A stretch of 64,000 nt of DNA from Hydrogenophaga intermedia (GTDB taxonomy: Bacteria; Pseudomonadota; Gammaproteobacteria; Burkholderiales; Burkholderiaceae_C). Location of the stretch: contig NZ_CCAE010000002.1 in the NCBI RefSeq assembly GCF_000723405.1, forward strand, positions 186,001-250,000, written 5' to 3'. The position numbers and the translations under genes were made by a program. Positions within the stretch are counted from its first letter, which is position 1, and each line of letters begins with the position of its first letter. Of this stretch, positions 1 through 64,000 are shown one piece after another. Under the pieces are notes generated by a model. The model searched no databases and had not been told where the DNA came from. It was given only the letters and a program-made list of their open reading frames with translations.

Positions 1-174
1 CTCCTGCGGTAGTGCCGCCCAGATGAGCACCAGGTCGGCGTGGCTCTGGTGGTTGGCGAAGTAGATGCGCTGCTCGGCCTTGGGCGGGCAGCCGTACCAG
101 CGCGCCTGAGCGCCGGTGAGCAGGCGCACCAGGCCCAGCAGGAAGTAGCTGACGGCGGTGGCGGCGATCCTCAT
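1..174 (-). CDS. 1-acyl-sn-glycerol-3-phosphate acyltransferase-like protein, 5' part only
   Basis: Only the first 58 codons lie in the window; the gene runs off the left edge. The translation begins with a hydrophobic N-terminal segment (VSYFLLGLVRLL) and reaches NHQSHAD, the HX4D block I catalytic motif of the PlsC/LPLAT superfamily, which transfers an acyl chain to lysophosphatidate or other lysophospholipids at the inner membrane. Its ATG overlaps the TGA of mtgA as ATGA, so the two are probably translationally coupled in one minus-strand operon. The family call rests on the HX4D context; exact substrate cannot be judged from this fragment. Confidence 0.75.
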   Translation of the reverse strand, partial: MRIAATAVSYFLLGLVRLLTGAQARWYGCPPKAEQRIYFANHQSHADLVLIWAALPQE

Positions 175-920
175 GGAAGTTTCACGTCGCCCATTCGAGC
201 GACGATGGTGCCCGTGCGACGCGCCAGGTAGGCCGAGCCCTGGCGCGTCTCGAAGAAGCGCGGGGAGGGCAGCATCACCGCCAGGCGCGCGGCCTCGTGC
301 GCGTTGAGCCGCGCGGCCGGCTTGTTGAAGTAGCGCTGCGCGGCGGCCTCGGCGCCGAACACGCCCTCGCCCCATTCCACGCTGTTGAGGTAGATCTCGA
401 GGATGCGGCGCTTGTCGAGCACCAGCTCGAGCATCAGGGAGAGCACCAGTTCCTGCCCCTTGCGCAGCAGGTTGCGCTCGCCCGAGAGCAGCAGGTTCTT
501 GGCCAGTTGCTGGGTGATGGTGGACCCACCCACCACCTTGGGCTCGCGCGTGCTGCCGTTGGGGTTGCGCGCGGCGCGGCGCTCGGCCAGCTCCTGGCGG
601 CGCTCGTTCTTTTGCCAGGCTTTCTGTATGGCGTCCCAGTCGACGCCGCCGTGCTCGAAAAAGCCCGCGTCTTCGGAGGCCACCACCGCGCGCCACAGGT
701 TCGGGCTGATCTGCTCGCCATCCACCCAGCGCTGGCGCCAGCGCCACTCGGTCTCACCGCGCGCGCTGGCCGTGGCCACGCGCCAGGCCTCGGAACGCTG
801 GAAGGCGGTGCTGTGCGGATCGAGCACGGCCATGAGCGCGATGCCGGCCAGGAAGTAGAGCTGCAGCGCCAGCCCCGCGAGCACCAACCACAGCAGCCAG
901 CGACCGAAGGCGCGACCCAC
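171..920 (-). CDS. mtgA: Monofunctional biosynthetic peptidoglycan transglycosylase
   Basis: 249 aa, a normal length for MtgA, which polymerises lipid II into glycan strands at the periplasmic face of the inner membrane. One N-terminal membrane anchor (about residues 8-33) precedes a GT51 domain. The hallmark motif ASEDAGFFEHGG holds the catalytic Glu (about residue 83), followed by GGSTITQQLAKNL (about 131-143) and EIYLNSVEWGEGVFGA. No transpeptidase domain follows, so it is not a class A PBP. The start is GTG, overlapping the last base of the upstream TonB-like stop codon (TAGTG). It sits between the TonB-like gene and the acyltransferase in one operon. Confidence 0.93.
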   Translation of the reverse strand: MGRAFGRWLLWLVLAGLALQLYFLAGIALMAVLDPHSTAFQRSEAWRVATASARGETEWRWRQRWVDGEQISPNLWRAVVASEDAGFFEHGGVDWDAIQKAWQKNERRQELAERRAARNPNGSTREPKVVGGSTITQQLAKNLLLSGERNLLRKGQELVLSLMLELVLDKRRILEIYLNSVEWGEGVFGAEAAAQRYFNKPAARLNAHEAARLAVMLPSPRFFETRQGSAYLARRTGTIVARMGDVKLP

Positions 921-1798
921 TACTGTCCCGACAGTTGGGTCTGCAGGCCGTCCTCTCGCGTGAAGCGAAAGCGCGAGACGACCACGATCTGGTCGGCCTG
1001 GCGGCGCATGGCCTCGTTGAAGCGGCCGAAGGACAGGCCGCGCACGATGGCGCGGGCCCGGCCGTCGAGCAGGCGGTTGCCCGAGCCCTGCACGACCTCG
1101 GTGTCGAGCACCTGACCGGTGTGGTTCACGGTGATCACCATGGTGAGTTCGCCGTACAGCTTGCGCCCGCCCGATTCGGGGAAGTTGGCCGTGCCGTGCT
1201 GCTCGATGCGCCTGCGCAGGCCGTCGTAGTACACGGCGTACACCGCCTCGCGCGTGGCGGGGCTGATGTAGCGCTTGCGCGGCCGCGCGTTTTCCTCGTT
1301 GATGCGTTTTTCGATCTCGGCCAGCACGCGCACCAAGGCCTGGCGCTTCTGCTCGCGTTCGATGGACTCGCGGCTCTGGCGCTCGGCCGCCGGGGCGGGC
1401 GGCGGCATGGTCGCCAGGGCGCGGCGCACCTGCGCGAGCAACTGCGTCTGCTGCTCCATCAGGGCTTCCAGGCGGCGCACCTCTTCGTCCGGCGTGTCGC
1501 CCAGACGGGCCGTGGCTGCGGGCGGGAGAGGGGAGGTGGCGCGCCCGCGCTCGGCATCACCCCCGCCGGCCAGCGAGGCCTGGGCGATGGCCTGGGCCTT
1601 CTCGGGGCGTTGGTCGCTGCGCGCGTTGACCAGGATCACCTCGAGCGGCGTGTCCTTGAACACCCGGTCGAAGCGTTCGGGGTCGACGAAACGGACCGCG
1701 AGCAGGGCCGCGTGCACGCCGAGCGAGACGAGCAGCGCGAGCTGCAGCGTGCTCAGGTTCCTCAGTCGTTGGACGGCCTTGACGCGGGCGGATTTCAC
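920..1798 (-). CDS. TonB-like energy transducer protein
   Basis: 292 aa. The order is a short cytoplasmic tail, one membrane helix (about residues 18-36), a charged and proline-containing periplasmic stretch with a predicted coiled coil (about 90-180, rich in E, Q, R), then a C-terminal TonB-type beta domain (about 190-285; ...YGELTMVITVNHTGQVLDT...). Such proteins couple inner-membrane proton-motive force to outer-membrane transporters, although this one has no ExbB/ExbD neighbour. I chose the GTG at 1796-1798. The reading frame stays open upstream, but that part is antisense-type shadow of the ribonuclease gene, and a GATAAT hexamer lies 7 nt before this GTG. Several TonB paralogues are usual in this group, so the partner receptor is unknown. 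Confidence 0.8.
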   Translation of the reverse strand: MKSARVKAVQRLRNLSTLQLALLVSLGVHAALLAVRFVDPERFDRVFKDTPLEVILVNARSDQRPEKAQAIAQASLAGGGDAERGRATSPLPPAATARLGDTPDEEVRRLEALMEQQTQLLAQVRRALATMPPPAPAAERQSRESIEREQKRQALVRVLAEIEKRINEENARPRKRYISPATREAVYAVYYDGLRRRIEQHGTANFPESGGRKLYGELTMVITVNHTGQVLDTEVVQGSGNRLLDGRARAIVRGLSFGRFNEAMRRQADQIVVVSRFRFTREDGLQTQLSGQ

Positions 1799-1805
1799 GC
1801 GGGGG

Positions 1806-1811
1806 ATTATC
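1806..1811 (-). promoter_or_regulatory. -10-like GATAAT directly before the TonB-like GTG
   Basis: On the minus strand GATAAT is followed by 7 nt and then the GTG start, predicting a 1-nt 5' leader. No Shine-Dalgarno sequence and no convincing -35 are visible. It lies just outside the ribonuclease stop codon. Confidence 0.45.
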
Positions 1812-3870
1812 CGTTCTGCGGGGTGTCCCCAGGGGTATCGGCAGCGGCAGGCTCGTCCAGATCGATGGCCAGCGCCACCGGGGCGCCCAACGGCTCTTCC
1901 TCGTCCTCTTCGGCTTCGCTCTCCAGCGCGTCGGCGCTCTCCACCGGCTGGTCGAGCCGCTCGATGACGGTGCCGCTTACCTCCAGGCTGATGTCGTCGA
2001 TGGCGCCGAGCCGCACGCGCAGGTGGGCGCCGCGCATCAGGCCCTCGGCGCCCAGCACGGGCAGCACCAGGGGCAGGGTGTCGGCGCGCACCAGGCCGTC
2101 CTTGATCAGCGTGGCCGTGAGTTCGGTGATGCCGTTCTGGCGCAGGTGCTGCAGCGTCCAGTAGCGCTCCATGCCGCCCTGGAAACCGTTGTACGCGGCG
2201 TGGGCGGCGTCGAAGGCGCTCACCACGGCGAACAGGTTGGCGTCCTTGGGCTTGAAGGGCGCGGCGAGCGCGGCCGTCTTGCCGTGGCGCGCGCAGGCCA
2301 CGATCTGCCACTGGTTCACCAGATCGACGTAGCGGCGCAAGGGCGAGGTGCTCCAGGCGTAGGCTTTCACCCCGATGCCCGCGTGCGGCAGCGCCTTGGT
2401 GCCCATGCGCACCTTGATGCCGGGCAGCAGGCTGGCCTGGCTGCGGTAGATGCCGGGCACGCCGCACTCGGCCAGCCACAGGCCCCAGGTCTTGTTGGCC
2501 AGGATCATGGCCTCGGCCACCATCAGATCCAGCGGCGCGCCGCGCGAGCGCGTGCCGATGAGCACACGCTCGTCGCCGGCGGGCTCGTCACCTTGCACGC
2601 CCTCGAGCTTGAAGGTGTAGTCGGGCCGCGTAAAGGTCTCGGGCTTGCCACGCGCCACTTCTCGCTGCGCCTTGTGTTCGCGCGCGAAGCGGTGCAGGAA
2701 GACCAGCGCGGGCTGCAGGCCCGCGAGTTCCGCTGGAGCGGCGGAATTCGCTTCGCCCCCGAGCCATGCCTCGGTGACGATGGCGTCGAGCCGGTCGTGG
2801 CGCAGGTTGTGGGCGATGGGCACGCGCTCCAGCGCGGTGCGGCTGGCGCCCACGGCCAGCGTGGCCTCGTCGATCTCCACGTACAGCGACACGGCCGGGC
2901 AGTCGCGCCCGGCCTGCAGCGTGTAGGCCTCCACCACCGCATCGGGCAGCATGGTGATCTTGTGGCCCGGCATGTAGACGGTGGACAGCCGGTGGCGGGC
3001 GATCTCGTCGAGCGCGCTGCCGGGCGCGATGGCCAGGCCCGGCGCCGCGATGTGGATGCCCAGCGTGACCGTGCCCGAACCCAGACCCTGCACGGACAGC
3101 GCGTCGTCGATCTCGGTGGTGGCGGAGTCGTCGATGGAGAAGGCCTGCACGTTCGCCAGGGGCAGCTCGTCGGCCACCGGCGGCGCGCTGAGCGCAGGAA
3201 AGCCCGTGCCCTTGGGGAAGTGCTCGAACAGGAAGCGCTGCCAGTGGAACTGATACGCGCTGGTGATGGCGCCGGCCTTCTGCAGCAGCACCAGCGGTGC
3301 GGTGTGGCTCTGGCGCGCGGCCTCCACCACGGCCTTGTACTCGGGGCCGTTCTTGTCGGGCTTGAAGAGGATGCGGTAGAGCTGCTGGCGCACCGGCTCG
3401 GGGCATTGGCCGGCGGCGAGCTCGGCGGCCCAGGCTTCGATACGGGCCTGCAGCTCCTTCTTCTTCTCGATGGCGGCCAGGGCCTGCGCCACGATCTCGG
3501 GCGGCGCCTTCTTGAAGCGGCCCTTGCCGGCGCGGCGGAAGTAGTGCGGCGCGTTCTGCAGGGTGAGCAGGGCGGCCGCCTGCTGTGCCGTGCCGGCCTG
3601 GGCGTTGAAGTACTCGCGCGCCAGGTCGGCGAAGCCGAACTCGTCCTCGGGCGCGAACTCGTAGGCGAGCTCGAGCTCCATGCCCTCGGCCAGCGCAGTG
3701 GCCTCCTTCATGAGCTCGGCGGGCGAGGGTTTCTCGAATCGCAGCAGCGCGTTGGCCGCCTTCACTTTCACCCGCTTGCCGGAGTCGAGTTCCACTTGAA
3801 GAGAACTTTCGGCCTCGGACAGCAGGCGGCCGGTCAGGAACTTGCCGGCCTCGTCGAACAGGATGTGCAT
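1807..3870 (-). CDS. RNB-domain exoribonuclease (RNase II/R family)
   Basis: 687 aa when started at MHILFDEAGKF; 40 further in-frame codons upstream lack family character. The RNB catalytic domain is recognised by SIDDSATTEIDDALSV (residues 245-260), the metal-binding Asp cluster of RNase II/R. The second Asp of the D-x5-D-x-DD pattern is Glu here (D247, E253, D255, D256). Later blocks include HRLSTVYMPGHKITMLP and the YAWSTSPLRRYVDLVNQ motif that positions RNA. A small C-terminal beta domain and an acidic tail (about 655-672) follow, with no obvious full RNase R-type S1 plus basic tail. The protein degrades single-stranded RNA 3' to 5' in the cytoplasm. A GACAAT hexamer lies 7 nt upstream of the ATG and there is no SD. 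Confidence 0.88.
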   Translation of the reverse strand: MHILFDEAGKFLTGRLLSEAESSLQVELDSGKRVKVKAANALLRFEKPSPAELMKEATALAEGMELELAYEFAPEDEFGFADLAREYFNAQAGTAQQAAALLTLQNAPHYFRRAGKGRFKKAPPEIVAQALAAIEKKKELQARIEAWAAELAAGQCPEPVRQQLYRILFKPDKNGPEYKAVVEAARQSHTAPLVLLQKAGAITSAYQFHWQRFLFEHFPKGTGFPALSAPPVADELPLANVQAFSIDDSATTEIDDALSVQGLGSGTVTLGIHIAAPGLAIAPGSALDEIARHRLSTVYMPGHKITMLPDAVVEAYTLQAGRDCPAVSLYVEIDEATLAVGASRTALERVPIAHNLRHDRLDAIVTEAWLGGEANSAAPAELAGLQPALVFLHRFAREHKAQREVARGKPETFTRPDYTFKLEGVQGDEPAGDERVLIGTRSRGAPLDLMVAEAMILANKTWGLWLAECGVPGIYRSQASLLPGIKVRMGTKALPHAGIGVKAYAWSTSPLRRYVDLVNQWQIVACARHGKTAALAAPFKPKDANLFAVVSAFDAAHAAYNGFQGGMERYWTLQHLRQNGITELTATLIKDGLVRADTLPLVLPVLGAEGLMRGAHLRVRLGAIDDISLEVSGTVIERLDQPVESADALESEAEEDEEEPLGAPVALAIDLDEPAAADTPGDTPQNG

Positions 3871-3877
3871 GGGCGGG

Positions 3878-3883
3878 ATTGTC
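3878..3883 (-). promoter_or_regulatory. -10-like GACAAT before the RNB ribonuclease ATG
   Basis: GACAAT on the minus strand is followed by CCCGCCC and the ATG, giving a predicted 1-nt leader. No SD or clear -35 is seen. This spacing supports the MHILFDEAG start over the longer open frame. Confidence 0.45.
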
Positions 3884-3928
3884 CCATCCCGGCCATGGGG
3901 GCCGTCACTTCGGGCGGCCCATCGGCCG

Positions 3929-4552
3929 TCAGGCCAGCCGCAGGAAGCCGAACACCGCGTCCATGTGCGCCTCGAAATCGCTGATCGCATGGTCGCCGCC
4001 CTCCAGCAGGCGGATGTCGCCCCCCGCGCAGAAGGCCTGCATCTCGCGCCAGTCGAGCACCTCGTCGCCTTTGGCGACGATCGCCATCAGCCGATCGGGC
4101 GTCACGGGGTTCAAGGGCGCCAGCCGCGCGATGTCGGCCTCCAGCACCCGGAGTTCGTCCACGAAGGCCGGCTCGAAGAAGAAACGCTCCTCGGGGTTCT
4201 GCCAGGTGGTCTGCTCGCCGATGTGGTCCGACAGGTCGCGTGCGGGAAAGCTCGCGGGGTTGAGCAGCACCGCGCGACAGCCCGTCTGCAGGGCGAACCA
4301 GCGCGCGTAGAAGCCGCCCAGCGAGGAGCCGACCACGGCCGTGCGATCGAAGGGCCAGTCGGCCGTGCCCTGGCGGACCAGCGCCGCCGCGGCGCGCGGC
4401 GAGGGCGGCAATTGGGGGCACCACCAGGTTACGCCGGGGTGCTCGCGGTGCACGAACTCGCCCACCATCCGCGCCTTCATGGACAGCGGCGAGGACCGGA
4501 AACCGTGCAGGTAGAGCAGGTGGGTGGCGGGGCTGTCCGTGGGGGCGTTCAT
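3929..4552 (-). CDS. YqiA-type alpha/beta-hydrolase (esterase)
   Basis: 207 aa, the usual size of the YqiA/UPF0227 family of small serine esterases. Visible features are YLHGFRSSP after the first strand, a nucleophile elbow GSSLG (Ser77), an acidic segment GDEVLDW and the catalytic His in EGGDHAISDF near the C-terminus. I started at MNAPTDSPATH because the upstream open frame is antisense of rodA. The gene is divergent from rodA across only 22 bp, and both reading directions contain an AT-rich hexamer in the shared site GATAATC. Physiological substrate is unknown; E. coli YqiA cleaves palmitoyl-CoA and short esters in vitro. Confidence 0.82.
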   Translation of the reverse strand: MNAPTDSPATHLLYLHGFRSSPLSMKARMVGEFVHREHPGVTWWCPQLPPSPRAAAALVRQGTADWPFDRTAVVGSSLGGFYARWFALQTGCRAVLLNPASFPARDLSDHIGEQTTWQNPEERFFFEPAFVDELRVLEADIARLAPLNPVTPDRLMAIVAKGDEVLDWREMQAFCAGGDIRLLEGGDHAISDFEAHMDAVFGFLRLA

Positions 4553-4560
4553 CGACTGAG

Positions 4561-4567
4561 GATAATC
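4561..4567. promoter_or_regulatory. Shared -10-like site between yqiA-type gene and rodA
   Basis: The heptamer GATAATC reads GATAAT on the plus strand, 8 nt before the rodA ATG (predicted 2-nt leader). On the minus strand it reads GATTAT, 9 nt before the esterase ATG (predicted 3-nt leader). The whole divergent intergenic region is 22 bp, so -35 regions would lie inside the opposing genes. Confidence 0.4.
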
Positions 4568-4574
4568 GCGTCCC

Positions 4575-5732
4575 ATGGCCGTCGTCCTCGACAAACCCAG
4601 TCTGCTGCAGCGCGCGATCCCTTTCATGCGGGGCTTCGACTGGCCGCTGATCGCCATCGTCTGCTGCATGGCCGCGCTGGGCCTGCTCACCATGTATTCG
4701 GTGGGCTTCGACCACGGCTCGCGCTTTGCCCAGCACAGCCGCAACATGCTCATCGGCGCGGGCGTGATGCTGGTGTTCTCTCAGATCCCGCCGCAGCGCC
4801 TGATGAGCCTGGCGCTGCCGGTCTACATCGTGGGCGTGGCCCTGCTGCTGGGGGTGGAGTTCGCGGGCGTCATGCGCAAGGGCGCGCAGCGCTGGCTGGA
4901 CATCGGCGTCACCGTGATCCAGCCCAGCGAGATCATGAAGATCGCCATGCCCATGATGCTGGCGTGGTGGTTCCACCGCCGCGAAGGGCAGCTCAAGGCC
5001 ACGGATTTCATCGTCGCGGGGGGGCTGCTGGCGGTGCCCATCGCGCTCATCCTGCTGCAGCCCGACCTGGGCACCACCCTGCTGGTGATGGCCTCGGGCC
5101 TGGCCGTCATCTTCTTCGCCGGCCTGAGCTGGAAGCTCATCGTCCCGCCCGTGTTGCTGCTGGCAGTGGGCGTCGTGGTGCTGATCTTCAATGAGTCGAG
5201 CTGGTGCGCGCCCGGGGTGGATTGGCAGGTGCTGCACGAGTACCAGCGCCAGCGCGTGTGCACCCTGCTGGACCCGACCAAGGACCCGCTGGGCAAGGGT
5301 TTCCACATCATCCAGGGCATGATCGCCATCGGCTCGGGCGGCGTCTGGGGCAAGGGCTTCATGCAGGGCACGCAGACTCACCTGGAATTCATCCCCGAAC
5401 GCACCACCGACTTCATCTACGCCGCCTTCTCCGAGGAGTTCGGCCTGGTGGGCGTGTTGGTGCTGGTGGTGGGGTTCACCGCGCTCATCGGCCGGGGGCT
5501 GATCATCGCGGCCGAGGCGCCCACGCTGTTCTCGCGCCTGCTGGCTGGCGCGCTCACGCTCAACCTGTTCGTCTACGCCTTCGTCAACATGGGCATGGTC
5601 AGCGGCATCCTGCCGGTGGTGGGCGTGCCGCTGCCCTTCGTGAGCTACGGGGGCACGGCCATGGTGACGATGGGGGTCGGGCTGGGCATGTTGCTGGCGA
5701 TTTCGCGGGCCAAGCGGCTGGTGCCCACATGA
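4575..5732 (+). CDS. rodA: Rod-shape SEDS peptidoglycan polymerase RodA
   Basis: 385 aa, slightly longer than E. coli RodA. It is a polytopic SEDS protein with about ten membrane segments. Recognisable blocks are DWPLIAIVCCMAALGL near the N-terminus, ITVIQPSEIMKIAMPMMLAW-type sequence (TVIQPSE) in the middle, LQPDLGTTLLV, and the long periplasmic loop with the WGKGFMQGTQTHLEFIPERTTDFI segment. The C-terminal VGVPLPFVSYGGTAMV is the SEDS signature. It polymerises lipid II in the elongasome with PBP2 (not in this window). Its TGA overlaps the candidate ATG of the next gene. Confidence 0.95.
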   Translation: MAVVLDKPSLLQRAIPFMRGFDWPLIAIVCCMAALGLLTMYSVGFDHGSRFAQHSRNMLIGAGVMLVFSQIPPQRLMSLALPVYIVGVALLLGVEFAGVMRKGAQRWLDIGVTVIQPSEIMKIAMPMMLAWWFHRREGQLKATDFIVAGGLLAVPIALILLQPDLGTTLLVMASGLAVIFFAGLSWKLIVPPVLLLAVGVVVLIFNESSWCAPGVDWQVLHEYQRQRVCTLLDPTKDPLGKGFHIIQGMIAIGSGGVWGKGFMQGTQTHLEFIPERTTDFIYAAFSEEFGLVGVLVLVVGFTALIGRGLIIAAEAPTLFSRLLAGALTLNLFVYAFVNMGMVSGILPVVGVPLPFVSYGGTAMVTMGVGLGMLLAISRAKRLVPT

Positions 5733-6724
5733 ACGTGGGCCCCCACACTCCGCCGCTGCGCGGGTCGCTGCCCCCCGAGGGGGCTGATCCGGCTTGGGGC
5801 GGCCCGGCGCCGGATCGTGGCGTTTGTGTTCCTGTGGCCGTCATCGGCGCCGGCCTCATGGGCGGCGCCATGGTCGAGCGCCTGCGGGAGCGCGGCTGGC
5901 CCGTGGCGGTGCACGACATCGACCCCGCCTGCGCCCAGCGCGCCCGCGCGGCCGGCGCCACGGTCTGCGCCAGTGCGCGCGAGGTGGCGGCCGTTCTGGA
6001 AGAAGGTGGTGTCCTGGCTCTCGTGGTGGTGGATGCGGGCCAATGCCGCGAGGTGCTCTGGGGCGAGCAGGGCGCCGCGCCCCTGCTCAAGCCCGGCCAG
6101 ACCCTGCTGCTGTGCCCCACCATTGCGCCCGAAGACACCGAGGCCATCGCCGCGCGGCTGGCGCCGCGGGGCGTGGACACCATCGACGCCCCCATGTCCG
6201 GCGGCCCCGCCCGGGCGCGCGCCGGCACCATGAGCCTGATGCTGGCCGGCCCCGAGGCCGCGCTGCAGCGCCACGCGGGGCTGCTGGCCGACCTGTCCGA
6301 CAGCCAGTTCCGCGTCGGCGAGCGCGTGGGCGACGGCGCGCGCACCAAGCTCGTGAACAACCTGCTGGCGGGCATCAACCTCGCGGGCGCGGCCGAGGCG
6401 CTCGCCCTGGCGCAGCGCCTGGGGCTGGATCTGGCGCGCACGCTCGACGTGATCGAGCGCTCCAGCGGCCAGAGCTGGATCGGCGCCGACCGGCTGCGCC
6501 GCCAACTGGCCGGCGACACCGCGCCGCGTGCCCACATGACGCTGCTGGCCAAGGACACGCGCCTCGCGGTGGCCGCCGGTCGGGCCGCCGGGCATGAAGG
6601 TGTGCTGGGCCCGCAGGCCGCCGCCGTCTTCGCCGCCGCCTTGAGCGAGGGCATGGCCGGGCTGGACGACGGCGCGCTGCTCGACTGGATGCGCGCGCAC
6701 CCCGACGGTTTGCCAAGCCCCTGA
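5729..6724 (+). CDS. NAD(P)-dependent beta-hydroxyacid dehydrogenase (3-hydroxyisobutyrate dehydrogenase family)
   Basis: Up to 331 aa. The Rossmann fold begins VAVIGAGLMGGAMVERL (GxGxxG), followed by TIDAPMSGGPARARAGTMSLM, the substrate-binding block of 3-hydroxyisobutyrate/tartronate semialdehyde dehydrogenases. The catalytic-Lys region is RTKLVNNLLAGINLAGAAEAL (K in NNLL context). The start is uncertain. ATG 5729 overlaps the rodA stop, but the next ~35 codons are a GC-rich hairpin-forming repeat with no family homology. GTG 5834 would begin exactly at the first beta strand. Substrate is unassigned: the family covers hydroxyisobutyrate, glyoxylate/succinate-semialdehyde and others. Confidence 0.82.
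   Translation: MNVGPHTPPLRGSLPPEGADPAWGGPAPDRGVCVPVAVIGAGLMGGAMVERLRERGWPVAVHDIDPACAQRARAAGATVCASAREVAAVLEEGGVLALVVVDAGQCREVLWGEQGAAPLLKPGQTLLLCPTIAPEDTEAIAARLAPRGVDTIDAPMSGGPARARAGTMSLMLAGPEAALQRHAGLLADLSDSQFRVGERVGDGARTKLVNNLLAGINLAGAAEALALAQRLGLDLARTLDVIERSSGQSWIGADRLRRQLAGDTAPRAHMTLLAKDTRLAVAAGRAAGHEGVLGPQAAAVFAAALSEGMAGLDDGALLDWMRAHPDGLPSP
5737..5810. repeat. GC-rich hairpin element between rodA and the dehydrogenase
   Basis: The stretch contains GCCCCCCGAGGGGGC, a near-perfect short hairpin, flanked by CTCCGCCGCTGCGCGGG and CGGCTTGGGGCGGCCCGGC. From memory, very similar sequences recur in intergenic regions of Comamonadaceae genomes. Only this copy is visible in the window. In the frame of the downstream dehydrogenase it happens to be open, so automatic start callers would include it. 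Confidence 0.5.
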
Positions 6725-6749
6725 GCCCCACAGGCGGGCGGGCCGTTCC

Positions 6750-6755
6750 TACAAT
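6750..6755 (+). promoter_or_regulatory. -10 TACAAT placing +1 on the tldD start codon
   Basis: TACAAT is followed by GGCCGG and then ATG 6762, so the conventional +1 position falls on the A of the ATG (leaderless). No SD is present; a good -35 is not evident. Confidence 0.5.
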
Positions 6756-6761
6756 GGCCGG

Positions 6762-8222
<1,461 letters not shown>

Positions 8223-8227
8223 TCCCG

Positions 8228-8254
8228 GTAGCGCCGCCGGTCAAGCGGCGCTAC
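8228..8254. promoter_or_regulatory. 10-bp inverted repeat upstream of chrB
   Basis: GTAGCGCCGC and its exact complement GCGGCGCTAC are separated by 7 nt, right after the tldD stop. The right arm overlaps a -10-like TACACT (8252-8257). No T-run follows, so a simple intrinsic terminator is unlikely. It could be an operator for the chr genes or a weak hairpin closing the tldD transcript. Confidence 0.45.
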
Positions 8255-8344
8255 ACTGCGCCCCTCGGGACCACAGCCTCCCGCGGCCCGCACCGGGCCA
8301 AGACACGTCGTCCAAGCGCTGAACAGCCCTTCACGGAGCCTGTC

Positions 8345-9181
8345 ATGGACGACGATCTTTTCATTTCACGCACAGCCCTGGCCGCGCGCCTGGGCCACGC
8401 TGGCGCGCCCTGGATCCTGGATGTGCGCCGCCCCGAACGCTTCGACGCCAGTACCCACCGGGTGGCGGGTGCGCTGCGCACCCTCCCGGCAGACGATGCC
8501 GGGCGCGATGTAATCGTGTACTGCGTGCACGGCCACGAGGTGAGCCAGCGCGCGGCGCGCGAGCTGCGCGCCGCCGGCCGCCGAGCCTGGGCGCTGGAAG
8601 GCGGCATCGACGGTGGCGAGCCCGGGGTCGATGACAGCGCCTTCATTGGCCGTGTGCGCGCCGAACCCTTGCCCGTGTTGCGCCAGCGGCGCGATCTCGG
8701 CGTGAGCGGTGAAGCACCGAGTCGCTGGATCACGCGCGAGCGCCCCCGCATCGACCGCATCGCCTGTCCCTGGCTGGTGCGCCGCTTCATCGACCCGCTG
8801 GCCGAGTTCCACTTCGCGCCCACGGCCGAGGTGCTGGCGCGCGCGCAGGCCCTGGGTGCGGTGGCGTTCGACATCCCCGGCGCGCCCATCACCCACGTGG
8901 GCGAGCGCTGCAGTTTCGACGCCTTGATCGATGCCTTCGGCCTGCAACTGCCCGCGCTCGACCGGCTCGCCACCATCGTGCGCGGCGCCGACACCGACCG
9001 GCTCGACCTCGATCCCGTCAGCGCCGGCCTGCTGGCCGTCTCGCTCGGCCTGGCGCGCCTGCACGAGGGCGACGACCACGCCCTGCTGGCTGCCGGCCTG
9101 CCGGTCTACGACGCCCTGTACGCCTGGTGCGCGGCCGAGCAGCGCCGCGACAACGAAACCCATACCTGGAGGCCCGCGTGA
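8345..9181 (+). CDS. chrB: Rhodanese-ChrB fusion chromate resistance protein
   Basis: 278 aa. Residues 1-100 form a rhodanese-like domain (WILDVRRPERFDAS..., active-site loop YCVHGHEVSQ with Cys60). Residues ~125-278 match the ChrB C-terminal domain (RERPRIDRIACPWLVRRFIDP..., then the D/H-rich HEGDDHALLAAGLPVYDALY). ChrB proteins act as chromate-responsive regulators or accessory resistance factors. The SD-like GGAG lies about 8 nt before the ATG. The stop overlaps the GTG of chrA, so the pair is translationally coupled. Whether this form binds DNA is unclear because the usual N-terminal ChrB regulatory domain is replaced by rhodanese. Confidence 0.85.
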   Translation: MDDDLFISRTALAARLGHAGAPWILDVRRPERFDASTHRVAGALRTLPADDAGRDVIVYCVHGHEVSQRAARELRAAGRRAWALEGGIDGGEPGVDDSAFIGRVRAEPLPVLRQRRDLGVSGEAPSRWITRERPRIDRIACPWLVRRFIDPLAEFHFAPTAEVLARAQALGAVAFDIPGAPITHVGERCSFDALIDAFGLQLPALDRLATIVRGADTDRLDLDPVSAGLLAVSLGLARLHEGDDHALLAAGLPVYDALYAWCAAEQRRDNETHTWRPA

Positions 9182-10530
9182 GCGATGCCCGTACCGTGTC
9201 CTTCGGCGAAGCCCTGCGCTTCTGGCTCAAGCTCGGCTTCATCAGCTTCGGCGGCCCGGCGGGGCAGATCGCGGTGATGCACCGCGAACTCGTGGAACAG
9301 CGCCGCTGGATCAGCGAGCGGCGCTTCCTGCACGCCCTCAACTACTGCATGCTGCTGCCCGGTCCCGAGGCCCAGCAACTCGCCACCTACATCGGCTGGC
9401 TGTTGCACCGCACCTGGGGGGGCATCGCGGCCGGGGTGCTGTTCGTGCTGCCCTCGCTGCTGCTGCTCGTCGGCCTGAGCTGGGCCTACCTGGTCTATGG
9501 CCACGTCGGCTGGGTAGCGGGCGTGCTCTATGGCATCAAGCCCGCGGTGGCGGCCATCGTGGTGCAGGCGGTATGGCGCATCGGCGGCAAGGTGTTGCGC
9601 TCGCCGCGCCAGGCGCCCTGGCTGTGGGCGATGGCGATCGGCAGCTTCGTGGCCATCGCCGTACTCGGACTGCCATTTCCGCTGGTGGTGCTGTCGGCGC
9701 TGGCGCTGGGCTGGTTGGGCGGGCGCTTTGCGCCGGCGCAGTTCCTGGCAGGCAGCGGCCACGCCTCGGCCAAGGCTGCTGCGGCGCCTGCCGCGCCGGC
9801 GCTCATCGACGACCACACGCCCACGCCGGCGCACGCGCGCTTCTCGCGTGGCCGGCTGCTGCGCGTGCTGCTGTTGGGCGGTGTGCTGTGGGCGCTGCCC
9901 ATGGCCGCGCTGCTGGCCTGGCAAGGTGCGCAGGGCGTACTGCCCACCATGGGCGTGTTCTTCACCCAGGCCGCGCTGCTCACCTTCGGCGGCGCCTATG
10001 CGGTGCTGCCTTACGTCTATCAGGGCGCGGTGGTGCATCACGGCTGGCTCAGCGGACCGCAGATGATCGATGGCCTTGCGCTGGGCGAGACCACGCCGGG
10101 GCCGCTGATCATGGTCGTCGCCTTCGTCGGCTTCCTCGGTGGCTGGCACACCGAGGTGCTGGGTCCCGAGACCCGCTTTTGGGGCGCTGCCCTGGCGGCC
10201 ACGGTGGTCACCTGGTTCACCTTCCTGCCCTCGTTCGTCTTCATCCTGGCGGGTGGGCCGCTGGTGGAAAGCACGCACGGGCAGATGCATTTCATCGCGC
10301 CGCTCACCGGCATCACGGCGGCGGTGGTGGGCGTGATCGCCAGCCTGGGTGTCTTCTTCCTCGCCCACATCGCCTGGCCCGTGCCCGGTGGGCCTGCGGA
10401 TTTCGCGGCGCTGGCGATCGCGGCGCTGGCGGCCCTGGCGCTGGTGTGCTTCAAGCTCGGTGTCATCCCCGTGATCGCGGCCTGCGGCGCGCTGGGGGTG
10501 TTGCTCAAAGCCACCGGCTGGGCAGCCTGA
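9178..10530 (+). CDS. chrA: Chromate efflux transporter ChrA
   Basis: 450 aa, long-chain (two-domain) CHR family transporter with about ten membrane helices. The duplicated signature is visible: FGGPAGQIAVMHRELVE in the first half, FGGAYAVLPYV plus LALGETTPGPLIMV in the second. It exports chromate using the proton-motive force. I start at GTG 9178, which overlaps the chrB TGA and has GGAGG at 9168-9172, rather than ATG 9127, which lies inside chrB. It forms a two-gene chromate resistance operon with chrB. Confidence 0.93.
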   Translation: MSDARTVSFGEALRFWLKLGFISFGGPAGQIAVMHRELVEQRRWISERRFLHALNYCMLLPGPEAQQLATYIGWLLHRTWGGIAAGVLFVLPSLLLLVGLSWAYLVYGHVGWVAGVLYGIKPAVAAIVVQAVWRIGGKVLRSPRQAPWLWAMAIGSFVAIAVLGLPFPLVVLSALALGWLGGRFAPAQFLAGSGHASAKAAAAPAAPALIDDHTPTPAHARFSRGRLLRVLLLGGVLWALPMAALLAWQGAQGVLPTMGVFFTQAALLTFGGAYAVLPYVYQGAVVHHGWLSGPQMIDGLALGETTPGPLIMVVAFVGFLGGWHTEVLGPETRFWGAALAATVVTWFTFLPSFVFILAGGPLVESTHGQMHFIAPLTGITAAVVGVIASLGVFFLAHIAWPVPGGPADFAALAIAALAALALVCFKLGVIPVIAACGALGVLLKATGWAA

Positions 10531-10555
10531 CGCGCGGCCGTCACAAGCCCTGTGC

Positions 10556-10561
10556 TACATT
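10556..10561 (+). promoter_or_regulatory. -10-like TACATT before the aroG leader peptide
   Basis: TACATT is 7 nt before the leader peptide ATG (10569), predicting a 1-nt 5' leader. A recognisable -35 is lacking. No SD precedes the ATG. Confidence 0.4.
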
Positions 10562-10568
10562 GCGCCCC

Positions 10569-10643
10569 ATGCCTTCGCGCGCCGTTTACTTCGCTTTTTA
10601 CTTTTGGTTCTCTGTCCCCGGCGGACGAGAGGCGAAGACGTAA
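10569..10643 (+). CDS. Aromatic-rich leader peptide of aroG
   Basis: A 24-codon ORF, ATG to TAA, whose codons 6-14 read VYFAFYFWF: seven of the eight residues 7-14 are Phe, Tyr or Trp. It ends 96 nt before the DAHP synthase start and is followed by a strong terminator with a competing antiterminator. This matches the architecture of amino-acid attenuators (trp, pheA, his leaders): low charged tRNA-Phe/Tyr/Trp would stall the ribosome on these codons. The presence of all three aromatic residues fits a common-pathway enzyme rather than a single terminal branch. Confidence 0.85.
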   Translation: MPSRAVYFAFYFWFSVPGGREAKT

Positions 10644-10674
10644 GCGCGCCAAGCACCTCGATCAAAACCGCCGG
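10580..10674 (+). promoter_or_regulatory. aroG attenuator: alternative pairing segments
   Basis: CCGGCGG at 10618-10624 (within leader codons 17-19) is exactly complementary to CCGCCGG at 10668-10674, the 5' arm of the terminator, forming an antiterminator. CGCCG at 10580-10584, at the start of the leader ORF, can pair with CGGCG at 10619-10623 and would sequester the antiterminator arm. CTTCGC (10573-10578) can additionally pair with GCGAAG (10632-10637). A ribosome stalled at the aromatic codons (10587-10610) would cover the first segment and favour antitermination. The foldings were read by eye, not computed. Confidence 0.7.
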
Positions 10675-10699
10675 AGCCTCTGCCCGGCGGTTTTTTTTT
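10664..10699 (+). terminator. Intrinsic terminator (attenuator) upstream of aroG
   Basis: AAAACCGCCGG (10664-10674) pairs perfectly with CCGGCGGTTTT (10684-10694) around a 9-nt loop. A run of nine T follows (10691-10699). It ends 40 nt before the aroG ATG, so it must be read through for aroG expression from the upstream promoter. Confidence 0.9.
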
Positions 10700-10739
10700 G
10701 CCCCCACCATATTCCTCTAGACCCACCCAGGAGCCCGTG

Positions 10740-11867
10740 ATGAACGCCAAAGCCACTTCCGCCGCCAGCGACGCCTGGTATGCGCGTCCTCTCGACAAGA
10801 CCAGCGAGACCGACGACCAACGCATCCAGGACATCACCGTGCTTCCCCCGCCCGAACACCTCATCCGCTTCTTCCCCATCGCCGGCACGCCGACGGAAGC
10901 CCTGATCAGTCAGACCCGTCAGCGCATCCACCGCATCCTGCACGGCAAGGACGACCGGCTGCTGGTGGTCATCGGACCCTGCTCCATTCACGACCCCGGT
11001 GCCGCCCTGGACTACGCCCGGCGGCTGAAGCCCTTGCGCGAGCAGTACGCCGACACGCTGGAGATCGTGATGCGCGTCTACTTCGAGAAGCCGCGCACGA
11101 CGGTGGGCTGGAAGGGCCTGATCAACGACCCCTACCTCGACGAGAGCTATCGCATCGACGAGGGCCTGCGCATCGCGCGTCAGTTGCTCATCGAGATCAA
11201 TCGCCAGGGCCTGCCGGCGGGCAGCGAGTTTCTCGACGTGATCTCGCCCCAGTACATCGGTGACCTCATCAGCTGGGGCGCCATCGGCGCGCGCACCACC
11301 GAAAGCCAGGTGCACCGCGAACTGGCCTCGGGCCTGTCGGCGCCCATCGGGTTCAAGAACGGCACCGACGGCAACATCAAGATCGCCACCGACGCGATCC
11401 AGGCGGCGGGCCGCGGCCACCATTTCCTGTCGGTGCACAAGAACGGCCAGGTCGCCATCGTGCAGACCAAGGGCAACAAGGACTGCCACGTGATCCTGCG
11501 CGGTGGCAAGGCGCCCAACTACGACGCCGCCAGCGTGGCCGCCGCAGTGAAGGACCTCGAAGCGGCCAAGCAGACGCCGCGCCTCATGATCGACTTCAGC
11601 CACGCCAACAGCAGCAAGCAGCATGAAAAGCAGATCGATGTGGCCCGCGACGTGGGCGCGCAGATCGCGGGCGGCTCCAAGTCCATCTTCGGCGTGATGA
11701 TCGAGAGCCATATCGAGGCTGGCGCGCAGAAGTTCACCCCGGGCAAGGACGATCCCGCTGCGTTGCAGTACGGGCAGAGCATCACCGACGCCTGCCTGGG
11801 CTGGAGCGATTCGGTGCAGGCGCTGGAGATTCTGTCGCAGTCGGTCGAGGCTGCGCGCCGCCGCTGA
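10740..11867 (+). CDS. aroG: 3-deoxy-7-phosphoheptulonate (DAHP) synthase, class I
   Basis: 375 aa. It catalyses the first step of the shikimate pathway, condensing phosphoenolpyruvate and erythrose-4-phosphate. Family blocks are LLVVIGPCSIHDPGAALDYA (about residues 75-94), RVYFEKPRTTVGWKGLINDP, SDLISWGAIGARTTESQ-type sequence (DLISWGAIGARTTESQ), IGFKNGTDGN and IDFSHANSSKQ near the C-terminus. The start at ATG 10740 has AGGAG about 7 nt upstream. Isozyme type (Phe-, Tyr- or Trp-sensitive) cannot be assigned; the gene symbol is used for the family. Regulation is inferred from the aromatic leader peptide and attenuator. Confidence 0.95.
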   Translation: MNAKATSAASDAWYARPLDKTSETDDQRIQDITVLPPPEHLIRFFPIAGTPTEALISQTRQRIHRILHGKDDRLLVVIGPCSIHDPGAALDYARRLKPLREQYADTLEIVMRVYFEKPRTTVGWKGLINDPYLDESYRIDEGLRIARQLLIEINRQGLPAGSEFLDVISPQYIGDLISWGAIGARTTESQVHRELASGLSAPIGFKNGTDGNIKIATDAIQAAGRGHHFLSVHKNGQVAIVQTKGNKDCHVILRGGKAPNYDAASVAAAVKDLEAAKQTPRLMIDFSHANSSKQHEKQIDVARDVGAQIAGGSKSIFGVMIESHIEAGAQKFTPGKDDPAALQYGQSITDACLGWSDSVQALEILSQSVEAARRR

Positions 11868-11946
11868 GCGAGGAGGGTTTTCCGCGGTGCCGTGCCCGGT
11901 GGGCGCGGCACAATGGCCCGACAACCAGCCTCGCGGAGACACACCC

Positions 11947-12267
11947 ATGCGCAGCCAAGTCATCGTCACCTGGGGCGAGCCCGCCACCTACCGCATCGAC
12001 CTGGAAGAGGTGCAGCCCATGCCGCATGACCAGGCGCGGCACTGGCTGGACGAGCAGTTCACGCAGATGGGCTGCGAGCCGATCCGGCTCACGGGCAAGG
12101 TGCTCACGGCCGACAAGATCCTGTGCATCGCGCAGGCCGCGGGCCAGCCACGCTTTCAGGAAGCGGCGCACCGCGACTGGGCCCTGGCCTTCGCGCGCGC
12201 GGCCAGCGCGGCGCTGGCCAAGCCCGTCGTCACCGTGGACGTGCCGGCCCAGTCGCTGAGCTATTGA
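11947..12267 (+). CDS. Conserved hypothetical protein, 106 aa
   Basis: A 106-aa cytoplasmic-looking protein (MRSQVIVTWGE...) without signal peptide, membrane segment or recognised motif. It is alternating alpha/beta in character, with many acidic residues in its first half and a hydrophobic helix around ALAFARAASAALAKP. It has good GC3 codon usage and a GGAGA about 8 nt upstream, so I regard it as a real gene. A CACAAT hexamer (11910-11915) could be its -10. Its stop lies 1 nt from the stop of convergent mpl, leaving no room for a terminator between them. Function unknown. Confidence 0.7.
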   Translation: MRSQVIVTWGEPATYRIDLEEVQPMPHDQARHWLDEQFTQMGCEPIRLTGKVLTADKILCIAQAAGQPRFQEAAHRDWALAFARAASAALAKPVVTVDVPAQSLSY

Positions 12268-12268
12268 A

Positions 12269-13657
12269 TCAGGGGGCGGCCAGCGCCTTGAGCAGGCGCT
12301 CGTGAATGCCGCCGAAGCCGCCGTTGCTCATGCACACGATGTGATCGCCGGCCTGCGCGGCCTGCGTCACCTGGTTCACCACCGTGTCGATGTTCGCGCC
12401 CACCACCGCGCGCGCGCCCATGGGCGCCAGCGCCTCGGCGGCGTCCCAGTCGAGCCCGCCCGAGTGGCAGAAGGCCAGGTCGGCGTTCTCCAGGCTCCAG
12501 GGCAGTTGCGCTTTCATCGTGCCCAGCTTCATGGTGTTGCTGCGCGGCTCGAACACCGCGAGGATGCGCCCGCGCGGCTGGCCCAGGCGGCGCGCCAGGC
12601 CATCGAGCGTGGTGCGGATGGCCGTGGGGTGGTGCGCGAAGTCGTCGTAGACCGTGATGTCGCCGCCCGCGTGCGCCACGGTGCCGCGCACCTCCATGCG
12701 CCGACGCACGTTCTCGAAACGCGCCAGGGCCTGCGCGGCCTCCGCGGGCGGCACGCCCAGGTGATCGGCCGCCGCGATGGCCGCCAGTGCATTGAGCTGG
12801 TTGTGTACGCCGCTGAGCGCCCAGCGTACGTGGCCGACCACCTGACCACGTTCCAGCACGGCGAAGTCGTGCGGCTCGCCCTGAGCGGTGAAGTCGCTCA
12901 CGGCGGCACCGAAGCTGCGAACCTCGCTCCAGCAGCCCTGGTGCAGCACGCGCTCCAGGCTGTCCTCCAGCCCGTTGACCACCACGCGTCCGCTGCCGGG
13001 CACGGTGCGCACCAGGTGATGGAACTGCCGCTCGATCGCCTTGAGGTCGTCGAAGATGTCGGCGTGGTCGAACTCGAGGTTGTTCAGGATGGCCGTGCGC
13101 GGGCGGTAGTGCACGAATTTGCTGCGCTTGTCGAAGAAGGCGGTGTCGTATTCGTCCGCTTCAATAACGAAGGCCTTGCCTTGGCCCAGCCGGGCGGAGA
13201 GGCCGAAGTTCATCGGCACGCCGCCCACCAGGAACCCCGGCTGCTGTCCGCAGGCCTCCAGAACCCACGCAAGCATCGACGTGGTGGTTGTCTTGCCGTG
13301 CGTGCCGGCCACGGCCAGCACGTGGCGACCCTGCAGCACGTGTTCGGCCAGCCACTGCGGGCCGCTGGTGTAGGGCGCGCCGGCTTCCAGGATGGCTTCC
13401 ATCAGCGGGAACTTGGGACTGCCGTCGGGCAGGCGGGCGCGGCTGACCACGTTGCCGATGACCCAGACGTCCGGCTTGAGCGCCATCTGGTCGGCACCGA
13501 AGCCCTCGATGAGATCGATGCCGAGGGCGCGGAGCTGGTCGCTCATGGGTGGGTAGACGCCGGCGTCGCAGCCGGTCACGCGGTGGCCCGCCTCGCGGGC
13601 CAGGGCCGCAACACCGCCCATGAAGGTGCCGCAGATGCCCAGGATGTGAATATGCAT
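12269..13657 (-). CDS. mpl: UDP-N-acetylmuramate:L-Ala-gamma-D-Glu-meso-DAP ligase
   Basis: 462 aa Mur-ligase family enzyme of peptidoglycan recycling: it attaches the recovered tripeptide to UDP-MurNAc. The N-terminal Rossmann segment HIHILGICGTFMGGVA is characteristic of Mpl rather than MurC. The ATP P-loop AGTHGKTTTTS (about residues 117-127), the central FIEADEYDTAFFDKRSKF and the C-terminal YDDFAHHPTAI are intact. AmpD, another recycling enzyme, is encoded about 12 kb away. The ATG is preceded by TAGAAT plus 6 nt with no SD, predicting a leaderless mRNA. Confidence 0.95.
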   Translation of the reverse strand: MHIHILGICGTFMGGVAALAREAGHRVTGCDAGVYPPMSDQLRALGIDLIEGFGADQMALKPDVWVIGNVVSRARLPDGSPKFPLMEAILEAGAPYTSGPQWLAEHVLQGRHVLAVAGTHGKTTTTSMLAWVLEACGQQPGFLVGGVPMNFGLSARLGQGKAFVIEADEYDTAFFDKRSKFVHYRPRTAILNNLEFDHADIFDDLKAIERQFHHLVRTVPGSGRVVVNGLEDSLERVLHQGCWSEVRSFGAAVSDFTAQGEPHDFAVLERGQVVGHVRWALSGVHNQLNALAAIAAADHLGVPPAEAAQALARFENVRRRMEVRGTVAHAGGDITVYDDFAHHPTAIRTTLDGLARRLGQPRGRILAVFEPRSNTMKLGTMKAQLPWSLENADLAFCHSGGLDWDAAEALAPMGARAVVGANIDTVVNQVTQAAQAGDHIVCMSNGGFGGIHERLLKALAAP

Positions 13658-13663
13658 GCGCGG

Positions 13664-13669
13664 ATTCTA
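13664..13669 (-). promoter_or_regulatory. -10 TAGAAT placing +1 on the mpl start codon
   Basis: On the minus strand TAGAAT is followed by CCGCGC and the mpl ATG, so +1 coincides with the start codon. No SD or clear -35 is seen. Confidence 0.5.
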
Positions 13670-13743
13670 GGGAGGTGGGCGCGGCCATCCTCCGTAGCGC
13701 CGAGGAGAGAATGGCGCCCGCCTTGTGGGCTTTGTCCACGGGG

Positions 13744-13749
13744 CACAAT
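13744..13749 (+). promoter_or_regulatory. -10-like CACAAT placing +1 on the start codon of the 203-aa protein gene
   Basis: CACAAT is followed by CCCCGG and ATG 13756, so +1 falls on the ATG. It is divergent from the mpl site, 98 bp start to start; no SD is present. Confidence 0.4.
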
Positions 13750-13755
13750 CCCCGG

Positions 13756-14367
13756 ATGCTCTCGCGAGACGACACCGCTGCCGAGATCGCCGCCGTGGCC
13801 GCGCGCCTGGTGGTCGACGAAGGCCAGGACTACGCTGCGGCCAAGCGCGCCGCCATCCGCCAGTTGGGGATGCACACCCGCACCCCGCTGCCCGATAACG
13901 ACACGCTGGAAGCCGCCGTGCGCGAACACATTGCCGTGTTCTGCGCCGACACCCAGCCCGCCGAGCTGCGCGCGCTGCGGGAACTGGCGCTGCTCTGGAT
14001 GGATCGACTCCAGGCTTTCCGCCCGCACCTGGGCGGTGCCGCCTGGCACGGCACGGCCACGCGCCACAGCGACCTTCACATGCACCTCTTCTGCGACGAC
14101 CCCAAGCAGGCCGAATGGGCCTTGATCGACCACCGCGTGGACTACCACCCTGGCACCGGCACGGGCTGGCGCGGCGAACCGGTGGAGGCGCTCACGGTGC
14201 GCACGCGCAGCGAGGCGCTCGGCCAGTGGGTGCTGATGCACCTGCTGGTGCACGACCTGGACGGCCTGCGCGGCGCGCTCAAGCCCGACAGCCAGGGGCG
14301 CAAGCCGCGTGGCGACGCCGCTGCGTTGCGCGAGCGCCTGGCGGCGGAAGCAGGGGAGGGCTCGTGA
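13756..14367 (+). CDS. Conserved protein of unknown function beside mpl, 203 aa
   Basis: 203 aa from the ATG that follows CACAAT; the longer open frame upstream looks like spacer. No membrane segment or signal peptide is visible. A mid-protein stretch HGTATRHSDLHMHLFCDDPKQAEWALIDHRVDYHPG is rich in His and Asp and could bind metal or nucleotide. Homologues in this bacterial group are, from memory, sometimes labelled UDP-N-acetylmuramate-alanine ligase, but the P-loop and Mur-ligase motifs are absent, so I do not adopt that name. It is divergent from mpl and its TGA overlaps the ATG of the following thioredoxin-like gene, indicating coupling. Confidence 0.75.
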   Translation: MLSRDDTAAEIAAVAARLVVDEGQDYAAAKRAAIRQLGMHTRTPLPDNDTLEAAVREHIAVFCADTQPAELRALRELALLWMDRLQAFRPHLGGAAWHGTATRHSDLHMHLFCDDPKQAEWALIDHRVDYHPGTGTGWRGEPVEALTVRTRSEALGQWVLMHLLVHDLDGLRGALKPDSQGRKPRGDAAALRERLAAEAGEGS

Positions 14368-14897
14368 TGAAGTTGCAGCGTCGCCATTGGTTGGCTGGTG
14401 GCGTGGCGCTGGCCGCGGCTGGCGCCGGGGTGTGGTGGGCCGAGCGGCGCCTGAGTCCGGCACCGGTGATGGACGGCGCCGAGGCCGCGTTCTGGCAGAC
14501 CTCGTTCGAAACGCCCGAAGGCGGCGCCACGCTGGCCGTGGCTGCCCTGCGCGGCCGCCCGCTGCTCGTGAACTTCTGGGCCACCTGGTGCCCGCCCTGC
14601 GTGGAGGAGTTGCCACTGCTCGATGCGTTCCACCAGAAGCAATCGCCCAAGGGCTGGCAACTGCTGGGGTTGGCGGTCGATCGCGTGGAGCCGGTGCGCC
14701 AGTTCCTGCAGCGCCTGCCACTGTCCTTCCCCGTCGGCATGACCGGCTTCGCCGGCACCGAACTCAGCCGCACGCTGGGCAACGCCACCGGCGCCTTGCC
14801 CTTCACCGTGGTGTTCGGCTCCGACGGCCGCGTGCTCCACCGCAAGATCGGTCAGGTGCACGAGTCCGATCTGGCCCAGTGGGCGGAACTGGCCTGA
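14367..14897 (+). CDS. TlpA-like membrane-anchored thiol:disulfide reductase
   Basis: 176 aa. An N-terminal uncleaved signal-anchor (MKLQRRHWLAGGVALAAAGAG...) exports a thioredoxin-fold domain to the periplasm. The active site WATWCPPC (Cys75, Cys78) and the cis-Pro context GALPFTVVF are present. It is related to TlpA/ResA/DsbE proteins that reduce disulfides, for instance in apocytochrome c maturation, but the substrate is not shown by context. The start ATG 14367 overlaps the previous stop (TGATG), so it is coupled to the 203-aa unknown. A ~175-nt intergenic gap follows before accB. Confidence 0.88.
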   Translation: MKLQRRHWLAGGVALAAAGAGVWWAERRLSPAPVMDGAEAAFWQTSFETPEGGATLAVAALRGRPLLVNFWATWCPPCVEELPLLDAFHQKQSPKGWQLLGLAVDRVEPVRQFLQRLPLSFPVGMTGFAGTELSRTLGNATGALPFTVVFGSDGRVLHRKIGQVHESDLAQWAELA

Positions 14898-14979
14898 TGC
14901 GCTGAACGGGTCGCAAGCCCGCTCATCTGCATTGATTTTTGGGCCGGACGACCGGGCTGGTGCCATGTGTGACTTCGTG

Positions 14980-14985
14980 TACACT
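14980..14985 (+). promoter_or_regulatory. Possible -10 (TACACT) for the accBC operon
   Basis: TACACT lies 87 nt before the accB ATG in a 175-nt intergenic region. No good -35 is visible at 16-18 bp, so this is only a candidate. accB itself has a clear SD (GGAGA). Confidence 0.3.
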
Positions 14986-15072
14986 GCCCCACCCTTTGGC
15001 GGTTGGGGCATCTCCATTCGACGAAATTGAGAGCATTTAGTACCAACTTCGCCGAACTTCGTTGGAGAAATC

Positions 15073-15534
15073 ATGGATTTGCGAAAACTCAAGACGCTGA
15101 TCGATCTGGTGTCGGAATCGAACGTGTCGGAGCTCGAGATCACCGAGGCCGAAGGCAAGGTCCGCATCGTCAAGGCCACGCCGGCCGTGATGCCCGCCCC
15201 CATTACTTACAGCATGCCGCCCGTGGCGCCGGCCGCCCCGGCCGCGCAGGTGGTGGAAGTGGCGTCGCCCGCTGCGGCCACCGCGCCCGTGCAGCCGGCC
15301 GGCCATTTGGTCAAGTCGCCCATGGTCGGCACGTTCTACCGCGCTTCGGCCCCGGGTGCCAAGGCATTTGTCGAAGTCGGCGACACGGTGAAGGAGGGTG
15401 ACACCATCTGCATCGTCGAGGCTATGAAGATCCTCAACGAGATCGAGGCCGACAAGAGCGGCACCGTGACCCAGATCCTGGTCCAGAACGGCCAGGCCGT
15501 CGAATACGGCCAGCCGCTGTTCGCGATCGAGTGA
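15073..15534 (+). CDS. accB: Biotin carboxyl carrier protein of acetyl-CoA carboxylase
   Basis: 153 aa, the typical size of AccB. The N-terminal helical region is followed by a Pro/Ala-rich linker (about residues 36-77) and a biotinyl domain ending in [17 protein letters not shown], with the biotinylated Lys119 in EAMKI. It carries the carboxyl group between biotin carboxylase and the carboxyltransferase in fatty-acid synthesis. GGAGA is placed 5-8 nt before the ATG. accC follows after 13 nt, the conserved accBC order. Confidence 0.97.
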
Positions 15535-15547
15535 GGGCCGCGCACCC

Positions 15548-16897
15548 ATGTTCAAGAAGATCCTGATCGCCAACCGCGGCGAGATCGCCCTGCGCATCCA
15601 GCGCGCCTGCCGCGAGATGGGCATCAAGGCGGTGATGGTCTATTCCGAGGCCGACCGCGACGCCAAGTACGTCAAGCTGGCCGAAGAAGCGGTGTGCATC
15701 GGCCCGGCCCAGTCGGGCCAGAGCTACCTGAACATGCCTGCCATCATCTCGGCCGCCGAGGTGACGGACGCCGAGGCCATCCACCCCGGCTACGGCTTCC
15801 TGAGCGAGAACGCCGACTTCGCCGAGCGCGTGGAGCGCAGTGGCTTCACCTTCATCGGCCCCACGCCCGATTCCATCCGCCTCATGGGCGACAAGGTCTC
15901 GGCCAAGCAGGCCATGATCCGAGCGGGCGTGCCCTGCGTGCCCGGCTCCGACGGCGCGCTGCCCGACGACCCGGTGGTGATCAAGCGCACCGCCAAGGCC
16001 GTGGGGTACCCGGTGATCATCAAGGCCGCGGGCGGTGGCGGCGGGCGCGGCATGCGCGTGGTGCACACCGAGGCAGCGCTGCTGCACGCGGTACAGACCA
16101 CCAAGGCCGAGGCCGGCGCGGCCTTCGGCAACGCCGAGGTTTACATGGAGAAGTTCCTCCAGAACCCCCGGCACATCGAGATCCAGATCCTGGCCGACCA
16201 GCACCGCAACGCCGTCTACCTGGGCGAGCGCGACTGCTCCATGCAGCGGCGCCACCAGAAGGTCATCGAGGAAGCACCGGCGCCGGGCATCCCGCGCCGC
16301 CTGATCGAGAAGATCGGCGAGCGTTGCGCGGCCGCCTGCAAGAAGATCGGCTACCGCGGTGCGGGCACGTTCGAGTTCCTGTTCGAGAACGGCGAGTTCT
16401 ATTTCATCGAGATGAACACGCGTGTGCAGGTGGAGCACCCGGTGACCGAATGGATCACCGGCATCGACATCGTGCGCACGCAGATCGCCGTGGCCGCGGG
16501 CGAGAAGCTGCCGTTCACGCAGCGCCAGGTGCAGCTCAAGGGCCACGCCATCGAATGCCGCGTGAACGCCGAAGACCCGTACAAGTTCACGCCCTCGCCG
16601 GGCCGCATCACCCTGTGGCACCCGCCGGGTGGCCCTGGCGTGCGCGTGGACTCGCACGTCTACAACAACTACTTCGTGCCGCCCAACTACGACTCCATGA
16701 TCGGCAAGATCATCGTGCACGGCGACACGCGCGAGCAGGCGCTGGCGCGCATGCGCACCGCGCTGGCTGAGACGGTGGTCGAAGGCATCAAGACCAACAT
16801 CCCGCTGCACCGCGAGTTGATGGTCGATGCCAGTTTCGTGGCCGGTGGAACGAACATCCACTATCTCGAAGAGTGGCTGTCGCAGCGTGAGCGCTGA
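15548..16897 (+). CDS. accC: Biotin carboxylase subunit of acetyl-CoA carboxylase
   Basis: 449 aa, the same length as E. coli AccC. ATP-grasp enzyme that carboxylates biotin on AccB with bicarbonate and ATP. Intact blocks include [32 protein letters not shown], the glycine-rich [14 protein letters not shown] loop, [20 protein letters not shown] and the metal-binding [16 protein letters not shown]. The 3' end overlaps the prmA GTG start by 11 nt, tying methylation of L11 to the same transcript. Confidence 0.98.
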
Positions 16898-17804
16898 TTC
16901 CGCCGCTGGCGCGGCCACGCCGTTCGAACTGGTTCTGGTAGTGCCCGAGGGGGCCATCGAGGCCGTGGGCGAAGCGCTCGACGCGCTGGATGCGCTCAGC
17001 GTGTCGGTGGAAGACGCCGACGCCATGACCGAGGCCGAGCAAGCCCTGTTCGGCGAGCCCGGCATGCCGCCGCCCAAGGAAGGCTGGCAGCGTTCGCGCG
17101 TGGTCGCGCTGTTCCCCGACGAGGCCGCCGCGCGCGAGGCCGCCACGCTGCTGTCGGCGCAGGACTTCTTCGACGGCTGCCGCGTGCAGGGCGTGCGCGC
17201 GGTGCCCGAGCAGGACTGGGTGCGCCTGACGCAATCGCAGTTCGAGCCGGTCGAGATCACGCCGACGTTCTGGATCGTGCCCTCATGGCATGAGCCGCCC
17301 GCGCAGGCGCGCGAGGTGATCCGGCTTGACCCGGGCCTGGCCTTCGGCACCGGCACCCACCCCACCACCCGCATGTGCCTGCGCTGGACGGCCACGCACG
17401 CGCCCGTGGGGCCGCGCGTGCTCGACTACGGCTGCGGCTCGGGCATCCTGGCCATCGGCGCGGCCAAGCACGGCGCGCGCGACATTCTCGCCGTCGACAT
17501 CGATCCGGCGGCAGTGGAATCCACGCGCCTCAACGCCAACGCGAACAGTGTCGCGCTGCAGGCCGGCCTGCCCGATGCTGCGAAGGGCGAGCACGATCTG
17601 GTGCTCGCCAACATCCTGGCCACGCCGCTGAAGGTGCTCGCGCCGCTGCTGTGTTCGCACGTGCGCCCGGGCGGCCATCTGGTGCTCGCGGGCATCCTGG
17701 CGCGTCAGGCCGACGAGCTGCGCGAGGCCTATGCGCCCTGGCTCGCGCTCGAGGTCAGTGACGAAGAGGACGGCTGGATCCTCATGACCGCGCGCAAGCC
17801 TTGA
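16887..17804 (+). CDS. prmA: Ribosomal protein L11 methyltransferase
   Basis: 305 aa. SAM-dependent enzyme that trimethylates ribosomal protein L11. The N-terminal substrate-recognition domain (about 1-115) is followed by [16 protein letters not shown] (about 151-166), SAM motif [15 protein letters not shown] (about 179-192), [14 protein letters not shown] and [10 protein letters not shown] (the NPPY-equivalent motif). The start is the GTG at 16887 inside the accC end; the longer open frame lies wholly within accC. The accB-accC-prmA order is conserved in betaproteobacteria. Confidence 0.95.
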
Positions 17805-17825
17805 GCCCGTCCGGGCGAGGCCCGC

Positions 17826-17831
17826 GATAAT
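17826..17831 (+). promoter_or_regulatory. -10-like GATAAT before the DUF3426 gene
   Basis: GATAAT is 8 nt before ATG 17840, predicting a 2-nt leader. No SD is present. The same CGCGATAATC context occurs before rodA. Confidence 0.45.
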
Positions 17832-17839
17832 CGGTCCCC

Positions 17840-19090
17840 ATGAGTTTCACCACCCGCTGTCCGGCTTGCGGCACCGTGTTCCGCGTGGTGGCCGATCAAC
17901 TCAAGATTTCGGACGGCTGGGTGCGGTGCGGTCACTGCTCCGACGTGTTCGACGCCACCATCCACCTGGAAGCGTGGGTGCCGACGGCCACGGTCACGCC
18001 GGTCGATCAGGCCGCGGTGGTGCCGGAGCGCTCGCCCGCGCCGGCGCCTGCGCCTGCGCCTCTCACCATGCCCGTGGCAACACAGCCGCCTCCGCCCCTT
18101 GACCCAACCCCGGTCGTGGCCGACGTGCCTGCTCCACCCGCGGAGTCGCCCGACGACAACGACTTGCGGGCCTGGTTTGGCGACGGCCCTCTCGATGCGC
18201 CTCTGGTCACCGAGCCCGTCGTCGAGGAAGCCGCTGCGGCGGCCGAGCCCGAACCCGAACCCGAACCCGATCCCGTCCTGCCTGTGCCCCTACCCGAGGC
18301 GATGACCGAATCGGCGCCAGAACCGGAAGAGCCACTGGCTCGGGAACCCGAAGACGAGTGGATGCCCAGCGTATCGAACACGCTTGCCGTGGCGTCCCAG
18401 GAAGAGCCCGAGTCGGACTTCCACGCCGAGCTGGAGCGCTTCGCGCATTCCACACGTGCGCCCTTGCCCACAGAACCTGCCGATGTCAACTCCGCGAGCG
18501 TCGCCGCGCCAGCCGACGTGGCGCCGCCCGCATCAGCCCCTCGAGAGCGCGACGACGACATCCCCGACGCAGAGCCCGGCTTCGTGCGCCAGGCCCGCCG
18601 CCGCGCGTTCTGGACCTCTCCCGGCATGCGCGTCGCGCTGGTGCTGCTGGCGCTCGTGCTCGCGCTGCTGCTCGCGACGCAATGGGCCATTCAAGAGCGC
18701 CACCGCGTGGTCGCGGCGCAGCCCGCGCTCAAGCCCTGGATCGAACAGGCCTGCGTACACCTCGGCTGCGACCTCGCACCGGTGCGCCAGATCGACGCCA
18801 TCGTGATCGACAGCGCCGAGCTGGTGCGCCGGCTCGGCAACTTTCATTCGTTCGACATCGTGCTGCACAACCAGTCGCCGCTGGAGGTGGCCCTGCCGGC
18901 GCTCGAACTGACGCTGACCGACACCCAACAGGTGGTGGTGGCGCGCCGCGTGTTCCTGCCGCAGGACTGGCCCGCCGACGTCACGGCCCTGCCGCCGCAC
19001 GAGCGTGTGTCGGTCAGCTTCCGCCTCTCGATCTCGCTTGGCGAGGGCGTGCCCACAGCGGGCTATCGCGCCCTGGTCTTCTATCCCTGA
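17840..19090 (+). CDS. Zinc-ribbon and DUF3426 single-pass membrane protein
   Basis: 416 aa. An MJ0042-type zinc ribbon at the N-terminus has Cys7, Cys10, Cys30 and Cys33 (RCPACG...RCGHCSD). A long low-complexity Pro/Glu-rich stretch (about 55-180) follows, then one membrane helix (about 262-283, VALVLLALVLALLLA). The C-terminal DUF3426 domain (about 300-416) is predicted periplasmic. The topology suggests a cytoplasmic sensor or adaptor tethered to an extracytoplasmic domain, but function is unknown. Position after prmA is the conserved one in this group. Confidence 0.85.
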   Translation: MSFTTRCPACGTVFRVVADQLKISDGWVRCGHCSDVFDATIHLEAWVPTATVTPVDQAAVVPERSPAPAPAPAPLTMPVATQPPPPLDPTPVVADVPAPPAESPDDNDLRAWFGDGPLDAPLVTEPVVEEAAAAAEPEPEPEPDPVLPVPLPEAMTESAPEPEEPLAREPEDEWMPSVSNTLAVASQEEPESDFHAELERFAHSTRAPLPTEPADVNSASVAAPADVAPPASAPRERDDDIPDAEPGFVRQARRRAFWTSPGMRVALVLLALVLALLLATQWAIQERHRVVAAQPALKPWIEQACVHLGCDLAPVRQIDAIVIDSAELVRRLGNFHSFDIVLHNQSPLEVALPALELTLTDTQQVVVARRVFLPQDWPADVTALPPHERVSVSFRLSISLGEGVPTAGYRALVFYP

Positions 19091-19108
19091 AACCCACCCT
19101 TCGACACC

Positions 19109-20008
19109 ATGCCCATCCTCGTTTGCGGCTCGCTGGCCTTCGACACCATCATGACCTTCGAGGGTCGGTTCGCCGACCAGATCCTGCCCGACCAGTTGCA
19201 CATCCTGAACGTGTCTTTCCTGGTGCCCGGGTTGCGGCGCGATTTCGGTGGCTGCGCGGGCAACATCGCCTATGGCCTGCGGCAACTGGGTGCCGAGGTG
19301 GCGCCATTGGCCGCGCTGGGCAGCGACGGTGCTGAGTACCTCGCCCGCATGCGCGAGCTGGGCGTGGACACCACCCATGTGAGCACCGTGGCCGAGGCCT
19401 ACACCGCGCAGGCCATGATCATGACCGACCGCGACAACAACCAGATCACGGCCTTTCACCCGGGCGCCATGTCCTTCGCGCATGACACGCCTGTGCCCGC
19501 GCGCAAAGACCTCACGCTGGGCATCATCGCGCCCGATGGCCGCGAGGGCATGGTCTCCCACGCTGCGCAGCTCAAGGCCGCGGGCGTGCCCTTCGTGTTC
19601 GATCCGGGCCAGGGCCTGCCCATGTTCAATGGAGAAGAGTTGCTGCGCTTCATCGACCAGGCGAGCTGGGTGGCGGTGAACGACTACGAAGGCCGCATGC
19701 TCTGCGATCGCACGGGCCTGTCGCTGGCCGACATCTCCCAACGCGTGCGCGGCCTGGTGGTCACGCTCGCCGACCAGGGCTGCGACGTCTGGGAGAACGG
19801 TATGGCCACGCGCGTGCCGGGTGTGAAGGCCGAGGCCGTGGTCGATCCCACGGGCTGTGGCGACGCCTTCCGCGCGGCGCTGCTGCACGGCCTGTCCAAA
19901 GGCTGGCCGCTGGCGCGCTGCGCCGAACTGGGCAACCGCCTGGGCGCGCTCAAGATCGCGGTGCGCGGTCCGCAGAACTACACGGTGGACGCCGCGCTGC
20001 TGGCCTGA
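19109..20008 (+). CDS. PfkB-family carbohydrate/nucleoside kinase
   Basis: 299 aa ribokinase-fold enzyme. The N-terminal substrate-binding signature FGGCAGNIAYGLRQLG and the C-terminal ATP/anion-hole signature VVDPTGCGDAFRAALLHGL, with the catalytic Asp in GCGDAF, are intact. Homologues in this group are often named adenosine kinase-like, but substrate specificity is not evident here. It ends 18 nt before a terminator shared with the convergent histone-like gene. Confidence 0.85.
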   Translation: MPILVCGSLAFDTIMTFEGRFADQILPDQLHILNVSFLVPGLRRDFGGCAGNIAYGLRQLGAEVAPLAALGSDGAEYLARMRELGVDTTHVSTVAEAYTAQAMIMTDRDNNQITAFHPGAMSFAHDTPVPARKDLTLGIIAPDGREGMVSHAAQLKAAGVPFVFDPGQGLPMFNGEELLRFIDQASWVAVNDYEGRMLCDRTGLSLADISQRVRGLVVTLADQGCDVWENGMATRVPGVKAEAVVDPTGCGDAFRAALLHGLSKGWPLARCAELGNRLGALKIAVRGPQNYTVDAALLA

Positions 20009-20026
20009 ACGCGGTCCGGAACAAAA

Positions 20027-20054
20027 AAAGCCCGGTGCATTCGCACCGGGCTTT
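20027..20054. terminator. Bidirectional intrinsic terminator between pfkB-type gene and histone-like gene
   Basis: AAAGCCCGGTGC and GCACCGGGCTTT form a perfect 12-bp stem around ATTC. Seven consecutive bases of T follow it on the minus strand, so it is strongest for the histone-like gene. On the plus strand it ends in CTTT. Confidence 0.9.
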
Positions 20055-20074
20055 CAGATCAACTCAACGCTGAC

Positions 20075-20593
20075 TCAGGGCTTGCTGGACGTCGGGAACG
20101 GCCAGGCGGCTTGAGGGTTGAGCTTGGTCTGAGCGGCGGGAGCGGCCGCGGGAGCAGGGGCAGCCGGCTTCTTGGCCGGCTCAGCTTTTTTTGCGGGGGC
20201 TGCCTTCTTCGCAGGGGCTGCCTTTTTCGCAGGGGCCTTTTTAGCTGCCGCTTTCTTCGCGGGCGCCTTCTTCGCAGCGGCTTTCTTCGCCGGCGCTTTC
20301 TTGGCCGCGGCCTTTTTCGCCGGGGCTTTCTTGGCTACCGCTTTCTTGGCGGGAGCCTTTTTGGCCGCGACTTTCTTTTTCGCCGGAGCCTTCTTGGCCG
20401 CGACTTTCTTCGCCGGGGCTTTCTTGGCGGCGACCTTCTTCTTCGCCGGCGCCTTCTTGGCGGCGACTTTCTTCGCCGGGGCCTTCTTCGCCACGACTTT
20501 CTTCGCCGGGGCTTTCTTGGCGGCGACTTTCTTCTTCGCCGGCGCCTTTTTCGCCGCAGCCTTCTTGGCCGGGGCTTTCTTCGCAGTTGCCAT
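20075..20593 (-). CDS. Histone H1-like Lys/Ala/Pro-repeat DNA-binding protein
   Basis: 172 aa. From residue 2 to about 145 it consists almost wholly of tandem AAKKAPAKK-type units with variants ([22 protein letters not shown]). A short Pro/Ala linker and a non-repetitive tail ending [11 protein letters not shown] follow. Such eukaryotic-H1-tail-like proteins bind DNA non-specifically and compact the nucleoid in many Burkholderiales and Bordetella (BpH1/AlgP-like). The start is the second Met (MATAKK), which has AAGGAG 7-8 nt upstream. The repeat makes length variation by slippage likely. It is monocistronic, ending at a strong terminator. Confidence 0.9.
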
Positions 20594-20673
20594 TGCTTTC
20601 TCCTTGATCAAGTTGCAAAGAGCACTTCAGCCGGTCGGATGGCCGGTGAAGCGATTCAAGGTTCTGCGGTCAG

Positions 20674-20687
20674 GTGGATGCATCCAC
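20674..20687. promoter_or_regulatory. 14-bp perfect palindrome upstream of the histone-like gene
   Basis: GTGGATGCATCCAC is a perfect palindrome 81-94 bp upstream of the histone-like ATG, in the ~215-bp region between this gene and nrdB. It is positioned like an operator, but no regulator is identified. Confidence 0.4.
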
Positions 20688-20809
20688 AACAGACCACAGG
20701 GCCCTGAATCCGGGGTCAGGCCAGTGCGGGCGTCTGCGCGCCCTGCGGCTGTCCTGATGATTCGATTCGTCTTCTTGTTTGCTGGCAATGCGGAGACCCG
20801 GCCGGGACA

Positions 20810-21994
20810 TCAGTCCCAGGAGAGCGCTCCGCCCGATTGGTACTCGATCACCCGTGTTTCGAAGAAGTTGCGTTCCTTCTTGAGGTCGATCATCTCGCTC
20901 ATCCAGGGGAACGGGTTCTCTTCGTTCGGGAACAGGGGCTCCAGGCCGATCTGCGTGGCGCGCCGGTTGGCGATGTAGCGCAGGTAGCCCTTGAACATGG
21001 AGGCATTGAGGCCCAGCACGCCGCGCGGCATGGTGTCCTCGGCGTAGCGGTATTCGAGTTCAACGGCCTTGAGGAACAGTTCCTTGATCTCGGCCTTGAA
21101 CTCGGACGTCCAGAGCAGTGGGTTCTCCATCTTGATCGCGTTGATCAGGTCGATGCCGAAATTGCAGTGCATCGACTCGTCGCGCAGGATGTACTGGTAC
21201 TGCTCGGCGGCGCCGGTCATCTTGTTCTGGCGGCCCAGCGCCAGGATCTGGGTGAAGCCGACGTAGAAGAACATGCCCTCCATCAGGCAGGCGAAGACGA
21301 TCAGGCTCTTGAGCAGGGTCTGGTCGTTCTCGGGCGTGCCGGTGTGGAAGTTCGGGTCCATGATCGCCTCGATGAAGGGGATCAGGAATTCGTCCTTGTC
21401 GCGGATCGACTGCACCTCGTTGTAGGCATTGAAGATCTCGGCTTCGTCGAGACCCAGCGACTCCACGATGTACTGGTAGGCGTGCGTGTGGATGGCTTCT
21501 TCGAAGGCCTGGCGCAGCAGGAACTGGCGGCACTCGGGGGCCGTGATGTGGCGGTAGGTGCCCAGCACGATGTTGTTGGCGGCCAGCGAATCGGCGGTGA
21601 CGAAGAAGCCGAGGTTGCGCTTGACGATGCGACGCTCGTCTTCCGTGAGGCCGTTGGGATCTTTCCAGAGCGCGATGTCGCGGCTCATGTTCACTTCCTG
21701 CGGCATCCAGTGGTTGGCGCAGGTGGCCAGGTACTTCTCCCAGGCCCACTTGTACTTGAACGGCACCAGCTGGTTGACGTCGGTCTGGCCGTTGATGATG
21801 CGCTTGTCGGCCACGTTGATGCGGCGCTGCGGCGCGGCCGCCTGGCTCGACGGCGTGGCGGAGGAGGCGACGTGACGGGTGACGGCGGCGGTGGTCTCAC
21901 CGATGGATGAGACTTGCAAGCCCGGCTGGCCGGAAGGGCGGGGGCTGTGCGTCGACGTCGAAGAAGGTGTTGTGGGTTCGTCCCAGTTCAACAT
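20810..21994 (-). CDS. nrdB: Ribonucleoside-diphosphate reductase subunit beta
   Basis: 394 aa class I R2 subunit, which holds the diiron-tyrosyl radical cofactor used by NrdA. Characteristic ferritin-like blocks are [35 protein letters not shown] (ExxH iron ligands) and [16 protein letters not shown] (second ExxH pair), with a C-terminal tail for R1 binding. An N-terminal Ser/Thr/Pro-rich extension of about 60 residues precedes the conserved fold. It lies 147 nt downstream of nrdA, and that gap contains a plausible promoter of its own. Confidence 0.96.
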
Positions 21995-22016
21995 AAGGGT
22001 CGGTCCGATTCAGTGA

Positions 22017-22045
22017 ATTATCAAAGTGTCTGTGCGAATTGCAAA
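22017..22045 (-). promoter_or_regulatory. Candidate nrdB promoter
   Basis: Minus strand TTTGCA (22045-22040), a 17-bp spacer and GATAAT (22022-22017). Both hexamers match the sigma-70 consensus at four or more positions. It lies in the nrdA-nrdB gap, about 22 nt before the nrdB ATG. It would permit extra nrdB transcription independent of nrdA. Confidence 0.5.
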
Positions 22046-22141
22046 GCAATCAGACCGCATGCTCACGAATTTTGTTGCGGTGTTGCATCGAATGAATCAA
22101 CGCATTGCATCGCGACGGGGTTCGATTGCACGCAATCCGAT

Positions 22142-25042
22142 TCACTGACAGGCCTCGCAACCCGGGTCGTCGATGGCGCAGAACTTGACGTCGGTGGCGG
22201 GTTCGCTCGCAACTGCCGTTGCACTTGCGGCCGCGGCCACCGGTGCGCTCGGCGTCACCGACACCGCATTGAGTTGCCCCGTACGGCCAGTGGATTTCTC
22301 GATCTGCGTGGCCGAGGTGGTGCGCAGGTAATAGGTGGTCTTCAAGCCACGCAGCCAGGCGAGCTTGTAGGTCTCGTCAAGTTTCTTGCCCGAGGCGCCG
22401 GCCATGTAGATGTTCAGGCTCTGCGCCTGGTCGATCCACTTCTGGCGGCGCGCGGCGGCTTCCACCAGCCACACCGGCTCGACCTCGAAGGCGGTGGCGT
22501 ACAGCGCCTTCACGTCCTGCGGCACACGGTCGATCGGGCGCAGCGAGCCGTCGAAGTGCTTGAGGTCCATCACCATCACGTCGTCCCACAGGCCCAGGCG
22601 CTTGAGGTCCTTCACCAGGTAGCCGTTGATGACGGTGAACTCGCCCGACAGGTTGGACTTGACCGAGAGGTTGCCGAAGCAAGGCTCGATGGAGGCGTCC
22701 ACACCGATGATGTTGGAGATGGTGGCGGTGGGGGCGATGGCCACGCAGTTGGAGTTGCGCATGCCGTCGCGGGCGATTTTCTGGCGCAGGGCGTCCCAAT
22801 CGAGGCTGCTGGAGCGGTCCACGTCGACGTAGCCACCGCGTTCCTTGGCCAGCAGGTCCAGGGTGTCGGGCGGCAGGATGCCCTTGTCCCACAGCGAACC
22901 CTTGAAGCTGCTGTAGCGGCCGCGCTCCTTGGAGAGTTCGGTGGACGCCCAGTAGGCGTAGTAGCAGACGGCTTCCATGGAGCGGTCGGCGAACTCGACG
23001 GCTTCGTTGGAGGCGTAGGGGACGCGCAACTCGTACAGCGCGTCCTGGAAGCCCATGACGCCCAGGCCCACCGGGCGGTGGCGCAGGTTGGAGTCGCGCG
23101 CCTTCTTGACCGCGTAATAGTTGATGTCGATCACGTTGTCGAGCATGCGCATCGCGGTGGCGATGGTCTTCTTGAGCTTCTCGTGGTCGAGTACCTTGCC
23201 GTTCTCGCCGTCCTTCAGGTGGCGCAGCAGGTTGACCGAGCCGAGGTTGCAGACGGCGGTCTCGGTGTCGCTGGTGTTGAGCGTGATCTCGGTGCAGAGG
23301 TTGGAGCTGTGCACCACGCCGGCGTGCTGCTGCGGGCTGCGCACGTTGCAGGCGTCCTTGAAGGTGATCCAGGGGTGGCCGGTCTCGAACAGCATCGAGA
23401 GCATCTTGCGCCACAGGTCGGAGGCGGGCACCTTGCGGTAGGGCTTGATCTCGCCGCGCGCGGCCTTTTCCTCGTAGGCGACGTAGGCCTTCTCGAAGTC
23501 CGTGCCGAATTTGTCGTGCAGGTCGGGGGTGTTGGAGGGCGAGAACAGGCTCCACTCGCCTTTTTCCAGCACGCGCTTCATGAACAGGTCCGGAATCCAG
23601 TTCGCGGTGTTCATGTCGTGGGTGCGGCGGCGGTCGTCGCCGGTGTTCTTGCGCAGCTCCAGGAATTCCTCGATGTCCAGGTGCCAGGTCTCCAGGTAGG
23701 TGCAGACGGCGCCTTTGCGCTTGCCGCCCTGGTTCACGGCCACGGCCGTGTCGTTGACGACCTTGAGGAAAGGCACGACGCCTTGCGATTCGCCGTTGGT
23801 GCCCTTGATGTGGCTGCCCAGGGCGCGCACGCGTGTCCAGTCGTTGCCCAGGCCGCCGGCGAACTTGGACAGCAGGGCGTTTTCCTTGATGGACTCGTAG
23901 ATGCCGTCCAGGTCGTCGGGCACGGTGGTGAGGTAGCAGCTGGAGAGCTGCGAGCGCAGCGTGCCGCTGTTGAACAGCGTGGGTGTGCTGCTCATGAAAT
24001 CGAAGGTGGAGAGGATTTCGTAGAACTCGATCGCGCGGGCCTCGCGGTCGATCTCATTGAGCGACAGGCCCATGGCCACGCGCATGAAGAAGGCCTGCGG
24101 CAGTTCGATGCGCGATTTGCGCACGTGCAGGAAGTAGCGGTCGTACAGGGTTTGCAGACCCAGGTAGTCGAACTGCAGGTCGCGCTCGGGCTTGAGCGCG
24201 GCGCCCAGGCGGGTCAGGTCGAACTGCAGCATGTCGGGGTTGAGCAGCTCGGCGTCCACGCCCTTCTGGATGAACTGGGGGAAATAGTCCGCGTAGCGCT
24301 GGCCCATCTCGGCCTGCGGCACCTCGGCGCCCAGGATCTCCCGCACGATGGTGTGCAACAGCAGGCGCGCGGTGGCGTAGGTGTAGTCCGGGTCTTTTTC
24401 GATCAGCGTGCGCGCGGCCAGGATGGCGGCCTTGTAGACCTCGTCGATCGGCACGCCGTCGTACAGGTTGCGCTTGGTCTCGGCGACGATGGGGTCGGCC
24501 TTGACGTCGGCGCCCAGGCCGGCGCAGGCGTCGGTGATCAGGCGGGTGAGGGCGTCGATGTCGAGCGGCACGCGCTGGCCGCCGTCGATCACGTGCAGCT
24601 GCGGCTCGGCGGCGCGGGCGGTGGCGGCCTGGGTGGCGCGCTCGGCGGCGCGGCGCTCGCGGTACAGCACGTAGGCGCGGGCGACTTCATGGTGGCCGCT
24701 GCGCATCAGGCCGAGTTCGGCCTGGTCCTGCACGTCCTCGATGTGGAAGGTGCCGCCGCCCGGGCGCGAGCGCATGAGGGCGCGCACCACGTTCTGCGTC
24801 AGTTCGTCCACCGTTTCGCGCACGCTGGCCGAGGCCGCGCCCTGCGTGCCGTGCACCGCGAGGAAGGCCTTCATCATGGCCACGGCGATCTTGCTGGGCT
24901 CGAACGGCACCACGGCGCCGTTGCGCCGGATGATCTGGTACTGCGTGTAGGCGGACACAGGGGTGGAGGAGGTGGGCGAAGCGCCGGGCACGGACTTCTG
25001 TGCGGGGGCGACGGGGGACTGGGGGGTGGCTGCGCTCAGCAT
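22142..25042 (-). CDS. nrdA: Ribonucleoside-diphosphate reductase subunit alpha
   Basis: 966 aa, longer than E. coli NrdA because of extended N- and C-terminal regions. An Ala/Pro-rich start is followed by an ATP-cone (about residues 35-125; QIIRRNGAVVPFEPSKI) for allosteric control of activity. Catalytic residues are visible: SSCYL and VCNLGS (the redox Cys pair) and SNLCTEI with the thiyl-radical Cys and the Asn/Glu pair. The C-terminal CEACQ is the shuttle dithiol. The SD GAGAGGAAAC precedes the ATG. Two NrdR-box-like sites overlap the inferred promoter about 120-170 bp upstream. Confidence 0.97.
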   Translation of the reverse strand: MLSAATPQSPVAPAQKSVPGASPTSSTPVSAYTQYQIIRRNGAVVPFEPSKIAVAMMKAFLAVHGTQGAASASVRETVDELTQNVVRALMRSRPGGGTFHIEDVQDQAELGLMRSGHHEVARAYVLYRERRAAERATQAATARAAEPQLHVIDGGQRVPLDIDALTRLITDACAGLGADVKADPIVAETKRNLYDGVPIDEVYKAAILAARTLIEKDPDYTYATARLLLHTIVREILGAEVPQAEMGQRYADYFPQFIQKGVDAELLNPDMLQFDLTRLGAALKPERDLQFDYLGLQTLYDRYFLHVRKSRIELPQAFFMRVAMGLSLNEIDREARAIEFYEILSTFDFMSSTPTLFNSGTLRSQLSSCYLTTVPDDLDGIYESIKENALLSKFAGGLGNDWTRVRALGSHIKGTNGESQGVVPFLKVVNDTAVAVNQGGKRKGAVCTYLETWHLDIEEFLELRKNTGDDRRRTHDMNTANWIPDLFMKRVLEKGEWSLFSPSNTPDLHDKFGTDFEKAYVAYEEKAARGEIKPYRKVPASDLWRKMLSMLFETGHPWITFKDACNVRSPQQHAGVVHSSNLCTEITLNTSDTETAVCNLGSVNLLRHLKDGENGKVLDHEKLKKTIATAMRMLDNVIDINYYAVKKARDSNLRHRPVGLGVMGFQDALYELRVPYASNEAVEFADRSMEAVCYYAYWASTELSKERGRYSSFKGSLWDKGILPPDTLDLLAKERGGYVDVDRSSSLDWDALRQKIARDGMRNSNCVAIAPTATISNIIGVDASIEPCFGNLSVKSNLSGEFTVINGYLVKDLKRLGLWDDVMVMDLKHFDGSLRPIDRVPQDVKALYATAFEVEPVWLVEAAARRQKWIDQAQSLNIYMAGASGKKLDETYKLAWLRGLKTTYYLRTTSATQIEKSTGRTGQLNAVSVTPSAPVAAAASATAVASEPATDVKFCAIDDPGCEACQ

Positions 25043-25374
25043 GTTTCCTCTCGATTCAGGATTTGTTCTGGGTGATCAGGTCGGGTTGGCCGCTGTTGTC
25101 GGGTGCATTGCTCACGCGGATGACGGTGCGCGGAAAACAGGGCCGGGGGGTATCTGGGGGCACACTATATCTGGTGTGTCGAGGGGCAACAAGGCACTAC
25201 CGATAGCGTTTTGTGATGCGGATTGGCGAAGGCATGGATGGCGCCGATGCGCTGGCGCGCGACGATTTGCGCCGAGCGTTGACGATGCCTGCGTTTCGGT
25301 CGCGGATCGAAGCATTCATGCGGGATGCGACGAGATTCCGCGCTGCAGGCCGCGCGTGGCCTGCGATGACCGGG
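25043..25374. other. Intergenic region upstream of nrdA
   Basis: This 332-bp stretch lies between ampD and nrdA, both on the minus strand. It holds the nrdA SD, the NrdR-box pair and the inferred nrdA promoter. The part from 25210 to 25374 has open frames on both strands but no convincing start, SD or recognisable domain; I see no supported gene there. Confidence 0.5.
25162..25209 (-). promoter_or_regulatory. Tandem NrdR boxes overlapping the nrdA promoter
   Basis: ACACTATATCTGGTGT (25162-25177) matches the NrdR-box consensus acaCwAtATaTwGtgt at 14 of 16 positions. GCACTACCGATAGCGT (25194-25209) matches 11 of 16. They begin 32 bp apart, about three helical turns, the usual spacing of NrdR-box pairs. 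On the minus strand TTGTTG (25192-25187), 17 bp and TATAGT (25169-25164) form a promoter whose -10 lies inside the first box, fitting repression by ATP/dATP-bound NrdR. Confidence 0.8.
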
Positions 25375-25981
25375 TCAGTCGCGGTCGACGTCGGCTGGAA
25401 GGCCGAGCGGTCCTTCGTGTGTGGCTTCGGGAAAACACGAGGTCGGCCATCCGACGAGCTGTCGCAGCCGGGCCCACTCGAAGCCGGATCCCGGGTCTTG
25501 CTTGCGCCCTGGGGCGATGTGCTCGTGGCCGGCGATGTGCCGGATGGGGTGGCGCACGCGCAGGGCCTGGCACAGCCGCGCCAGTGCCTGGTACTGGGGT
25601 GCTTCGAAGGTCTCGCCTTCCAGACCTTCGAGTTCGATGCCGACGGAGAAGTCGTTGCAGTTGTCGCGCCCGAGCCAGTGCGAGGCGCCCGCGTGCCAGG
25701 CGCGGCGCGCGCTGGAGACGAACTGCAGCACGCGCCCGTCGCGCCGCACGAAGAAGTGCGACGACACCTCGATGCCGCGGATGGCCTGGAAGTAAGGGTG
25801 CGCGTCCCAGTCGAGCCGGTTGGTGAACAGCCGCTCGACCTCGTCGCCGCCGTACACACCGGGTGGCAGGCTGATGGAGTGCACCACGATCAGGTCGACC
25901 ACCGTGCCGCGCGGCCGCGGGCCGTGGTTAGGCGATTCGACGCGCTGCGCGCCGCGCCACCAGCCACCGCGCCAGCCGGGC

Positions 25982-26007
<26 letters not shown>
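25375..26007 (-). CDS. ampD: 1,6-anhydro-N-acetylmuramyl-L-alanine amidase
   Basis: 210 aa, AmpD of peptidoglycan recycling: a cytoplasmic zinc amidase that splits anhydroMurNAc from the stem peptide. Family sequence GWWRGAQRV near the N-terminus supports the ATG at 26007. Zinc ligands are visible as His in VVHSISLPPG and His/Asp in HEHIAPGRKQDPG; WHAGASHW is another family block. No signal peptide is present, as expected for AmpD rather than AmiD. It overlaps the 3' end of pilR by 26 nt. Confidence 0.94.
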
Positions 26008-27487
<1,480 letters not shown>

Positions 27488-27494
27488 GCGGGGC

Positions 27495-29324
27495 TCAGCC
27501 GGGGGCCAGGGGCGGGTGGCCCGAGCGCAGCGGATCAACGATGGTGTGCTCGTGGTCGTGGGCCGGGTTCGACGCGGGCGACAGACTCAATTGGTGTCCG
27601 CCCCCACCCCCACGTGCCGGGGCCGCCGCAGTGGCCCCCGCGTTCGCCAGCGGCATGAGCACGTAGAACTCGTTGCCTTCGCGCTGGTCCAGGCGCGCGC
27701 GCTGGTAGGCGATCTGCGCGCCGTAGCGCTCGCAGAGCTCGCGGCAGATGTACAGGCCCAGGCCGCTGGAGCGGCTCTCGGACGAGAAGAAGGGCTCGAA
27801 CAAGTGCTTGAGCACGCTGGCCTCAAGCGGGCCGCCGTCGCTCCAGATGGACAGGCGCAGGTGCTCGGTGCCGCTGGGCTGGGTCACGATGCGGATCGAC
27901 GCGGGCTTGCCGCTGGCGTGGCGCAGGGCGTTGTCCAGCAGGTTCACCAGCAGGCGTCGCAGGTGTTCCGGGTCGAAGGCCACCAGTCCTTGCGAGGCGT
28001 GCAGGTGCACGCCCAGGGTCTGGGTCACGCTGTTCTGCCGCATCCATTCGGCGGTCACTTGCCGCACCATGGAGTCGAGCGGCAGAGGCGGCACGTGGCT
28101 ATCGGCGCGGCTGGGCTGGGGGCGCGCGATGTTGAGGATGTCGTCGACGATGCGCGAAAGCCGCTGCGCGTTCTGGTCGATCATCTTCGTGAGGCGTTTC
28201 TGCGCGGGCTCGCGCACCTCCTCGTCGAGCAAGGCATTGGCCTGTGTGATGGCCGACAGCGGATTGCGGATCTCGTGTGCCACGGCAGCCGACATACGGC
28301 CCATGGAGGCAAGCTTCTCGGTGCGAACGCGCGCCTCGACCTCGCGCAGGTCTTCGAGGAAGAGCACACACAGCGAGCCGCGTTCGCCCACCGCGGGCGT
28401 GAGCTTGGTGCGCGCGTGCAGGCGCTGGCTGGGCCGATCGCCGTGTTCGATGGTGGTTTCGGTCTCCAGTGCGGCGTCGATGGCGAAGCTTTCTTCGACC
28501 AGCGCGGCCAGGTGCGACCAGCTCGGCCGCGCCGACAGCAGCAGGCGCGCGCCTTCGGGATAGTTCTCGCCCATGAGCATGCCGCGCGCGGCGGGGTTGG
28601 CGTTGCGCACCACGCCGTGCGTGTCGATCACCAGCACGCCCACGCCCAGGCTTTCGATGACCACCTCGTTGACGGCGGCCTGCGCGCGCGCGGCGGCCTG
28701 GCTGCTGGCCGAGACGGCTTCCTCGCGCGCCAGGCGCAGGGCGAGCTGGTGGGCCAGCACGGCCACCAGGAAGAAGCCCGTGCCCGCGAGCCCGGCTTGC
28801 AGGAAGCGCGCGGTGTCGAGCTGGCCGAACCCCGACGCGTCGAGCGCAGCCTCGGTCAGCAACAGCAGCGTGACGCCGGCCGCCGTGCCCAGGCCCAGCA
28901 CCAGCGGGCCGAGGATGGCACCCGTGAGCACCGGCAGGGCGAACAGCGGCGTGAAATTGATGCCCCCGCCGGGCTGGAAGTGCTGCAGCAGCGCCACCAC
29001 CGCCACGTCCAGGCCGATGGTGACGATCCACTGCAGCGTGGGCGCGCGGCCATGCTCCGCCGGTTTCCACATCAGCAGCACCGCCACGGTGGCCAGCAAG
29101 TAGGTGGAGGCCAGGGCGGTCAGCCCGATCGTGCTGCTTTCGGTGGTGAGCAACAGGAACAGCTGCAAGGCCAGCAGCACCAGCGCCACGAACACGCGCG
29201 CCCGCATGAACGCGCGCCACAGGCGCTCGAACGAGCGGACGCGCTGGTCGTGCGCCTGAGCGCCCGTGCTGTCGTGGGCCGAGTACCAGGATGGAGCGAA
29301 GCTGGAACTGTCGTGGCGTGCCAT
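27495..29324 (-). CDS. pilS: Sensor histidine kinase, PilS type
   Basis: 609 aa. Six N-terminal membrane helices (about residues 40-215) are followed by a PAS-like region (about 235-330). The HisKA domain has the phosphorylated His in AAVAHEIRNPLSAIT (about residue 350). The HATPase domain has LLDNALRHA (N box), a degenerate G1 region and SSGLGLYICRELCERYGAQI (G2). The polytopic sensor region is typical of PilS, which monitors pilin in the inner membrane. The start MARHDSSSFAPSW is 8 nt downstream of the PP0621 gene stop. The C-terminal ~40 residues are a Gly/His-rich tail of unknown role. Confidence 0.9.
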   Translation of the reverse strand: MARHDSSSFAPSWYSAHDSTGAQAHDQRVRSFERLWRAFMRARVFVALVLLALQLFLLLTTESSTIGLTALASTYLLATVAVLLMWKPAEHGRAPTLQWIVTIGLDVAVVALLQHFQPGGGINFTPLFALPVLTGAILGPLVLGLGTAAGVTLLLLTEAALDASGFGQLDTARFLQAGLAGTGFFLVAVLAHQLALRLAREEAVSASSQAAARAQAAVNEVVIESLGVGVLVIDTHGVVRNANPAARGMLMGENYPEGARLLLSARPSWSHLAALVEESFAIDAALETETTIEHGDRPSQRLHARTKLTPAVGERGSLCVLFLEDLREVEARVRTEKLASMGRMSAAVAHEIRNPLSAITQANALLDEEVREPAQKRLTKMIDQNAQRLSRIVDDILNIARPQPSRADSHVPPLPLDSMVRQVTAEWMRQNSVTQTLGVHLHASQGLVAFDPEHLRRLLVNLLDNALRHASGKPASIRIVTQPSGTEHLRLSIWSDGGPLEASVLKHLFEPFFSSESRSSGLGLYICRELCERYGAQIAYQRARLDQREGNEFYVLMPLANAGATAAAPARGGGGGHQLSLSPASNPAHDHEHTIVDPLRSGHPPLAPG

Positions 29325-29332
29325 GCGGGTCC

Positions 29333-29593
29333 TCAGGCCGGTGGGCCCTCGATGCGCTGCTGGTGCTCGGCACTGCAGTAGCTGCCTTCGCGGCCGGTGA
29401 TGGCCTCGCTTTGTGGCAGGGGCGTGCCGCAGGCGCGGCAGGCCACCATCGCGATCGGCTGGCCGGGTCCGCGCGCGGCGGGGCGTGGCGGTGGCGGCGC
29501 GGCGGCCTCGCGTTCCTGGCGCTCGACGCGGCGGTTGTTGCGCCACACGTAGAACGCCACCACGACGACGGCGAGCACGAGCAGGTATTTCAT
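29333..29593 (-). CDS. PP0621-family small membrane protein with zinc-ribbon-like end
   Basis: 86 aa. One N-terminal membrane helix (MKYLLVLAVVVVAFYVW) is followed by a basic then Pro-rich linker. A C-terminal cluster CRACGTPLPQSEAI...YCSAEH has CxxC and Cx3H spacing, suggesting a small zinc-binding knuckle. The fold and neighbours match the PP0621 family, found before pilS in several proteobacteria. Function is unknown; an accessory role with PilS or CcsA is only suggested by the operon. Confidence 0.82.
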   Translation of the reverse strand: MKYLLVLAVVVVAFYVWRNNRRVERQEREAAAPPPPRPAARGPGQPIAMVACRACGTPLPQSEAITGREGSYCSAEHQQRIEGPPA

Positions 29594-29603
29594 TCTTGGA
29601 GCG

Positions 29604-30404
29604 TCATGTGCGGTGCAGCAGCACCTCGATCACGAAGCGCGAGCCCACGTAGGCCAGCAGCAGGAAGCCTGCGCCCACGTAGAGTGTGCGCACGGCGGTG
29701 CGCCCGCGCCAGCCCAATTGCCAGCGGCCCCACAGCAACACGCCCATGGTGGCCCAGGCGAGCACCGAGAACACGGTCTTGTGGTTCCACACCATGCGCT
29801 GGTTGAGCAGTTCGGAGAAGTGCCAGCCCGCCAGCAGCGTGAGGCTGAGCAGGAGGAAGCCCGCGGCCACGAAGCGGAAGGTGAGGCGCTCCAGCGTGAG
29901 CAGGGGCATGGCGGTGTCGCTGGCCACGCCGCTGCGCATCGCGCGTTCGGCGCGCTGCATCAGCCAGGCGTGCACCACGGCGGCGGCGATGAGGCCGTAG
30001 GACGCGATGCCCAGCGCCCAGTGCAGCGGCATCCACACCGAGGGCAGGGTGGGGTGCTCGGCGCCGGGGAAGGCGATCACCAGCAGCATCACCGCCGCGC
30101 CCATCAGCGCCAGCGCCCAGCGAGCGCGCAATTGGGGGTACAGCCGGCTTTCGATCAGGTACACCGTGAGCACCAGCCACAGCGTGACCGACAGTGCCGG
30201 CGCGAAGCCGAAGCGCACCGGCTCGCTCAGCAGGCTGGCCAGCAGCGCCAGCAGGTGCAGGCCCCAGGTGATGGCCAGCAGACCACGCGCCTGAAAGCTG
30301 CCCAGCCGCGGGTGCGCCCACGCCACCAGCGCGTACGCCAGCGCGGCCAGCGTGGCGAGCACGGCAGCCGGCAGGTTGAAAGCCAGTTGGGGAAACAGGT
30401 TCAT
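29604..30404 (-). CDS. CcsA/YpjD-like integral membrane protein
   Basis: 266 aa with eight predicted membrane segments, matching the CcsA/CycK/YpjD family of haem-handling cytochrome c assembly proteins. Blocks include LHWALGIASYGLIAAAVVHAW and WNHKTVFSVLAWATMGVLL with conserved His and Trp residues near membrane edges. The full WWD haem-binding motif of true CcsA/CcmF is not obvious, so the YpjD-like designation is safer. It is the first gene of the minus-strand run ccsA-PP0621-pilS-pilR-ampD and is divergent from ffh. Confidence 0.83.
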   Translation of the reverse strand: MNLFPQLAFNLPAAVLATLAALAYALVAWAHPRLGSFQARGLLAITWGLHLLALLASLLSEPVRFGFAPALSVTLWLVLTVYLIESRLYPQLRARWALALMGAAVMLLVIAFPGAEHPTLPSVWMPLHWALGIASYGLIAAAVVHAWLMQRAERAMRSGVASDTAMPLLTLERLTFRFVAAGFLLLSLTLLAGWHFSELLNQRMVWNHKTVFSVLAWATMGVLLWGRWQLGWRGRTAVRTLYVGAGFLLLAYVGSRFVIEVLLHRT

Positions 30405-30436
30405 GGCCACGGGCCAACGCGGTAGGTGCCGAGGGC

Positions 30437-30442
30437 TAAAAT
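30437..30442 (+). promoter_or_regulatory. Candidate ffh -10 (TAAAAT)
   Basis: TAAAAT lies 110 nt upstream of the ffh ATG in the 148-nt ccsA-ffh divergent gap. It would give a leader of about 104 nt containing a short hairpin (CCCGTTCAACGGG). No good -35 is seen. Confidence 0.35.
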
Positions 30443-30552
30443 CAGCCGCACATCTTAACGGCGCCTCCCGGGCGCTTCGTGGCCCGGTCCCCCCGTTCAA
30501 CGGGTCCACTGTGGCGCTCCGTCGGCGCCCCCACACTCTCCCAACCGCAGCC

Positions 30553-31950
30553 ATGGCCTCAGCCCTGTCCGACCGCCTGTCACGCATCGTCAAGGAAATG
30601 CGCGGCCAGGCCCGCATCACCGAGAGCAACGTGAGCGACATGTTGCGCGAGGTGCGCATGGCCTTGCTCGAGGCCGACGTGGCCTTGCCGGTGGTGCGCG
30701 ACTTCATCGCCCGTGTGAAAGAGAAGGCGCTGGGCGCGGACGTGGTGGGCTCGCTCACCCCGGGGCAGGCGTTGGTGGGCATCGTCAACCGCGAACTCGC
30801 CGCGACCATGGGCGGCGCGGGCCCGGAAGGGTCGGCTGCGCGTCCCGTGGTCGACCTCAACCTCGCGGCTCAGCCGCCCGCCGTGATTCTCATGGCCGGC
30901 CTGCAGGGCGCCGGCAAGACCACCACCACCGCCAAGCTGGCGCGGCACCTGATCGAGAAGCGCAAGAAGAAGGTGCTCACCGTTTCGGGCGACGTTTACC
31001 GCCCTGCCGCCATCGAGCAGCTCAAGACCGTGACCGCCCAAGCCGGCGCCGAGTGGTTCCCGAGCACACCCGAGCAGAAACCCGCCGACATCGCGCGCGC
31101 CGCGCTCGACCACGCGCGCCGCCACCACTTCGACGTGCTGCTGGTCGACACCGCTGGCCGCCTTGCCATCGACGAGGCGCTGATGCGCGAGATCCGCGAG
31201 CTGCACGCGGTGCTGAACCCGGTGGAGACGCTCTTCGTCGTCGACGCCATGCAAGGCCAGGACGCGATCAACACCGCCAAGGCTTTCAAGGAAGCGCTGC
31301 CGCTCACCGGCATCGTGCTCACCAAGCTCGACGGCGACTCGCGCGGCGGCGCGGCGCTGTCGGTGCGCGCCATCACGGGCGCGCCGATCAAGTTCGCCGG
31401 CGTGTCGGAAAAGATCGATGGCCTGGAGGTCTTCGACGCCGAGCGCCACGCGCAGCGCGTGCTGGGCATGGGCGACATCGTGGCCCTGGTCGAGCAGGTC
31501 ACTGCCGGCGTGGACATGGCCTCGGCCCAGAAGCTCGCGGCCAAGGTCAAGAGCGGCGAGGGCTTTGATCTCAACGACTTCCTCGACCAGTTGCGCCAGA
31601 TGAAGCAGATGGGCGGCCTGTCCAACCTGCTCGACAAGCTGCCCGCGCAGATGGCGGCCAAGGCCGGCGAAGCCGACCTCTCGCGCGCCGAGAAGGACAT
31701 CAGGCGCAAGGAGGGGATCATCTGCAGCATGACCCTGGCCGAGCGCCGCAAGCCCGAGATCATCAAGGCCACGCGCAAGCGTCGCATTGCCGCCGGTGCG
31801 GGTGTGCACGTGCAGGAGGTCAACCGCCTGCTCAAGGAATTCGAGCAGATGCAGGGCATGATGAAAAAGATGAAGGGCGGCGGCCTCATGAAGATGATGA
31901 AGCGCATGGGCGGCATGAAGGGCATGCCCAAGCTGCCCGGCATGGGCTGA
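30553..31950 (+). CDS. ffh: Signal recognition particle protein Ffh
   Basis: 465 aa. The N domain (1-90), the GTPase G domain (G1 [11 protein letters not shown] at about 115, [23 protein letters not shown]) and a methionine-rich M domain (about 325-465, ending [13 protein letters not shown]) are all present. With 4.5S RNA (not seen here) it delivers nascent inner-membrane proteins to FtsY. I start at [10 protein letters not shown]; the open frame upstream is spacer. Divergent from the CcsA-like gene. Confidence 0.97.
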
Positions 31951-31981
31951 TCCGTTTCCCGTACCCACACACCCGTTCACC

Positions 31982-32614
31982 ATGGCACGCGACGTCCACG
32001 TCATCACCCACCCGCTGGTGCAGCACAAGCTCACGCTGATGCGCCGCAAGGACACCAGCACCAAGAGCTTTCGCGAGCTGGTGCACGAACTCAGCGCGCT
32101 GTTGGCCTACGAGCTCACGCGCGACATGCCCATGCAGGAGATCGACATCGAGACCCCGCTGGAGCCGATGAAGTCGCGCGTGATCGACGGCAAGAAGATC
32201 GTGCTGGCCTCCATTCTGCGGGCGGGCAACGGCTTCCTCGACGGCATGCTGCAGGTCATCCCTGGCGCGCGCGTGGGCCACATCGGTCTCTACCGCGACC
32301 CGGCCACGCTCAAGGCCGTGGAGTACTACTTCAAGATGCCGCAGGACATGCACGAGCGCGACGTGATCGTGCTCGATCCCATGCTGGCCACGGGCAACTC
32401 GGCCGTGGCGGCGGTGGACCGCTTGAAGAAGACAAACCCGCGCTCCATCCGCTTCGTTTGCCTCGTCACCTGCCCCGAAGGCCTCAAGACCTTCCACGAC
32501 GCCCACCCCGACGTGCCGGTCTACACGCCCGTCATCGACCGCGGCCTCAACGATCACGGCTACATCGTCCCGGGCTTGGGCGACGCGGGCGACCGAATCT
32601 TCGGAACCAAGTAG
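31982..32614 (+). CDS. upp: Uracil phosphoribosyltransferase
   Basis: 210 aa, the family's standard length. It salvages uracil with PRPP to make UMP. Diagnostic blocks: [19 protein letters not shown] at the N-terminus, [25 protein letters not shown], the PRPP loop [13 protein letters not shown] and the C-terminal uracil-binding [16 protein letters not shown]. It follows ffh after 31 nt and may be co-transcribed. Confidence 0.97.
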
Positions 32615-32663
32615 CGGTCCCGACCTCTCGCATTCTGGATAACACACCGGTTATCCGCTCTGA

Positions 32664-32669
32664 GATAAG
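32664..32669 (+). promoter_or_regulatory. -10-like GATAAG before the large permease gene
   Basis: GATAAG is 9 nt before ATG 32679, predicting a 3-nt leader without SD. Just upstream, ATAACACACCGGTTAT (32640-32655) is an imperfect inverted repeat that could bind a regulator. Confidence 0.35.
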
Positions 32670-32678
32670 GTCGCGCCC

Positions 32679-35207
32679 ATGAATCCCCAAGCCCCTTCCT
32701 TCTGGCGCATTGGCTGGACGTCCCTGCTGCGCGACTGGCGCGCGGGCGAGCTGCGCCTGCTGGTGATCGCCGTGACCCTGGCCGTGGCCGCGCTCACGGC
32801 CGTGGGCTTCTTCGCCGACCGCCTGCAGGGCGGCCTCACGCGCGACGCCAGCGCCCTCATCGGTGGCGACGCCGTGGTGGTGTCCGACCAGCCGGCCGGC
32901 GCGGTTTTCGTCGAGCGCGCCGAGGCGCTGGGCCTGCGCCACACGCGGAGCCTGAACTTTCCCACCATGGGCCGCGCGAGCGACGAGCAAGGCGGTGCCG
33001 CCCGCCTGGTGGCGCTGAAGTCAGTGGACGAAGGCTACCCGCTGCGCGGCACGCTGCGCGTGTCCGAGTCGCCCGATGCGCCCGACGTGGTCGCGCCTGG
33101 CATCCCTGCGCGCGGCACCGCCTGGGTGGACGCGGCCCTGTTGGTGCAGCTCGACCTGCGCGTGGGCCAGCCGCTGCTGCTGGGCGACGCGCGCTTCACC
33201 ATCGCGCGGGTGCTCACGGTGGAGCCCGACCGGGGTGGTGGCTTCATGAGCTTCGCGCCGCGCGTGATGATCCGCAACGACGACCTGCCCGCCACTGGTC
33301 TGGTGCAGCCCGCCAGCCGCGTGAGCTACCGGCTCGCCGTGGCCGGCCCGGAGCCTGCCGTGGCCGGCTTCAGCCGCTGGGCGCGCGCGGAGATCGAGCG
33401 CCCCGGCGTGCGCGGCGTGCGGCTGGAGTCGCTGGAGGGCGGCCGGCCCGAGATGCAGCGCACCTTGGGCCGCGCCGAGAAGTTCCTCAACCTCGTGGCC
33501 CTGCTCGCCGCGCTGCTGTGCGCGGTGGCCGTGGCCATCGCCGCGCGCGGCTTCGCGCAGCGCCATCTGGACGACTGCGCCATGCTGCGCGTGCTGGGTC
33601 TGTCCCAAGGCAACATGGCGCGCGCCTACACGGTCGAGTTCGCCATCGTGGGTCTGTTCGCCAGCGCGCTGGGCGTGCTGCTGGGCTGGGTGGTGCACCA
33701 CGTCTTCGTGCTGTTGCTGGCGGGCCTGGTCGAATCCAGCCTGCCCGCGCCCGGCCCCGTGCCGGTGCTGCTGGGTCTGGGCATGGGCCTCACGCTGCTG
33801 CTGGCCTTCGGCCTGCCGCCGGTGCTGCAACTGGCCAAGGTGCCGCCACTGCGCGTGATCCGCCGCGACGTGGGTCAGCTCAAACCGGCCACGCTGGGCG
33901 TGCTGGGCCTGGGTGTGGTGGGTTTTGCCGCGCTGCTGCTGGCGGCCAGCCGTGACCTGCTGCTGGGCGGCATCGCCGTCGGCGGCTTCGCGGCGGCGGT
34001 GCTGCTGTTCGCGGCCGTCAGCTACCTCGCGGTGCGCGTGCTGCGCGCCAGCGTGAACGAGGCCACCGCGCCGCGCGCCCTCGTCATGGCCACGCGCCAG
34101 CTCTCGGCGCGCCCGGCCTACGCCGTGGTGCAGATCAGCGCGCTGGCCGTGGGCCTGCTCTCGCTGGTGCTGCTGGTGCTGCTGCGCACCGACCTCATCG
34201 ACAGCTGGCGCAGCGCCACGCCACCCGACGCGCCCAACCGCTTCGTCATCAACGTGCAGCCCGAACAGGCGCAGCCCTTCCAACAGGCCTTGCGCAACGC
34301 GGGCGTGGGCCAGTACGACTGGTTCCCCATGATCCGGGGCCGCCTCGTGGCCATCAACGGCAGGGCCGTGCAACCCGAGGACTTCGAGGCCGAGCGCGCG
34401 CAGCGCCTGGTCGAGCGCGAGTTCAACCTGTCGCACACGGCCGAGCGGCCCGAGAACAACCCCATCGTGGCCGGGCGCTGGACGCCCGAGGAGGCCGACG
34501 GCCTGAGCGTGGAGGAGGGCTTGGCCGAGGAGTTGGGCCTGAAGCTCGGCGACGCGCTCGGCTTCGATATCGCTGGCCAGACGGTCGAGCGGCGCATCAC
34601 CAGCCTGCGCAAGGTCGATTGGGGCTCCATGCGCGTGAATTTCTTCGTGCTGTTCCCCGTGGCCGAGATGAACGACGTGCCGATCACCTACATCAGCGCC
34701 TTCCGCGCGCCCGAGGCCGCGGGCTTCGACAACGCCCTGGTGCGCGAATTTCCCAACATCACCAACGTCGACATGAGCCAGACCATCGCCCAGGTGCAGC
34801 GCGTGCTGGGCCAGGTCATCGCGGCCATCGAGTTCCTCTTCGCCTTCACGCTGGCGGCGGGGCTGGTGGTGCTGCTGGCGGCCGTCACGGCCACGCGCGG
34901 CGAGCGCGAGCGCGAATTCGCCATCCTGCGTGCCGTGGGTGCCGGCTCGGGCCTGCTGCGCCAGGTGCAGCGCATCGAGCTGCTGGGCGTGGGCCTGCTG
35001 GCGGGCTTCCTGGCCTCGGTGGTGGCGGTGGCCGTGGGCTGGGCGCTGGCGCGTTTCGCCTTCGAATTCACCTGGACGGCCTCGCCCTGGGTGCCGCTGG
35101 GCGGCGCGCTGGCGGGTGCCGTGCTGGCACTGGCGGCGGGCTGGTGGGGCCTGCGTGCCATCCTGCGCACCCCTGTGGTTGAAACCTTGCGCCGAGCCGC
35201 CACCTGA
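32679..35207 (+). CDS. FtsX/YbbP-type ABC transporter permease
   Basis: 842 aa, the length of the YbbP group of predicted permeases. An N-terminal helix (about 25-45) precedes a periplasmic MacB-PCD-like domain. Four-helix FtsX blocks occur at about 265-400 and 720-840, with extra helices in the middle (about 405-510) and a second periplasmic region (515-710). The partner ATPase (YbbA-like) is not adjacent, so it must be encoded elsewhere or the protein acts differently. Proposed roles in the family are export or membrane extraction of lipoproteins, hydrophobic compounds or autoinducer-like molecules. The globin gene follows after 5 nt. Confidence 0.85.
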   Translation: MNPQAPSFWRIGWTSLLRDWRAGELRLLVIAVTLAVAALTAVGFFADRLQGGLTRDASALIGGDAVVVSDQPAGAVFVERAEALGLRHTRSLNFPTMGRASDEQGGAARLVALKSVDEGYPLRGTLRVSESPDAPDVVAPGIPARGTAWVDAALLVQLDLRVGQPLLLGDARFTIARVLTVEPDRGGGFMSFAPRVMIRNDDLPATGLVQPASRVSYRLAVAGPEPAVAGFSRWARAEIERPGVRGVRLESLEGGRPEMQRTLGRAEKFLNLVALLAALLCAVAVAIAARGFAQRHLDDCAMLRVLGLSQGNMARAYTVEFAIVGLFASALGVLLGWVVHHVFVLLLAGLVESSLPAPGPVPVLLGLGMGLTLLLAFGLPPVLQLAKVPPLRVIRRDVGQLKPATLGVLGLGVVGFAALLLAASRDLLLGGIAVGGFAAAVLLFAAVSYLAVRVLRASVNEATAPRALVMATRQLSARPAYAVVQISALAVGLLSLVLLVLLRTDLIDSWRSATPPDAPNRFVINVQPEQAQPFQQALRNAGVGQYDWFPMIRGRLVAINGRAVQPEDFEAERAQRLVEREFNLSHTAERPENNPIVAGRWTPEEADGLSVEEGLAEELGLKLGDALGFDIAGQTVERRITSLRKVDWGSMRVNFFVLFPVAEMNDVPITYISAFRAPEAAGFDNALVREFPNITNVDMSQTIAQVQRVLGQVIAAIEFLFAFTLAAGLVVLLAAVTATRGEREREFAILRAVGAGSGLLRQVQRIELLGVGLLAGFLASVVAVAVGWALARFAFEFTWTASPWVPLGGALAGAVLALAAGWWGLRAILRTPVVETLRRAAT

Positions 35208-35212
35208 ACCCG

Positions 35213-35629
35213 ATGAGCGACCAACTCCTGCAACCCGAAGAACCCGCGAAGTTCGCCACCCCTTTCGAGTGGATCGGCGGCGAGGCGCGCGTGCGCGCGC
35301 TGGTGGACCGCTTCTACGACCTGATGGATCTGGAGCCCGGCTACCGCGAACTGCGCGCCGCGCACGGCAGCGCGTTGGACAGCGCCCGAGAGAAGCTGTT
35401 CTGGTTCCTGTGCGGCTGGCTCGGCGGGCCGGAGCACTACACCTCGCGCTTCGGCCACCCGCGCCTGCGCATGCGGCACATGCCGTTTGCCATCGGCATC
35501 GTCGAGCGCGACCAGTGGCTGGCCTGTATGGACCAGGCGATGGGCGAGACCGGGGTGGACGCCGAATTGCGCGAGCGGCTCAAGAAGAGCTTCTTCCAGA
35601 CCGCTGACTGGATGCGCAACACGCCTTGA
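35213..35629 (+). CDS. Group II truncated haemoglobin
   Basis: 138 aa, typical for a trHbII. The 2-on-2 globin features are visible: WIGGEARVRALVDRFYDLM (B helix, B10 Tyr), LFWFLCGWLGGPEHYTSRFG (CD/E region) and the proximal His in HPRLRMRHMPFAIG. The invariant G8 Trp is in ERDQWLACMDQAM. Such proteins bind O2/NO and are linked to nitrosative-stress defence or redox chemistry. It is 5 nt downstream of the permease gene, so likely co-transcribed. Confidence 0.92.
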   Translation: MSDQLLQPEEPAKFATPFEWIGGEARVRALVDRFYDLMDLEPGYRELRAAHGSALDSAREKLFWFLCGWLGGPEHYTSRFGHPRLRMRHMPFAIGIVERDQWLACMDQAMGETGVDAELRERLKKSFFQTADWMRNTP

Positions 35630-35630
35630 A

Positions 35631-36056
35631 TCAAGGCATTTGATTGCTCGGGTCGCAAAGCCAGGCAAGGGCGGCCAGTGCCGCATGAGGGTAGCCCATG
35701 GCGATTGGCAGCAGAGCGTAAACCGCGGCACTGTCGCTTGGGGGCAGACCCTTTGTGCCGTAGAAATACACGAGCTGATCTCTCAACGCGTAGAAGGTGT
35801 TGTCGAAAACCTGTGACGGGGGGTCGGGTTCCAGGCCCTTGAGCGTCACTGCAAGCCCTTTGGCTGAGCTGAGCGTGCTGAAGCTGTTCTTGATATCCGG
35901 CAGCGGCTCCGGACGCGTGCTCGATGCGGTAGCCATCGGATAGTACCTGTCCCACTCACGCATAACCCAGTCCGCGAGTTCGATGTGTGAGGCGAACGTG
36001 CGCTGGCCATGAGCGCCACGCAACGTGAGCGTGTACGGGAACAATTGAGTAGGCAT
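35631..36056 (-). CDS. Hypothetical protein, 141 aa
   Basis: 141 aa from MPTQLFPYTLTLRGAHGQRT; a longer open frame upstream is visibly less codon-biased. No signal peptide or recognised motif. A hydrophobic C-terminal stretch (YALLPIAMGYPHAALAALAWL) could be one membrane helix. It is convergent with the globin gene, 1 nt between stops. Base composition looks less GC-rich than neighbours, hinting at an acquired or fast-evolving orphan. I do not recognise a family. The ~168 bp upstream (36057-36224) shows no gene. Confidence 0.5.
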   Translation of the reverse strand: MPTQLFPYTLTLRGAHGQRTFASHIELADWVMREWDRYYPMATASSTRPEPLPDIKNSFSTLSSAKGLAVTLKGLEPDPPSQVFDNTFYALRDQLVYFYGTKGLPPSDSAAVYALLPIAMGYPHAALAALAWLCDPSNQMP

Positions 36057-36224
36057 CAAGACTCCAGCAAGTGAGGTTGGATCTCTGCGCAACACGCGAG
36101 GTCTCGGCATGTCCGCGGGTCTGCGAGATTCTCCCCGTGCCTGCTGTTTGTGAGCCTTGCCACGGCATCGGTTGATCACCCATTGTTGGGACGGGCAAAT
36201 CCCACTTGCACCCGTGGCCGGGCT

Positions 36225-37010
36225 TCAGCGTGTGGTCAGCGAGAGTTCGCGCAGCGTCAGCGGGCCGTACCAGGCCTCGGCCCGGGTGGCGAGGTTGTTG
36301 GCGTCGGTCATCAGCCCCACGGCGGTGAGCGGACCGGCCGGGCGTTCGAAGGCCGCCAGGTAGTCGGCGCGCACGTCGCGTTCGTGCTCCACCCAACGCC
36401 CCAGTTGCCCCGGGCCGTTCTGCACGACGAGTTTGCGGATACGCCGCGTGTGCGGGTTTTCGATCACGGTGCCTACGGGGTAGCGGTTGTCCCACACGTA
36501 CATCAGCGTGGCGTAGGGCAGGGGTTCGCCGGTCATCAGGTGGGCCAGCTCGGAGAGCATGTGGTCGCGCCGGCTCCAGGACTGGCGGTCGCCGTCGAAG
36601 CTGAGCAGCACCCGCGCCACGGCGTCGTCGGCCTGGGGGTCTTTCATGTCGGCCTGGTCCATCAGCGCATCGGCCCACCACGAGAAACGCAGCCGTGCGC
36701 CGGGTGGCAGCTCCGTCGGCTTCAACGTCAGGCGCAGGAGGCTGTTGCCCGCGTCGCTGCGCGCGTGCACGGCGGGGCGGCCGCCGTGTTCGGCGGCGCG
36801 GTAGTCGGTGGGGCGGCGGTTGCCATAGCGGCGGTGCGTCCAGGGGCCGACGGGCTCCAGGCCGTCGAACCGGCAGGCGCGGGCCCAGGTGGACCCATCG
36901 ATCTCGTCCTTCGGCGCCGACGGGGGCGTGGCGCAGCCCGCCAGGGCAGCGCCGGTGGCCAGCAGCCAGTGGCGGCGATCGACAGGGAACGGGCGGGGCG
37001 CGGCGGACAT
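36225..37010 (-). CDS. DUF3047 lipoprotein
   Basis: 261 aa. Starting at MSAAPRPFPVDRRHWLL gives a signal peptide with lipobox LAGC at about residue 30, so it is probably lipid-anchored in the periplasm. The rest matches DUF3047: blocks RFSWWADALMDQADMKDPQADDAVARVLLSF, TLMYVWDNRYPVGTVIENP and YLAAFERPAGPLTAVGLMTDANN with conserved acidic residues. The fold resembles a jelly-roll carbohydrate-binding type, but function is unknown. A CATGAT hexamer 7 nt before the ATG is in the leaderless-type position, though a poor match. Confidence 0.82.
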   Translation of the reverse strand: MSAAPRPFPVDRRHWLLATGAALAGCATPPSAPKDEIDGSTWARACRFDGLEPVGPWTHRRYGNRRPTDYRAAEHGGRPAVHARSDAGNSLLRLTLKPTELPPGARLRFSWWADALMDQADMKDPQADDAVARVLLSFDGDRQSWSRRDHMLSELAHLMTGEPLPYATLMYVWDNRYPVGTVIENPHTRRIRKLVVQNGPGQLGRWVEHERDVRADYLAAFERPAGPLTAVGLMTDANNLATRAEAWYGPLTLRELSLTTR

Positions 37011-37095
37011 GGCGCGGATCATGCCGCGCGCCGGTGACCCCGGCTTGACGCCCGCCGGTCGAAGGTTCGCGCGCGGGCGGTAGGCGTGCATCGCG

Positions 37096-37731
37096 TCACG
37101 CCGGACGCAGCAGCACCACCAGCGCGCCGGCCCCGCCGTCGGCGGGGCGGGCCTGCACGAAGGCCATCACTTCCTTCTTCTGCACCAGCCAGCGCAGCAC
37201 GCGGCCTTTGAGCACCGGCGCGCGGCCGGGCGAGCCCAGGCCCTTGCCGTGCACCACGCGCACGCAGCGCAGGCCCTGCTGGTGGCTGGCGCGCACGAAG
37301 CGGCCCAGGGCCTCGCGGGCCTCGTCGGTGCGCAGGCCGTGCAGGTCGATCTCGCGCTGGATCGCCCAGCGGCCTTCACGCAGCTTGCGAACCACTTCCG
37401 GCCCCAGGCCCGGGCGGCGGTAGCTCAGTTGGTCGTCGGTGTGCAGCAGGGTCTCGACGTCGAATTCGTCGGACAGGGCCTCGCGCATCACGGCGGCCTC
37501 GTCGCGCTCGCGTTGCAGGGGGCGCGGTTCGGGGTAGGGCCGTGGCGGCTGGGCGCGGCCGTGCGCAGGCAGGCGCTGCACCGGGCCCACGGCGATCTCG
37601 AACAGGCGGTGCTCGCGCTCGCGCCGCGCGGCGGCCAGGCGTTCGGCCTCTCGCTCGGCCGCCTCGCGCGCGCGGCGCTCGGCCAGTGCGTTGCGGATCG
37701 ATTTGAGTTCGCCGAGGGTGTTCACCTTCAT
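37096..37731 (-). CDS. Smr-domain protein
   Basis: 211 aa. An N-terminal charged, Arg/Glu/Ala-rich coiled-coil-like segment (about 10-45) precedes a C-terminal Smr domain (about 125-211) with EIDLHGLRTDEA and VRVVHGKGLGS, the conserved DLHG and HGxG motifs. Smr domains can nick or bind branched nucleic acid or rescue ribosomes. I choose MKVNTLGEL (37731) because GACAAT lies 7 nt upstream; the alternative ATG at 37740 would lie in that hexamer's spacer. No SD is visible. Confidence 0.87.
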   Translation of the reverse strand: MKVNTLGELKSIRNALAERRAREAAEREAERLAAARREREHRLFEIAVGPVQRLPAHGRAQPPRPYPEPRPLQRERDEAAVMREALSDEFDVETLLHTDDQLSYRRPGLGPEVVRKLREGRWAIQREIDLHGLRTDEAREALGRFVRASHQQGLRCVRVVHGKGLGSPGRAPVLKGRVLRWLVQKKEVMAFVQARPADGGAGALVVLLRPA

Positions 37732-37738
37732 GCCCGTC

Positions 37739-37744
37739 ATTGTC
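37739..37744 (-). promoter_or_regulatory. -10-like GACAAT before the Smr gene
   Basis: On the minus strand GACAAT is followed by GACGGGC and ATG 37731, predicting a 1-nt leader. It decides between the two candidate starts (37731 and 37740). Confidence 0.42.
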
Positions 37745-37764
37745 GGGCCACACCCGCCGCCGTA

Positions 37765-38457
37765 TCAGAGAAGGCCGAGTTGCGCGAAGGACGCCGCGCG
37801 CTCGCGCGTGACGACAATGTGGTCGAGTACCCGCACGCCCACCAAGGCCAGCGCGTCGCGCAGGCTGCGGGTGATCGCCACGTCGGCCGCCGAGGGCTCG
37901 GCCAGCCCGCTGGGGTGGTTGTGCGCCAGCACCACGGCCGCGGCCTGGTGGTGCAGGGCGCGCAGCACCACCTCGCGGGGGAACACGCTGGCCTGGTTGA
38001 GCGTGCCGCGAAACAGTTCCTCGAAGGCGATGAGGCGGTGCTGGCTGTCCAGCAGCAACAGGGCGAACACCTCGTGTGGGCGATCGCCCAACTGCAGGCG
38101 CAGGAATTCGCTGGCGGCGGCGGGGTCGTTGAGCAGGTCGCGCGCCTTCAGCGGCTGGGCCAGGGCGCGGCGGGCGATCTCCATCACCGCCGCGATCAGC
38201 GCGCGCTTGGACGGCCCCAGGCCCTTGATGCGGCCCAGCGCGGCGGCGTCCGCGGCCACCAGGCCGGCCAGGCCGCCGCAGGTGTCCAGCAACTCCTGGG
38301 CCATTTGCAGCACGTGCTTGCCGGCCATGCCGGTGCGCAGCAGCAGGGCCAGCAGTTCGGTGTCGCTGAGGGCGTTCGCGCCGCGCGCGAGCAGCTTTTC
38401 GCGTGGTCGTGCGTCGCTGGGCAGGCTTTTGAGCCCGGCCCGCTGATGGGCTTGCAT
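37765..38457 (-). CDS. radC: RadC-family JAB-domain protein
   Basis: 230 aa, standard RadC length. An N-terminal helix-hairpin-helix region ([14 protein letters not shown]) is followed by an MPN+/JAB metalloprotease-like domain with [19 protein letters not shown], the H-x-H-x10-D metal-binding set, and [16 protein letters not shown]. Originally linked to DNA repair, but function remains unsettled. The start is [12 protein letters not shown] with an SD (GGGGAGGA) upstream. It is divergent from fkpB. Confidence 0.93.
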
Positions 38458-38487
38458 GAGGTTCCTCCCCGGATCGGACGCGCTTTT

Positions 38488-38493
38488 TACAAT
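38488..38493 (+). promoter_or_regulatory. Candidate -10 (TACAAT) of the fkpB-ispH operon
   Basis: TACAAT lies 41 nt before the fkpB ATG in the 77-bp radC-fkpB divergent gap. The -35 region is not clear. It is preceded by a short T-run (CTTTTTACAAT). Confidence 0.45.
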
Positions 38494-38534
38494 ACGCGTT
38501 TCGCCCATCCCCCTGGGTGCATCGCACCCCCACC

Positions 38535-38981
38535 ATGTCCCACGTCCAGCCCGGCTCCTTCCTGACCCTGCACTACCGCATGAGTGGCGCGCAAGGGCAG
38601 GTCATCATCGACACCTTCAATGGCCAGCCCGCCACGCTGAGCCTGGGCCAGGGAGAGCTGTCGCCCGCCATCGAGCAGCGCCTGATCGGTCTGGCCGAAG
38701 GCACGCGCACCGTCATCGATCTGGCGCCCGGCGAAGCCTTTGGCGAGCGCCAGCCCGAGATGCAGCAGTGGGTGGCCCGCAAGCTGCTGAACGAACTGGG
38801 CGACCCGCACGAGCAGTACGCCGTGGGCGACGTGGTGCAGTTCCCCACGCCCGACGGCCTGGGCAGCTACGCCGGGGCCGTGCGCGAGGTGCGGGCCGAT
38901 GGCGCTGTGCTGTTCGACTTCAACCACCCGCTGGCGGGCCAGGCCGTGCGGTTCGAGGTCGAACTGATCGGAGTCCTGTGA
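38535..38981 (+). CDS. fkpB: SlpA/FkpB-type peptidyl-prolyl cis-trans isomerase
   Basis: 148 aa. FKBP domain interrupted by an insert-in-flap domain as in SlyD/Slp[15 protein letters not shown] opens the FKBP fold, [28 protein letters not shown] is the active-site region, and [13 protein letters not shown]-like sequence marks the IF domain. No C-terminal His-rich tail is present, which distinguishes it from SlyD. It acts as a cytoplasmic folding helper. Its TGA overlaps the ispH ATG (TGATG); fkpB-ispH pairing is widespread in proteobacteria. Confidence 0.93.
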
Positions 38982-39934
38982 TGGCGCAACTGCAAGACAT
39001 CATCCTCGCCGAGCCGCGCGGTTTCTGCGCGGGCGTGGATCGCGCGATCGAAATCGTGGAGCGGGCGCTGGCCAAGTTCGGCGCGCCCATCTACGTGCGC
39101 CACGAGATCGTGCACAACACCTACGTCGTCAACGACCTCAAGTCCAAGGGCGCGATCTTCATCGAGGACCTGGACGACGTGCCGCCCAGAGCCACGCTGG
39201 TGTTTTCGGCGCATGGCGTGAGCAAGGCGGTGCAGAACGAGGCGGCCCAGCGCGGTTTCCAGGTGTTCGACGCTACCTGCCCGCTGGTGACCAAGGTGCA
39301 CATCGAGGTGGCCAAGCTGCACCGCGAGGGCTACGAGTTCATCATGATCGGTCACAAGGGCCACCCCGAGGTGGAAGGCACCATGGGCCAGCTCGACAGC
39401 GGCATCCACCTGGTGGAGGACGTGGCCGATGTGGCGCGCGTGAACCCGGCGCAGAGCGAGAAACTCGCGGTCGTCACCCAGACCACGCTGTCGGTGGACG
39501 ACGCGGCAGAGATTCTCAAGGCCGTGAAGGCGCGCTTTCCGCAGGTGCGCGAGCCCAAGCAGCAGGACATCTGCTACGCCACGCAGAACCGGCAGGACGC
39601 TGTGAAGGTGCTGAGCGCACAGGTTGACGTGGTCATCGTCGTGGGCAGCCCCACCAGCTCCAACAGCAACCGCCTGCGTGAGGTTTCGCTCAAGCTCGGC
39701 ACGCCGGCCCACATGGTGGACAGCGCCGACGAATTGCGCCCTGAGTGGTTCGAGGGCCGCGCGCGCGTGGGCCTCACCGCCGGCGCCTCGGCGCCCGAGA
39801 TCCTCGTGCGCCAGGTGATCGACCGCATCAAGTCCTTTGGCGCCATCTCCGTGCGCTCCATGGACGGCCTGACCGAGACCGTCAAGTTCCCGCTGCCCAA
39901 GGGACTCAAGCTCGGCGACGCCGGCACCCACTGA
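38981..39934 (+). CDS. ispH: 4-hydroxy-3-methylbut-2-enyl diphosphate reductase
   Basis: 317 aa, the last enzyme of the MEP isoprenoid pathway, producing IPP and DMAPP. The three Fe-S ligand cysteines are visible in PRGFCAGVDRA, FDATCPLVTKVH and QQDICYATQNRQ. YVRHEIVHNTYVV and GSPTSSNSNRLREV form the substrate site. The start ATG 38981 overlaps the fkpB stop; the open frame extending upstream is inside fkpB. serS follows 21 nt later. Confidence 0.97.
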   Translation: MAQLQDIILAEPRGFCAGVDRAIEIVERALAKFGAPIYVRHEIVHNTYVVNDLKSKGAIFIEDLDDVPPRATLVFSAHGVSKAVQNEAAQRGFQVFDATCPLVTKVHIEVAKLHREGYEFIMIGHKGHPEVEGTMGQLDSGIHLVEDVADVARVNPAQSEKLAVVTQTTLSVDDAAEILKAVKARFPQVREPKQQDICYATQNRQDAVKVLSAQVDVVIVVGSPTSSNSNRLREVSLKLGTPAHMVDSADELRPEWFEGRARVGLTAGASAPEILVRQVIDRIKSFGAISVRSMDGLTETVKFPLPKGLKLGDAGTH

Positions 39935-41260
<1,326 letters not shown>

Positions 41261-41273
41261 GGAGGAACGGTAT

Positions 41274-42194
41274 TTGCCGGGGGTCCCCGTGAACGCCCGA
41301 CAGGTACTTTCACTCTGCCGGCAGGCGATCGGGGCCTGGGTCGATGATTTCGCGCCCAGCATGGGGGCGGCCATCGCCTACTACACCGCGTTCTCCCTGG
41401 CGCCGCTGCTGGTCATCGTCATCGCGGTTTCCGGTGCGATTTTTGGCCGTGAGGCCGTCACCGGCCAGATCACGCAACAGCTCTCCGACCTGATTGGCGC
41501 GGAAGGGGCCCGCCTGGTGCAGGGCCTCATCGCCAGCGCCAGCGACACCGAGCGTGGCCTGGTGGCAGGCACCATCAGCACCATCGTGCTCTTCGTCGGC
41601 GCCACCACGGTCTTTGCCGAACTGCAAAGTGCGCTCGACCGCATCTGGCGCGTGCCGGAGCGCGAGAAGCCCCAGGGCATCTGGGCCATCTTGCGCGCCC
41701 GCCTGCTCTCGTTCGGGCTGATCCTCGGCCTGGCCTTTCTGCTGATGGTGTCGCTGGTGGTGGGCGCGGCCATCGCCGCCCTGGGCAGTTGGGCGGGAGG
41801 GCTCATGCCGGGGGCCGAAGCGCTGCTCCAGGCCCTCAACATCCTCGTGTCGCTGAGCTTCAGCACCGTGCTCTTCGCGATGATCTTCAAGTTCATGCCG
41901 AGCACCTCGGTTGCCTGGCGCGATGTGTGGGTCGGCGCGCTCGTCACGGCCGCCTTGTTCGAACTCGGCAAGTTGCTGATCGGCCTGTACCTCGGCAAGA
42001 GCGGCATCACAGAATCCTTCCAGGCCGCGGGCTCGCTGGTGGTTCTGCTGGCCTGGGTCTACTACGCCGCGCAGATCTTTCTGCTGGGCGCCGAGTTCAC
42101 CAAGGTCTACGCGCAAGCGCACGGTTCGCTGGCGCCGGCCGGAGCCCCGCCCGCCGTCCGGCCCGAGCCTAGCCAGGCAAGCCTGGGCGATTGA
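41274..42194 (+). CDS. YihY/BrkB-family integral membrane protein
   Basis: 306 aa with six predicted membrane helices; SMGAAIAYYTAFSLAPLLVI is the family's N-terminal signature, followed by TTVFAELQSALDRIW. Once named ribonuclease BN, the family has no established nuclease role; it is usually treated as a transporter or envelope protein. I use the TTG at 41274 because AGGAGG (41260-41265) is ideally spaced 8 nt upstream; GTG 41289 is the alternative. The 3' end overlaps convergent arcC by 26 bp. Confidence 0.85.
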   Translation: MPGVPVNARQVLSLCRQAIGAWVDDFAPSMGAAIAYYTAFSLAPLLVIVIAVSGAIFGREAVTGQITQQLSDLIGAEGARLVQGLIASASDTERGLVAGTISTIVLFVGATTVFAELQSALDRIWRVPEREKPQGIWAILRARLLSFGLILGLAFLLMVSLVVGAAIAALGSWAGGLMPGAEALLQALNILVSLSFSTVLFAMIFKFMPSTSVAWRDVWVGALVTAALFELGKLLIGLYLGKSGITESFQAAGSLVVLLAWVYYAAQIFLLGAEFTKVYAQAHGSLAPAGAPPAVRPEPSQASLGD

Positions 42195-43110
42195 GCGCCT
42201 CGGCGGCCACCACCCGCGTGCCGGCCCGCCGCGCCAGGATGGCGGAGGCGTCGTCCAGCGCGCCGATGCCGGCCAGCGCGCCGGTGCGGTTCACGAAGTC
42301 GCAGGCGGCGCGCACCTTCGGCCCCATGGAGCCCGCGGCGAAGTCCATCGCGGCGAGGTCCTGCTGCGTCACATTGCCCAGTGCACGCTGACCGGGCTGG
42401 CCCCAATCCGCGAACACAGCGGGCACGTCGGTCAGCATGAGGAACGCGTCCGCCCCCAGCTCGGCGGCCAGCAGGCCGCTGGCGTGGTCCTTGTCGATCA
42501 CGGCTTCCACGCCGATGTGTGTGCCGTCCGCACGGCGGACCACCGGAATGCCGCCACCGCCCGCGCAGATCACCGTCACGCCCTGTTCGACCAGGAGGCG
42601 GATGACCTCGATTTCGAGGATGCGCAGCGGCTGGGGTGATGCGACGACGCGGCGCCAGGCCTTGCCGTCGCGGGCGACAGCCCACCCGCGCTGCTGCTTC
42701 AGCGTCCGGGCTTGCGCTTCGCTGTAAACCGGGCCCACGGGCTTGGCTGGTGCACCGAAAGCGGCATCGTGCGGGTCCACCTCCACCTGCGTCAACAGGG
42801 TGGCGAATCGCGCCGGCGCCGGGTGGGCGTTGTCCAGCTCCTGCTGCAATACGTAGCCGATCATCCCTTCCGTTTCGGCCCCCAGCACGTCGAGCGGGAA
42901 CCCGCTCTTGCCCGCGGCCTCGCCCTGCAGTGCCAGCAGGCCCACCTGCGGCCCGTTGCCGTGGGTGATGACCAACTGGTGACCTTCATCCATCAATTGC
43001 GCCAGCGACTTGGCGGCGCGGCGGATGTTGTCGCGCTGCGTCGCGGCGCTGACAGGCTCGCCGCGCCGCAGCAGCGCGTTGCCTCCCAGAGCGACGACCA
43101 CGCGGGCCAT
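42169..43110 (-). CDS. arcC: Carbamate kinase
   Basis: 313 aa. It makes ATP from carbamoyl phosphate in the arginine deiminase pathway. Amino-acid-kinase blocks: VVVALGGNALLRRGEP, VITHGNGPQVGLLALQ, VICAGGGGIPVV and AVIDKDHASGLLAAELGADAFLMLTDV, ending with the GSMGPKVRAACDF substrate motif. It is the last gene of the arc operon, 1 nt after arcB. Confidence 0.96.
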   Translation of the reverse strand: MARVVVALGGNALLRRGEPVSAATQRDNIRRAAKSLAQLMDEGHQLVITHGNGPQVGLLALQGEAAGKSGFPLDVLGAETEGMIGYVLQQELDNAHPAPARFATLLTQVEVDPHDAAFGAPAKPVGPVYSEAQARTLKQQRGWAVARDGKAWRRVVASPQPLRILEIEVIRLLVEQGVTVICAGGGGIPVVRRADGTHIGVEAVIDKDHASGLLAAELGADAFLMLTDVPAVFADWGQPGQRALGNVTQQDLAAMDFAAGSMGPKVRAACDFVNRTGALAGIGALDDASAILARRAGTRVVAAEALNRPGLPG

Positions 43111-43111
43111 C

Positions 43112-44113
43112 TCAGCCGCCCAAGGTCGCTACCAGAACCGCCTTGATCGTGTGCATGCGGTTCTCGGCCTGATCGAACACGATGGACGCCGGGCTTTCGA
43201 AGACGTCGTCGTCCACCTCCATCGCCGTGATGCCGTGCAGCTTCTCCATCTGCGCGCCCACTTCCGTCTCGGTGTTGTGAAAGGCGGGCAGGCAGTGCAT
43301 GAAGCGCGCGCGCGGCTTGCCGGTCAAGGCCATCACCCGGGCGTTGACCTGGTAGGGCAACAGCAGGCGGATGCGCTCCGCCCAGACGGACTCGGGCTCT
43401 CCCATCGACACCCAGACATCGGTGTAGAGAAAGTCGCAGTCCCTCACGCCCTCAGTCAGGTCTTCGGTCAGCAGCACGCGGGCGCCGCTGTCGCGTGCCA
43501 GCGCCCTCGCTTCGTTGACGACGGCCTCGTTCGGCCACAGGCTGCGCGGCCCGCACAGGCGCACGTCCATGCCGAGTTTGGCGGCGCCCGTCAGCAGTGA
43601 GTTGCCCATGTTGTTGCCGGTGTCGCCAAGGAAGCAGAAGGCCACGTCGCGCAGGGGCTTCTCGCAGTGCTCGCGCATGGTCATGAAGTCGGCCAGGATC
43701 TGTGTCGGGTGAAACTCATCCGTCAGCCCGTTGTACACGGGCACGCCCGACCACTTCGCCAGCGTGTCGACCACCGCCTGCCCGTGGCCGCGGTACTCGA
43801 TCGCGTCGTAGACGCGGCCCAGCACCCGGGCGGTGTCCTTGATCGATTCCTTGTGGCCGATGTGGCTGCCCGACGGTCCCAGGTAGGTGACGGTGGCGCC
43901 CTGGTCGTGCGCTGCCACCTCGAAGCCGACGCGTGTGCGGGTGGAGTCCTTTTCGAAGATCAGCGCGATTTCCTTGCCGCGCAGCAGGGGCTGCTCGGTG
44001 CCGGTGTACTTGGCCACCTTGAGGTCGGCGGCCAGCTTGAGCAGAAAGCCGATCTCGGCGGCCGAGTAGTCGCTCAGCGTCAGGAAACTGCGGTTGCGAA
44101 GGTTGATGGCCAT
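43112..44113 (-). CDS. arcB: Ornithine carbamoyltransferase, catabolic
   Basis: 333 aa. In this pathway it phosphorolyses citrulline to ornithine and carbamoyl phosphate. The carbamoyl-phosphate loop [12 protein letters not shown] and the ornithine-binding [11 protein letters not shown] are intact, with [15 protein letters not shown] between. Position between arcA and arcC and the length near 335 support the catabolic ArcB type rather than anabolic ArgF, though sequence alone does not prove direction. Confidence 0.94.
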
Positions 44114-44153
44114 GGGCTGCCTTTTCGGGTGGGGGACCTGCTTCGCGCAGGGC

Positions 44154-45401
44154 TCATGCCTCGCGCCACAGCGGGCAGCTCATGCAGTGGGCTCCGCCTC
44201 GGCCCCGGCCGAGTTCACCGCCGCGGATGGTGATGACCTCGATGCCCGCCTTGCGCAGCAGGGTGTTGGTGTGGGTGTTGCGGTCGTAGCCGATGACCAC
44301 GCCGGGCTCGATGGCGAGCACGTTGTTGCCATCGTCCCATTGCTCGCGCGCCTGCTCGTAGCCGTCCCCCCCGGTGGGAATGACGCGCAGCGCCTTCAGG
44401 CCCAGGCATTGCGCCACCACCTCGAACAGGGGCTGCTTCTCGGTGCGGCAGTCGATGCCGCCGCGCTCGTTCGGGTAGAGGCTGTGGCACACGATCTGTG
44501 CCGCCACCTCCACAAAGCTGGTCACGGTGTCGCGGTCGCAGAACGAGAACACGGTGTCCAGGTGCATGGCGGCGCGTGAGCGCGGCATCTGGCAGGCGAC
44601 CACGCGCTGCGCGGCACCGGCGGCGAACAGGGCCTGCGCCAGTTGCCCCACCGCCTGCGGCGTGCTGCGTTCGCCCATGCCCACCAGCACCACGCCGTTG
44701 CCGATGGGCATGATGTCTCCGCCTTCCAGTGTGGCCGGGCCATGGTCCGTATCGGGGTCGCCCCACCACACGGGGAAGGCGGCTGGCGCGAACAGCGGGT
44801 GGAAGCGGTACACGGCGGCGGCCAGCAGCGTTTCCTGGCGGCGAGCGGGCCAGTGCATGGGGTTGAGGCTCACGCCACCGTAGATCCAGGCGCTGGTGTC
44901 CCGCGTGAACATCAGGTTGGGCAGGGGTGGCAGCACGAAGCCATCGGGTCCGAGGTAGGGACCGAACATGCCTTCGGGTTTGAACGGCAGCTCGTGCACC
45001 GCCAGGCCGCCCACCAGGTGGCGCGCGAGCTGGGCATCGGGCAGTTCCCACAGCCAGCCCCGGAGTTCGTCGAGCATGCCCACGCCCACGTGGTCCGGCG
45101 TCACCCGGCGCTGCAGCACCCAGTCGCGCGCCGCGGGCAGCGCAAGGGTCTCGGCCAACAGCTGGCCCATCTCCAGCACCTCGACGCCGCGGTCCTGCAT
45201 CTTCGTGACGAAGTCGAAGTGGTCGGTGCGCGCCTGCTGCACCCAGAACACGTCGTCGAACAGCATGGCGTCGCAATTGGCGGGGGTCAGGCGTTCGTGG
45301 GCCAGCCCCGGCGAGCCAACCAGCACGCGCCGCAGCTTGCCCACCTCGGAATGCACGCCGAAGCGGGCGGCGCTCTCCAGCGCCGCGTGCGGGCCGTTCA
45401 C
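44154..45401 (-). CDS. arcA: Arginine deiminase
   Basis: 415 aa. It hydrolyses arginine to citrulline and ammonia. The guanidino-group-modifying fold is shown by [61 protein letters not shown] and the nucleophile Cys in [10 protein letters not shown] at the C-terminus. Its ATG overlaps the antiporter stop (ATGA), so translation is coupled. There is a 40-nt gap to arcB. Confidence 0.97.
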
Positions 45402-46855
45402 AGCAGAACCGCCGCGCTCAGCGAGGCCATGCTGAGCAAGGCCAGCATCAGCATCAGCGGCCAGATGAAGCGCACCCAGCGCTGGTAAGGCACCCGCCCG
45501 ATGGCCAGTGCGCCAACCACCACCGCGTACGTGGGCGTGACCAGGTTGGTGATGCCGATCGCAGTCTGGAAGGCGGTGACGGCCAGGTCGCGCGGTACGC
45601 CGGCGAAGTCCGACAAGGGCGCCAGGATCGGCATGCTCAACACCGCCAGGCCGGAGGTGGATGGCACCAGCAGGCTCAGCAGGCCTTCGGTGGCGAAGAG
45701 CGCGTTCACGAAGGCCACGTCGGACATGCCGCCGATCCAGCCCTCCAGCGCGTGCAGGATGGTGTCGGTGATTTTTCCCTGGTCCATGATCACCACGATG
45801 CCGCGCGCCAGGCCGATCACGAGCGCCACGCCCAGCAGCTCACGCGAGCCGTCGACGAAGGCGTTGGTGAAGGGTTTCTCGCCCATCCAGGCCACCAGCC
45901 CCACGGCGATGGCTGACGCCAGGAACAGCGCCGACATCTCGGCCATCCACCAGCCGCGCAGCGCCACGCCCCAGACCATGGCGACGAAGGTGGCGCCAAA
46001 CAGCACCAGGATGATCTGCTGTCGCCCCGTGAGCACCTGGTCTCGATGGCTCTCGCGGTGGCGCAGGAAGTGCGCCTCGTTCTCCACCTTGAGGTCGGCC
46101 ACCAGCGAGCGGGACGGGTCCTTGCGCACGCGCTCCGCGTATCGCATCACGTAGGCGACGCAGATCAGCCAACCCAGCGCCAGGATCACCAGGCGCAAGG
46201 CCATGCCCTGGGTGAACGGGATGCCCGCCGCGTTGGAGGCGATGGCGGTGGAGAAGGGGTTGATGGTGGAGCCGAGCACGCCGATGCCGGCGCCCACCAT
46301 GATCACGGCCACGCCCGTGAGCGCGTCGTAGCCCACCGCAATCATCAGCGGCAGCAACAGCACATAGAAGGCCAGCGTTTCTTCCGCCATGCCGTAGGTG
46401 GTGCCACCGGCGGCGAAGAGCAGCATCAGCACCGGGATCATCCACTTCTCGCGCCCCTGCATGCGTTGCATGACGCGCTCGATGCCGGTGTTGATGGCGC
46501 CGGTGGCGTTGACCACGCCGAGGAAGCCGCCGATGACCAGCACGAAGAGCGAGACGTCGATGGCGTTGGCCACGCCCGTCGCCTGGTTGTAGAAGCCCGT
46601 GATGGGCGCCATCAACACATCGAGCACCCCTTGCGGTGCGGCATCGACCACCTGATAGGTGCCCGGCACCGGCGCGTCCTTGCCGAGGGCTTCGTTGGCC
46701 GCGCGCTCGTATTGCCCCGCGGGCAGCACCCAGGTCAGCGCGGCCATCACGACGATCAGCGCGAACAGGATGGTGTAGGCCGTGGGGAACCGGTCTTGTG
46801 CGGTGGGAAGGGGCGCAGGCGCCGCGCCCGACATCGGTTGCGCATGGTTTGCCAT
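45398..46855 (-). CDS. YfcC-family transporter, probable arginine/ornithine antiporter
   Basis: 485 aa with about 12-13 membrane segments, of the YfcC/DcuC-like (C4-dicarboxylate anaerobic carrier, IT superfamily) group. It has the PxxQPxxxP-like repeats replaced by blocks such as [15 protein letters not shown] and [22 protein letters not shown], and the mirrored [19 protein letters not shown]. As first gene of the arc operon and coupled to arcA, it most likely exchanges arginine for ornithine, but it is not an APC-type ArcD. GGAGG is 8 nt before the MANHAQPM start; the longer frame upstream includes the promoter region. Confidence 0.85.
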
Positions 46856-46950
46856 GGTGTTGCCTCCATCGACGCCGGGCCGCCTCTGCGGGATGGCAAA
46901 GGGCTCTCTTGGCGCGCGGTGCATCTTCAATCGACAGGACCCGGCGCACT

Positions 46951-46964
46951 TTGACGAGGGTCAA
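46951..46964 (-). promoter_or_regulatory. FNR/ANR/DNR-type binding site of the arc operon
   Basis: TTGAC-GAGG-GTCAA is a perfect palindrome matching the FNR-family half-site pattern TTGAY-N4-RTCAA. If its centre (46957.5) is at -41.5, +1 falls near 46916. The hexamer GAAGAT (46928-46923, minus strand) would then occupy -12 to -7, a class II activated promoter with a weak -10. This fits anaerobic induction of arginine deiminase genes. Confidence 0.8.
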
Positions 46965-47161
46965 GAACCCGTGTGGTGCCCGAGGCGTGCACATGGGGCG
47001 GCGCCTGCGAGGCCGGCCTGAGGGGAGAACTGGATGGGCGATGCGGTGAGACCTTGACACGGTTGCGCGGCCCTGTGTTGCCGTTACAACTCATCGCTCC
47101 GTGGGGCCACAAACCGCACGCGATGGCGTGTTCGCCGGCCCGCACGCGGCCCCGCGCTACC

Positions 47162-47167
47162 TAACAT
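47162..47167 (+). promoter_or_regulatory. -10-like TAACAT before the CHASE4 kinase gene
   Basis: TAACAT is 9 nt before ATG 47177, predicting a 3-nt leader; no SD. It is the weakest member of the near-leaderless set. Confidence 0.3.
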
Positions 47168-47176
47168 TCCCGCCCC

Positions 47177-49036
47177 ATGAAGCTCCAGAAAAAAGCGTGG
47201 GTGATGGTAGGCCTGACCATCTGCCTGCTGACCCTGTCCTCGGTGTGGGTCTCCCAGCACGCGATCCTTTCCTCCTTCACCGAACTGGAGGCCAGGCAAT
47301 CGCGTGTCGAAAGCGAGCGGGCCCGCCGGTTGCTGGCCCAGCAGCTCGACGGTCTGAGCGCGACGGTCATGGACTATGCGTACTGGAACGACACCGCGGA
47401 CTTCGTGAAGGGCAAGCGCGCCGACCACTTCACCGAAAACTTCGGCACCGACAACATGAAGTACCTGGGCCTCTCACAGGTGCTGGTGCTCGATCCGGTG
47501 GGCCGTCCCGTGGCCAGCGCGGAACTGACGCCAGAACCGGCCCTGCGCCCGATGTCGCCAGGCATGTCGCAGACGCTTCGCAGCCTGGCGGTACCGGTGT
47601 TGTCCGATGCGAGCAGCAAGACGGTCGTGCGCACCTATCACCGTGTGGGGAGCGATCTTTATCTCGTGGCCATCGCGGCAGTGCGCAGCCAGTTCGAGCC
47701 TGCGTCCGCGCCCAAGGGTGCGCTGGCGGCCGTTCGCCGGTTCGACGAAAAGGAGCTGACGCAGTTCAGCGACATCCTCATGCACCCGGTGCGGCTCAAG
47801 TTTCCCAGCGCGCAGGAGGTGGCTCGGCCTGTCGCCGAACGTGACGACCCGGGCGTTCTCGAGTCGGCTGCGCTGATCCTCAACGGCGATGGCCAGCCCG
47901 TGGCCGAGCTGGTGCTCGAATTGAAGCGGGACCTGCATCGGGAAGGCCACTCGCTGGCGTTTGCCGCGGCCTTTCAGGTGGCCGTGGCCGGCTTGGTGAT
48001 CGGCGTTCTGCTGGTCGTCCTGCTGGATCGGCTGGTGCTGAGGCGGCTGCAGCGGGTCCACCGGGAACTGGGGGAGATTGCCGCGCAAGGCCTCGGGGTC
48101 GAGGGTCGGCTCTCGGTCAGCGGCAAGGACGAATTGGCCGACCTGGCCCAGGGCATCAATCGCCTGCTGGCCAAAACCCGCGAAGACGCCGAGCAACAAC
48201 GGCAGGCGCACGCCCGGCAGGAGGCGCTGAATCACCAGTTGATGCAGAGCCAGAAGACCGAGGCGATGGGGCGTTTCACCAGTGGCATTGCGCACGACTT
48301 CAACAACGCCATCGTGGCCATCTCGGGCTGTATCCAGTTGGCCTGCGAAGATCTGGAGTCGCACCACCCGAGCACCTCTTGCCTGCGGGAGGCGCTAAGG
48401 TCCGTTCGATACGCCGACGGACTGGTGAAGCAACTGCTGTCCTTCAGCCGGCAGTCTCCTCCGCACATGGACCACCTGCGACTGGGGGCGTTGGTCGAAG
48501 AGACGAGCGCACTGGTGTCGCTCGGCCTGATGAAGCGGTGCGTCCTGAAAGTGAACCTGCTCGCCGAGCGCGATTGGGTCGTTGCGGACCCCACGCAGAT
48601 GAAGCAGGTCATCGTCAACCTCGTCATCAACGCATGCGACGCGATGAGCGGGCAGGGAACGGTATCGATCACGTTGGCGGAGCAGGACTTGCCCCCGGCG
48701 GACCGTGGCGTTGCCCCAGAGGCGGTGGCCCGCTTGCCTGCCGGCCGGTACCTGGTGCTGTCGGTCCAGGACGAAGGACCCGGCATCGCCCCCGAGCACC
48801 TGAACCGGATCTTCGAACCCTTCTTCACGACCAAGGCGGCCGACAAGGGAACGGGGCTGGGGCTGCCCATCGTGCAGAGCGTCATGACCGGGCATCGCGG
48901 AGCGATTGAAGTGGTCAGCAAGAGCGGGTCGGGCGCCTGCTTCAGGCTGTACCTTCCGGTGGCCAAGGCACAGCCGGACGGCGGTGGCACGGGTGGCGCC
49001 GGTGGCTCGTCGAGGTGGGTGGTGACGTCGTCGTAG
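47177..49036 (+). CDS. Sensor histidine kinase with CHASE4 periplasmic domain
   Basis: 619 aa. Membrane helix 1 (about 8-28), a periplasmic CHASE4 domain (about 35-255; hallmark MDYAYWNDTADFVKG), membrane helix 2 (about 263-285), HAMP (about 287-340), HisKA with phosphorylated His373 in SGIAHDFNNAIVAIS, and a HATPase with NLVINACDAM, DEGPGIAPEHLNRIFEPFF and GTGLGLPIVQSV. No receiver domain or adjacent response regulator is present, so it is an orphan kinase. The conserved part ends near FRLYLPVAKA; the last ~20 residues (Gly/Ser-rich) read antisense over a gene remnant. Confidence 0.9.
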   Translation: MKLQKKAWVMVGLTICLLTLSSVWVSQHAILSSFTELEARQSRVESERARRLLAQQLDGLSATVMDYAYWNDTADFVKGKRADHFTENFGTDNMKYLGLSQVLVLDPVGRPVASAELTPEPALRPMSPGMSQTLRSLAVPVLSDASSKTVVRTYHRVGSDLYLVAIAAVRSQFEPASAPKGALAAVRRFDEKELTQFSDILMHPVRLKFPSAQEVARPVAERDDPGVLESAALILNGDGQPVAELVLELKRDLHREGHSLAFAAAFQVAVAGLVIGVLLVVLLDRLVLRRLQRVHRELGEIAAQGLGVEGRLSVSGKDELADLAQGINRLLAKTREDAEQQRQAHARQEALNHQLMQSQKTEAMGRFTSGIAHDFNNAIVAISGCIQLACEDLESHHPSTSCLREALRSVRYADGLVKQLLSFSRQSPPHMDHLRLGALVEETSALVSLGLMKRCVLKVNLLAERDWVVADPTQMKQVIVNLVINACDAMSGQGTVSITLAEQDLPPADRGVAPEAVARLPAGRYLVLSVQDEGPGIAPEHLNRIFEPFFTTKAADKGTGLGLPIVQSVMTGHRGAIEVVSKSGSGACFRLYLPVAKAQPDGGGTGGAGGSSRWVVTSS

Positions 49037-49200
49037 TCGCGATAGCCGACGTCGCCGAACAGCATGGCGCTGTAGAAGTTGTCGTGGCGCAGGCCGTCTT
49101 CCTTGCAGGCGATGGCGCAGCCGAAGGGGTTGATCAGGAAGCTGGCGGACTGGCGCGGGCCTTGGCCTGCCGCAGCGTTCGCTAGCGCACAGACCGCGCC
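48990..49200 (-). pseudogene. Antisense gene remnant between the CHASE4 kinase and the glucan synthase
   Basis: On the minus strand there is a stretch with very strong G/C third-position bias and protein-like composition. It includes SASFLINPFGCAIACKEDG, then LRHDNFYSAMLFGDVGYRDYD and a Pro-rich run that merges into the kinase 3' end. No start codon with SD precedes it and it loses coding character inside the kinase, so it is a fragment. I do not recognise the family. Confidence 0.5.
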
Positions 49201-49246
49201 GGACCCCGTTGGTACAAGGTGGCAAGCCCTTTCACTGGACACCGCC

Positions 49247-49489
49247 ATGCCGCCTTCATCCACGCGCCTGCCCACCTGGACCACCGCGACACCCCACGTG
49301 CCCTGCGACTCGCTGCCGATGGAGCTCGGCGACCTGGGCGATCACTATCAACAATGCTCGGCGATGCACGGCCCGGCGCAGGTGCTGCGTCGCGGCGTCG
49401 GCCTGCTGCAAGGCGTGGTGGCCGCCCGCACGGTCACGGCGGCCGCCCTGATCGCCCTGGTGTGCGCCCTTTGGTGGGTGGTCACCTGA
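49247..49489 (+). CDS. Small single-pass membrane protein overlapping the glucan synthase start
   Basis: 80 aa (MPPSSTRLPTW...). Most codons end in G or C, as in neighbouring genes. A soluble N-terminal part containing HYQQCSAMHGPAQVLRRGV is followed by one C-terminal membrane helix (TAAALIALVCALWWVV). The stop lies 14-16 nt inside the inferred start of the glucan synthase, so the two may be coupled. No SD is obvious. Family unknown; a small accessory or regulatory subunit of the synthase is possible but unproven. Confidence 0.55.
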   Translation: MPPSSTRLPTWTTATPHVPCDSLPMELGDLGDHYQQCSAMHGPAQVLRRGVGLLQGVVAARTVTAAALIALVCALWWVVT

Positions 49490-52400
49490 TCGGCGGGCGC
49501 CTGCGGCGGCGCTGGCCCTGGATCCCGGCCGAGTTGGCGCGCCTGCTGCAAACCGACGCCGGGCCCGCGCTGGAGCCCTTGCGCCTGGAAATCTTCGGGC
49601 CCGAGCGCCTGCGCGAGTTCGGCGGCCTGCTGGGCCGGGCGCATCGCGCCCAACGGCCCGGCAAGGGGCACGGCACCTTTCACACGCGCCTGCAAAGCAA
49701 CGTCCGCGCACTGCGCGCCGCGCACGGCGAGCTCTCACGCCACGCGCATGAGCATCAGGATCCGGGCCCGGTGGCCACCTGGATGCTCGACAACTTCCAC
49801 CTGATCGAATCTCAGATGGAGGCCATCCGCCAGGGTCTGCCGGCGCGCTTCTACCGATCGCTGCCGGTGCTGCGCGATGCGCCGCTGACCGGGCTGCCAC
49901 GCGTGTACGGCGTGGCCTGGTCCTTCGTGGTGCACACCGACAGCGCCTTCGACGAGGGCCTGCTGCTGACCTTTCTGCAGGGCTATCAGGACGTGCGCGA
50001 GCTGGGCCAGGGCGAGCTGTGGGCCCTGCCCACCACCTTGCGGGTGGTGCTGCTGGAGAACCTGCGCCGGCTGGCCGACCGCATCGTGACGAACAAGGCC
50101 GCGCACGAGCTGGCCACGCTGTGCATGGCGCGCCTGCCGCGCCTGCCCTTGAACGAGTTGCAGGCGCTGGTGGCGCACATGGACCGGCTCGGCGCGGGCC
50201 CGGTGTTTCGCATGCACCTGATGCAAGGCCTGGTCGCGCGCCCGCTGGCGAAACAGCCACGTGCCGCCGAGGCGCGAGAGTGGCTGGCGGTCAGCCTGCC
50301 CGATCTGCCCCGGCTGCAGGTGCAACAGCACGCCGAGCAGGCCGCCGACCTGCTGAGCGTGGGCAACGCGGTGTCGGCCCTGCGGCTCATCGGCGCGGCC
50401 GACTGGAGCGATGTCGTGTCGCGCTGCAGCCGGGTGGTGGCGGTGATGATGGCCTCGCCCGTGTTCGCGGCCGAGGACGACGAGACGCGCTCCACCACGC
50501 TGCACGGCATCGAGCGCCTGGCGTCGCTGAGCGGGCGGGCCGAATCGGTGGTGGCCCACGCGTTGTTGCAGGCGATGCACCACGCCCCCGGCGAGGCCGA
50601 CGACCCGCGGTGCCTGGCGGCGCATTGGTTGCAGGGCGATGGCCAGGACGCCCTGCGCGCGCGCCTGGGCCTGTCCGGCGGGCTGCGCGCGCGCTGGCGG
50701 CGCTGGCCGCGTCCGTCCACCACGCGGGTGTACCTGGGCGTCATCGCCGTGGGCACCCTGGCCCTGATCGCCGCGCTGGTGCATCGCTGGGGGCTGGCGG
50801 AGCACCTGGCATGGGTCGCACTGGCTGTGGCGCTCATGCTCTGGCCCGCATCCGAGGTGGTGCATGCGGTGGTGAACCGGTTGGTGGGAGAGTCGCTCAA
50901 GCCGGCCCACGTGCCGCGCCTGGGGTTGGCCGATGGCATCCCCGCGCCCGCGCGCGTGCTGGTGGCCGTTCCTGCGCTGCTCAGCGACGAGGCCACCACC
51001 GCCGCGCTGGTGCACCGCCTGCGCCTGCACCACCTGGCCAACCCCGAACCCTTCGCCCAGTTCGCGCTGCTGAGCGACTGGAGCGACGCCGACACCGAAA
51101 CGGCCCCCGACGACGACGCCTTGCTGCGGCACGCGCGCGCCTGCGTGGACGCCCTCAACCAGGAACACCCGGTGGCCCGGGGCGCGCCGCCGCGCTTTCT
51201 GCTGCTGCACCGCGCCCGCTGCTGGAGCGAGACCGAGCGGCGCTGGATCGGGCGCGAGCGCAAGCGCGGCAAGCTCGAGGCGCTGGTGGCACGGCTGGCC
51301 ACGGGCGAGCCGGGGCCCTTCCTGCCGCTGGGCGAGCTGTCGCACACCGCGGCAGGCACGCGCTACCTGCTCACGCTCGACAGCGACGCGCAATTGCCGC
51401 CCGGGCGCCTGCGCGCGCTGGTGGGCGTGGCCGAACACCCGGCCAACCACCCCCGGCTTGATGGCACCGGCCGGCGGGTGAGCCGCGGCTACGGCATCGT
51501 GCAACCGCGCCTGGTGGCGCCATTGCCCACCGGCCCACACGGCTGCGCTTGGCAATGGCTGGGGCAGGCGCGACAGGGGCTGGACCCCTACAGCGCCATG
51601 GCCTCGGACCTGTACCAGGACTTGTGGGGCGAGGGCAGTTTCACCGGCAAGGGCCTGCTGCACGTGGCCACCGTGCACGCGGTGCTGGGCGAACGCCTGC
51701 CGGCCGAGTCGGTGCTGAGCCACGACCTGCTGGAAGGCGCGCTGGTGCGCTGCACCGTGGTGAGCGACATCGTGCTGCTGGAGCCCGATGCGGCCCACGC
51801 CGACGCCGCCACCGCACGGCTGCACCGCTGGGTGCGCGGCGACTGGCAATTGCTGCCGTTCCTGCTGTCGCCGCGCGCTTGGCCCATGGCCGGCATCAAC
51901 CGCTGGAAGCTGGCCGACAACCTGCGCCGCTCGCTGGTGGCCCCGGCCTCGCTGGGCCTGGTGGTGCTGGCGATGGCCGGGCATGGCCTGTCCCTGCCCG
52001 CCGCGCTGAGCCTGGTGCTGGCGGCGCATGGCGTGGGCCCGGCCATGGCGGCGCTGGCCGCCGTGGTGCCCCACCGCTGGGACCGGGTCAACACGCGCTT
52101 TCTCACGTTGGCGGCGCAGGGCCTGGGGCGCGCGCTGCTGGGGGGCCTGTGGTCGCTGTCGCAGTTGCTGGCGCAATCGCTGAGCGCGCTCGACGCGGTG
52201 GGCCGCACGCTGTGGCGCCTCACGGTGAGCCGACGGCACCTGCTCGAATGGTCCACCAGCGCGTCGCAGCAGGCGGGCCTGCGCACCGACTGGCCCGGCA
52301 CCCTGTGGCGGCACCGCGCCGAGCCCGCGGGGGCGCTGGCGATCGGTGCGGCCTTGTGGTCGGCCTCGCCAGTGGCGCCGGGCGCGCTGGCGCTGGCCGT

Positions 52401-55400
52401 GTTGGGCCTGTGGGCGGCCGGGCCGCTGGTGCTGTGGCTGGCACACCGTCCCTGGGCGCTGCGCCCGGCGCTGTCGCTGGAAGACCGGCGGTTCCTGCAC
52501 GGGCTGGCGCGAGACACCTGGGGCCTGTTCGAGCGCTGCGTGGACGCGCGCAACCACCACCTCCCGCCCGACAACCTGCAGGTGCTGCCGCTGGAGGTGG
52601 TAGCCCACCGCACCTCACCCACCAACATCGGCCTCTACCTTCTGAGCGCGGCCTGCGCCCGCTCCTTCGGCTGGATCGACACGCGCGAATTGCTCGACCG
52701 CCTGGAAGCGACGCTGGCCACGCTGCACCGCATGGAGCGCCACCGTGGCCACTTCCTGAACTGGTACGACACCGAGACGCTGCAGCCGCTGTTGCCGCGC
52801 TACGTGTCCACCGTGGACAGCGGCAACCTGAGCGCGCACCTGCTCGCGGTGGCCCAGGCCTGTCTCGAACGGGTCGACGACCCGCTCGACGACGCCGCGA
52901 ACCCGCAGGCGCTGGCGGACGCGCACCGACGCCTGCGCGCCGTGGCGGACGACTGCCGCGCGCTGGCCTGGGCGGCCGACTTCGGCTTCCTCTACAACCC
53001 CCGGCGGCGCCTGCTGCACATCGGCTACCGCGTCGACGACGACACCCTGGACCCCTCGCTGTACGACCTGCTGGCCTCCGAGGCGCGCACCACCAGCCTG
53101 CTGGCCATCGCCAAGGGCGACGTGCCGGCGCGCCACTGGACGGCGCTGGGTCGCCCGTACTTCGCGGCCGGGCGCCACGCGGTGCTGCAGTCCTGGTCGG
53201 GCTCGATGTTCGAGTACCTGATGCCCCTGCTGGTGAGCGAGCCGCCGCACGGCAGCGCGCTGCACGAGGCCGCCGGCTCGGCGCTGCGCGAGCAGCGCGC
53301 TTTCGCGCGCGGCCTGGGCGTGGCCTGGGGCATGTCGGAATGCGCGCACGCCGCGCGCGACCCCACCCTGGCCTACCAGTACGCGCCGCAGGGCGTGCCG
53401 CGCCTGGCCTTGCGCCGCACGCCCGACACCGAATGCGTGGTGGCGCCCTACGCCAGTGTGCTGGCGGCACAGGTCGACGCCGCCGCGGCCTGCCGCAACC
53501 TGCGCGCCTTGGCCGAACTGGGTGCGCGCGGCCCCTACGGCTTCATGGAGGCGGTGGACCACACGCCCTCACGCCAGGTACATGGCAGCGCCTTCACCCT
53601 GGTGGGCACCTTCATGGCGCACCACCAGGGCATGAGCGTGGTGGCGCTGGCCAACGTGCTTCTGGGCGGCGTGGCGCAGCGCTGGGGCATGGCCGAGCCC
53701 CGCCTGCAAGCCCTGTCGGCATTGCTGCACGAACAGGCGCCGCGCGAGATGCGCACCGCCCGGCCCCCGCCACCGGCGCCGTCGGTGCGTGAGCCGCGCG
53801 GCGCCACGCCCAGCCGCGCCATCACACCGGGCGCGCAGGCCCTGGAGCCCACGCACCTGCTGGGCAACGGCCGCTACGCCGTCACCCTGCGCCCCAACGG
53901 CGCCGGCTGGAGTCGTTGGGGCGCGGCCGGCCTTTCCCGCTGGCGCGACGACGCTCTGCGCGACGAGCACGGCAGTTTTCTGTACCTGCGCGCGCCGGCC
54001 AGTGCCGTACCGGTGTCCCTCACCAGTCACCCTGCGCCCGACGCGGCCGCGCGCTACGGTTGCGAGTTCCACGCCGACCGCGTGTGCTTCACCGCCGAAT
54101 GGACCGCGCTGCACGCGCACGTCACGGTATGGGTGAGCCCCGAGGACGACATCGAGCTGCGCAAGGTGGTGCTGTCCAACCTGAGCGACGAGGTGATGGA
54201 GGTCGAGCTGCTGTCGGCGCTGGACGTCACGCTGGCCGATCCCGCCGCCGACGAGGCCCACCCCGCGTTCTCGCAACTGTTCGTGCGCGCCGACTGGCTG
54301 GCGGCGCAGCAGGCCCTGCGCTTCGAGCGCACGCCGCGCCTGGGGCACGAGCAGCGCCTGCTGGCCGCGCACTTCGTGGCCAGCGCCACCGGCGAGCTGC
54401 TGCAGGTGCGTTGCCAGACGAACCGCCTGCACTGGCGCGGTCGGATGCATCCGACCAGCCACCCGTTGGCGCGCCTGATGCCTGCGCCCGCGTCGGACTG
54501 CGCGCTCGACACCGGGCTGGACCCGGTGGCCGCGATCGGGCTCACGCTGCGCCTGCCACCCGGCGGACACGCCAGTGTGGTGTTCGCCACCGCTGCCAGC
54601 GACTCGCCGGACGCGCTGCGCGCGGTCATCGACAAATACCGCGAGCCCGGCTACGTGGAACGCGCCTCGGCGATGTCCGCCACGCTGGTGGCTATCCCCG
54701 CGGCGCCGAACCGGCCCCACACCGACTACTTGCCCGCGCTGCAGGCGCTCACCACGGCGCTGGTGCTCACGCTGCCGGCCGTGCACGCGTCCCTGGCCGG
54801 CGCGGTGGCGGTCGATCGGCGCTCGCTCTGGCCGCTCGGGCTGTCGGGTGACCGGCCGCTGCTGTTGGTGGACGCCAGCACGCAGCAGGGCCTGGGACTG
54901 CTGCGCCTGCTCGCGCTGATGCTGCGCCAGTGGTCGCGCGCCAGCGTGGCCTGCGACCTGGTGGTGCTGAGCCTGGAAGCCCACTCCTACGACATGCCGC
55001 TGCAGCGCGAGCTGGAGCAATTGCGCGAGCAGCACCGGTCTGCGCCTGGTCTCGCGGAAGGGGCGCAGGGCACGGGCCTGCATTGCTGGCGGGTCGACGA
55101 ATTGTCGCCCGTGCAGTTGGCCACGCTGCGTGCGCTGGCCCGGGTGAGCCTGCGCGGCGATGGGCAGCCCTTGCTGCACCAGTTGCGCGACTGGTACCTC
55201 GCGCACGAACCCGCGCCCACCACGGGCTGGCGCGAGGAAGACAGCGAGCCGGCCGCGGTGCCGGTGCGCTCGCTGCCGCGTGCGGCCGAGGTGGCGCGCG
55301 GTGGCTTCGACGCCCGCGGCAGCGCCTTTCGCATCGGCTTGGGCCATGAGCAGCAAACGCCTCGCCCCTGGATCAACGTGCTCGCCAACCCTGGCTTCGG

Positions 55401-57732
55401 CGCGCTGCTGTCCGACAGCGGCGGCGGCAACACCTGGGCCGGCAACAGCCGCCTGCACCAACTGACGCCCTGGGCCAACGACCCCGTGGCCGATCCGCCG
55501 TCCGAATGGTTCTGGCTGCAGGACCGGCAAAGCCACGAGGCGTGGAGCCTGGCGCCCTCGGCCTGGGGCCACGAAGACGCGCACTACGAGGTCACGCACA
55601 CACAGGGCCTGAGCACCATCGAGCACCAGGTGAACGGGTTGCACGTGGCGGTGCACTGGTGCGTGGACGCCGACTCCGCCATCAAGCAGGTGCGCATCAC
55701 CGTGCGCAACCAGGGGCCGCGCAAGCGCCACCTGCGGCTGCTGGCCATGGTGGAGTGGCTGCTGGGCGACAAGCGCGCGGACCGGGCCACCCTGCACACA
55801 CGGGCCGAGTACGGCGCGGGGCCCGCCGCGCCGCTGTTGGGACTGTTCTGCACGCAGACGCGGGTGGACCCTGCGCAGGATGCGTCGCCCGGGAGCGCCA
55901 CCGCTTTCCTGGCCGAGGTGCCCCACGCCGTGCATCCCGGCCTTGAGCACGGCGAAGGCCCCGACTGGACCTGCGATCGCCGCGCCTTCTTCGACCGCGC
56001 CGGGCGCATCGCACTGCCGCGACACCTGGGTCAGGCCGAGGGCGGTGGGGTTGACGCCTGCGCCGCGCACGCGCGGCTGCTCACACTGCGCCCGGGTGCG
56101 ATGCTGCAGCAGACCTACCTGATCGGCCACGCCGACAACGTCGACGCGGCGCGCAAGCTGCTGCGCGAGGCCGGCACCGTCGATCCGCTGGCTCGTGAAC
56201 GCGAGGTGCGCGCCCGCTGGGACGAATTGCTCGGCGCCACAGAAGTGCACACGCCCGACCCTCTGTTCGACGCCATGGTCAATCGCTGGTTGCTCTACCA
56301 GACCGTGTCCTCGCGCCTGTGGGCCAAGGCCGGCTTCTACCAGGCCGGCGGCGCCACGGGATTCCGGGATCAGTTGCAGGACACCATGGCCCTGACCTGG
56401 GCAGCGCCCGCGCTGCCGCGCGAGCAGATCGTGCTCTGCGCGTCGCGCCAGTTCGAGGCGGGTGACGTGCAGCACTGGTGGCACACGCCCGGTGGGGCCG
56501 GCGTGCGCACGCACTTCTCGGACGACCTGCTGTGGCTGCCCTTCGCCTGCGCGCACTACCTGCGCGCCACGGGTGACCGCACCGTGATGGACGAGGTGGT
56601 GCCCTTCCTGGACGCGCCCGAGCTGCCTGTTGGCGTGGAAGACGCCTACGACACGCCACGCACCAGCGACGCGCGGGCCAGCGTGTACGAACACGCCGCG
56701 CGCACCATCGACCGCAGCTTGCGCACCGGCGCGCACGGCCTGCCATTGATGGGCACGGGCGACTGGAACGACGGCATGAACCGCGTCGGTCACGAAGGGC
56801 GCGGCGAATCGGTGTGGCTGGCCTGGTTCCTGTGCGCCATCACCGAGGACTGGATCGCGCTGGCGCACGAGCGTAGCGAGGGCGAACGGGCGCAGCGCTG
56901 GGCCGGGGCACGCGAGGGTTGGGCCGCGGCGCTGCAGACCCACGCCTGGGACGGTGACTGGTACCGTCGCGCCTACTTCGACGACGGCAGCCCCTTGGGT
57001 GCCGCGCACATGCCCGAGGCGCGCATCGACCTCATCGCGCAGGCCTGGGCCGTGCTGTCGGGGCAGGCCCCCATCGAGCGCCAGCGCGCGGCAATGCAGG
57101 CCGCGCGCGAGCACCTGCACGACGCGCCGGCCGGACTCATGCGCCTGCTCGCGCCGCCACTGCGGCATGCCATGCCCAGCGCGGGCTACATCCAGGCGTA
57201 CCCGCCGGGCGTGCGCGAAAACGGCGGCCAGTACTCGCATGCTGCGGTGTGGGCGCTGATGGCCTCGGCCCGGCTCGCGCTCGCCAGCGATGGCCCGGAC
57301 CGCAGGGAGGCGCAGGACCGCGTGTACGCCGACTTCTGCGAACTCAGCCCCGCGCACCGCGCGGCGCACCCGGTGTGGGGCCCGGCCTACGGCCTGGAGC
57401 CCTATGCCGTGGCGGCCGACGTGTACAGCGAAGCGCCGTGGACAGGCCGTGGCGGTTGGAGTTGGTATACGGGCGCGGCCGGCTGGCTGCACCGCGCTGC
57501 CATCGAATCGCTCTTCGGCCTGTGCCTCACCCACGACGATCTGTGGTTCGAGCCCTGCCTGCCCACGTCGTGGGAGCGGGCGCGCCTCACGCTGCGCCGC
57601 GAACAGCGCTGCATGCATTTCCTGCTGCACCGTGGCGAGAACGAAGGCGAAGGCCGGGCGCTGCGCATCGGTGAACGCCTGCGCTGGCGCGATCTGCCGG
57701 CCGATTCGCACTTCTCGATCCGGCTGGACTGA
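49474..57732 (+). CDS. Cyclic beta-1,2-glucan synthase-like protein (GT84 / glucoamylase-like / GH94)
   Basis: About 2750 aa, close to Brucella Cgs and Rhizobium NdvB (~2830-2870). Order: a cytoplasmic N-terminal region, membrane helices (about 425-465), and a GT domain with TLDSDAQLPPGRL (about residue 636), GSFTGKGLLHV, SHDLLEGALVR and RWVRGDWQLL (about 786). More helices (about 810-1000) precede a PF10091 glucoamylase-like domain (about 1170-1410; SWSGSMFEYLMP, YGFMEAVDHT, HHQGMSVVAL). Two GH94-type beta domains and a GH94 catalytic domain follow with GTGDWNDGMNRVG (about 2430). It would initiate, extend and cyclise periplasmic glucans from UDP-glucose. The start is uncertain: GTG 49474 is chosen, since the frame further upstream is the shadow of the 80-aa gene. 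No ndvA-type exporter is near. Confidence 0.88.
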   Translation: MGGHLIGGRLRRRWPWIPAELARLLQTDAGPALEPLRLEIFGPERLREFGGLLGRAHRAQRPGKGHGTFHTRLQSNVRALRAAHGELSRHAHEHQDPGPVATWMLDNFHLIESQMEAIRQGLPARFYRSLPVLRDAPLTGLPRVYGVAWSFVVHTDSAFDEGLLLTFLQGYQDVRELGQGELWALPTTLRVVLLENLRRLADRIVTNKAAHELATLCMARLPRLPLNELQALVAHMDRLGAGPVFRMHLMQGLVARPLAKQPRAAEAREWLAVSLPDLPRLQVQQHAEQAADLLSVGNAVSALRLIGAADWSDVVSRCSRVVAVMMASPVFAAEDDETRSTTLHGIERLASLSGRAESVVAHALLQAMHHAPGEADDPRCLAAHWLQGDGQDALRARLGLSGGLRARWRRWPRPSTTRVYLGVIAVGTLALIAALVHRWGLAEHLAWVALAVALMLWPASEVVHAVVNRLVGESLKPAHVPRLGLADGIPAPARVLVAVPALLSDEATTAALVHRLRLHHLANPEPFAQFALLSDWSDADTETAPDDDALLRHARACVDALNQEHPVARGAPPRFLLLHRARCWSETERRWIGRERKRGKLEALVARLATGEPGPFLPLGELSHTAAGTRYLLTLDSDAQLPPGRLRALVGVAEHPANHPRLDGTGRRVSRGYGIVQPRLVAPLPTGPHGCAWQWLGQARQGLDPYSAMASDLYQDLWGEGSFTGKGLLHVATVHAVLGERLPAESVLSHDLLEGALVRCTVVSDIVLLEPDAAHADAATARLHRWVRGDWQLLPFLLSPRAWPMAGINRWKLADNLRRSLVAPASLGLVVLAMAGHGLSLPAALSLVLAAHGVGPAMAALAAVVPHRWDRVNTRFLTLAAQGLGRALLGGLWSLSQLLAQSLSALDAVGRTLWRLTVSRRHLLEWSTSASQQAGLRTDWPGTLWRHRAEPAGALAIGAALWSASPVAPGALALAVLGLWAAGPLVLWLAHRPWALRPALSLEDRRFLHGLARDTWGLFERCVDARNHHLPPDNLQVLPLEVVAHRTSPTNIGLYLLSAACARSFGWIDTRELLDRLEATLATLHRMERHRGHFLNWYDTETLQPLLPRYVSTVDSGNLSAHLLAVAQACLERVDDPLDDAANPQALADAHRRLRAVADDCRALAWAADFGFLYNPRRRLLHIGYRVDDDTLDPSLYDLLASEARTTSLLAIAKGDVPARHWTALGRPYFAAGRHAVLQSWSGSMFEYLMPLLVSEPPHGSALHEAAGSALREQRAFARGLGVAWGMSECAHAARDPTLAYQYAPQGVPRLALRRTPDTECVVAPYASVLAAQVDAAAACRNLRALAELGARGPYGFMEAVDHTPSRQVHGSAFTLVGTFMAHHQGMSVVALANVLLGGVAQRWGMAEPRLQALSALLHEQAPREMRTARPPPPAPSVREPRGATPSRAITPGAQALEPTHLLGNGRYAVTLRPNGAGWSRWGAAGLSRWRDDALRDEHGSFLYLRAPASAVPVSLTSHPAPDAAARYGCEFHADRVCFTAEWTALHAHVTVWVSPEDDIELRKVVLSNLSDEVMEVELLSALDVTLADPAADEAHPAFSQLFVRADWLAAQQALRFERTPRLGHEQRLLAAHFVASATGELLQVRCQTNRLHWRGRMHPTSHPLARLMPAPASDCALDTGLDPVAAIGLTLRLPPGGHASVVFATAASDSPDALRAVIDKYREPGYVERASAMSATLVAIPAAPNRPHTDYLPALQALTTALVLTLPAVHASLAGAVAVDRRSLWPLGLSGDRPLLLVDASTQQGLGLLRLLALMLRQWSRASVACDLVVLSLEAHSYDMPLQRELEQLREQHRSAPGLAEGAQGTGLHCWRVDELSPVQLATLRALARVSLRGDGQPLLHQLRDWYLAHEPAPTTGWREEDSEPAAVPVRSLPRAAEVARGGFDARGSAFRIGLGHEQQTPRPWINVLANPGFGALLSDSGGGNTWAGNSRLHQLTPWANDPVADPPSEWFWLQDRQSHEAWSLAPSAWGHEDAHYEVTHTQGLSTIEHQVNGLHVAVHWCVDADSAIKQVRITVRNQGPRKRHLRLLAMVEWLLGDKRADRATLHTRAEYGAGPAAPLLGLFCTQTRVDPAQDASPGSATAFLAEVPHAVHPGLEHGEGPDWTCDRRAFFDRAGRIALPRHLGQAEGGGVDACAAHARLLTLRPGAMLQQTYLIGHADNVDAARKLLREAGTVDPLAREREVRARWDELLGATEVHTPDPLFDAMVNRWLLYQTVSSRLWAKAGFYQAGGATGFRDQLQDTMALTWAAPALPREQIVLCASRQFEAGDVQHWWHTPGGAGVRTHFSDDLLWLPFACAHYLRATGDRTVMDEVVPFLDAPELPVGVEDAYDTPRTSDARASVYEHAARTIDRSLRTGAHGLPLMGTGDWNDGMNRVGHEGRGESVWLAWFLCAITEDWIALAHERSEGERAQRWAGAREGWAAALQTHAWDGDWYRRAYFDDGSPLGAAHMPEARIDLIAQAWAVLSGQAPIERQRAAMQAAREHLHDAPAGLMRLLAPPLRHAMPSAGYIQAYPPGVRENGGQYSHAAVWALMASARLALASDGPDRREAQDRVYADFCELSPAHRAAHPVWGPAYGLEPYAVAADVYSEAPWTGRGGWSWYTGAAGWLHRAAIESLFGLCLTHDDLWFEPCLPTSWERARLTLRREQRCMHFLLHRGENEGEGRALRIGERLRWRDLPADSHFSIRLD

Positions 57733-57861
57733 GAAGATGTGAACGAACCGATCTGGGGCGGCCAGCGGTCCCGGCGCACGGCTATGTGCGCTGAAGCACA
57801 GACCGCCACGCAGCTGCCGCGTACCCTGAAGCTCTACCCAACGCAAGACACAGGACACCCC

Positions 57862-58287
57862 ATGAACTACCAGGAACAGGACAGCTACGGCATGTACACC
57901 GAAATCAAGGACGGCGGGCCTGGCCCGCAACTCATGGGCGCCCACACGCTGCATGGCAACGATGTCCGCAACCGCCGGGGCGAGGACCTGGGCGACATCA
58001 AGGAAATCATGCTCGACATGCACAGCGGCAAGGTCGCGTATGCCGTGCTGTCGTACGGTGGCTTCCTGGGCATGGGTGACAAGCTCTTCGCCGTGCCCTG
58101 GAGCGCACTCAAGCTGGACACCGTGAAGAAGTGTTTCGTGCTCGACGTCGAGAAGGATCGGCTGGGCAACGCACCCGGCTTCGACAAGGACCACTGGCCC
58201 GACATGGCCGACAAGGCCTGGGCCCAGGACATCAACCACTACTACGGGCAGACGCCGCACGCGCCGCTCAAGGAACACACATCATGA
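57862..58287 (+). CDS. PRC-barrel domain protein
   Basis: 141 aa from MNYQEQDSYGMYTEI. A single PRC-barrel (about 25-110) contains NRRGEDLGDIKEIMLDMHSGKVAYAVLS and KLFAVPWSALKLD. There is no signal peptide, so it is probably cytoplasmic. PRC-barrel proteins of this type are frequent in stress-response clusters. AGGA lies about 9 nt upstream of the ATG. The stop overlaps the BON lipoprotein ATG (ATGA). Confidence 0.85.
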   Translation: MNYQEQDSYGMYTEIKDGGPGPQLMGAHTLHGNDVRNRRGEDLGDIKEIMLDMHSGKVAYAVLSYGGFLGMGDKLFAVPWSALKLDTVKKCFVLDVEKDRLGNAPGFDKDHWPDMADKAWAQDINHYYGQTPHAPLKEHTS

Positions 58288-58598
58288 AAACCCATCAACG
58301 CTGCGCGGCCCTGCTGCTGGTGGCCGCTGCCTTCACGGGCCTGGCGGCCTGCGGTTCCACCCCCACGCGATCCAGCACCGGGCAGTACCTGGACGACACC
58401 GCCATCACCACCAAGGTCAAGAGCGCGATCTTCAACGACCCCGGTCTGAAATCGGCCGAGATCAACGTCGAGACATTCAAAGGCAGCGTGCAGCTCAGCG
58501 GCTTCGTCGGCACCCAGAGCGACATCAACAGGGCGGTGGTGCTCACCCAGAACGTCGAAGGCGTTCGCAACGTCAGGAACGACATGCGGCTGAAGTGA
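58284..58598 (+). CDS. BON-domain lipoprotein
   Basis: 104 aa. A signal peptide with lipobox (TGLAACGS, Cys about 23) is followed by one BON domain (about 38-104: DTAITTKVKSAIFNDPGLKSAEINVETF...VQLSGFV...). BON domains bind phospholipid or peptidoglycan at the envelope (OsmY/DolP-like); single-BON lipoproteins are linked to osmotic and envelope stress. Coupled to the PRC-barrel gene by ATGA and to a glycine-zipper ORF by GTGA. Confidence 0.9.
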   Translation: MKTHQRCAALLLVAAAFTGLAACGSTPTRSSTGQYLDDTAITTKVKSAIFNDPGLKSAEINVETFKGSVQLSGFVGTQSDINRAVVLTQNVEGVRNVRNDMRLK

Positions 58599-58729
58599 TC
58601 GCCGCCGGCCCGCGAGTCGGCGTCGGTGCCGTGGGCGGGACTGTGCTCACCGGCGGCAGCGCCGTGGGCACCGTCGGTGGCGCCGTCATCGGCGGCATCA
58701 TCGGCAACCAGGTCGAGCCCAAGAAGTGA
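58595..58729 (+). CDS. Glycine-zipper mini-protein, probably truncated
   Basis: 44 codons from GTG 58595 (GTGA overlap with the BON stop) to TGA. The whole product is a glycine-zipper: GVGAVGGTVLTGGSAVGTVG followed by GAVIGGIIGNQVEPKK. This matches the C-terminal half of OsmB/glycine-zipper-2TM lipoproteins, but the N-terminal signal peptide and lipobox are missing. It is either a remnant fused to the BON operon or a minimal membrane-inserting peptide. Confidence 0.6.
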   Translation: MIAAGPRVGVGAVGGTVLTGGSAVGTVGGAVIGGIIGNQVEPKK

Positions 58730-58915
58730 ACCGCCTGCGCGCCCCCGGGCCGCGACAGGCGTGGTGATCGACCCTGGCGAGGTCGTTCACAGCCTGTCGT
58801 GCCTCTCTCGAGGTGGCGCACCATGGGTTCGATGCCGCACACAGCCCGGGCGTTCGGGCGTAAGCTGAACGTTTCGACCAAGCGGGCCTTGTCCCGTCGC
58901 CCTTGCCCCGTTGCC

Positions 58916-59635
58916 ATGGACTCCTCGAACCCGCGCCCGGCCAGCGACCTGCTGGCGGCCCTGCCGCCCGCCGAATGGGAACGCCTGGCGTCACGCCTCG
59001 AACTGGTCGACCTCCCGCTGGGGGCCGTGCTCTACGAGTCGGGCATGACCATGAGTCACGTGTACTTTCCCACCTCGGCCATCGTCTCCCTGCTCTACGT
59101 GCTCGAGAACGGCGCTTCCGCCGAGATTGCGGTGGTGGGCCGCGAGGGCGTGGTGGGCATCGCGCTCTTCATGGGTGGCGGCACTACGCCCAGCCGCGCG
59201 GTGGTGCAGAGCGCCGGCAAGGGCTACAAGCTGCGTGCGCAGGTCATCCAGGAGGAATTCAACCGCGTCGGGCCGGTGATGCACCTGCTGCTGCGCTACA
59301 CGCAGGCCCTGATCACGCAGATGGCCCAGACGGCGGTGTGCAACCGCCACCACAGCCTGGACCAACAACTGTGCCGCTGGCTGCTGCTCAGCCTGGACTG
59401 CCTGCACACGAACAAACTCGTGATGACGCAGGAACTCATCGCCAACATGCTGGGCGTTCGCCGCGAAGGGGTCACCGAAGCGGCGCTCAAGCTGCAGCGC
59501 CTGGAGCTCATCCGCTACGCGCGCGGTCACATCACCGTGCTCGACCGCCCGGGCCTGGAGCAGCGCGTGTGCGAGTGCTACGAGGTAGTCAAGCGCGAGT
59601 ACGACCGCCTCTTGCCGCACCGCTTCGCCTCCTGA
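58916..59635 (+). CDS. Crp/Fnr-family transcriptional regulator (first of two)
   Basis: 239 aa from MDSSNPRPASDLL; the frame extends upstream without family features. A cNMP-binding-like beta barrel (about 25-130; LPLGAVLYESGMTMSHVYFPTSAIVSLL) lacks the conserved cAMP phosphate-binding RxE signature of Crp. The dimerisation helix follows, then a winged HTH with MTQELIANMLGVRREGVTEAALKLQR. No Cys cluster for an Fnr-type Fe-S centre is evident. The ligand is unknown. It follows the PRC/BON/glycine-zipper cluster by about 190 nt. Confidence 0.87.
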   Translation: MDSSNPRPASDLLAALPPAEWERLASRLELVDLPLGAVLYESGMTMSHVYFPTSAIVSLLYVLENGASAEIAVVGREGVVGIALFMGGGTTPSRAVVQSAGKGYKLRAQVIQEEFNRVGPVMHLLLRYTQALITQMAQTAVCNRHHSLDQQLCRWLLLSLDCLHTNKLVMTQELIANMLGVRREGVTEAALKLQRLELIRYARGHITVLDRPGLEQRVCECYEVVKREYDRLLPHRFAS

Positions 59636-59705
59636 GCCCATCGAACCATCGGTGCGCTGGCAGACGGAAGCCGGCCCGCTGGCCGCGCACACTGTGGCGC
59701 ACCCC

Positions 59706-60419
59706 ATGCCATCCGCCGACAACGACATCCTTCAAAGACTCAAGCCCGGGACGCGACAGCGTTTGCTGGAGCGGTGCGAGCCCTTCGCGTTCGGCCTGTC
59801 CACCAGGCTTGTCGAACAGGGGCAAGCGCTGCGCCATGCCCTCTTCCCGCGCTCGGGCTTCATCGCGCTGGTGATCGATGAAAAGGACCACCCGGCGCTG
59901 GCCGTGGGCCTGATCGGCCACGAGGGTGTGTTCGGCGGCGAGCTCATCCTCGGCACGTCACGGCCGCCCTGGCGCGCGGTGGTATTGAACCCGGGTGATG
60001 GCTGGCGCATCGAGGCGCAGGCGCTGCGCGAAGTCAGCGCGACCCACATCGACCTGCAACAGCGACTGCAGGGCCTCGTGCTGGTGCGCCTGCACCAGCA
60101 GGCTCTGGCCTCGGCGTGTGAACGGTTCCACCCCGTTGCCTCCCGCCTGGCCCGCTGGCTGCTCATGAGCCAGGACCGTGCGCAAAGCCCGAACTTCTAT
60201 CTGACACAGGAATGCATGGCCCGCATGCTTGGCGTGCGGCGTGTGAGCGTGACCCTTGCCGCTGGCGGGATGCAAAACGATGGGCTCATCAGCTACCGGC
60301 GAGGCGATGTCAGCGTGCTGGATCGGGCTCGACTCAAGGCACGGGCCTGCAGTTGCTACGCCAACGACATTCAACTGGCACAGGCCTATGTGCGCCAGCC
60401 AACAAACAGAAACGGCTGA
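59706..60419 (+). CDS. Crp/Fnr-family transcriptional regulator (second of two)
   Basis: 237 aa, same architecture as its neighbour: a beta barrel (STRLVEQGQALRHALFPRSGFIALV...GHEGVFGGELILGTS) and a HTH with LTQECMARMLGVRRVSVTLAAGGMQ. The HTH core MLGVRR is shared, the rest is well diverged, so this is an old duplication or independent recruitment. It starts 70 nt after the first regulator. It lacks an obvious cyclic-nucleotide signature. Target genes are unknown; the envelope-stress cluster upstream is a candidate. Confidence 0.87.
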   Translation: MPSADNDILQRLKPGTRQRLLERCEPFAFGLSTRLVEQGQALRHALFPRSGFIALVIDEKDHPALAVGLIGHEGVFGGELILGTSRPPWRAVVLNPGDGWRIEAQALREVSATHIDLQQRLQGLVLVRLHQQALASACERFHPVASRLARWLLMSQDRAQSPNFYLTQECMARMLGVRRVSVTLAAGGMQNDGLISYRRGDVSVLDRARLKARACSCYANDIQLAQAYVRQPTNRNG

Positions 60420-60605
60420 TCCGCGCACAGTGACGCCGTGGGCCCTGGGGCGCGCACATCTGACCATGCACCAACCACTGCAAGAGCCCGTGCACCACGC
60501 CCACACCACTCACCGCCAGAGAGAAACGCCCATGAATACGCGTAGCGCCGGCGAAGCGTCCGCAGACAGTCGTCAAGGCCCGAGGAACACGGTCTGAGCC
60601 ACTCG

Positions 60606-60863
60606 ATGAATGCCTCCGCTTCTTCATTCCCGGAAACCATGAACGTCGTCAGTGGGCAATGCGTTCGGGCAAGCGACGGTCAGGTGTTCAGCTACAGCGT
60701 CGATGTAACGCCGTTTTTCTGGTCGGCAAATGTCCGGGATGCGGCCGAGCAGATTGTCGGCACGCCCAATCTCGGCGTTTTCGGTCGGCGACTGTCGAGC
60801 GAGGACCTGCGATCGTGCGCTGTTCACTGGATCGAGCGTGTGATACGCGATGGATTCATGTGA
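60606..60863 (+). CDS. Hypothetical protein, 85 aa
   Basis: An 85-aa ORF (MNASASSFPETMNVV...) in an AT-richer patch. No SD is visible; ATG 60639 is an alternative. It contains a hydrophilic/aromatic middle (FSYSVDVTPFFW) and no recognised motif. It may be real, acquired or spurious. The flanks 60420-60605 and 60864-60987 contain no convincing gene. Confidence 0.35.
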   Translation: MNASASSFPETMNVVSGQCVRASDGQVFSYSVDVTPFFWSANVRDAAEQIVGTPNLGVFGRRLSSEDLRSCAVHWIERVIRDGFM

Positions 60864-60987
60864 GCTCGCTTCGTTGCGCTGAAAAGCCGTTGACGGCCAT
60901 CCCCCACGCCAGACAACCGTAGAGACCCTAACCCATCGAGTCACGCTCAAGTCGATCAAATGACTCTACTGCTGACTGGAGAATGAC

Positions 60988-61875
60988 ATGAAAAACTCGA
61001 ACGAGCAGATGTGCGGGGACATGGAAGGAGAGTCACGCTTGGGTGACGAAGCACATGAACACGCGACCGTCACGCTGAATGTCCTCTGCATCGTCGTGTC
61101 GTGGAGTTTGGGCGCAGAGAGACTGACTGGGTATCGTGCGCAAGAAGTGATTGGCAGGGCGTATGCCTTCCTCTATCCCGATGAAACGAGTGCGAACGGA
61201 CGGTCGTCGCAGCGGGAGCGGACGTTGATTCTGCCGAATGGAAGGTATGAAGAGGAGGGCTGGCGCATGCGAGAAGACGGATCACTTTTTTTTGCCAGCG
61301 AACTCACCCGGCCCATGTTCGACGGGACGGGAAAGCTCGCGGGATGTGAAAAGGTCATCCGAAATCTCTCTGATTCATGCGCAAGCAACAAGGCGCTTTA
61401 TCACAGCGATAAGTTCCCTTTGCGGCTTCTTGGCAGCGCACGCGACTGCGCCGTTCACATGCTCGATCCGTCTGGATGCATCGTTGGCTGGAGCATTGGT
61501 GCAGAGCTACTGACGGGGTACCACGCCGAGGAAGTCATCGCGAAGCACTATCAAATGCTGTTCCGGTGGGAAGATCGAACGGAAGGATTCCCCAGTTGGC
61601 AACTGCAACGTGCGCGTTTGCATGGGTGCATAGAGGAGAGCGGCTGGCTTCTCCGAAAGGATGGATCCGTGGTTTGGGCGAATTTCGTTCTGACGCCCAT
61701 CCATTCTTTTGATGGATCTCATGTCGGATTTTCCAAGGTGGCACGCGACAGGAGAGAGGGGAGTGCATACATGGCCGATAGGGGGTGTGGAGGGACGACG
61801 TGGGCAACAGCCCCGGCTCGGGCGCACGGCGTCGTTCACGGGTCCCCCGGGGGGAGCGGCGTGACTCCGCTCTGA
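60988..61875 (+). CDS. Tandem PAS-domain protein without output domain
   Basis: 295 aa. Two PAS S-box domains: about 28-130 (WSLGAERLTGYRAQEVIGRAY...EEGWRMREDGSLFFASE) and about 145-255 (WSIGAELLTGYHAEEVIAKHY...ESGWLLRKDGSVVWANF). Both carry the EGW-x-x-RKDGS block typical of PAS modules in phytochrome-associated kinases. No kinase, GGDEF or EAL domain follows; the last ~40 residues are Gly/Ala-rich without homology. GGAGA is about 7 nt before the ATG. The gene is less GC-rich than its surroundings and stops 4 nt before the convergent nhaA end, suggesting truncation. Confidence 0.8.
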   Translation: MKNSNEQMCGDMEGESRLGDEAHEHATVTLNVLCIVVSWSLGAERLTGYRAQEVIGRAYAFLYPDETSANGRSSQRERTLILPNGRYEEEGWRMREDGSLFFASELTRPMFDGTGKLAGCEKVIRNLSDSCASNKALYHSDKFPLRLLGSARDCAVHMLDPSGCIVGWSIGAELLTGYHAEEVIAKHYQMLFRWEDRTEGFPSWQLQRARLHGCIEESGWLLRKDGSVVWANFVLTPIHSFDGSHVGFSKVARDRREGSAYMADRGCGGTTWATAPARAHGVVHGSPGGSGVTPL

Positions 61876-61879
61876 GTCG

Positions 61880-63214
61880 TCATATCGATTCCGTTGCTTG
61901 TGAGGGTTTTTCCAGTGGTAGCGGTCGCTGCGTCCATCTCAGCAGCGCCAGGCCCACGGCGGCCGAGAACAGCGAGGCAAGGAAGATGCCGATCTTGGCG
62001 CTGTCCATCAAAGGCCCGCTCAGCGCGAGATTGGCGATGAATAGCGCCATCGTGAAGCCGATGCCGGCCAGGCAGCTACCGCCGGCCATGGCGCCCCAGC
62101 CCAGATCCCCGGGGCGCGTCGCCAGGCCGCTGCGCAAGGCCAGCCAGCCAAACAGAAGAATCCCGGCCGGCTTGCCGAGGGCGAATCCAAAGAACACCGC
62201 CGCCGCCACTGGCCGATCCACGTTGGTCCACGAAAGCGCCAGGCCCGCATTCGCGAGCGCGAACACCGGCATGACGCCGAAGCTGACCCAGGGGTGCAAC
62301 GCCATCTCCAGTCGCTCGACGGGTGACAGCGATTCTCGGGCGGCCGTCTCGGCCGCCAGCAAGGTCTTGCGATCGCTTGTGCGTCCGCTGCCCTGACTGC
62401 CCGTCGGGTGGGCGATGACCTGTCCCAAAATGGCGTAGAGCCGGTTGTCGCTGACCCAGCGCGTCGCGGGGGTCATCAGCCCGAGGATCACGCCCGTGAC
62501 GGTGGCGTGCAGTCCGGCTGCATCGATGGCCAACCAGGTGGCCGCCCCCATGACCACATAGATCGAAACGCTGCGCACACCGGCACCGGCCAACAGGCGC
62601 AGGATGGCGATGCACAGGGCCGCCAGGGCAAGCATGCCCCAATCCATGCCATGGCTGTATCCGATGGCGACCACCAGGATGGCGCCGATGTCATCCACGA
62701 TCGCCAGGAACAGCATGAACACCCGCAGACTGTGCGGGATGCGCGTGCCCAGCAAGGCCAGGCAGGCAATGACGAACGCCGTGTCGGTGGCCATGACGAT
62801 GCCCCAGCCGTGCGCGCCGGCTTGTCCCCACTGCAGCGCCAGGTAGACGGCAGCGGGCGCCATCATGCCGCCCAATGCCGCGGCGATGGACAGGGCTGCC
62901 ATGCGCGGGTCGCGCATCTCGCCCAGCACGGCTTCGCGCTTGAGTTCGAGCGCGACGAGAAAGAAGAACAGCGTCATCAGTCCGTCGTTGATCCAGTCCT
63001 TCAACGTACGGCCCAAGGCCATGTCGCCCAGCCTCAGCTCAAGCCGTGTTTCCCAGATGCCGAGGAAGGCGTCGGCCCATGGCGAGTTCGACAGCACGAG
63101 CGCTGCGAGGGTGAACACGAGCAAGACGGCGCCACCTGCTGCCTCAATATGCAGGAACCTGACAAACGGGGGCGAGATGCGGTCAATGAATACGCGAGGG
63201 AGTCGAACGGACAT
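61880..63214 (-). CDS. nhaA: Na+/H+ antiporter NhaA
   Basis: 444 aa, within the family range. About 12 membrane helices. The transport-site residues are visible as ATDTAFVIA (Asp of TM IV) and LAIVDDIGAILVVA (the DD pair of TM V); LKDWINDGLMTLFFFLVALELKREA is the N-terminal signature. It exchanges Na+ for H+ in pH and salt homeostasis. I start at MSVRLPRVFIDR (63214); the upstream frame is spacer. Convergent with the PAS gene. Confidence 0.95.
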   Translation of the reverse strand: MSVRLPRVFIDRISPPFVRFLHIEAAGGAVLLVFTLAALVLSNSPWADAFLGIWETRLELRLGDMALGRTLKDWINDGLMTLFFFLVALELKREAVLGEMRDPRMAALSIAAALGGMMAPAAVYLALQWGQAGAHGWGIVMATDTAFVIACLALLGTRIPHSLRVFMLFLAIVDDIGAILVVAIGYSHGMDWGMLALAALCIAILRLLAGAGVRSVSIYVVMGAATWLAIDAAGLHATVTGVILGLMTPATRWVSDNRLYAILGQVIAHPTGSQGSGRTSDRKTLLAAETAARESLSPVERLEMALHPWVSFGVMPVFALANAGLALSWTNVDRPVAAAVFFGFALGKPAGILLFGWLALRSGLATRPGDLGWGAMAGGSCLAGIGFTMALFIANLALSGPLMDSAKIGIFLASLFSAAVGLALLRWTQRPLPLEKPSQATESI

Positions 63215-63288
63215 GGGGGATCCAACCGAAATGTGTGCTTTCGATGACTCCCGGGGTGCGCGCCTGAGCTGCGTCTCCCAACACACTG

Positions 63289-63558
63289 CTACCGGGCGTC
63301 ATCGTGGCGGAACAGATCAACGAAGGCCAGCAGGATGGCCGCACCAAAGAACGACACCAGCAGCGCCGGCAGGCTGAAGTGCTCGGGGCTGAGGGTCCCC
63401 GCGCCCAGCAGCGGTGAGAGGAGCCAGCCGCCGGCAATGGCACCCACCATGCCGACGAAGACGTTCACGATCAGGCCCTGCCGCTCGTTGGACCACAGGA
63501 GCATGTTGGCCAGCCAGCCGATGACTCCGCCAACGATGAGCCACGTGACCAAGTTCAT
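63289..63558 (-). CDS. GlsB/YeaQ/YmgE-family membrane protein
   Basis: 89 aa from MNLVTWLIVGGVIGWLA. Three predicted membrane helices with glycine-rich packing (VGGVIGWLANMLL, VGMVGAIAGGWLL, SFFGAAILLAFVDLF). This is the transglycosylase-associated/GlsB family, commonly stress-induced, of unknown biochemical role. It lies 75 bp upstream of nhaA on the same strand and may be co-transcribed. Confidence 0.87.
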   Translation of the reverse strand: MNLVTWLIVGGVIGWLANMLLWSNERQGLIVNVFVGMVGAIAGGWLLSPLLGAGTLSPEHFSLPALLVSFFGAAILLAFVDLFRHDDAR

Positions 63559-63749
63559 TCGCACGGCGCCTGACAAGAGAAGTGGGCAGCGCTGGGCCGC
63601 AGGAGACGCTGGCTGTGCTCGATGCGTTCGGACAGCGCCTTTACCAGCGGAATCGAACGCCTGGGCTCCGACGTTCCATATGGTGCAAACACAAGTATGC
63701 GGATTGCACGAGGATCGATCTGTGCGCTGGCGAACGCAGCCGCGCCAAC

Positions 63750-63774
63750 AAAAAAGCCCCTGCATTGCAGGGGC
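63750..63774 (-). terminator. Intrinsic terminator facing left
   Basis: GCCCCTGC and GCAGGGGC form a perfect 8-bp stem around ATT. On the minus strand the stem is followed by six T. No protein gene within the window feeds it, so its transcript starts further right. Confidence 0.8.
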
Positions 63775-63943
63775 GTGAGATTCGCTGGCGGTGGAGGTAG
63801 GACGCAGCGAACCACTCTCAGTTGGATTTTTCGCTATCCAGCGCACTTTTTTTTCTGCTCTGCAGCCTTCAAAAAGCGCGCGCGCACGCACATACGCGCG
63901 TCGCAATTTTCGTGCCTCAATTGAAGTGGTCTTCCGTATCAGC

Positions 63944-63973
63944 GGTTCCCCCTAGGTTCCCTTTTCGGTTCCC
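63944..63973. repeat. Three GGTTCCC direct repeats at helical-turn spacing
   Basis: GGTTCCC occurs at 63944-63950, 63955-63961 and 63967-63973, with start-to-start distances of 11 and 12 bp. Repeats on one face of the helix are typical of protein-binding iterons or integrase arm sites. Confidence 0.55.
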
Positions 63974-64000
63974 CTCAAAAGTTTTGAAGCTGCTCTGCTG

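Follow-up and report, generated by a model that had tools for sequence, protein, structure and literature searches.

Attenuation of a gene for 3-deoxy-7-phosphoheptulonate (DAHP) synthase has been described for aroR-aroF of Corynebacterium glutamicum (Neshat et al. 2014; PMC11802643, PMC4046766). The aroR leader peptide contains a Phe-Tyr-Phe motif, and expression is reported to depend on the supply of Phe, that of Tyr being without effect in spite of the Tyr codon (PMC11802643), indicating that codon content is no proof of sensing. The uORFC-13-1 motif upstream of aroF in Acholeplasma, a predicted element with 24 representatives from Acholeplasma and environmental sequences (PMC8632094), combines an upstream ORF carrying at least one Phe codon and a ribosome-binding site with an intrinsic terminator in front of the DAHP synthase gene. 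Among proteobacteria, an attenuator has been hypothesised for E. coli aroF and RNA motifs have been predicted before Shewanella aroF and aroH, with a table entry of an attenuator sensing Tyr-tRNA (PMC2659441, PMC8632094); in E. coli, these DAHP synthase genes are repressed by TyrR and TrpR (PMC5343134). A leaderless leader ORF, with the transcript starting at its ATG, is known from the trpL-trpE(G) attenuator rnTrpL of S. meliloti, which carries Trp codons before a different gene and of which both peptide and RNA also act in trans (PMC7298713, PMC10117765). The Phe leaders of pheA and pheS-T (Rfam RF01859) combine a Phe-rich leader and a terminator in front of genes of the terminal branch or of a tRNA synthetase.

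We analysed a window of 64,000 nucleotides from Hydrogenophaga intermedia (contig NZ_CCAE010000002.1, positions 186,001 to 250,000; all positions below are those of the window, and the leader elements and the gene described lie on its forward strand). The gene of interest, an aroG-type DAHP synthase gene at 10740-11867, is preceded by a Shine-Dalgarno sequence AGGAG at 10729-10733, and its product scored 537.8 bits against TIGR00034 (cut-off 173.2). Since the product missed the cut-off of the NCBIfam AroG equivalog (550.8 against 568) and exceeded the one set for the Trp-sensitive AroH subfamily (501.2 against 463), the name aroG is used loosely. The closest related gene among the relatives compared (the best 80 of at least 590) is that of Hydrogenophaga pseudoflava, with 91% identity of the protein. 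In a census of the TIGR00034 and PF01474 types, a single TIGR00034 gene was found in the source genome (124 contigs, 100% complete according to its record), and none of class II (PF01474).

Upstream of this gene we found a 24-codon leader ORF at 10569-10643 (ATG at 10569-10571, TAA at 10641-10643), encoding MPSRAVYFAFYFWFSVPGGREAKT, of which seven codons are aromatic (codons 7, 8, 10, 11, 12, 13 and 14; two Tyr, four Phe and one Trp), as the initial annotation had proposed. Codons 7-14, which serve as the putative control codons (Y F A F Y F W F), occupy 10587-10610, and the predicted sensing window, codons 11-14, occupies 10599-10610. The reading frame is open upstream as far as 8931, being part of a 570-codon ORF, and the start at 10569 is therefore one that we infer, this ATG being the nearest one, 7 nt after a conserved -10 element. 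The ORF is followed by an intrinsic terminator at 10664-10699, in which AAAACCGCCGG (10664-10674) pairs with CCGGCGGTTTT (10684-10694) to form 11 perfect pairs around a 9-nt loop, followed by nine T at 10691-10699; this structure had likewise been recognised beforehand, and a simple terminator scan missed it, probably owing to the restriction of that scan to loops of 3-8 nt. Within the ORF lies the heptamer CCGGCGG (10618-10624, hereafter R2), which is identical to a part of the 3' arm of the terminator (R4, 10684-10690) and which therefore competes with it for CCGCCGG (R3, 10668-10674), the segment common to antiterminator and terminator. The role of R2 as an exact competitor, already suggested from the sequence, thus agrees with the sequence and with the covariation described below. 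R2 may in turn be sequestered in a local hairpin, of which the 5' arm is R1 (10610-10617) and the 3' arm is GGACGAGAG at 10623-10631, with one bulged base.

Among the systems described above, aroR-aroF of C. glutamicum resembles this locus in its aromatic-codon leader peptide and in the attenuation of a DAHP synthase gene, and uORFC-13-1 in the combination of ORF, terminator and gene; both are likened by description, the former belonging to Corynebacterium and the latter having a ribosome-binding site, unlike the leader studied here. The E. coli and Shewanella proposals, likewise compared by description, share with it control of DAHP synthase at the RNA level in proteobacteria, while rnTrpL shares the leaderless leader ORF, which is only predicted here. 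Searches with Rfam 15 covered the window, 20 relatives and L133, L091 and L104; no family reached its gathering score, and the aroG element of the same set stayed below the threshold of RF01859; the best weak match in the window was Leu_leader (25.9 bits against 50).

The conservation of the arrangement was examined in 79 of the best 80 among at least 590 related stretches, together with the window, a sample made up of near relatives and uneven in composition; L001 and L002, both from the own genome, and L023, which has no upstream DNA, lay outside the scan. An aromatic-rich leader ORF followed by the terminator motif was detected in 62 of the 79 scanned aroG loci. The pair was missing from the other 17, namely three of Polynucleobacter, two of Cupriavidus (one on chromosome 2), five of Rhodocyclales type, one each of Methylotenera, Enterovibrio and an uncultured beta proteobacterium, three labelled Planctomycetota, Gemmataceae or Verrucomicrobiia, and L080 (labelled Anaerolineae), in which an aromatic ORF was present and no terminator was found. 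In one relative, L025 (Comamonadaceae bacterium 2PF, about 1278-1404), the leader is divergent (MRTTVRYHFWHFHIQHLTGAGVANA, with several His codons), a terminator motif is present and no R2 core was found. Elsewhere in the source genome, L002 (G000:C62:10543-10589) matches a 3' portion of the chromate-transporter gene (about 10405-10454 of the window) over 47 bp, with 84% identity.

Conserved aromatic codons together with co-varying arms in relatives were what the initial annotation had expected of a functional attenuator, and both were observed. For the covariation, an alignment of 61 sequences was used, omitting L049 (no ATG) and L025 (no R2), while the comparison of own with swapped pairing partners omitted L025 and L060 (R2 mis-assigned); the rows are mutually related, so that the permutation and shuffle counts are not probabilities. 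For both R2:R3 and R3:R4, the own arms paired better than swapped partners, with none of 2000 permutations as good. In R2:R3, a standard pair was present in 93.8% of cells, and in 18 cells both bases had changed, the shuffles giving 6.8; in the terminator stem, 94.7% of cells were paired, with changes on both sides at three of the 11 pairs, and for the terminator together with five of the eight local-hairpin pairs, 33 cells were changed on both sides against 11.2 in shuffles. Two of the five measures in each of these pair counts were not clearly above shuffles, namely the number of pairs changed on both sides (reached by 87 of 500 shuffles for terminator plus hairpin and by 300 of 500 for R2:R3) and how many further types of pair occur (415 of 500 and 26 of 500, respectively), because most of the core never varies. 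The bases flanking the cores, before R2, after R3 and before R4, read C/G/C in 31 of the 61 rows, T/A/T in 12, A/T/A in two and, with one wobble, T/G/C in five, one of the two pairings being broken in the remaining 11. In these alignments, antiterminator and terminator co-vary.

The local hairpin at 10610-10631 showed modest covariation and is not the most stable fold: its own arms were superior to swapped arms (5 of 2000 permutations as good), and the eight pairs of the window form in 61, 37, 56, 8, 30, 44, 47 and 56 of the 61 rows. Compared with synonymous recodings, the local hairpins were modestly more stable (mean z -0.56, median p 0.27, 62 loci). It had been supposed earlier that CGCCG at 10580-10584 can mask R2. 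In a gappy region of the alignment of 61 leaders, however, three of the five positions of this mask are paired in only a minority of the rows (17 of 53, 8 of 52 and 24 of 60), and the signal from swapped partners was weak, 78 of 2000 permutations being as good as its own arms; this mask was not adopted, and the local hairpin, itself a weak candidate, is the better supported of the two.

Folding of the window sequence against shuffles gave mixed values, with z = -3.5 for 10625-10699 (1 of 200 shuffles as good), -1.4 for 10615-10699 (19 of 200), -1.9 for 10615-10682 (10 of 200), -0.3 for 10606-10682 (68 of 200), -0.8 for the local hairpin 10609-10633 (39 of 200) and -2.6 for the whole leader 10560-10705 (4 of 200). 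The comparison across loci, that is the 62 of 79 loci and the adjacency of the best matches to aroG described below, makes a stronger case against chance than folding does. In RNA ending before R4, the antiterminator was the minimum-energy fold in 59 of 60 loci with R1 masked and also in 58 of 60 with R1 free (L025, L049 and L060 being excluded), and the R1:R2 hairpin therefore cannot act by stability alone; this result and the comparison with recodings weaken the case for a strict R1:R2 switch.

An extended -10 element, TGCTACATT, is located at 10553-10561, leaving 7 nt to the leader ATG. In 50 of 90 distinct leaders, a sequence TG-N-TANNNT ends 6-8 nt upstream of the start codon, compared with 3 of 1520 ATGs at other places in the loci, irrespective of frame, and with 0-2 of the 90 leaders in nine shifted windows. 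No clear -35 element was recognised by eye, and a simple promoter scan listed no full sigma-70 match here. Many of 39 leaders lacking this spacing are of Burkholderia and Oxalobacteraceae type, and in some of the 39 a candidate -10-like match lies 20-39 nt upstream. The leader ORF of the window has no Shine-Dalgarno sequence, and a Shine-Dalgarno-like tetramer precedes only two of the 90 leaders. The spacing of the -10 element predicts a transcription start on the leader ATG or within about 2 nt of it, and leaderless translation of the ORF is predicted accordingly from the same spacing.

The presence of these elements in front of the DAHP synthase gene is confirmed. The parts, their conservation and covariation, their placement before the gene and the promoter spacing are all observed; we consider ribosome-mediated attenuation of the DAHP synthase gene by the translated aromatic leader to be the most probable reading, at a probability of about 0.93, and the proposal of a leader peptide and attenuator on this gene is strongly supported by the comparison; from the same features we infer the start site, translation, stalling, termination and the tRNAs sensed. 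Transcription would start at or next to the leader ATG, and a ribosome would load on the leaderless, or nearly leaderless, RNA and follow the polymerase. When tRNA for the aromatic codons (Phe, probably Tyr and Trp) is uncharged, the ribosome would stall within codons 7-14. A stalled ribosome covers about 12 nt beyond the first base of the A-site codon, so that a stall at codons 11-13 would hide R1 and leave the R2 core free; R2 would then pair with R3, no terminator would form and the gene would be transcribed. With plentiful charged tRNA, the ribosome would move over R2, or the R1:R2 hairpin would re-form behind it, or both, and R3 would pair with R4 to end transcription after about 130 nt. 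Since the stability of R1:R2 is by itself insufficient, termination in plenty would depend either on the hairpin forming first and lasting long enough or on the ribosome covering R2 while R3 is being made.

The codons of the leaders allow some prediction of the amino acids sensed. All 90 distinct leaders contain both Phe and Tyr codons, and 63 of them contain Trp codons as well. Among 88 leaders, the aromatic density lies between 0.48 and 0.98 over the stretch from 12 to 5 codons ahead of R2, falls to 0.32 at four codons, and is 0-0.01 from three codons before R2 to four codons after it. The control codons thus stand at a near-constant distance before R2, a pattern that arises partly by construction, as the search for R2 began behind the final aromatic codon of the run (no R2 was assigned in L102). 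The four-codon sensing window contains Phe in 88, Tyr in 62 and Trp in 56 of the 88 leaders, and YFWF, the sensing window of the present locus, is the commonest (21 of 88). The initial annotation had suggested that total aromatic supply is sensed, which is possible for a YFWF window, but Trp is missing from the sensing window in 32 and Tyr in 26 of the 88 leaders. Mixed leaders, in which a single ORF contains codons for more than one product of a common pathway, are known from enterobacteria, as in ilvGMEDA and thrA, where the codons are branched-chain or Thr/Ile codons and not aromatic. Phe is encoded in the leaders by TTT 264 times and by TTC 140 times, as against 4 and 40 times in three neighbouring genes of the window; the control codons may have been chosen for slow reading, or the preference may simply reflect structure-poor RNA.

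We give about even odds to the sensing of all three amino acids, Phe, Tyr and Trp. Somewhat short of even, and therefore offered tentatively, is a fuller proposal in which the leader would be an OR gate for Phe, Tyr and Trp aminoacyl-tRNAs on a gateway enzyme of the shikimate pathway, read by leaderless-starting ribosomes, the terminated RNA of about 130 nt would be a small leaderless mRNA, and lineages would lose or retain Trp and Tyr sensing through changes of single codons. Alternatively, the attenuator may be real and in practice sense one amino acid, Phe, with the Tyr and Trp codons carried along as tolerated passengers. Phe is the only one of the three found in every sensing window, and aroF of C. 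glutamicum is reported to respond to Phe and not to Tyr despite its Phe-Tyr-Phe leader (PMC11802643); the occurrence of Tyr codons in all leaders and of Trp codons in 63, and the prevalence of YFWF, speak against it. We regard this alternative as doubtful, at odds clearly below even, though far from negligible.

A different explanation would be that the short ORF has been selected for its peptide, as a small protein acting in trans, and that the terminator merely ends the transcript. The leaderless sORF product peTrpL of S. meliloti is active in this way (PMC7298713, PMC10117765), and a role of the peptide in trans would be compatible with attenuation as an addition to it. As a replacement for attenuation, however, selection for the peptide is improbable, for both ends of the peptide are variable among leaders, and the R2-coding part appears to be kept as RNA. 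Divided by three, the distance from the last aromatic codon to GGCGG leaves no remainder in 29 of 62 leaders, a remainder of two in 31 and of one in two (one of these being an R2 mis-assignment), and each column of GGCGG shows the same base in 60 or 61 of the 61 rows; the core is thus nearly invariant although the frame differs and different residues are encoded, which argues for selection on the RNA. The covariation of R2, R3 and R4 and the placement before aroG likewise point to attenuation rather than to the peptide. Least probable of all, and contradicted by the comparison, is the reading that a plain intergenic terminator closes the upstream chromate-transporter gene, that the ORF arose by chance and that aroG has its own promoter further on: a chromate-efflux-type ORF (TIGR00937) does end at 10530, ahead of the terminator, and the leader frame does lie inside a long chance-open frame, but in 50 of 90 relatives a promoter element separates the leader from that gene, the leaders are kept in many families and in another class, and R2 is conserved.

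For the attenuator itself, the distribution in whole genomes was determined with a covariance model built from the alignment of 61 sequences. Within the family, the model matched 146 of 150 genomes (131 of 133 of good quality; 137 of 141 genera); it matched 86 of 300 in the order, 13 of 274 in the class and 24 of 200 in the phylum. TIGR00034 is present in 233 of the 300 order genomes, indicating that many such genes in the wider order stand without a detectable element. Seven of the nine family genomes in the order draw, the source genome being one of the nine, carry two TIGR00034 genes and one model match each; usually, therefore, only one copy bears the element. The best 30 order matches, which include the window itself, all adjoin aroG (one of them, L101, is apparently the same record as L028, a member of the training set). 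In total, 67 of the 88 order matches adjoin aroG (55 by coordinates, eight by tblastn on the locus and four by reading), 10 are not beside a listed aroG and 11 lay outside the check. The 10 comprise four in one genus (three of them read), four terminators without such a leader and two partial matches. In that genus, a similar element precedes an ORF of about 200 codons in L121, L122 and L123 (genomes G117, G253 and G283; the fourth match is in G192), with a leader such as MITFSAVFNAYFYWYRSS, a GC-rich terminator and, by eye, a TTGAC-like -35; the protein of L122 gave no Pfam or NCBIfam match at threshold, and the ORF is possibly an aromatic-responsive gene.

Outside the order, 17 matches were read, of which nine precede aroG, three are known Phe leaders and five, all weak, are neither. 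The class search yielded two strong matches adjoining aroG (L114 and L115) and, among the matches fetched (three were not), five weak ones with no aroG nearby (L116-L120). Of the ten matches read from the phylum search, seven precede a DAHP synthase gene, and six of the seven come from genomes of a different class, probably the Alphaproteobacteria. The other three precede what we take to be pheS-, pheT- and pheA-type genes; their leaders, which our model found at E 2e-6 to 4e-5, match Rfam Phe_leader and are an unplanned positive control for the covariance model. Judged from these searches, the element appears to be near-universal in this family and to reach another class of the phylum.

The mechanism proposed here is a familiar one; what is new to the sources that we reached is the mixed reading of aromatic codons, a start predicted to be leaderless, and the broad distribution in front of aroG. 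The initial annotation knew of no well-described case in this group, and for this proteobacterial aroG leader family itself that holds, no published account having been found in searches of an open-access library; for DAHP synthase genes elsewhere, precedents exist in C. glutamicum and Acholeplasma and, as a hypothesis, in E. coli and Shewanella. The leader family is a conserved candidate mechanism governing the entry step of aromatic amino acid synthesis across many bacteria, for which the searches turned up no such mechanism, and its members can be detected in whole genomes with the covariance model built here. It would offer a natural system in which to study the weighing of several tRNAs by a single leader and the coordination of ribosome and polymerase on a leaderless ORF.
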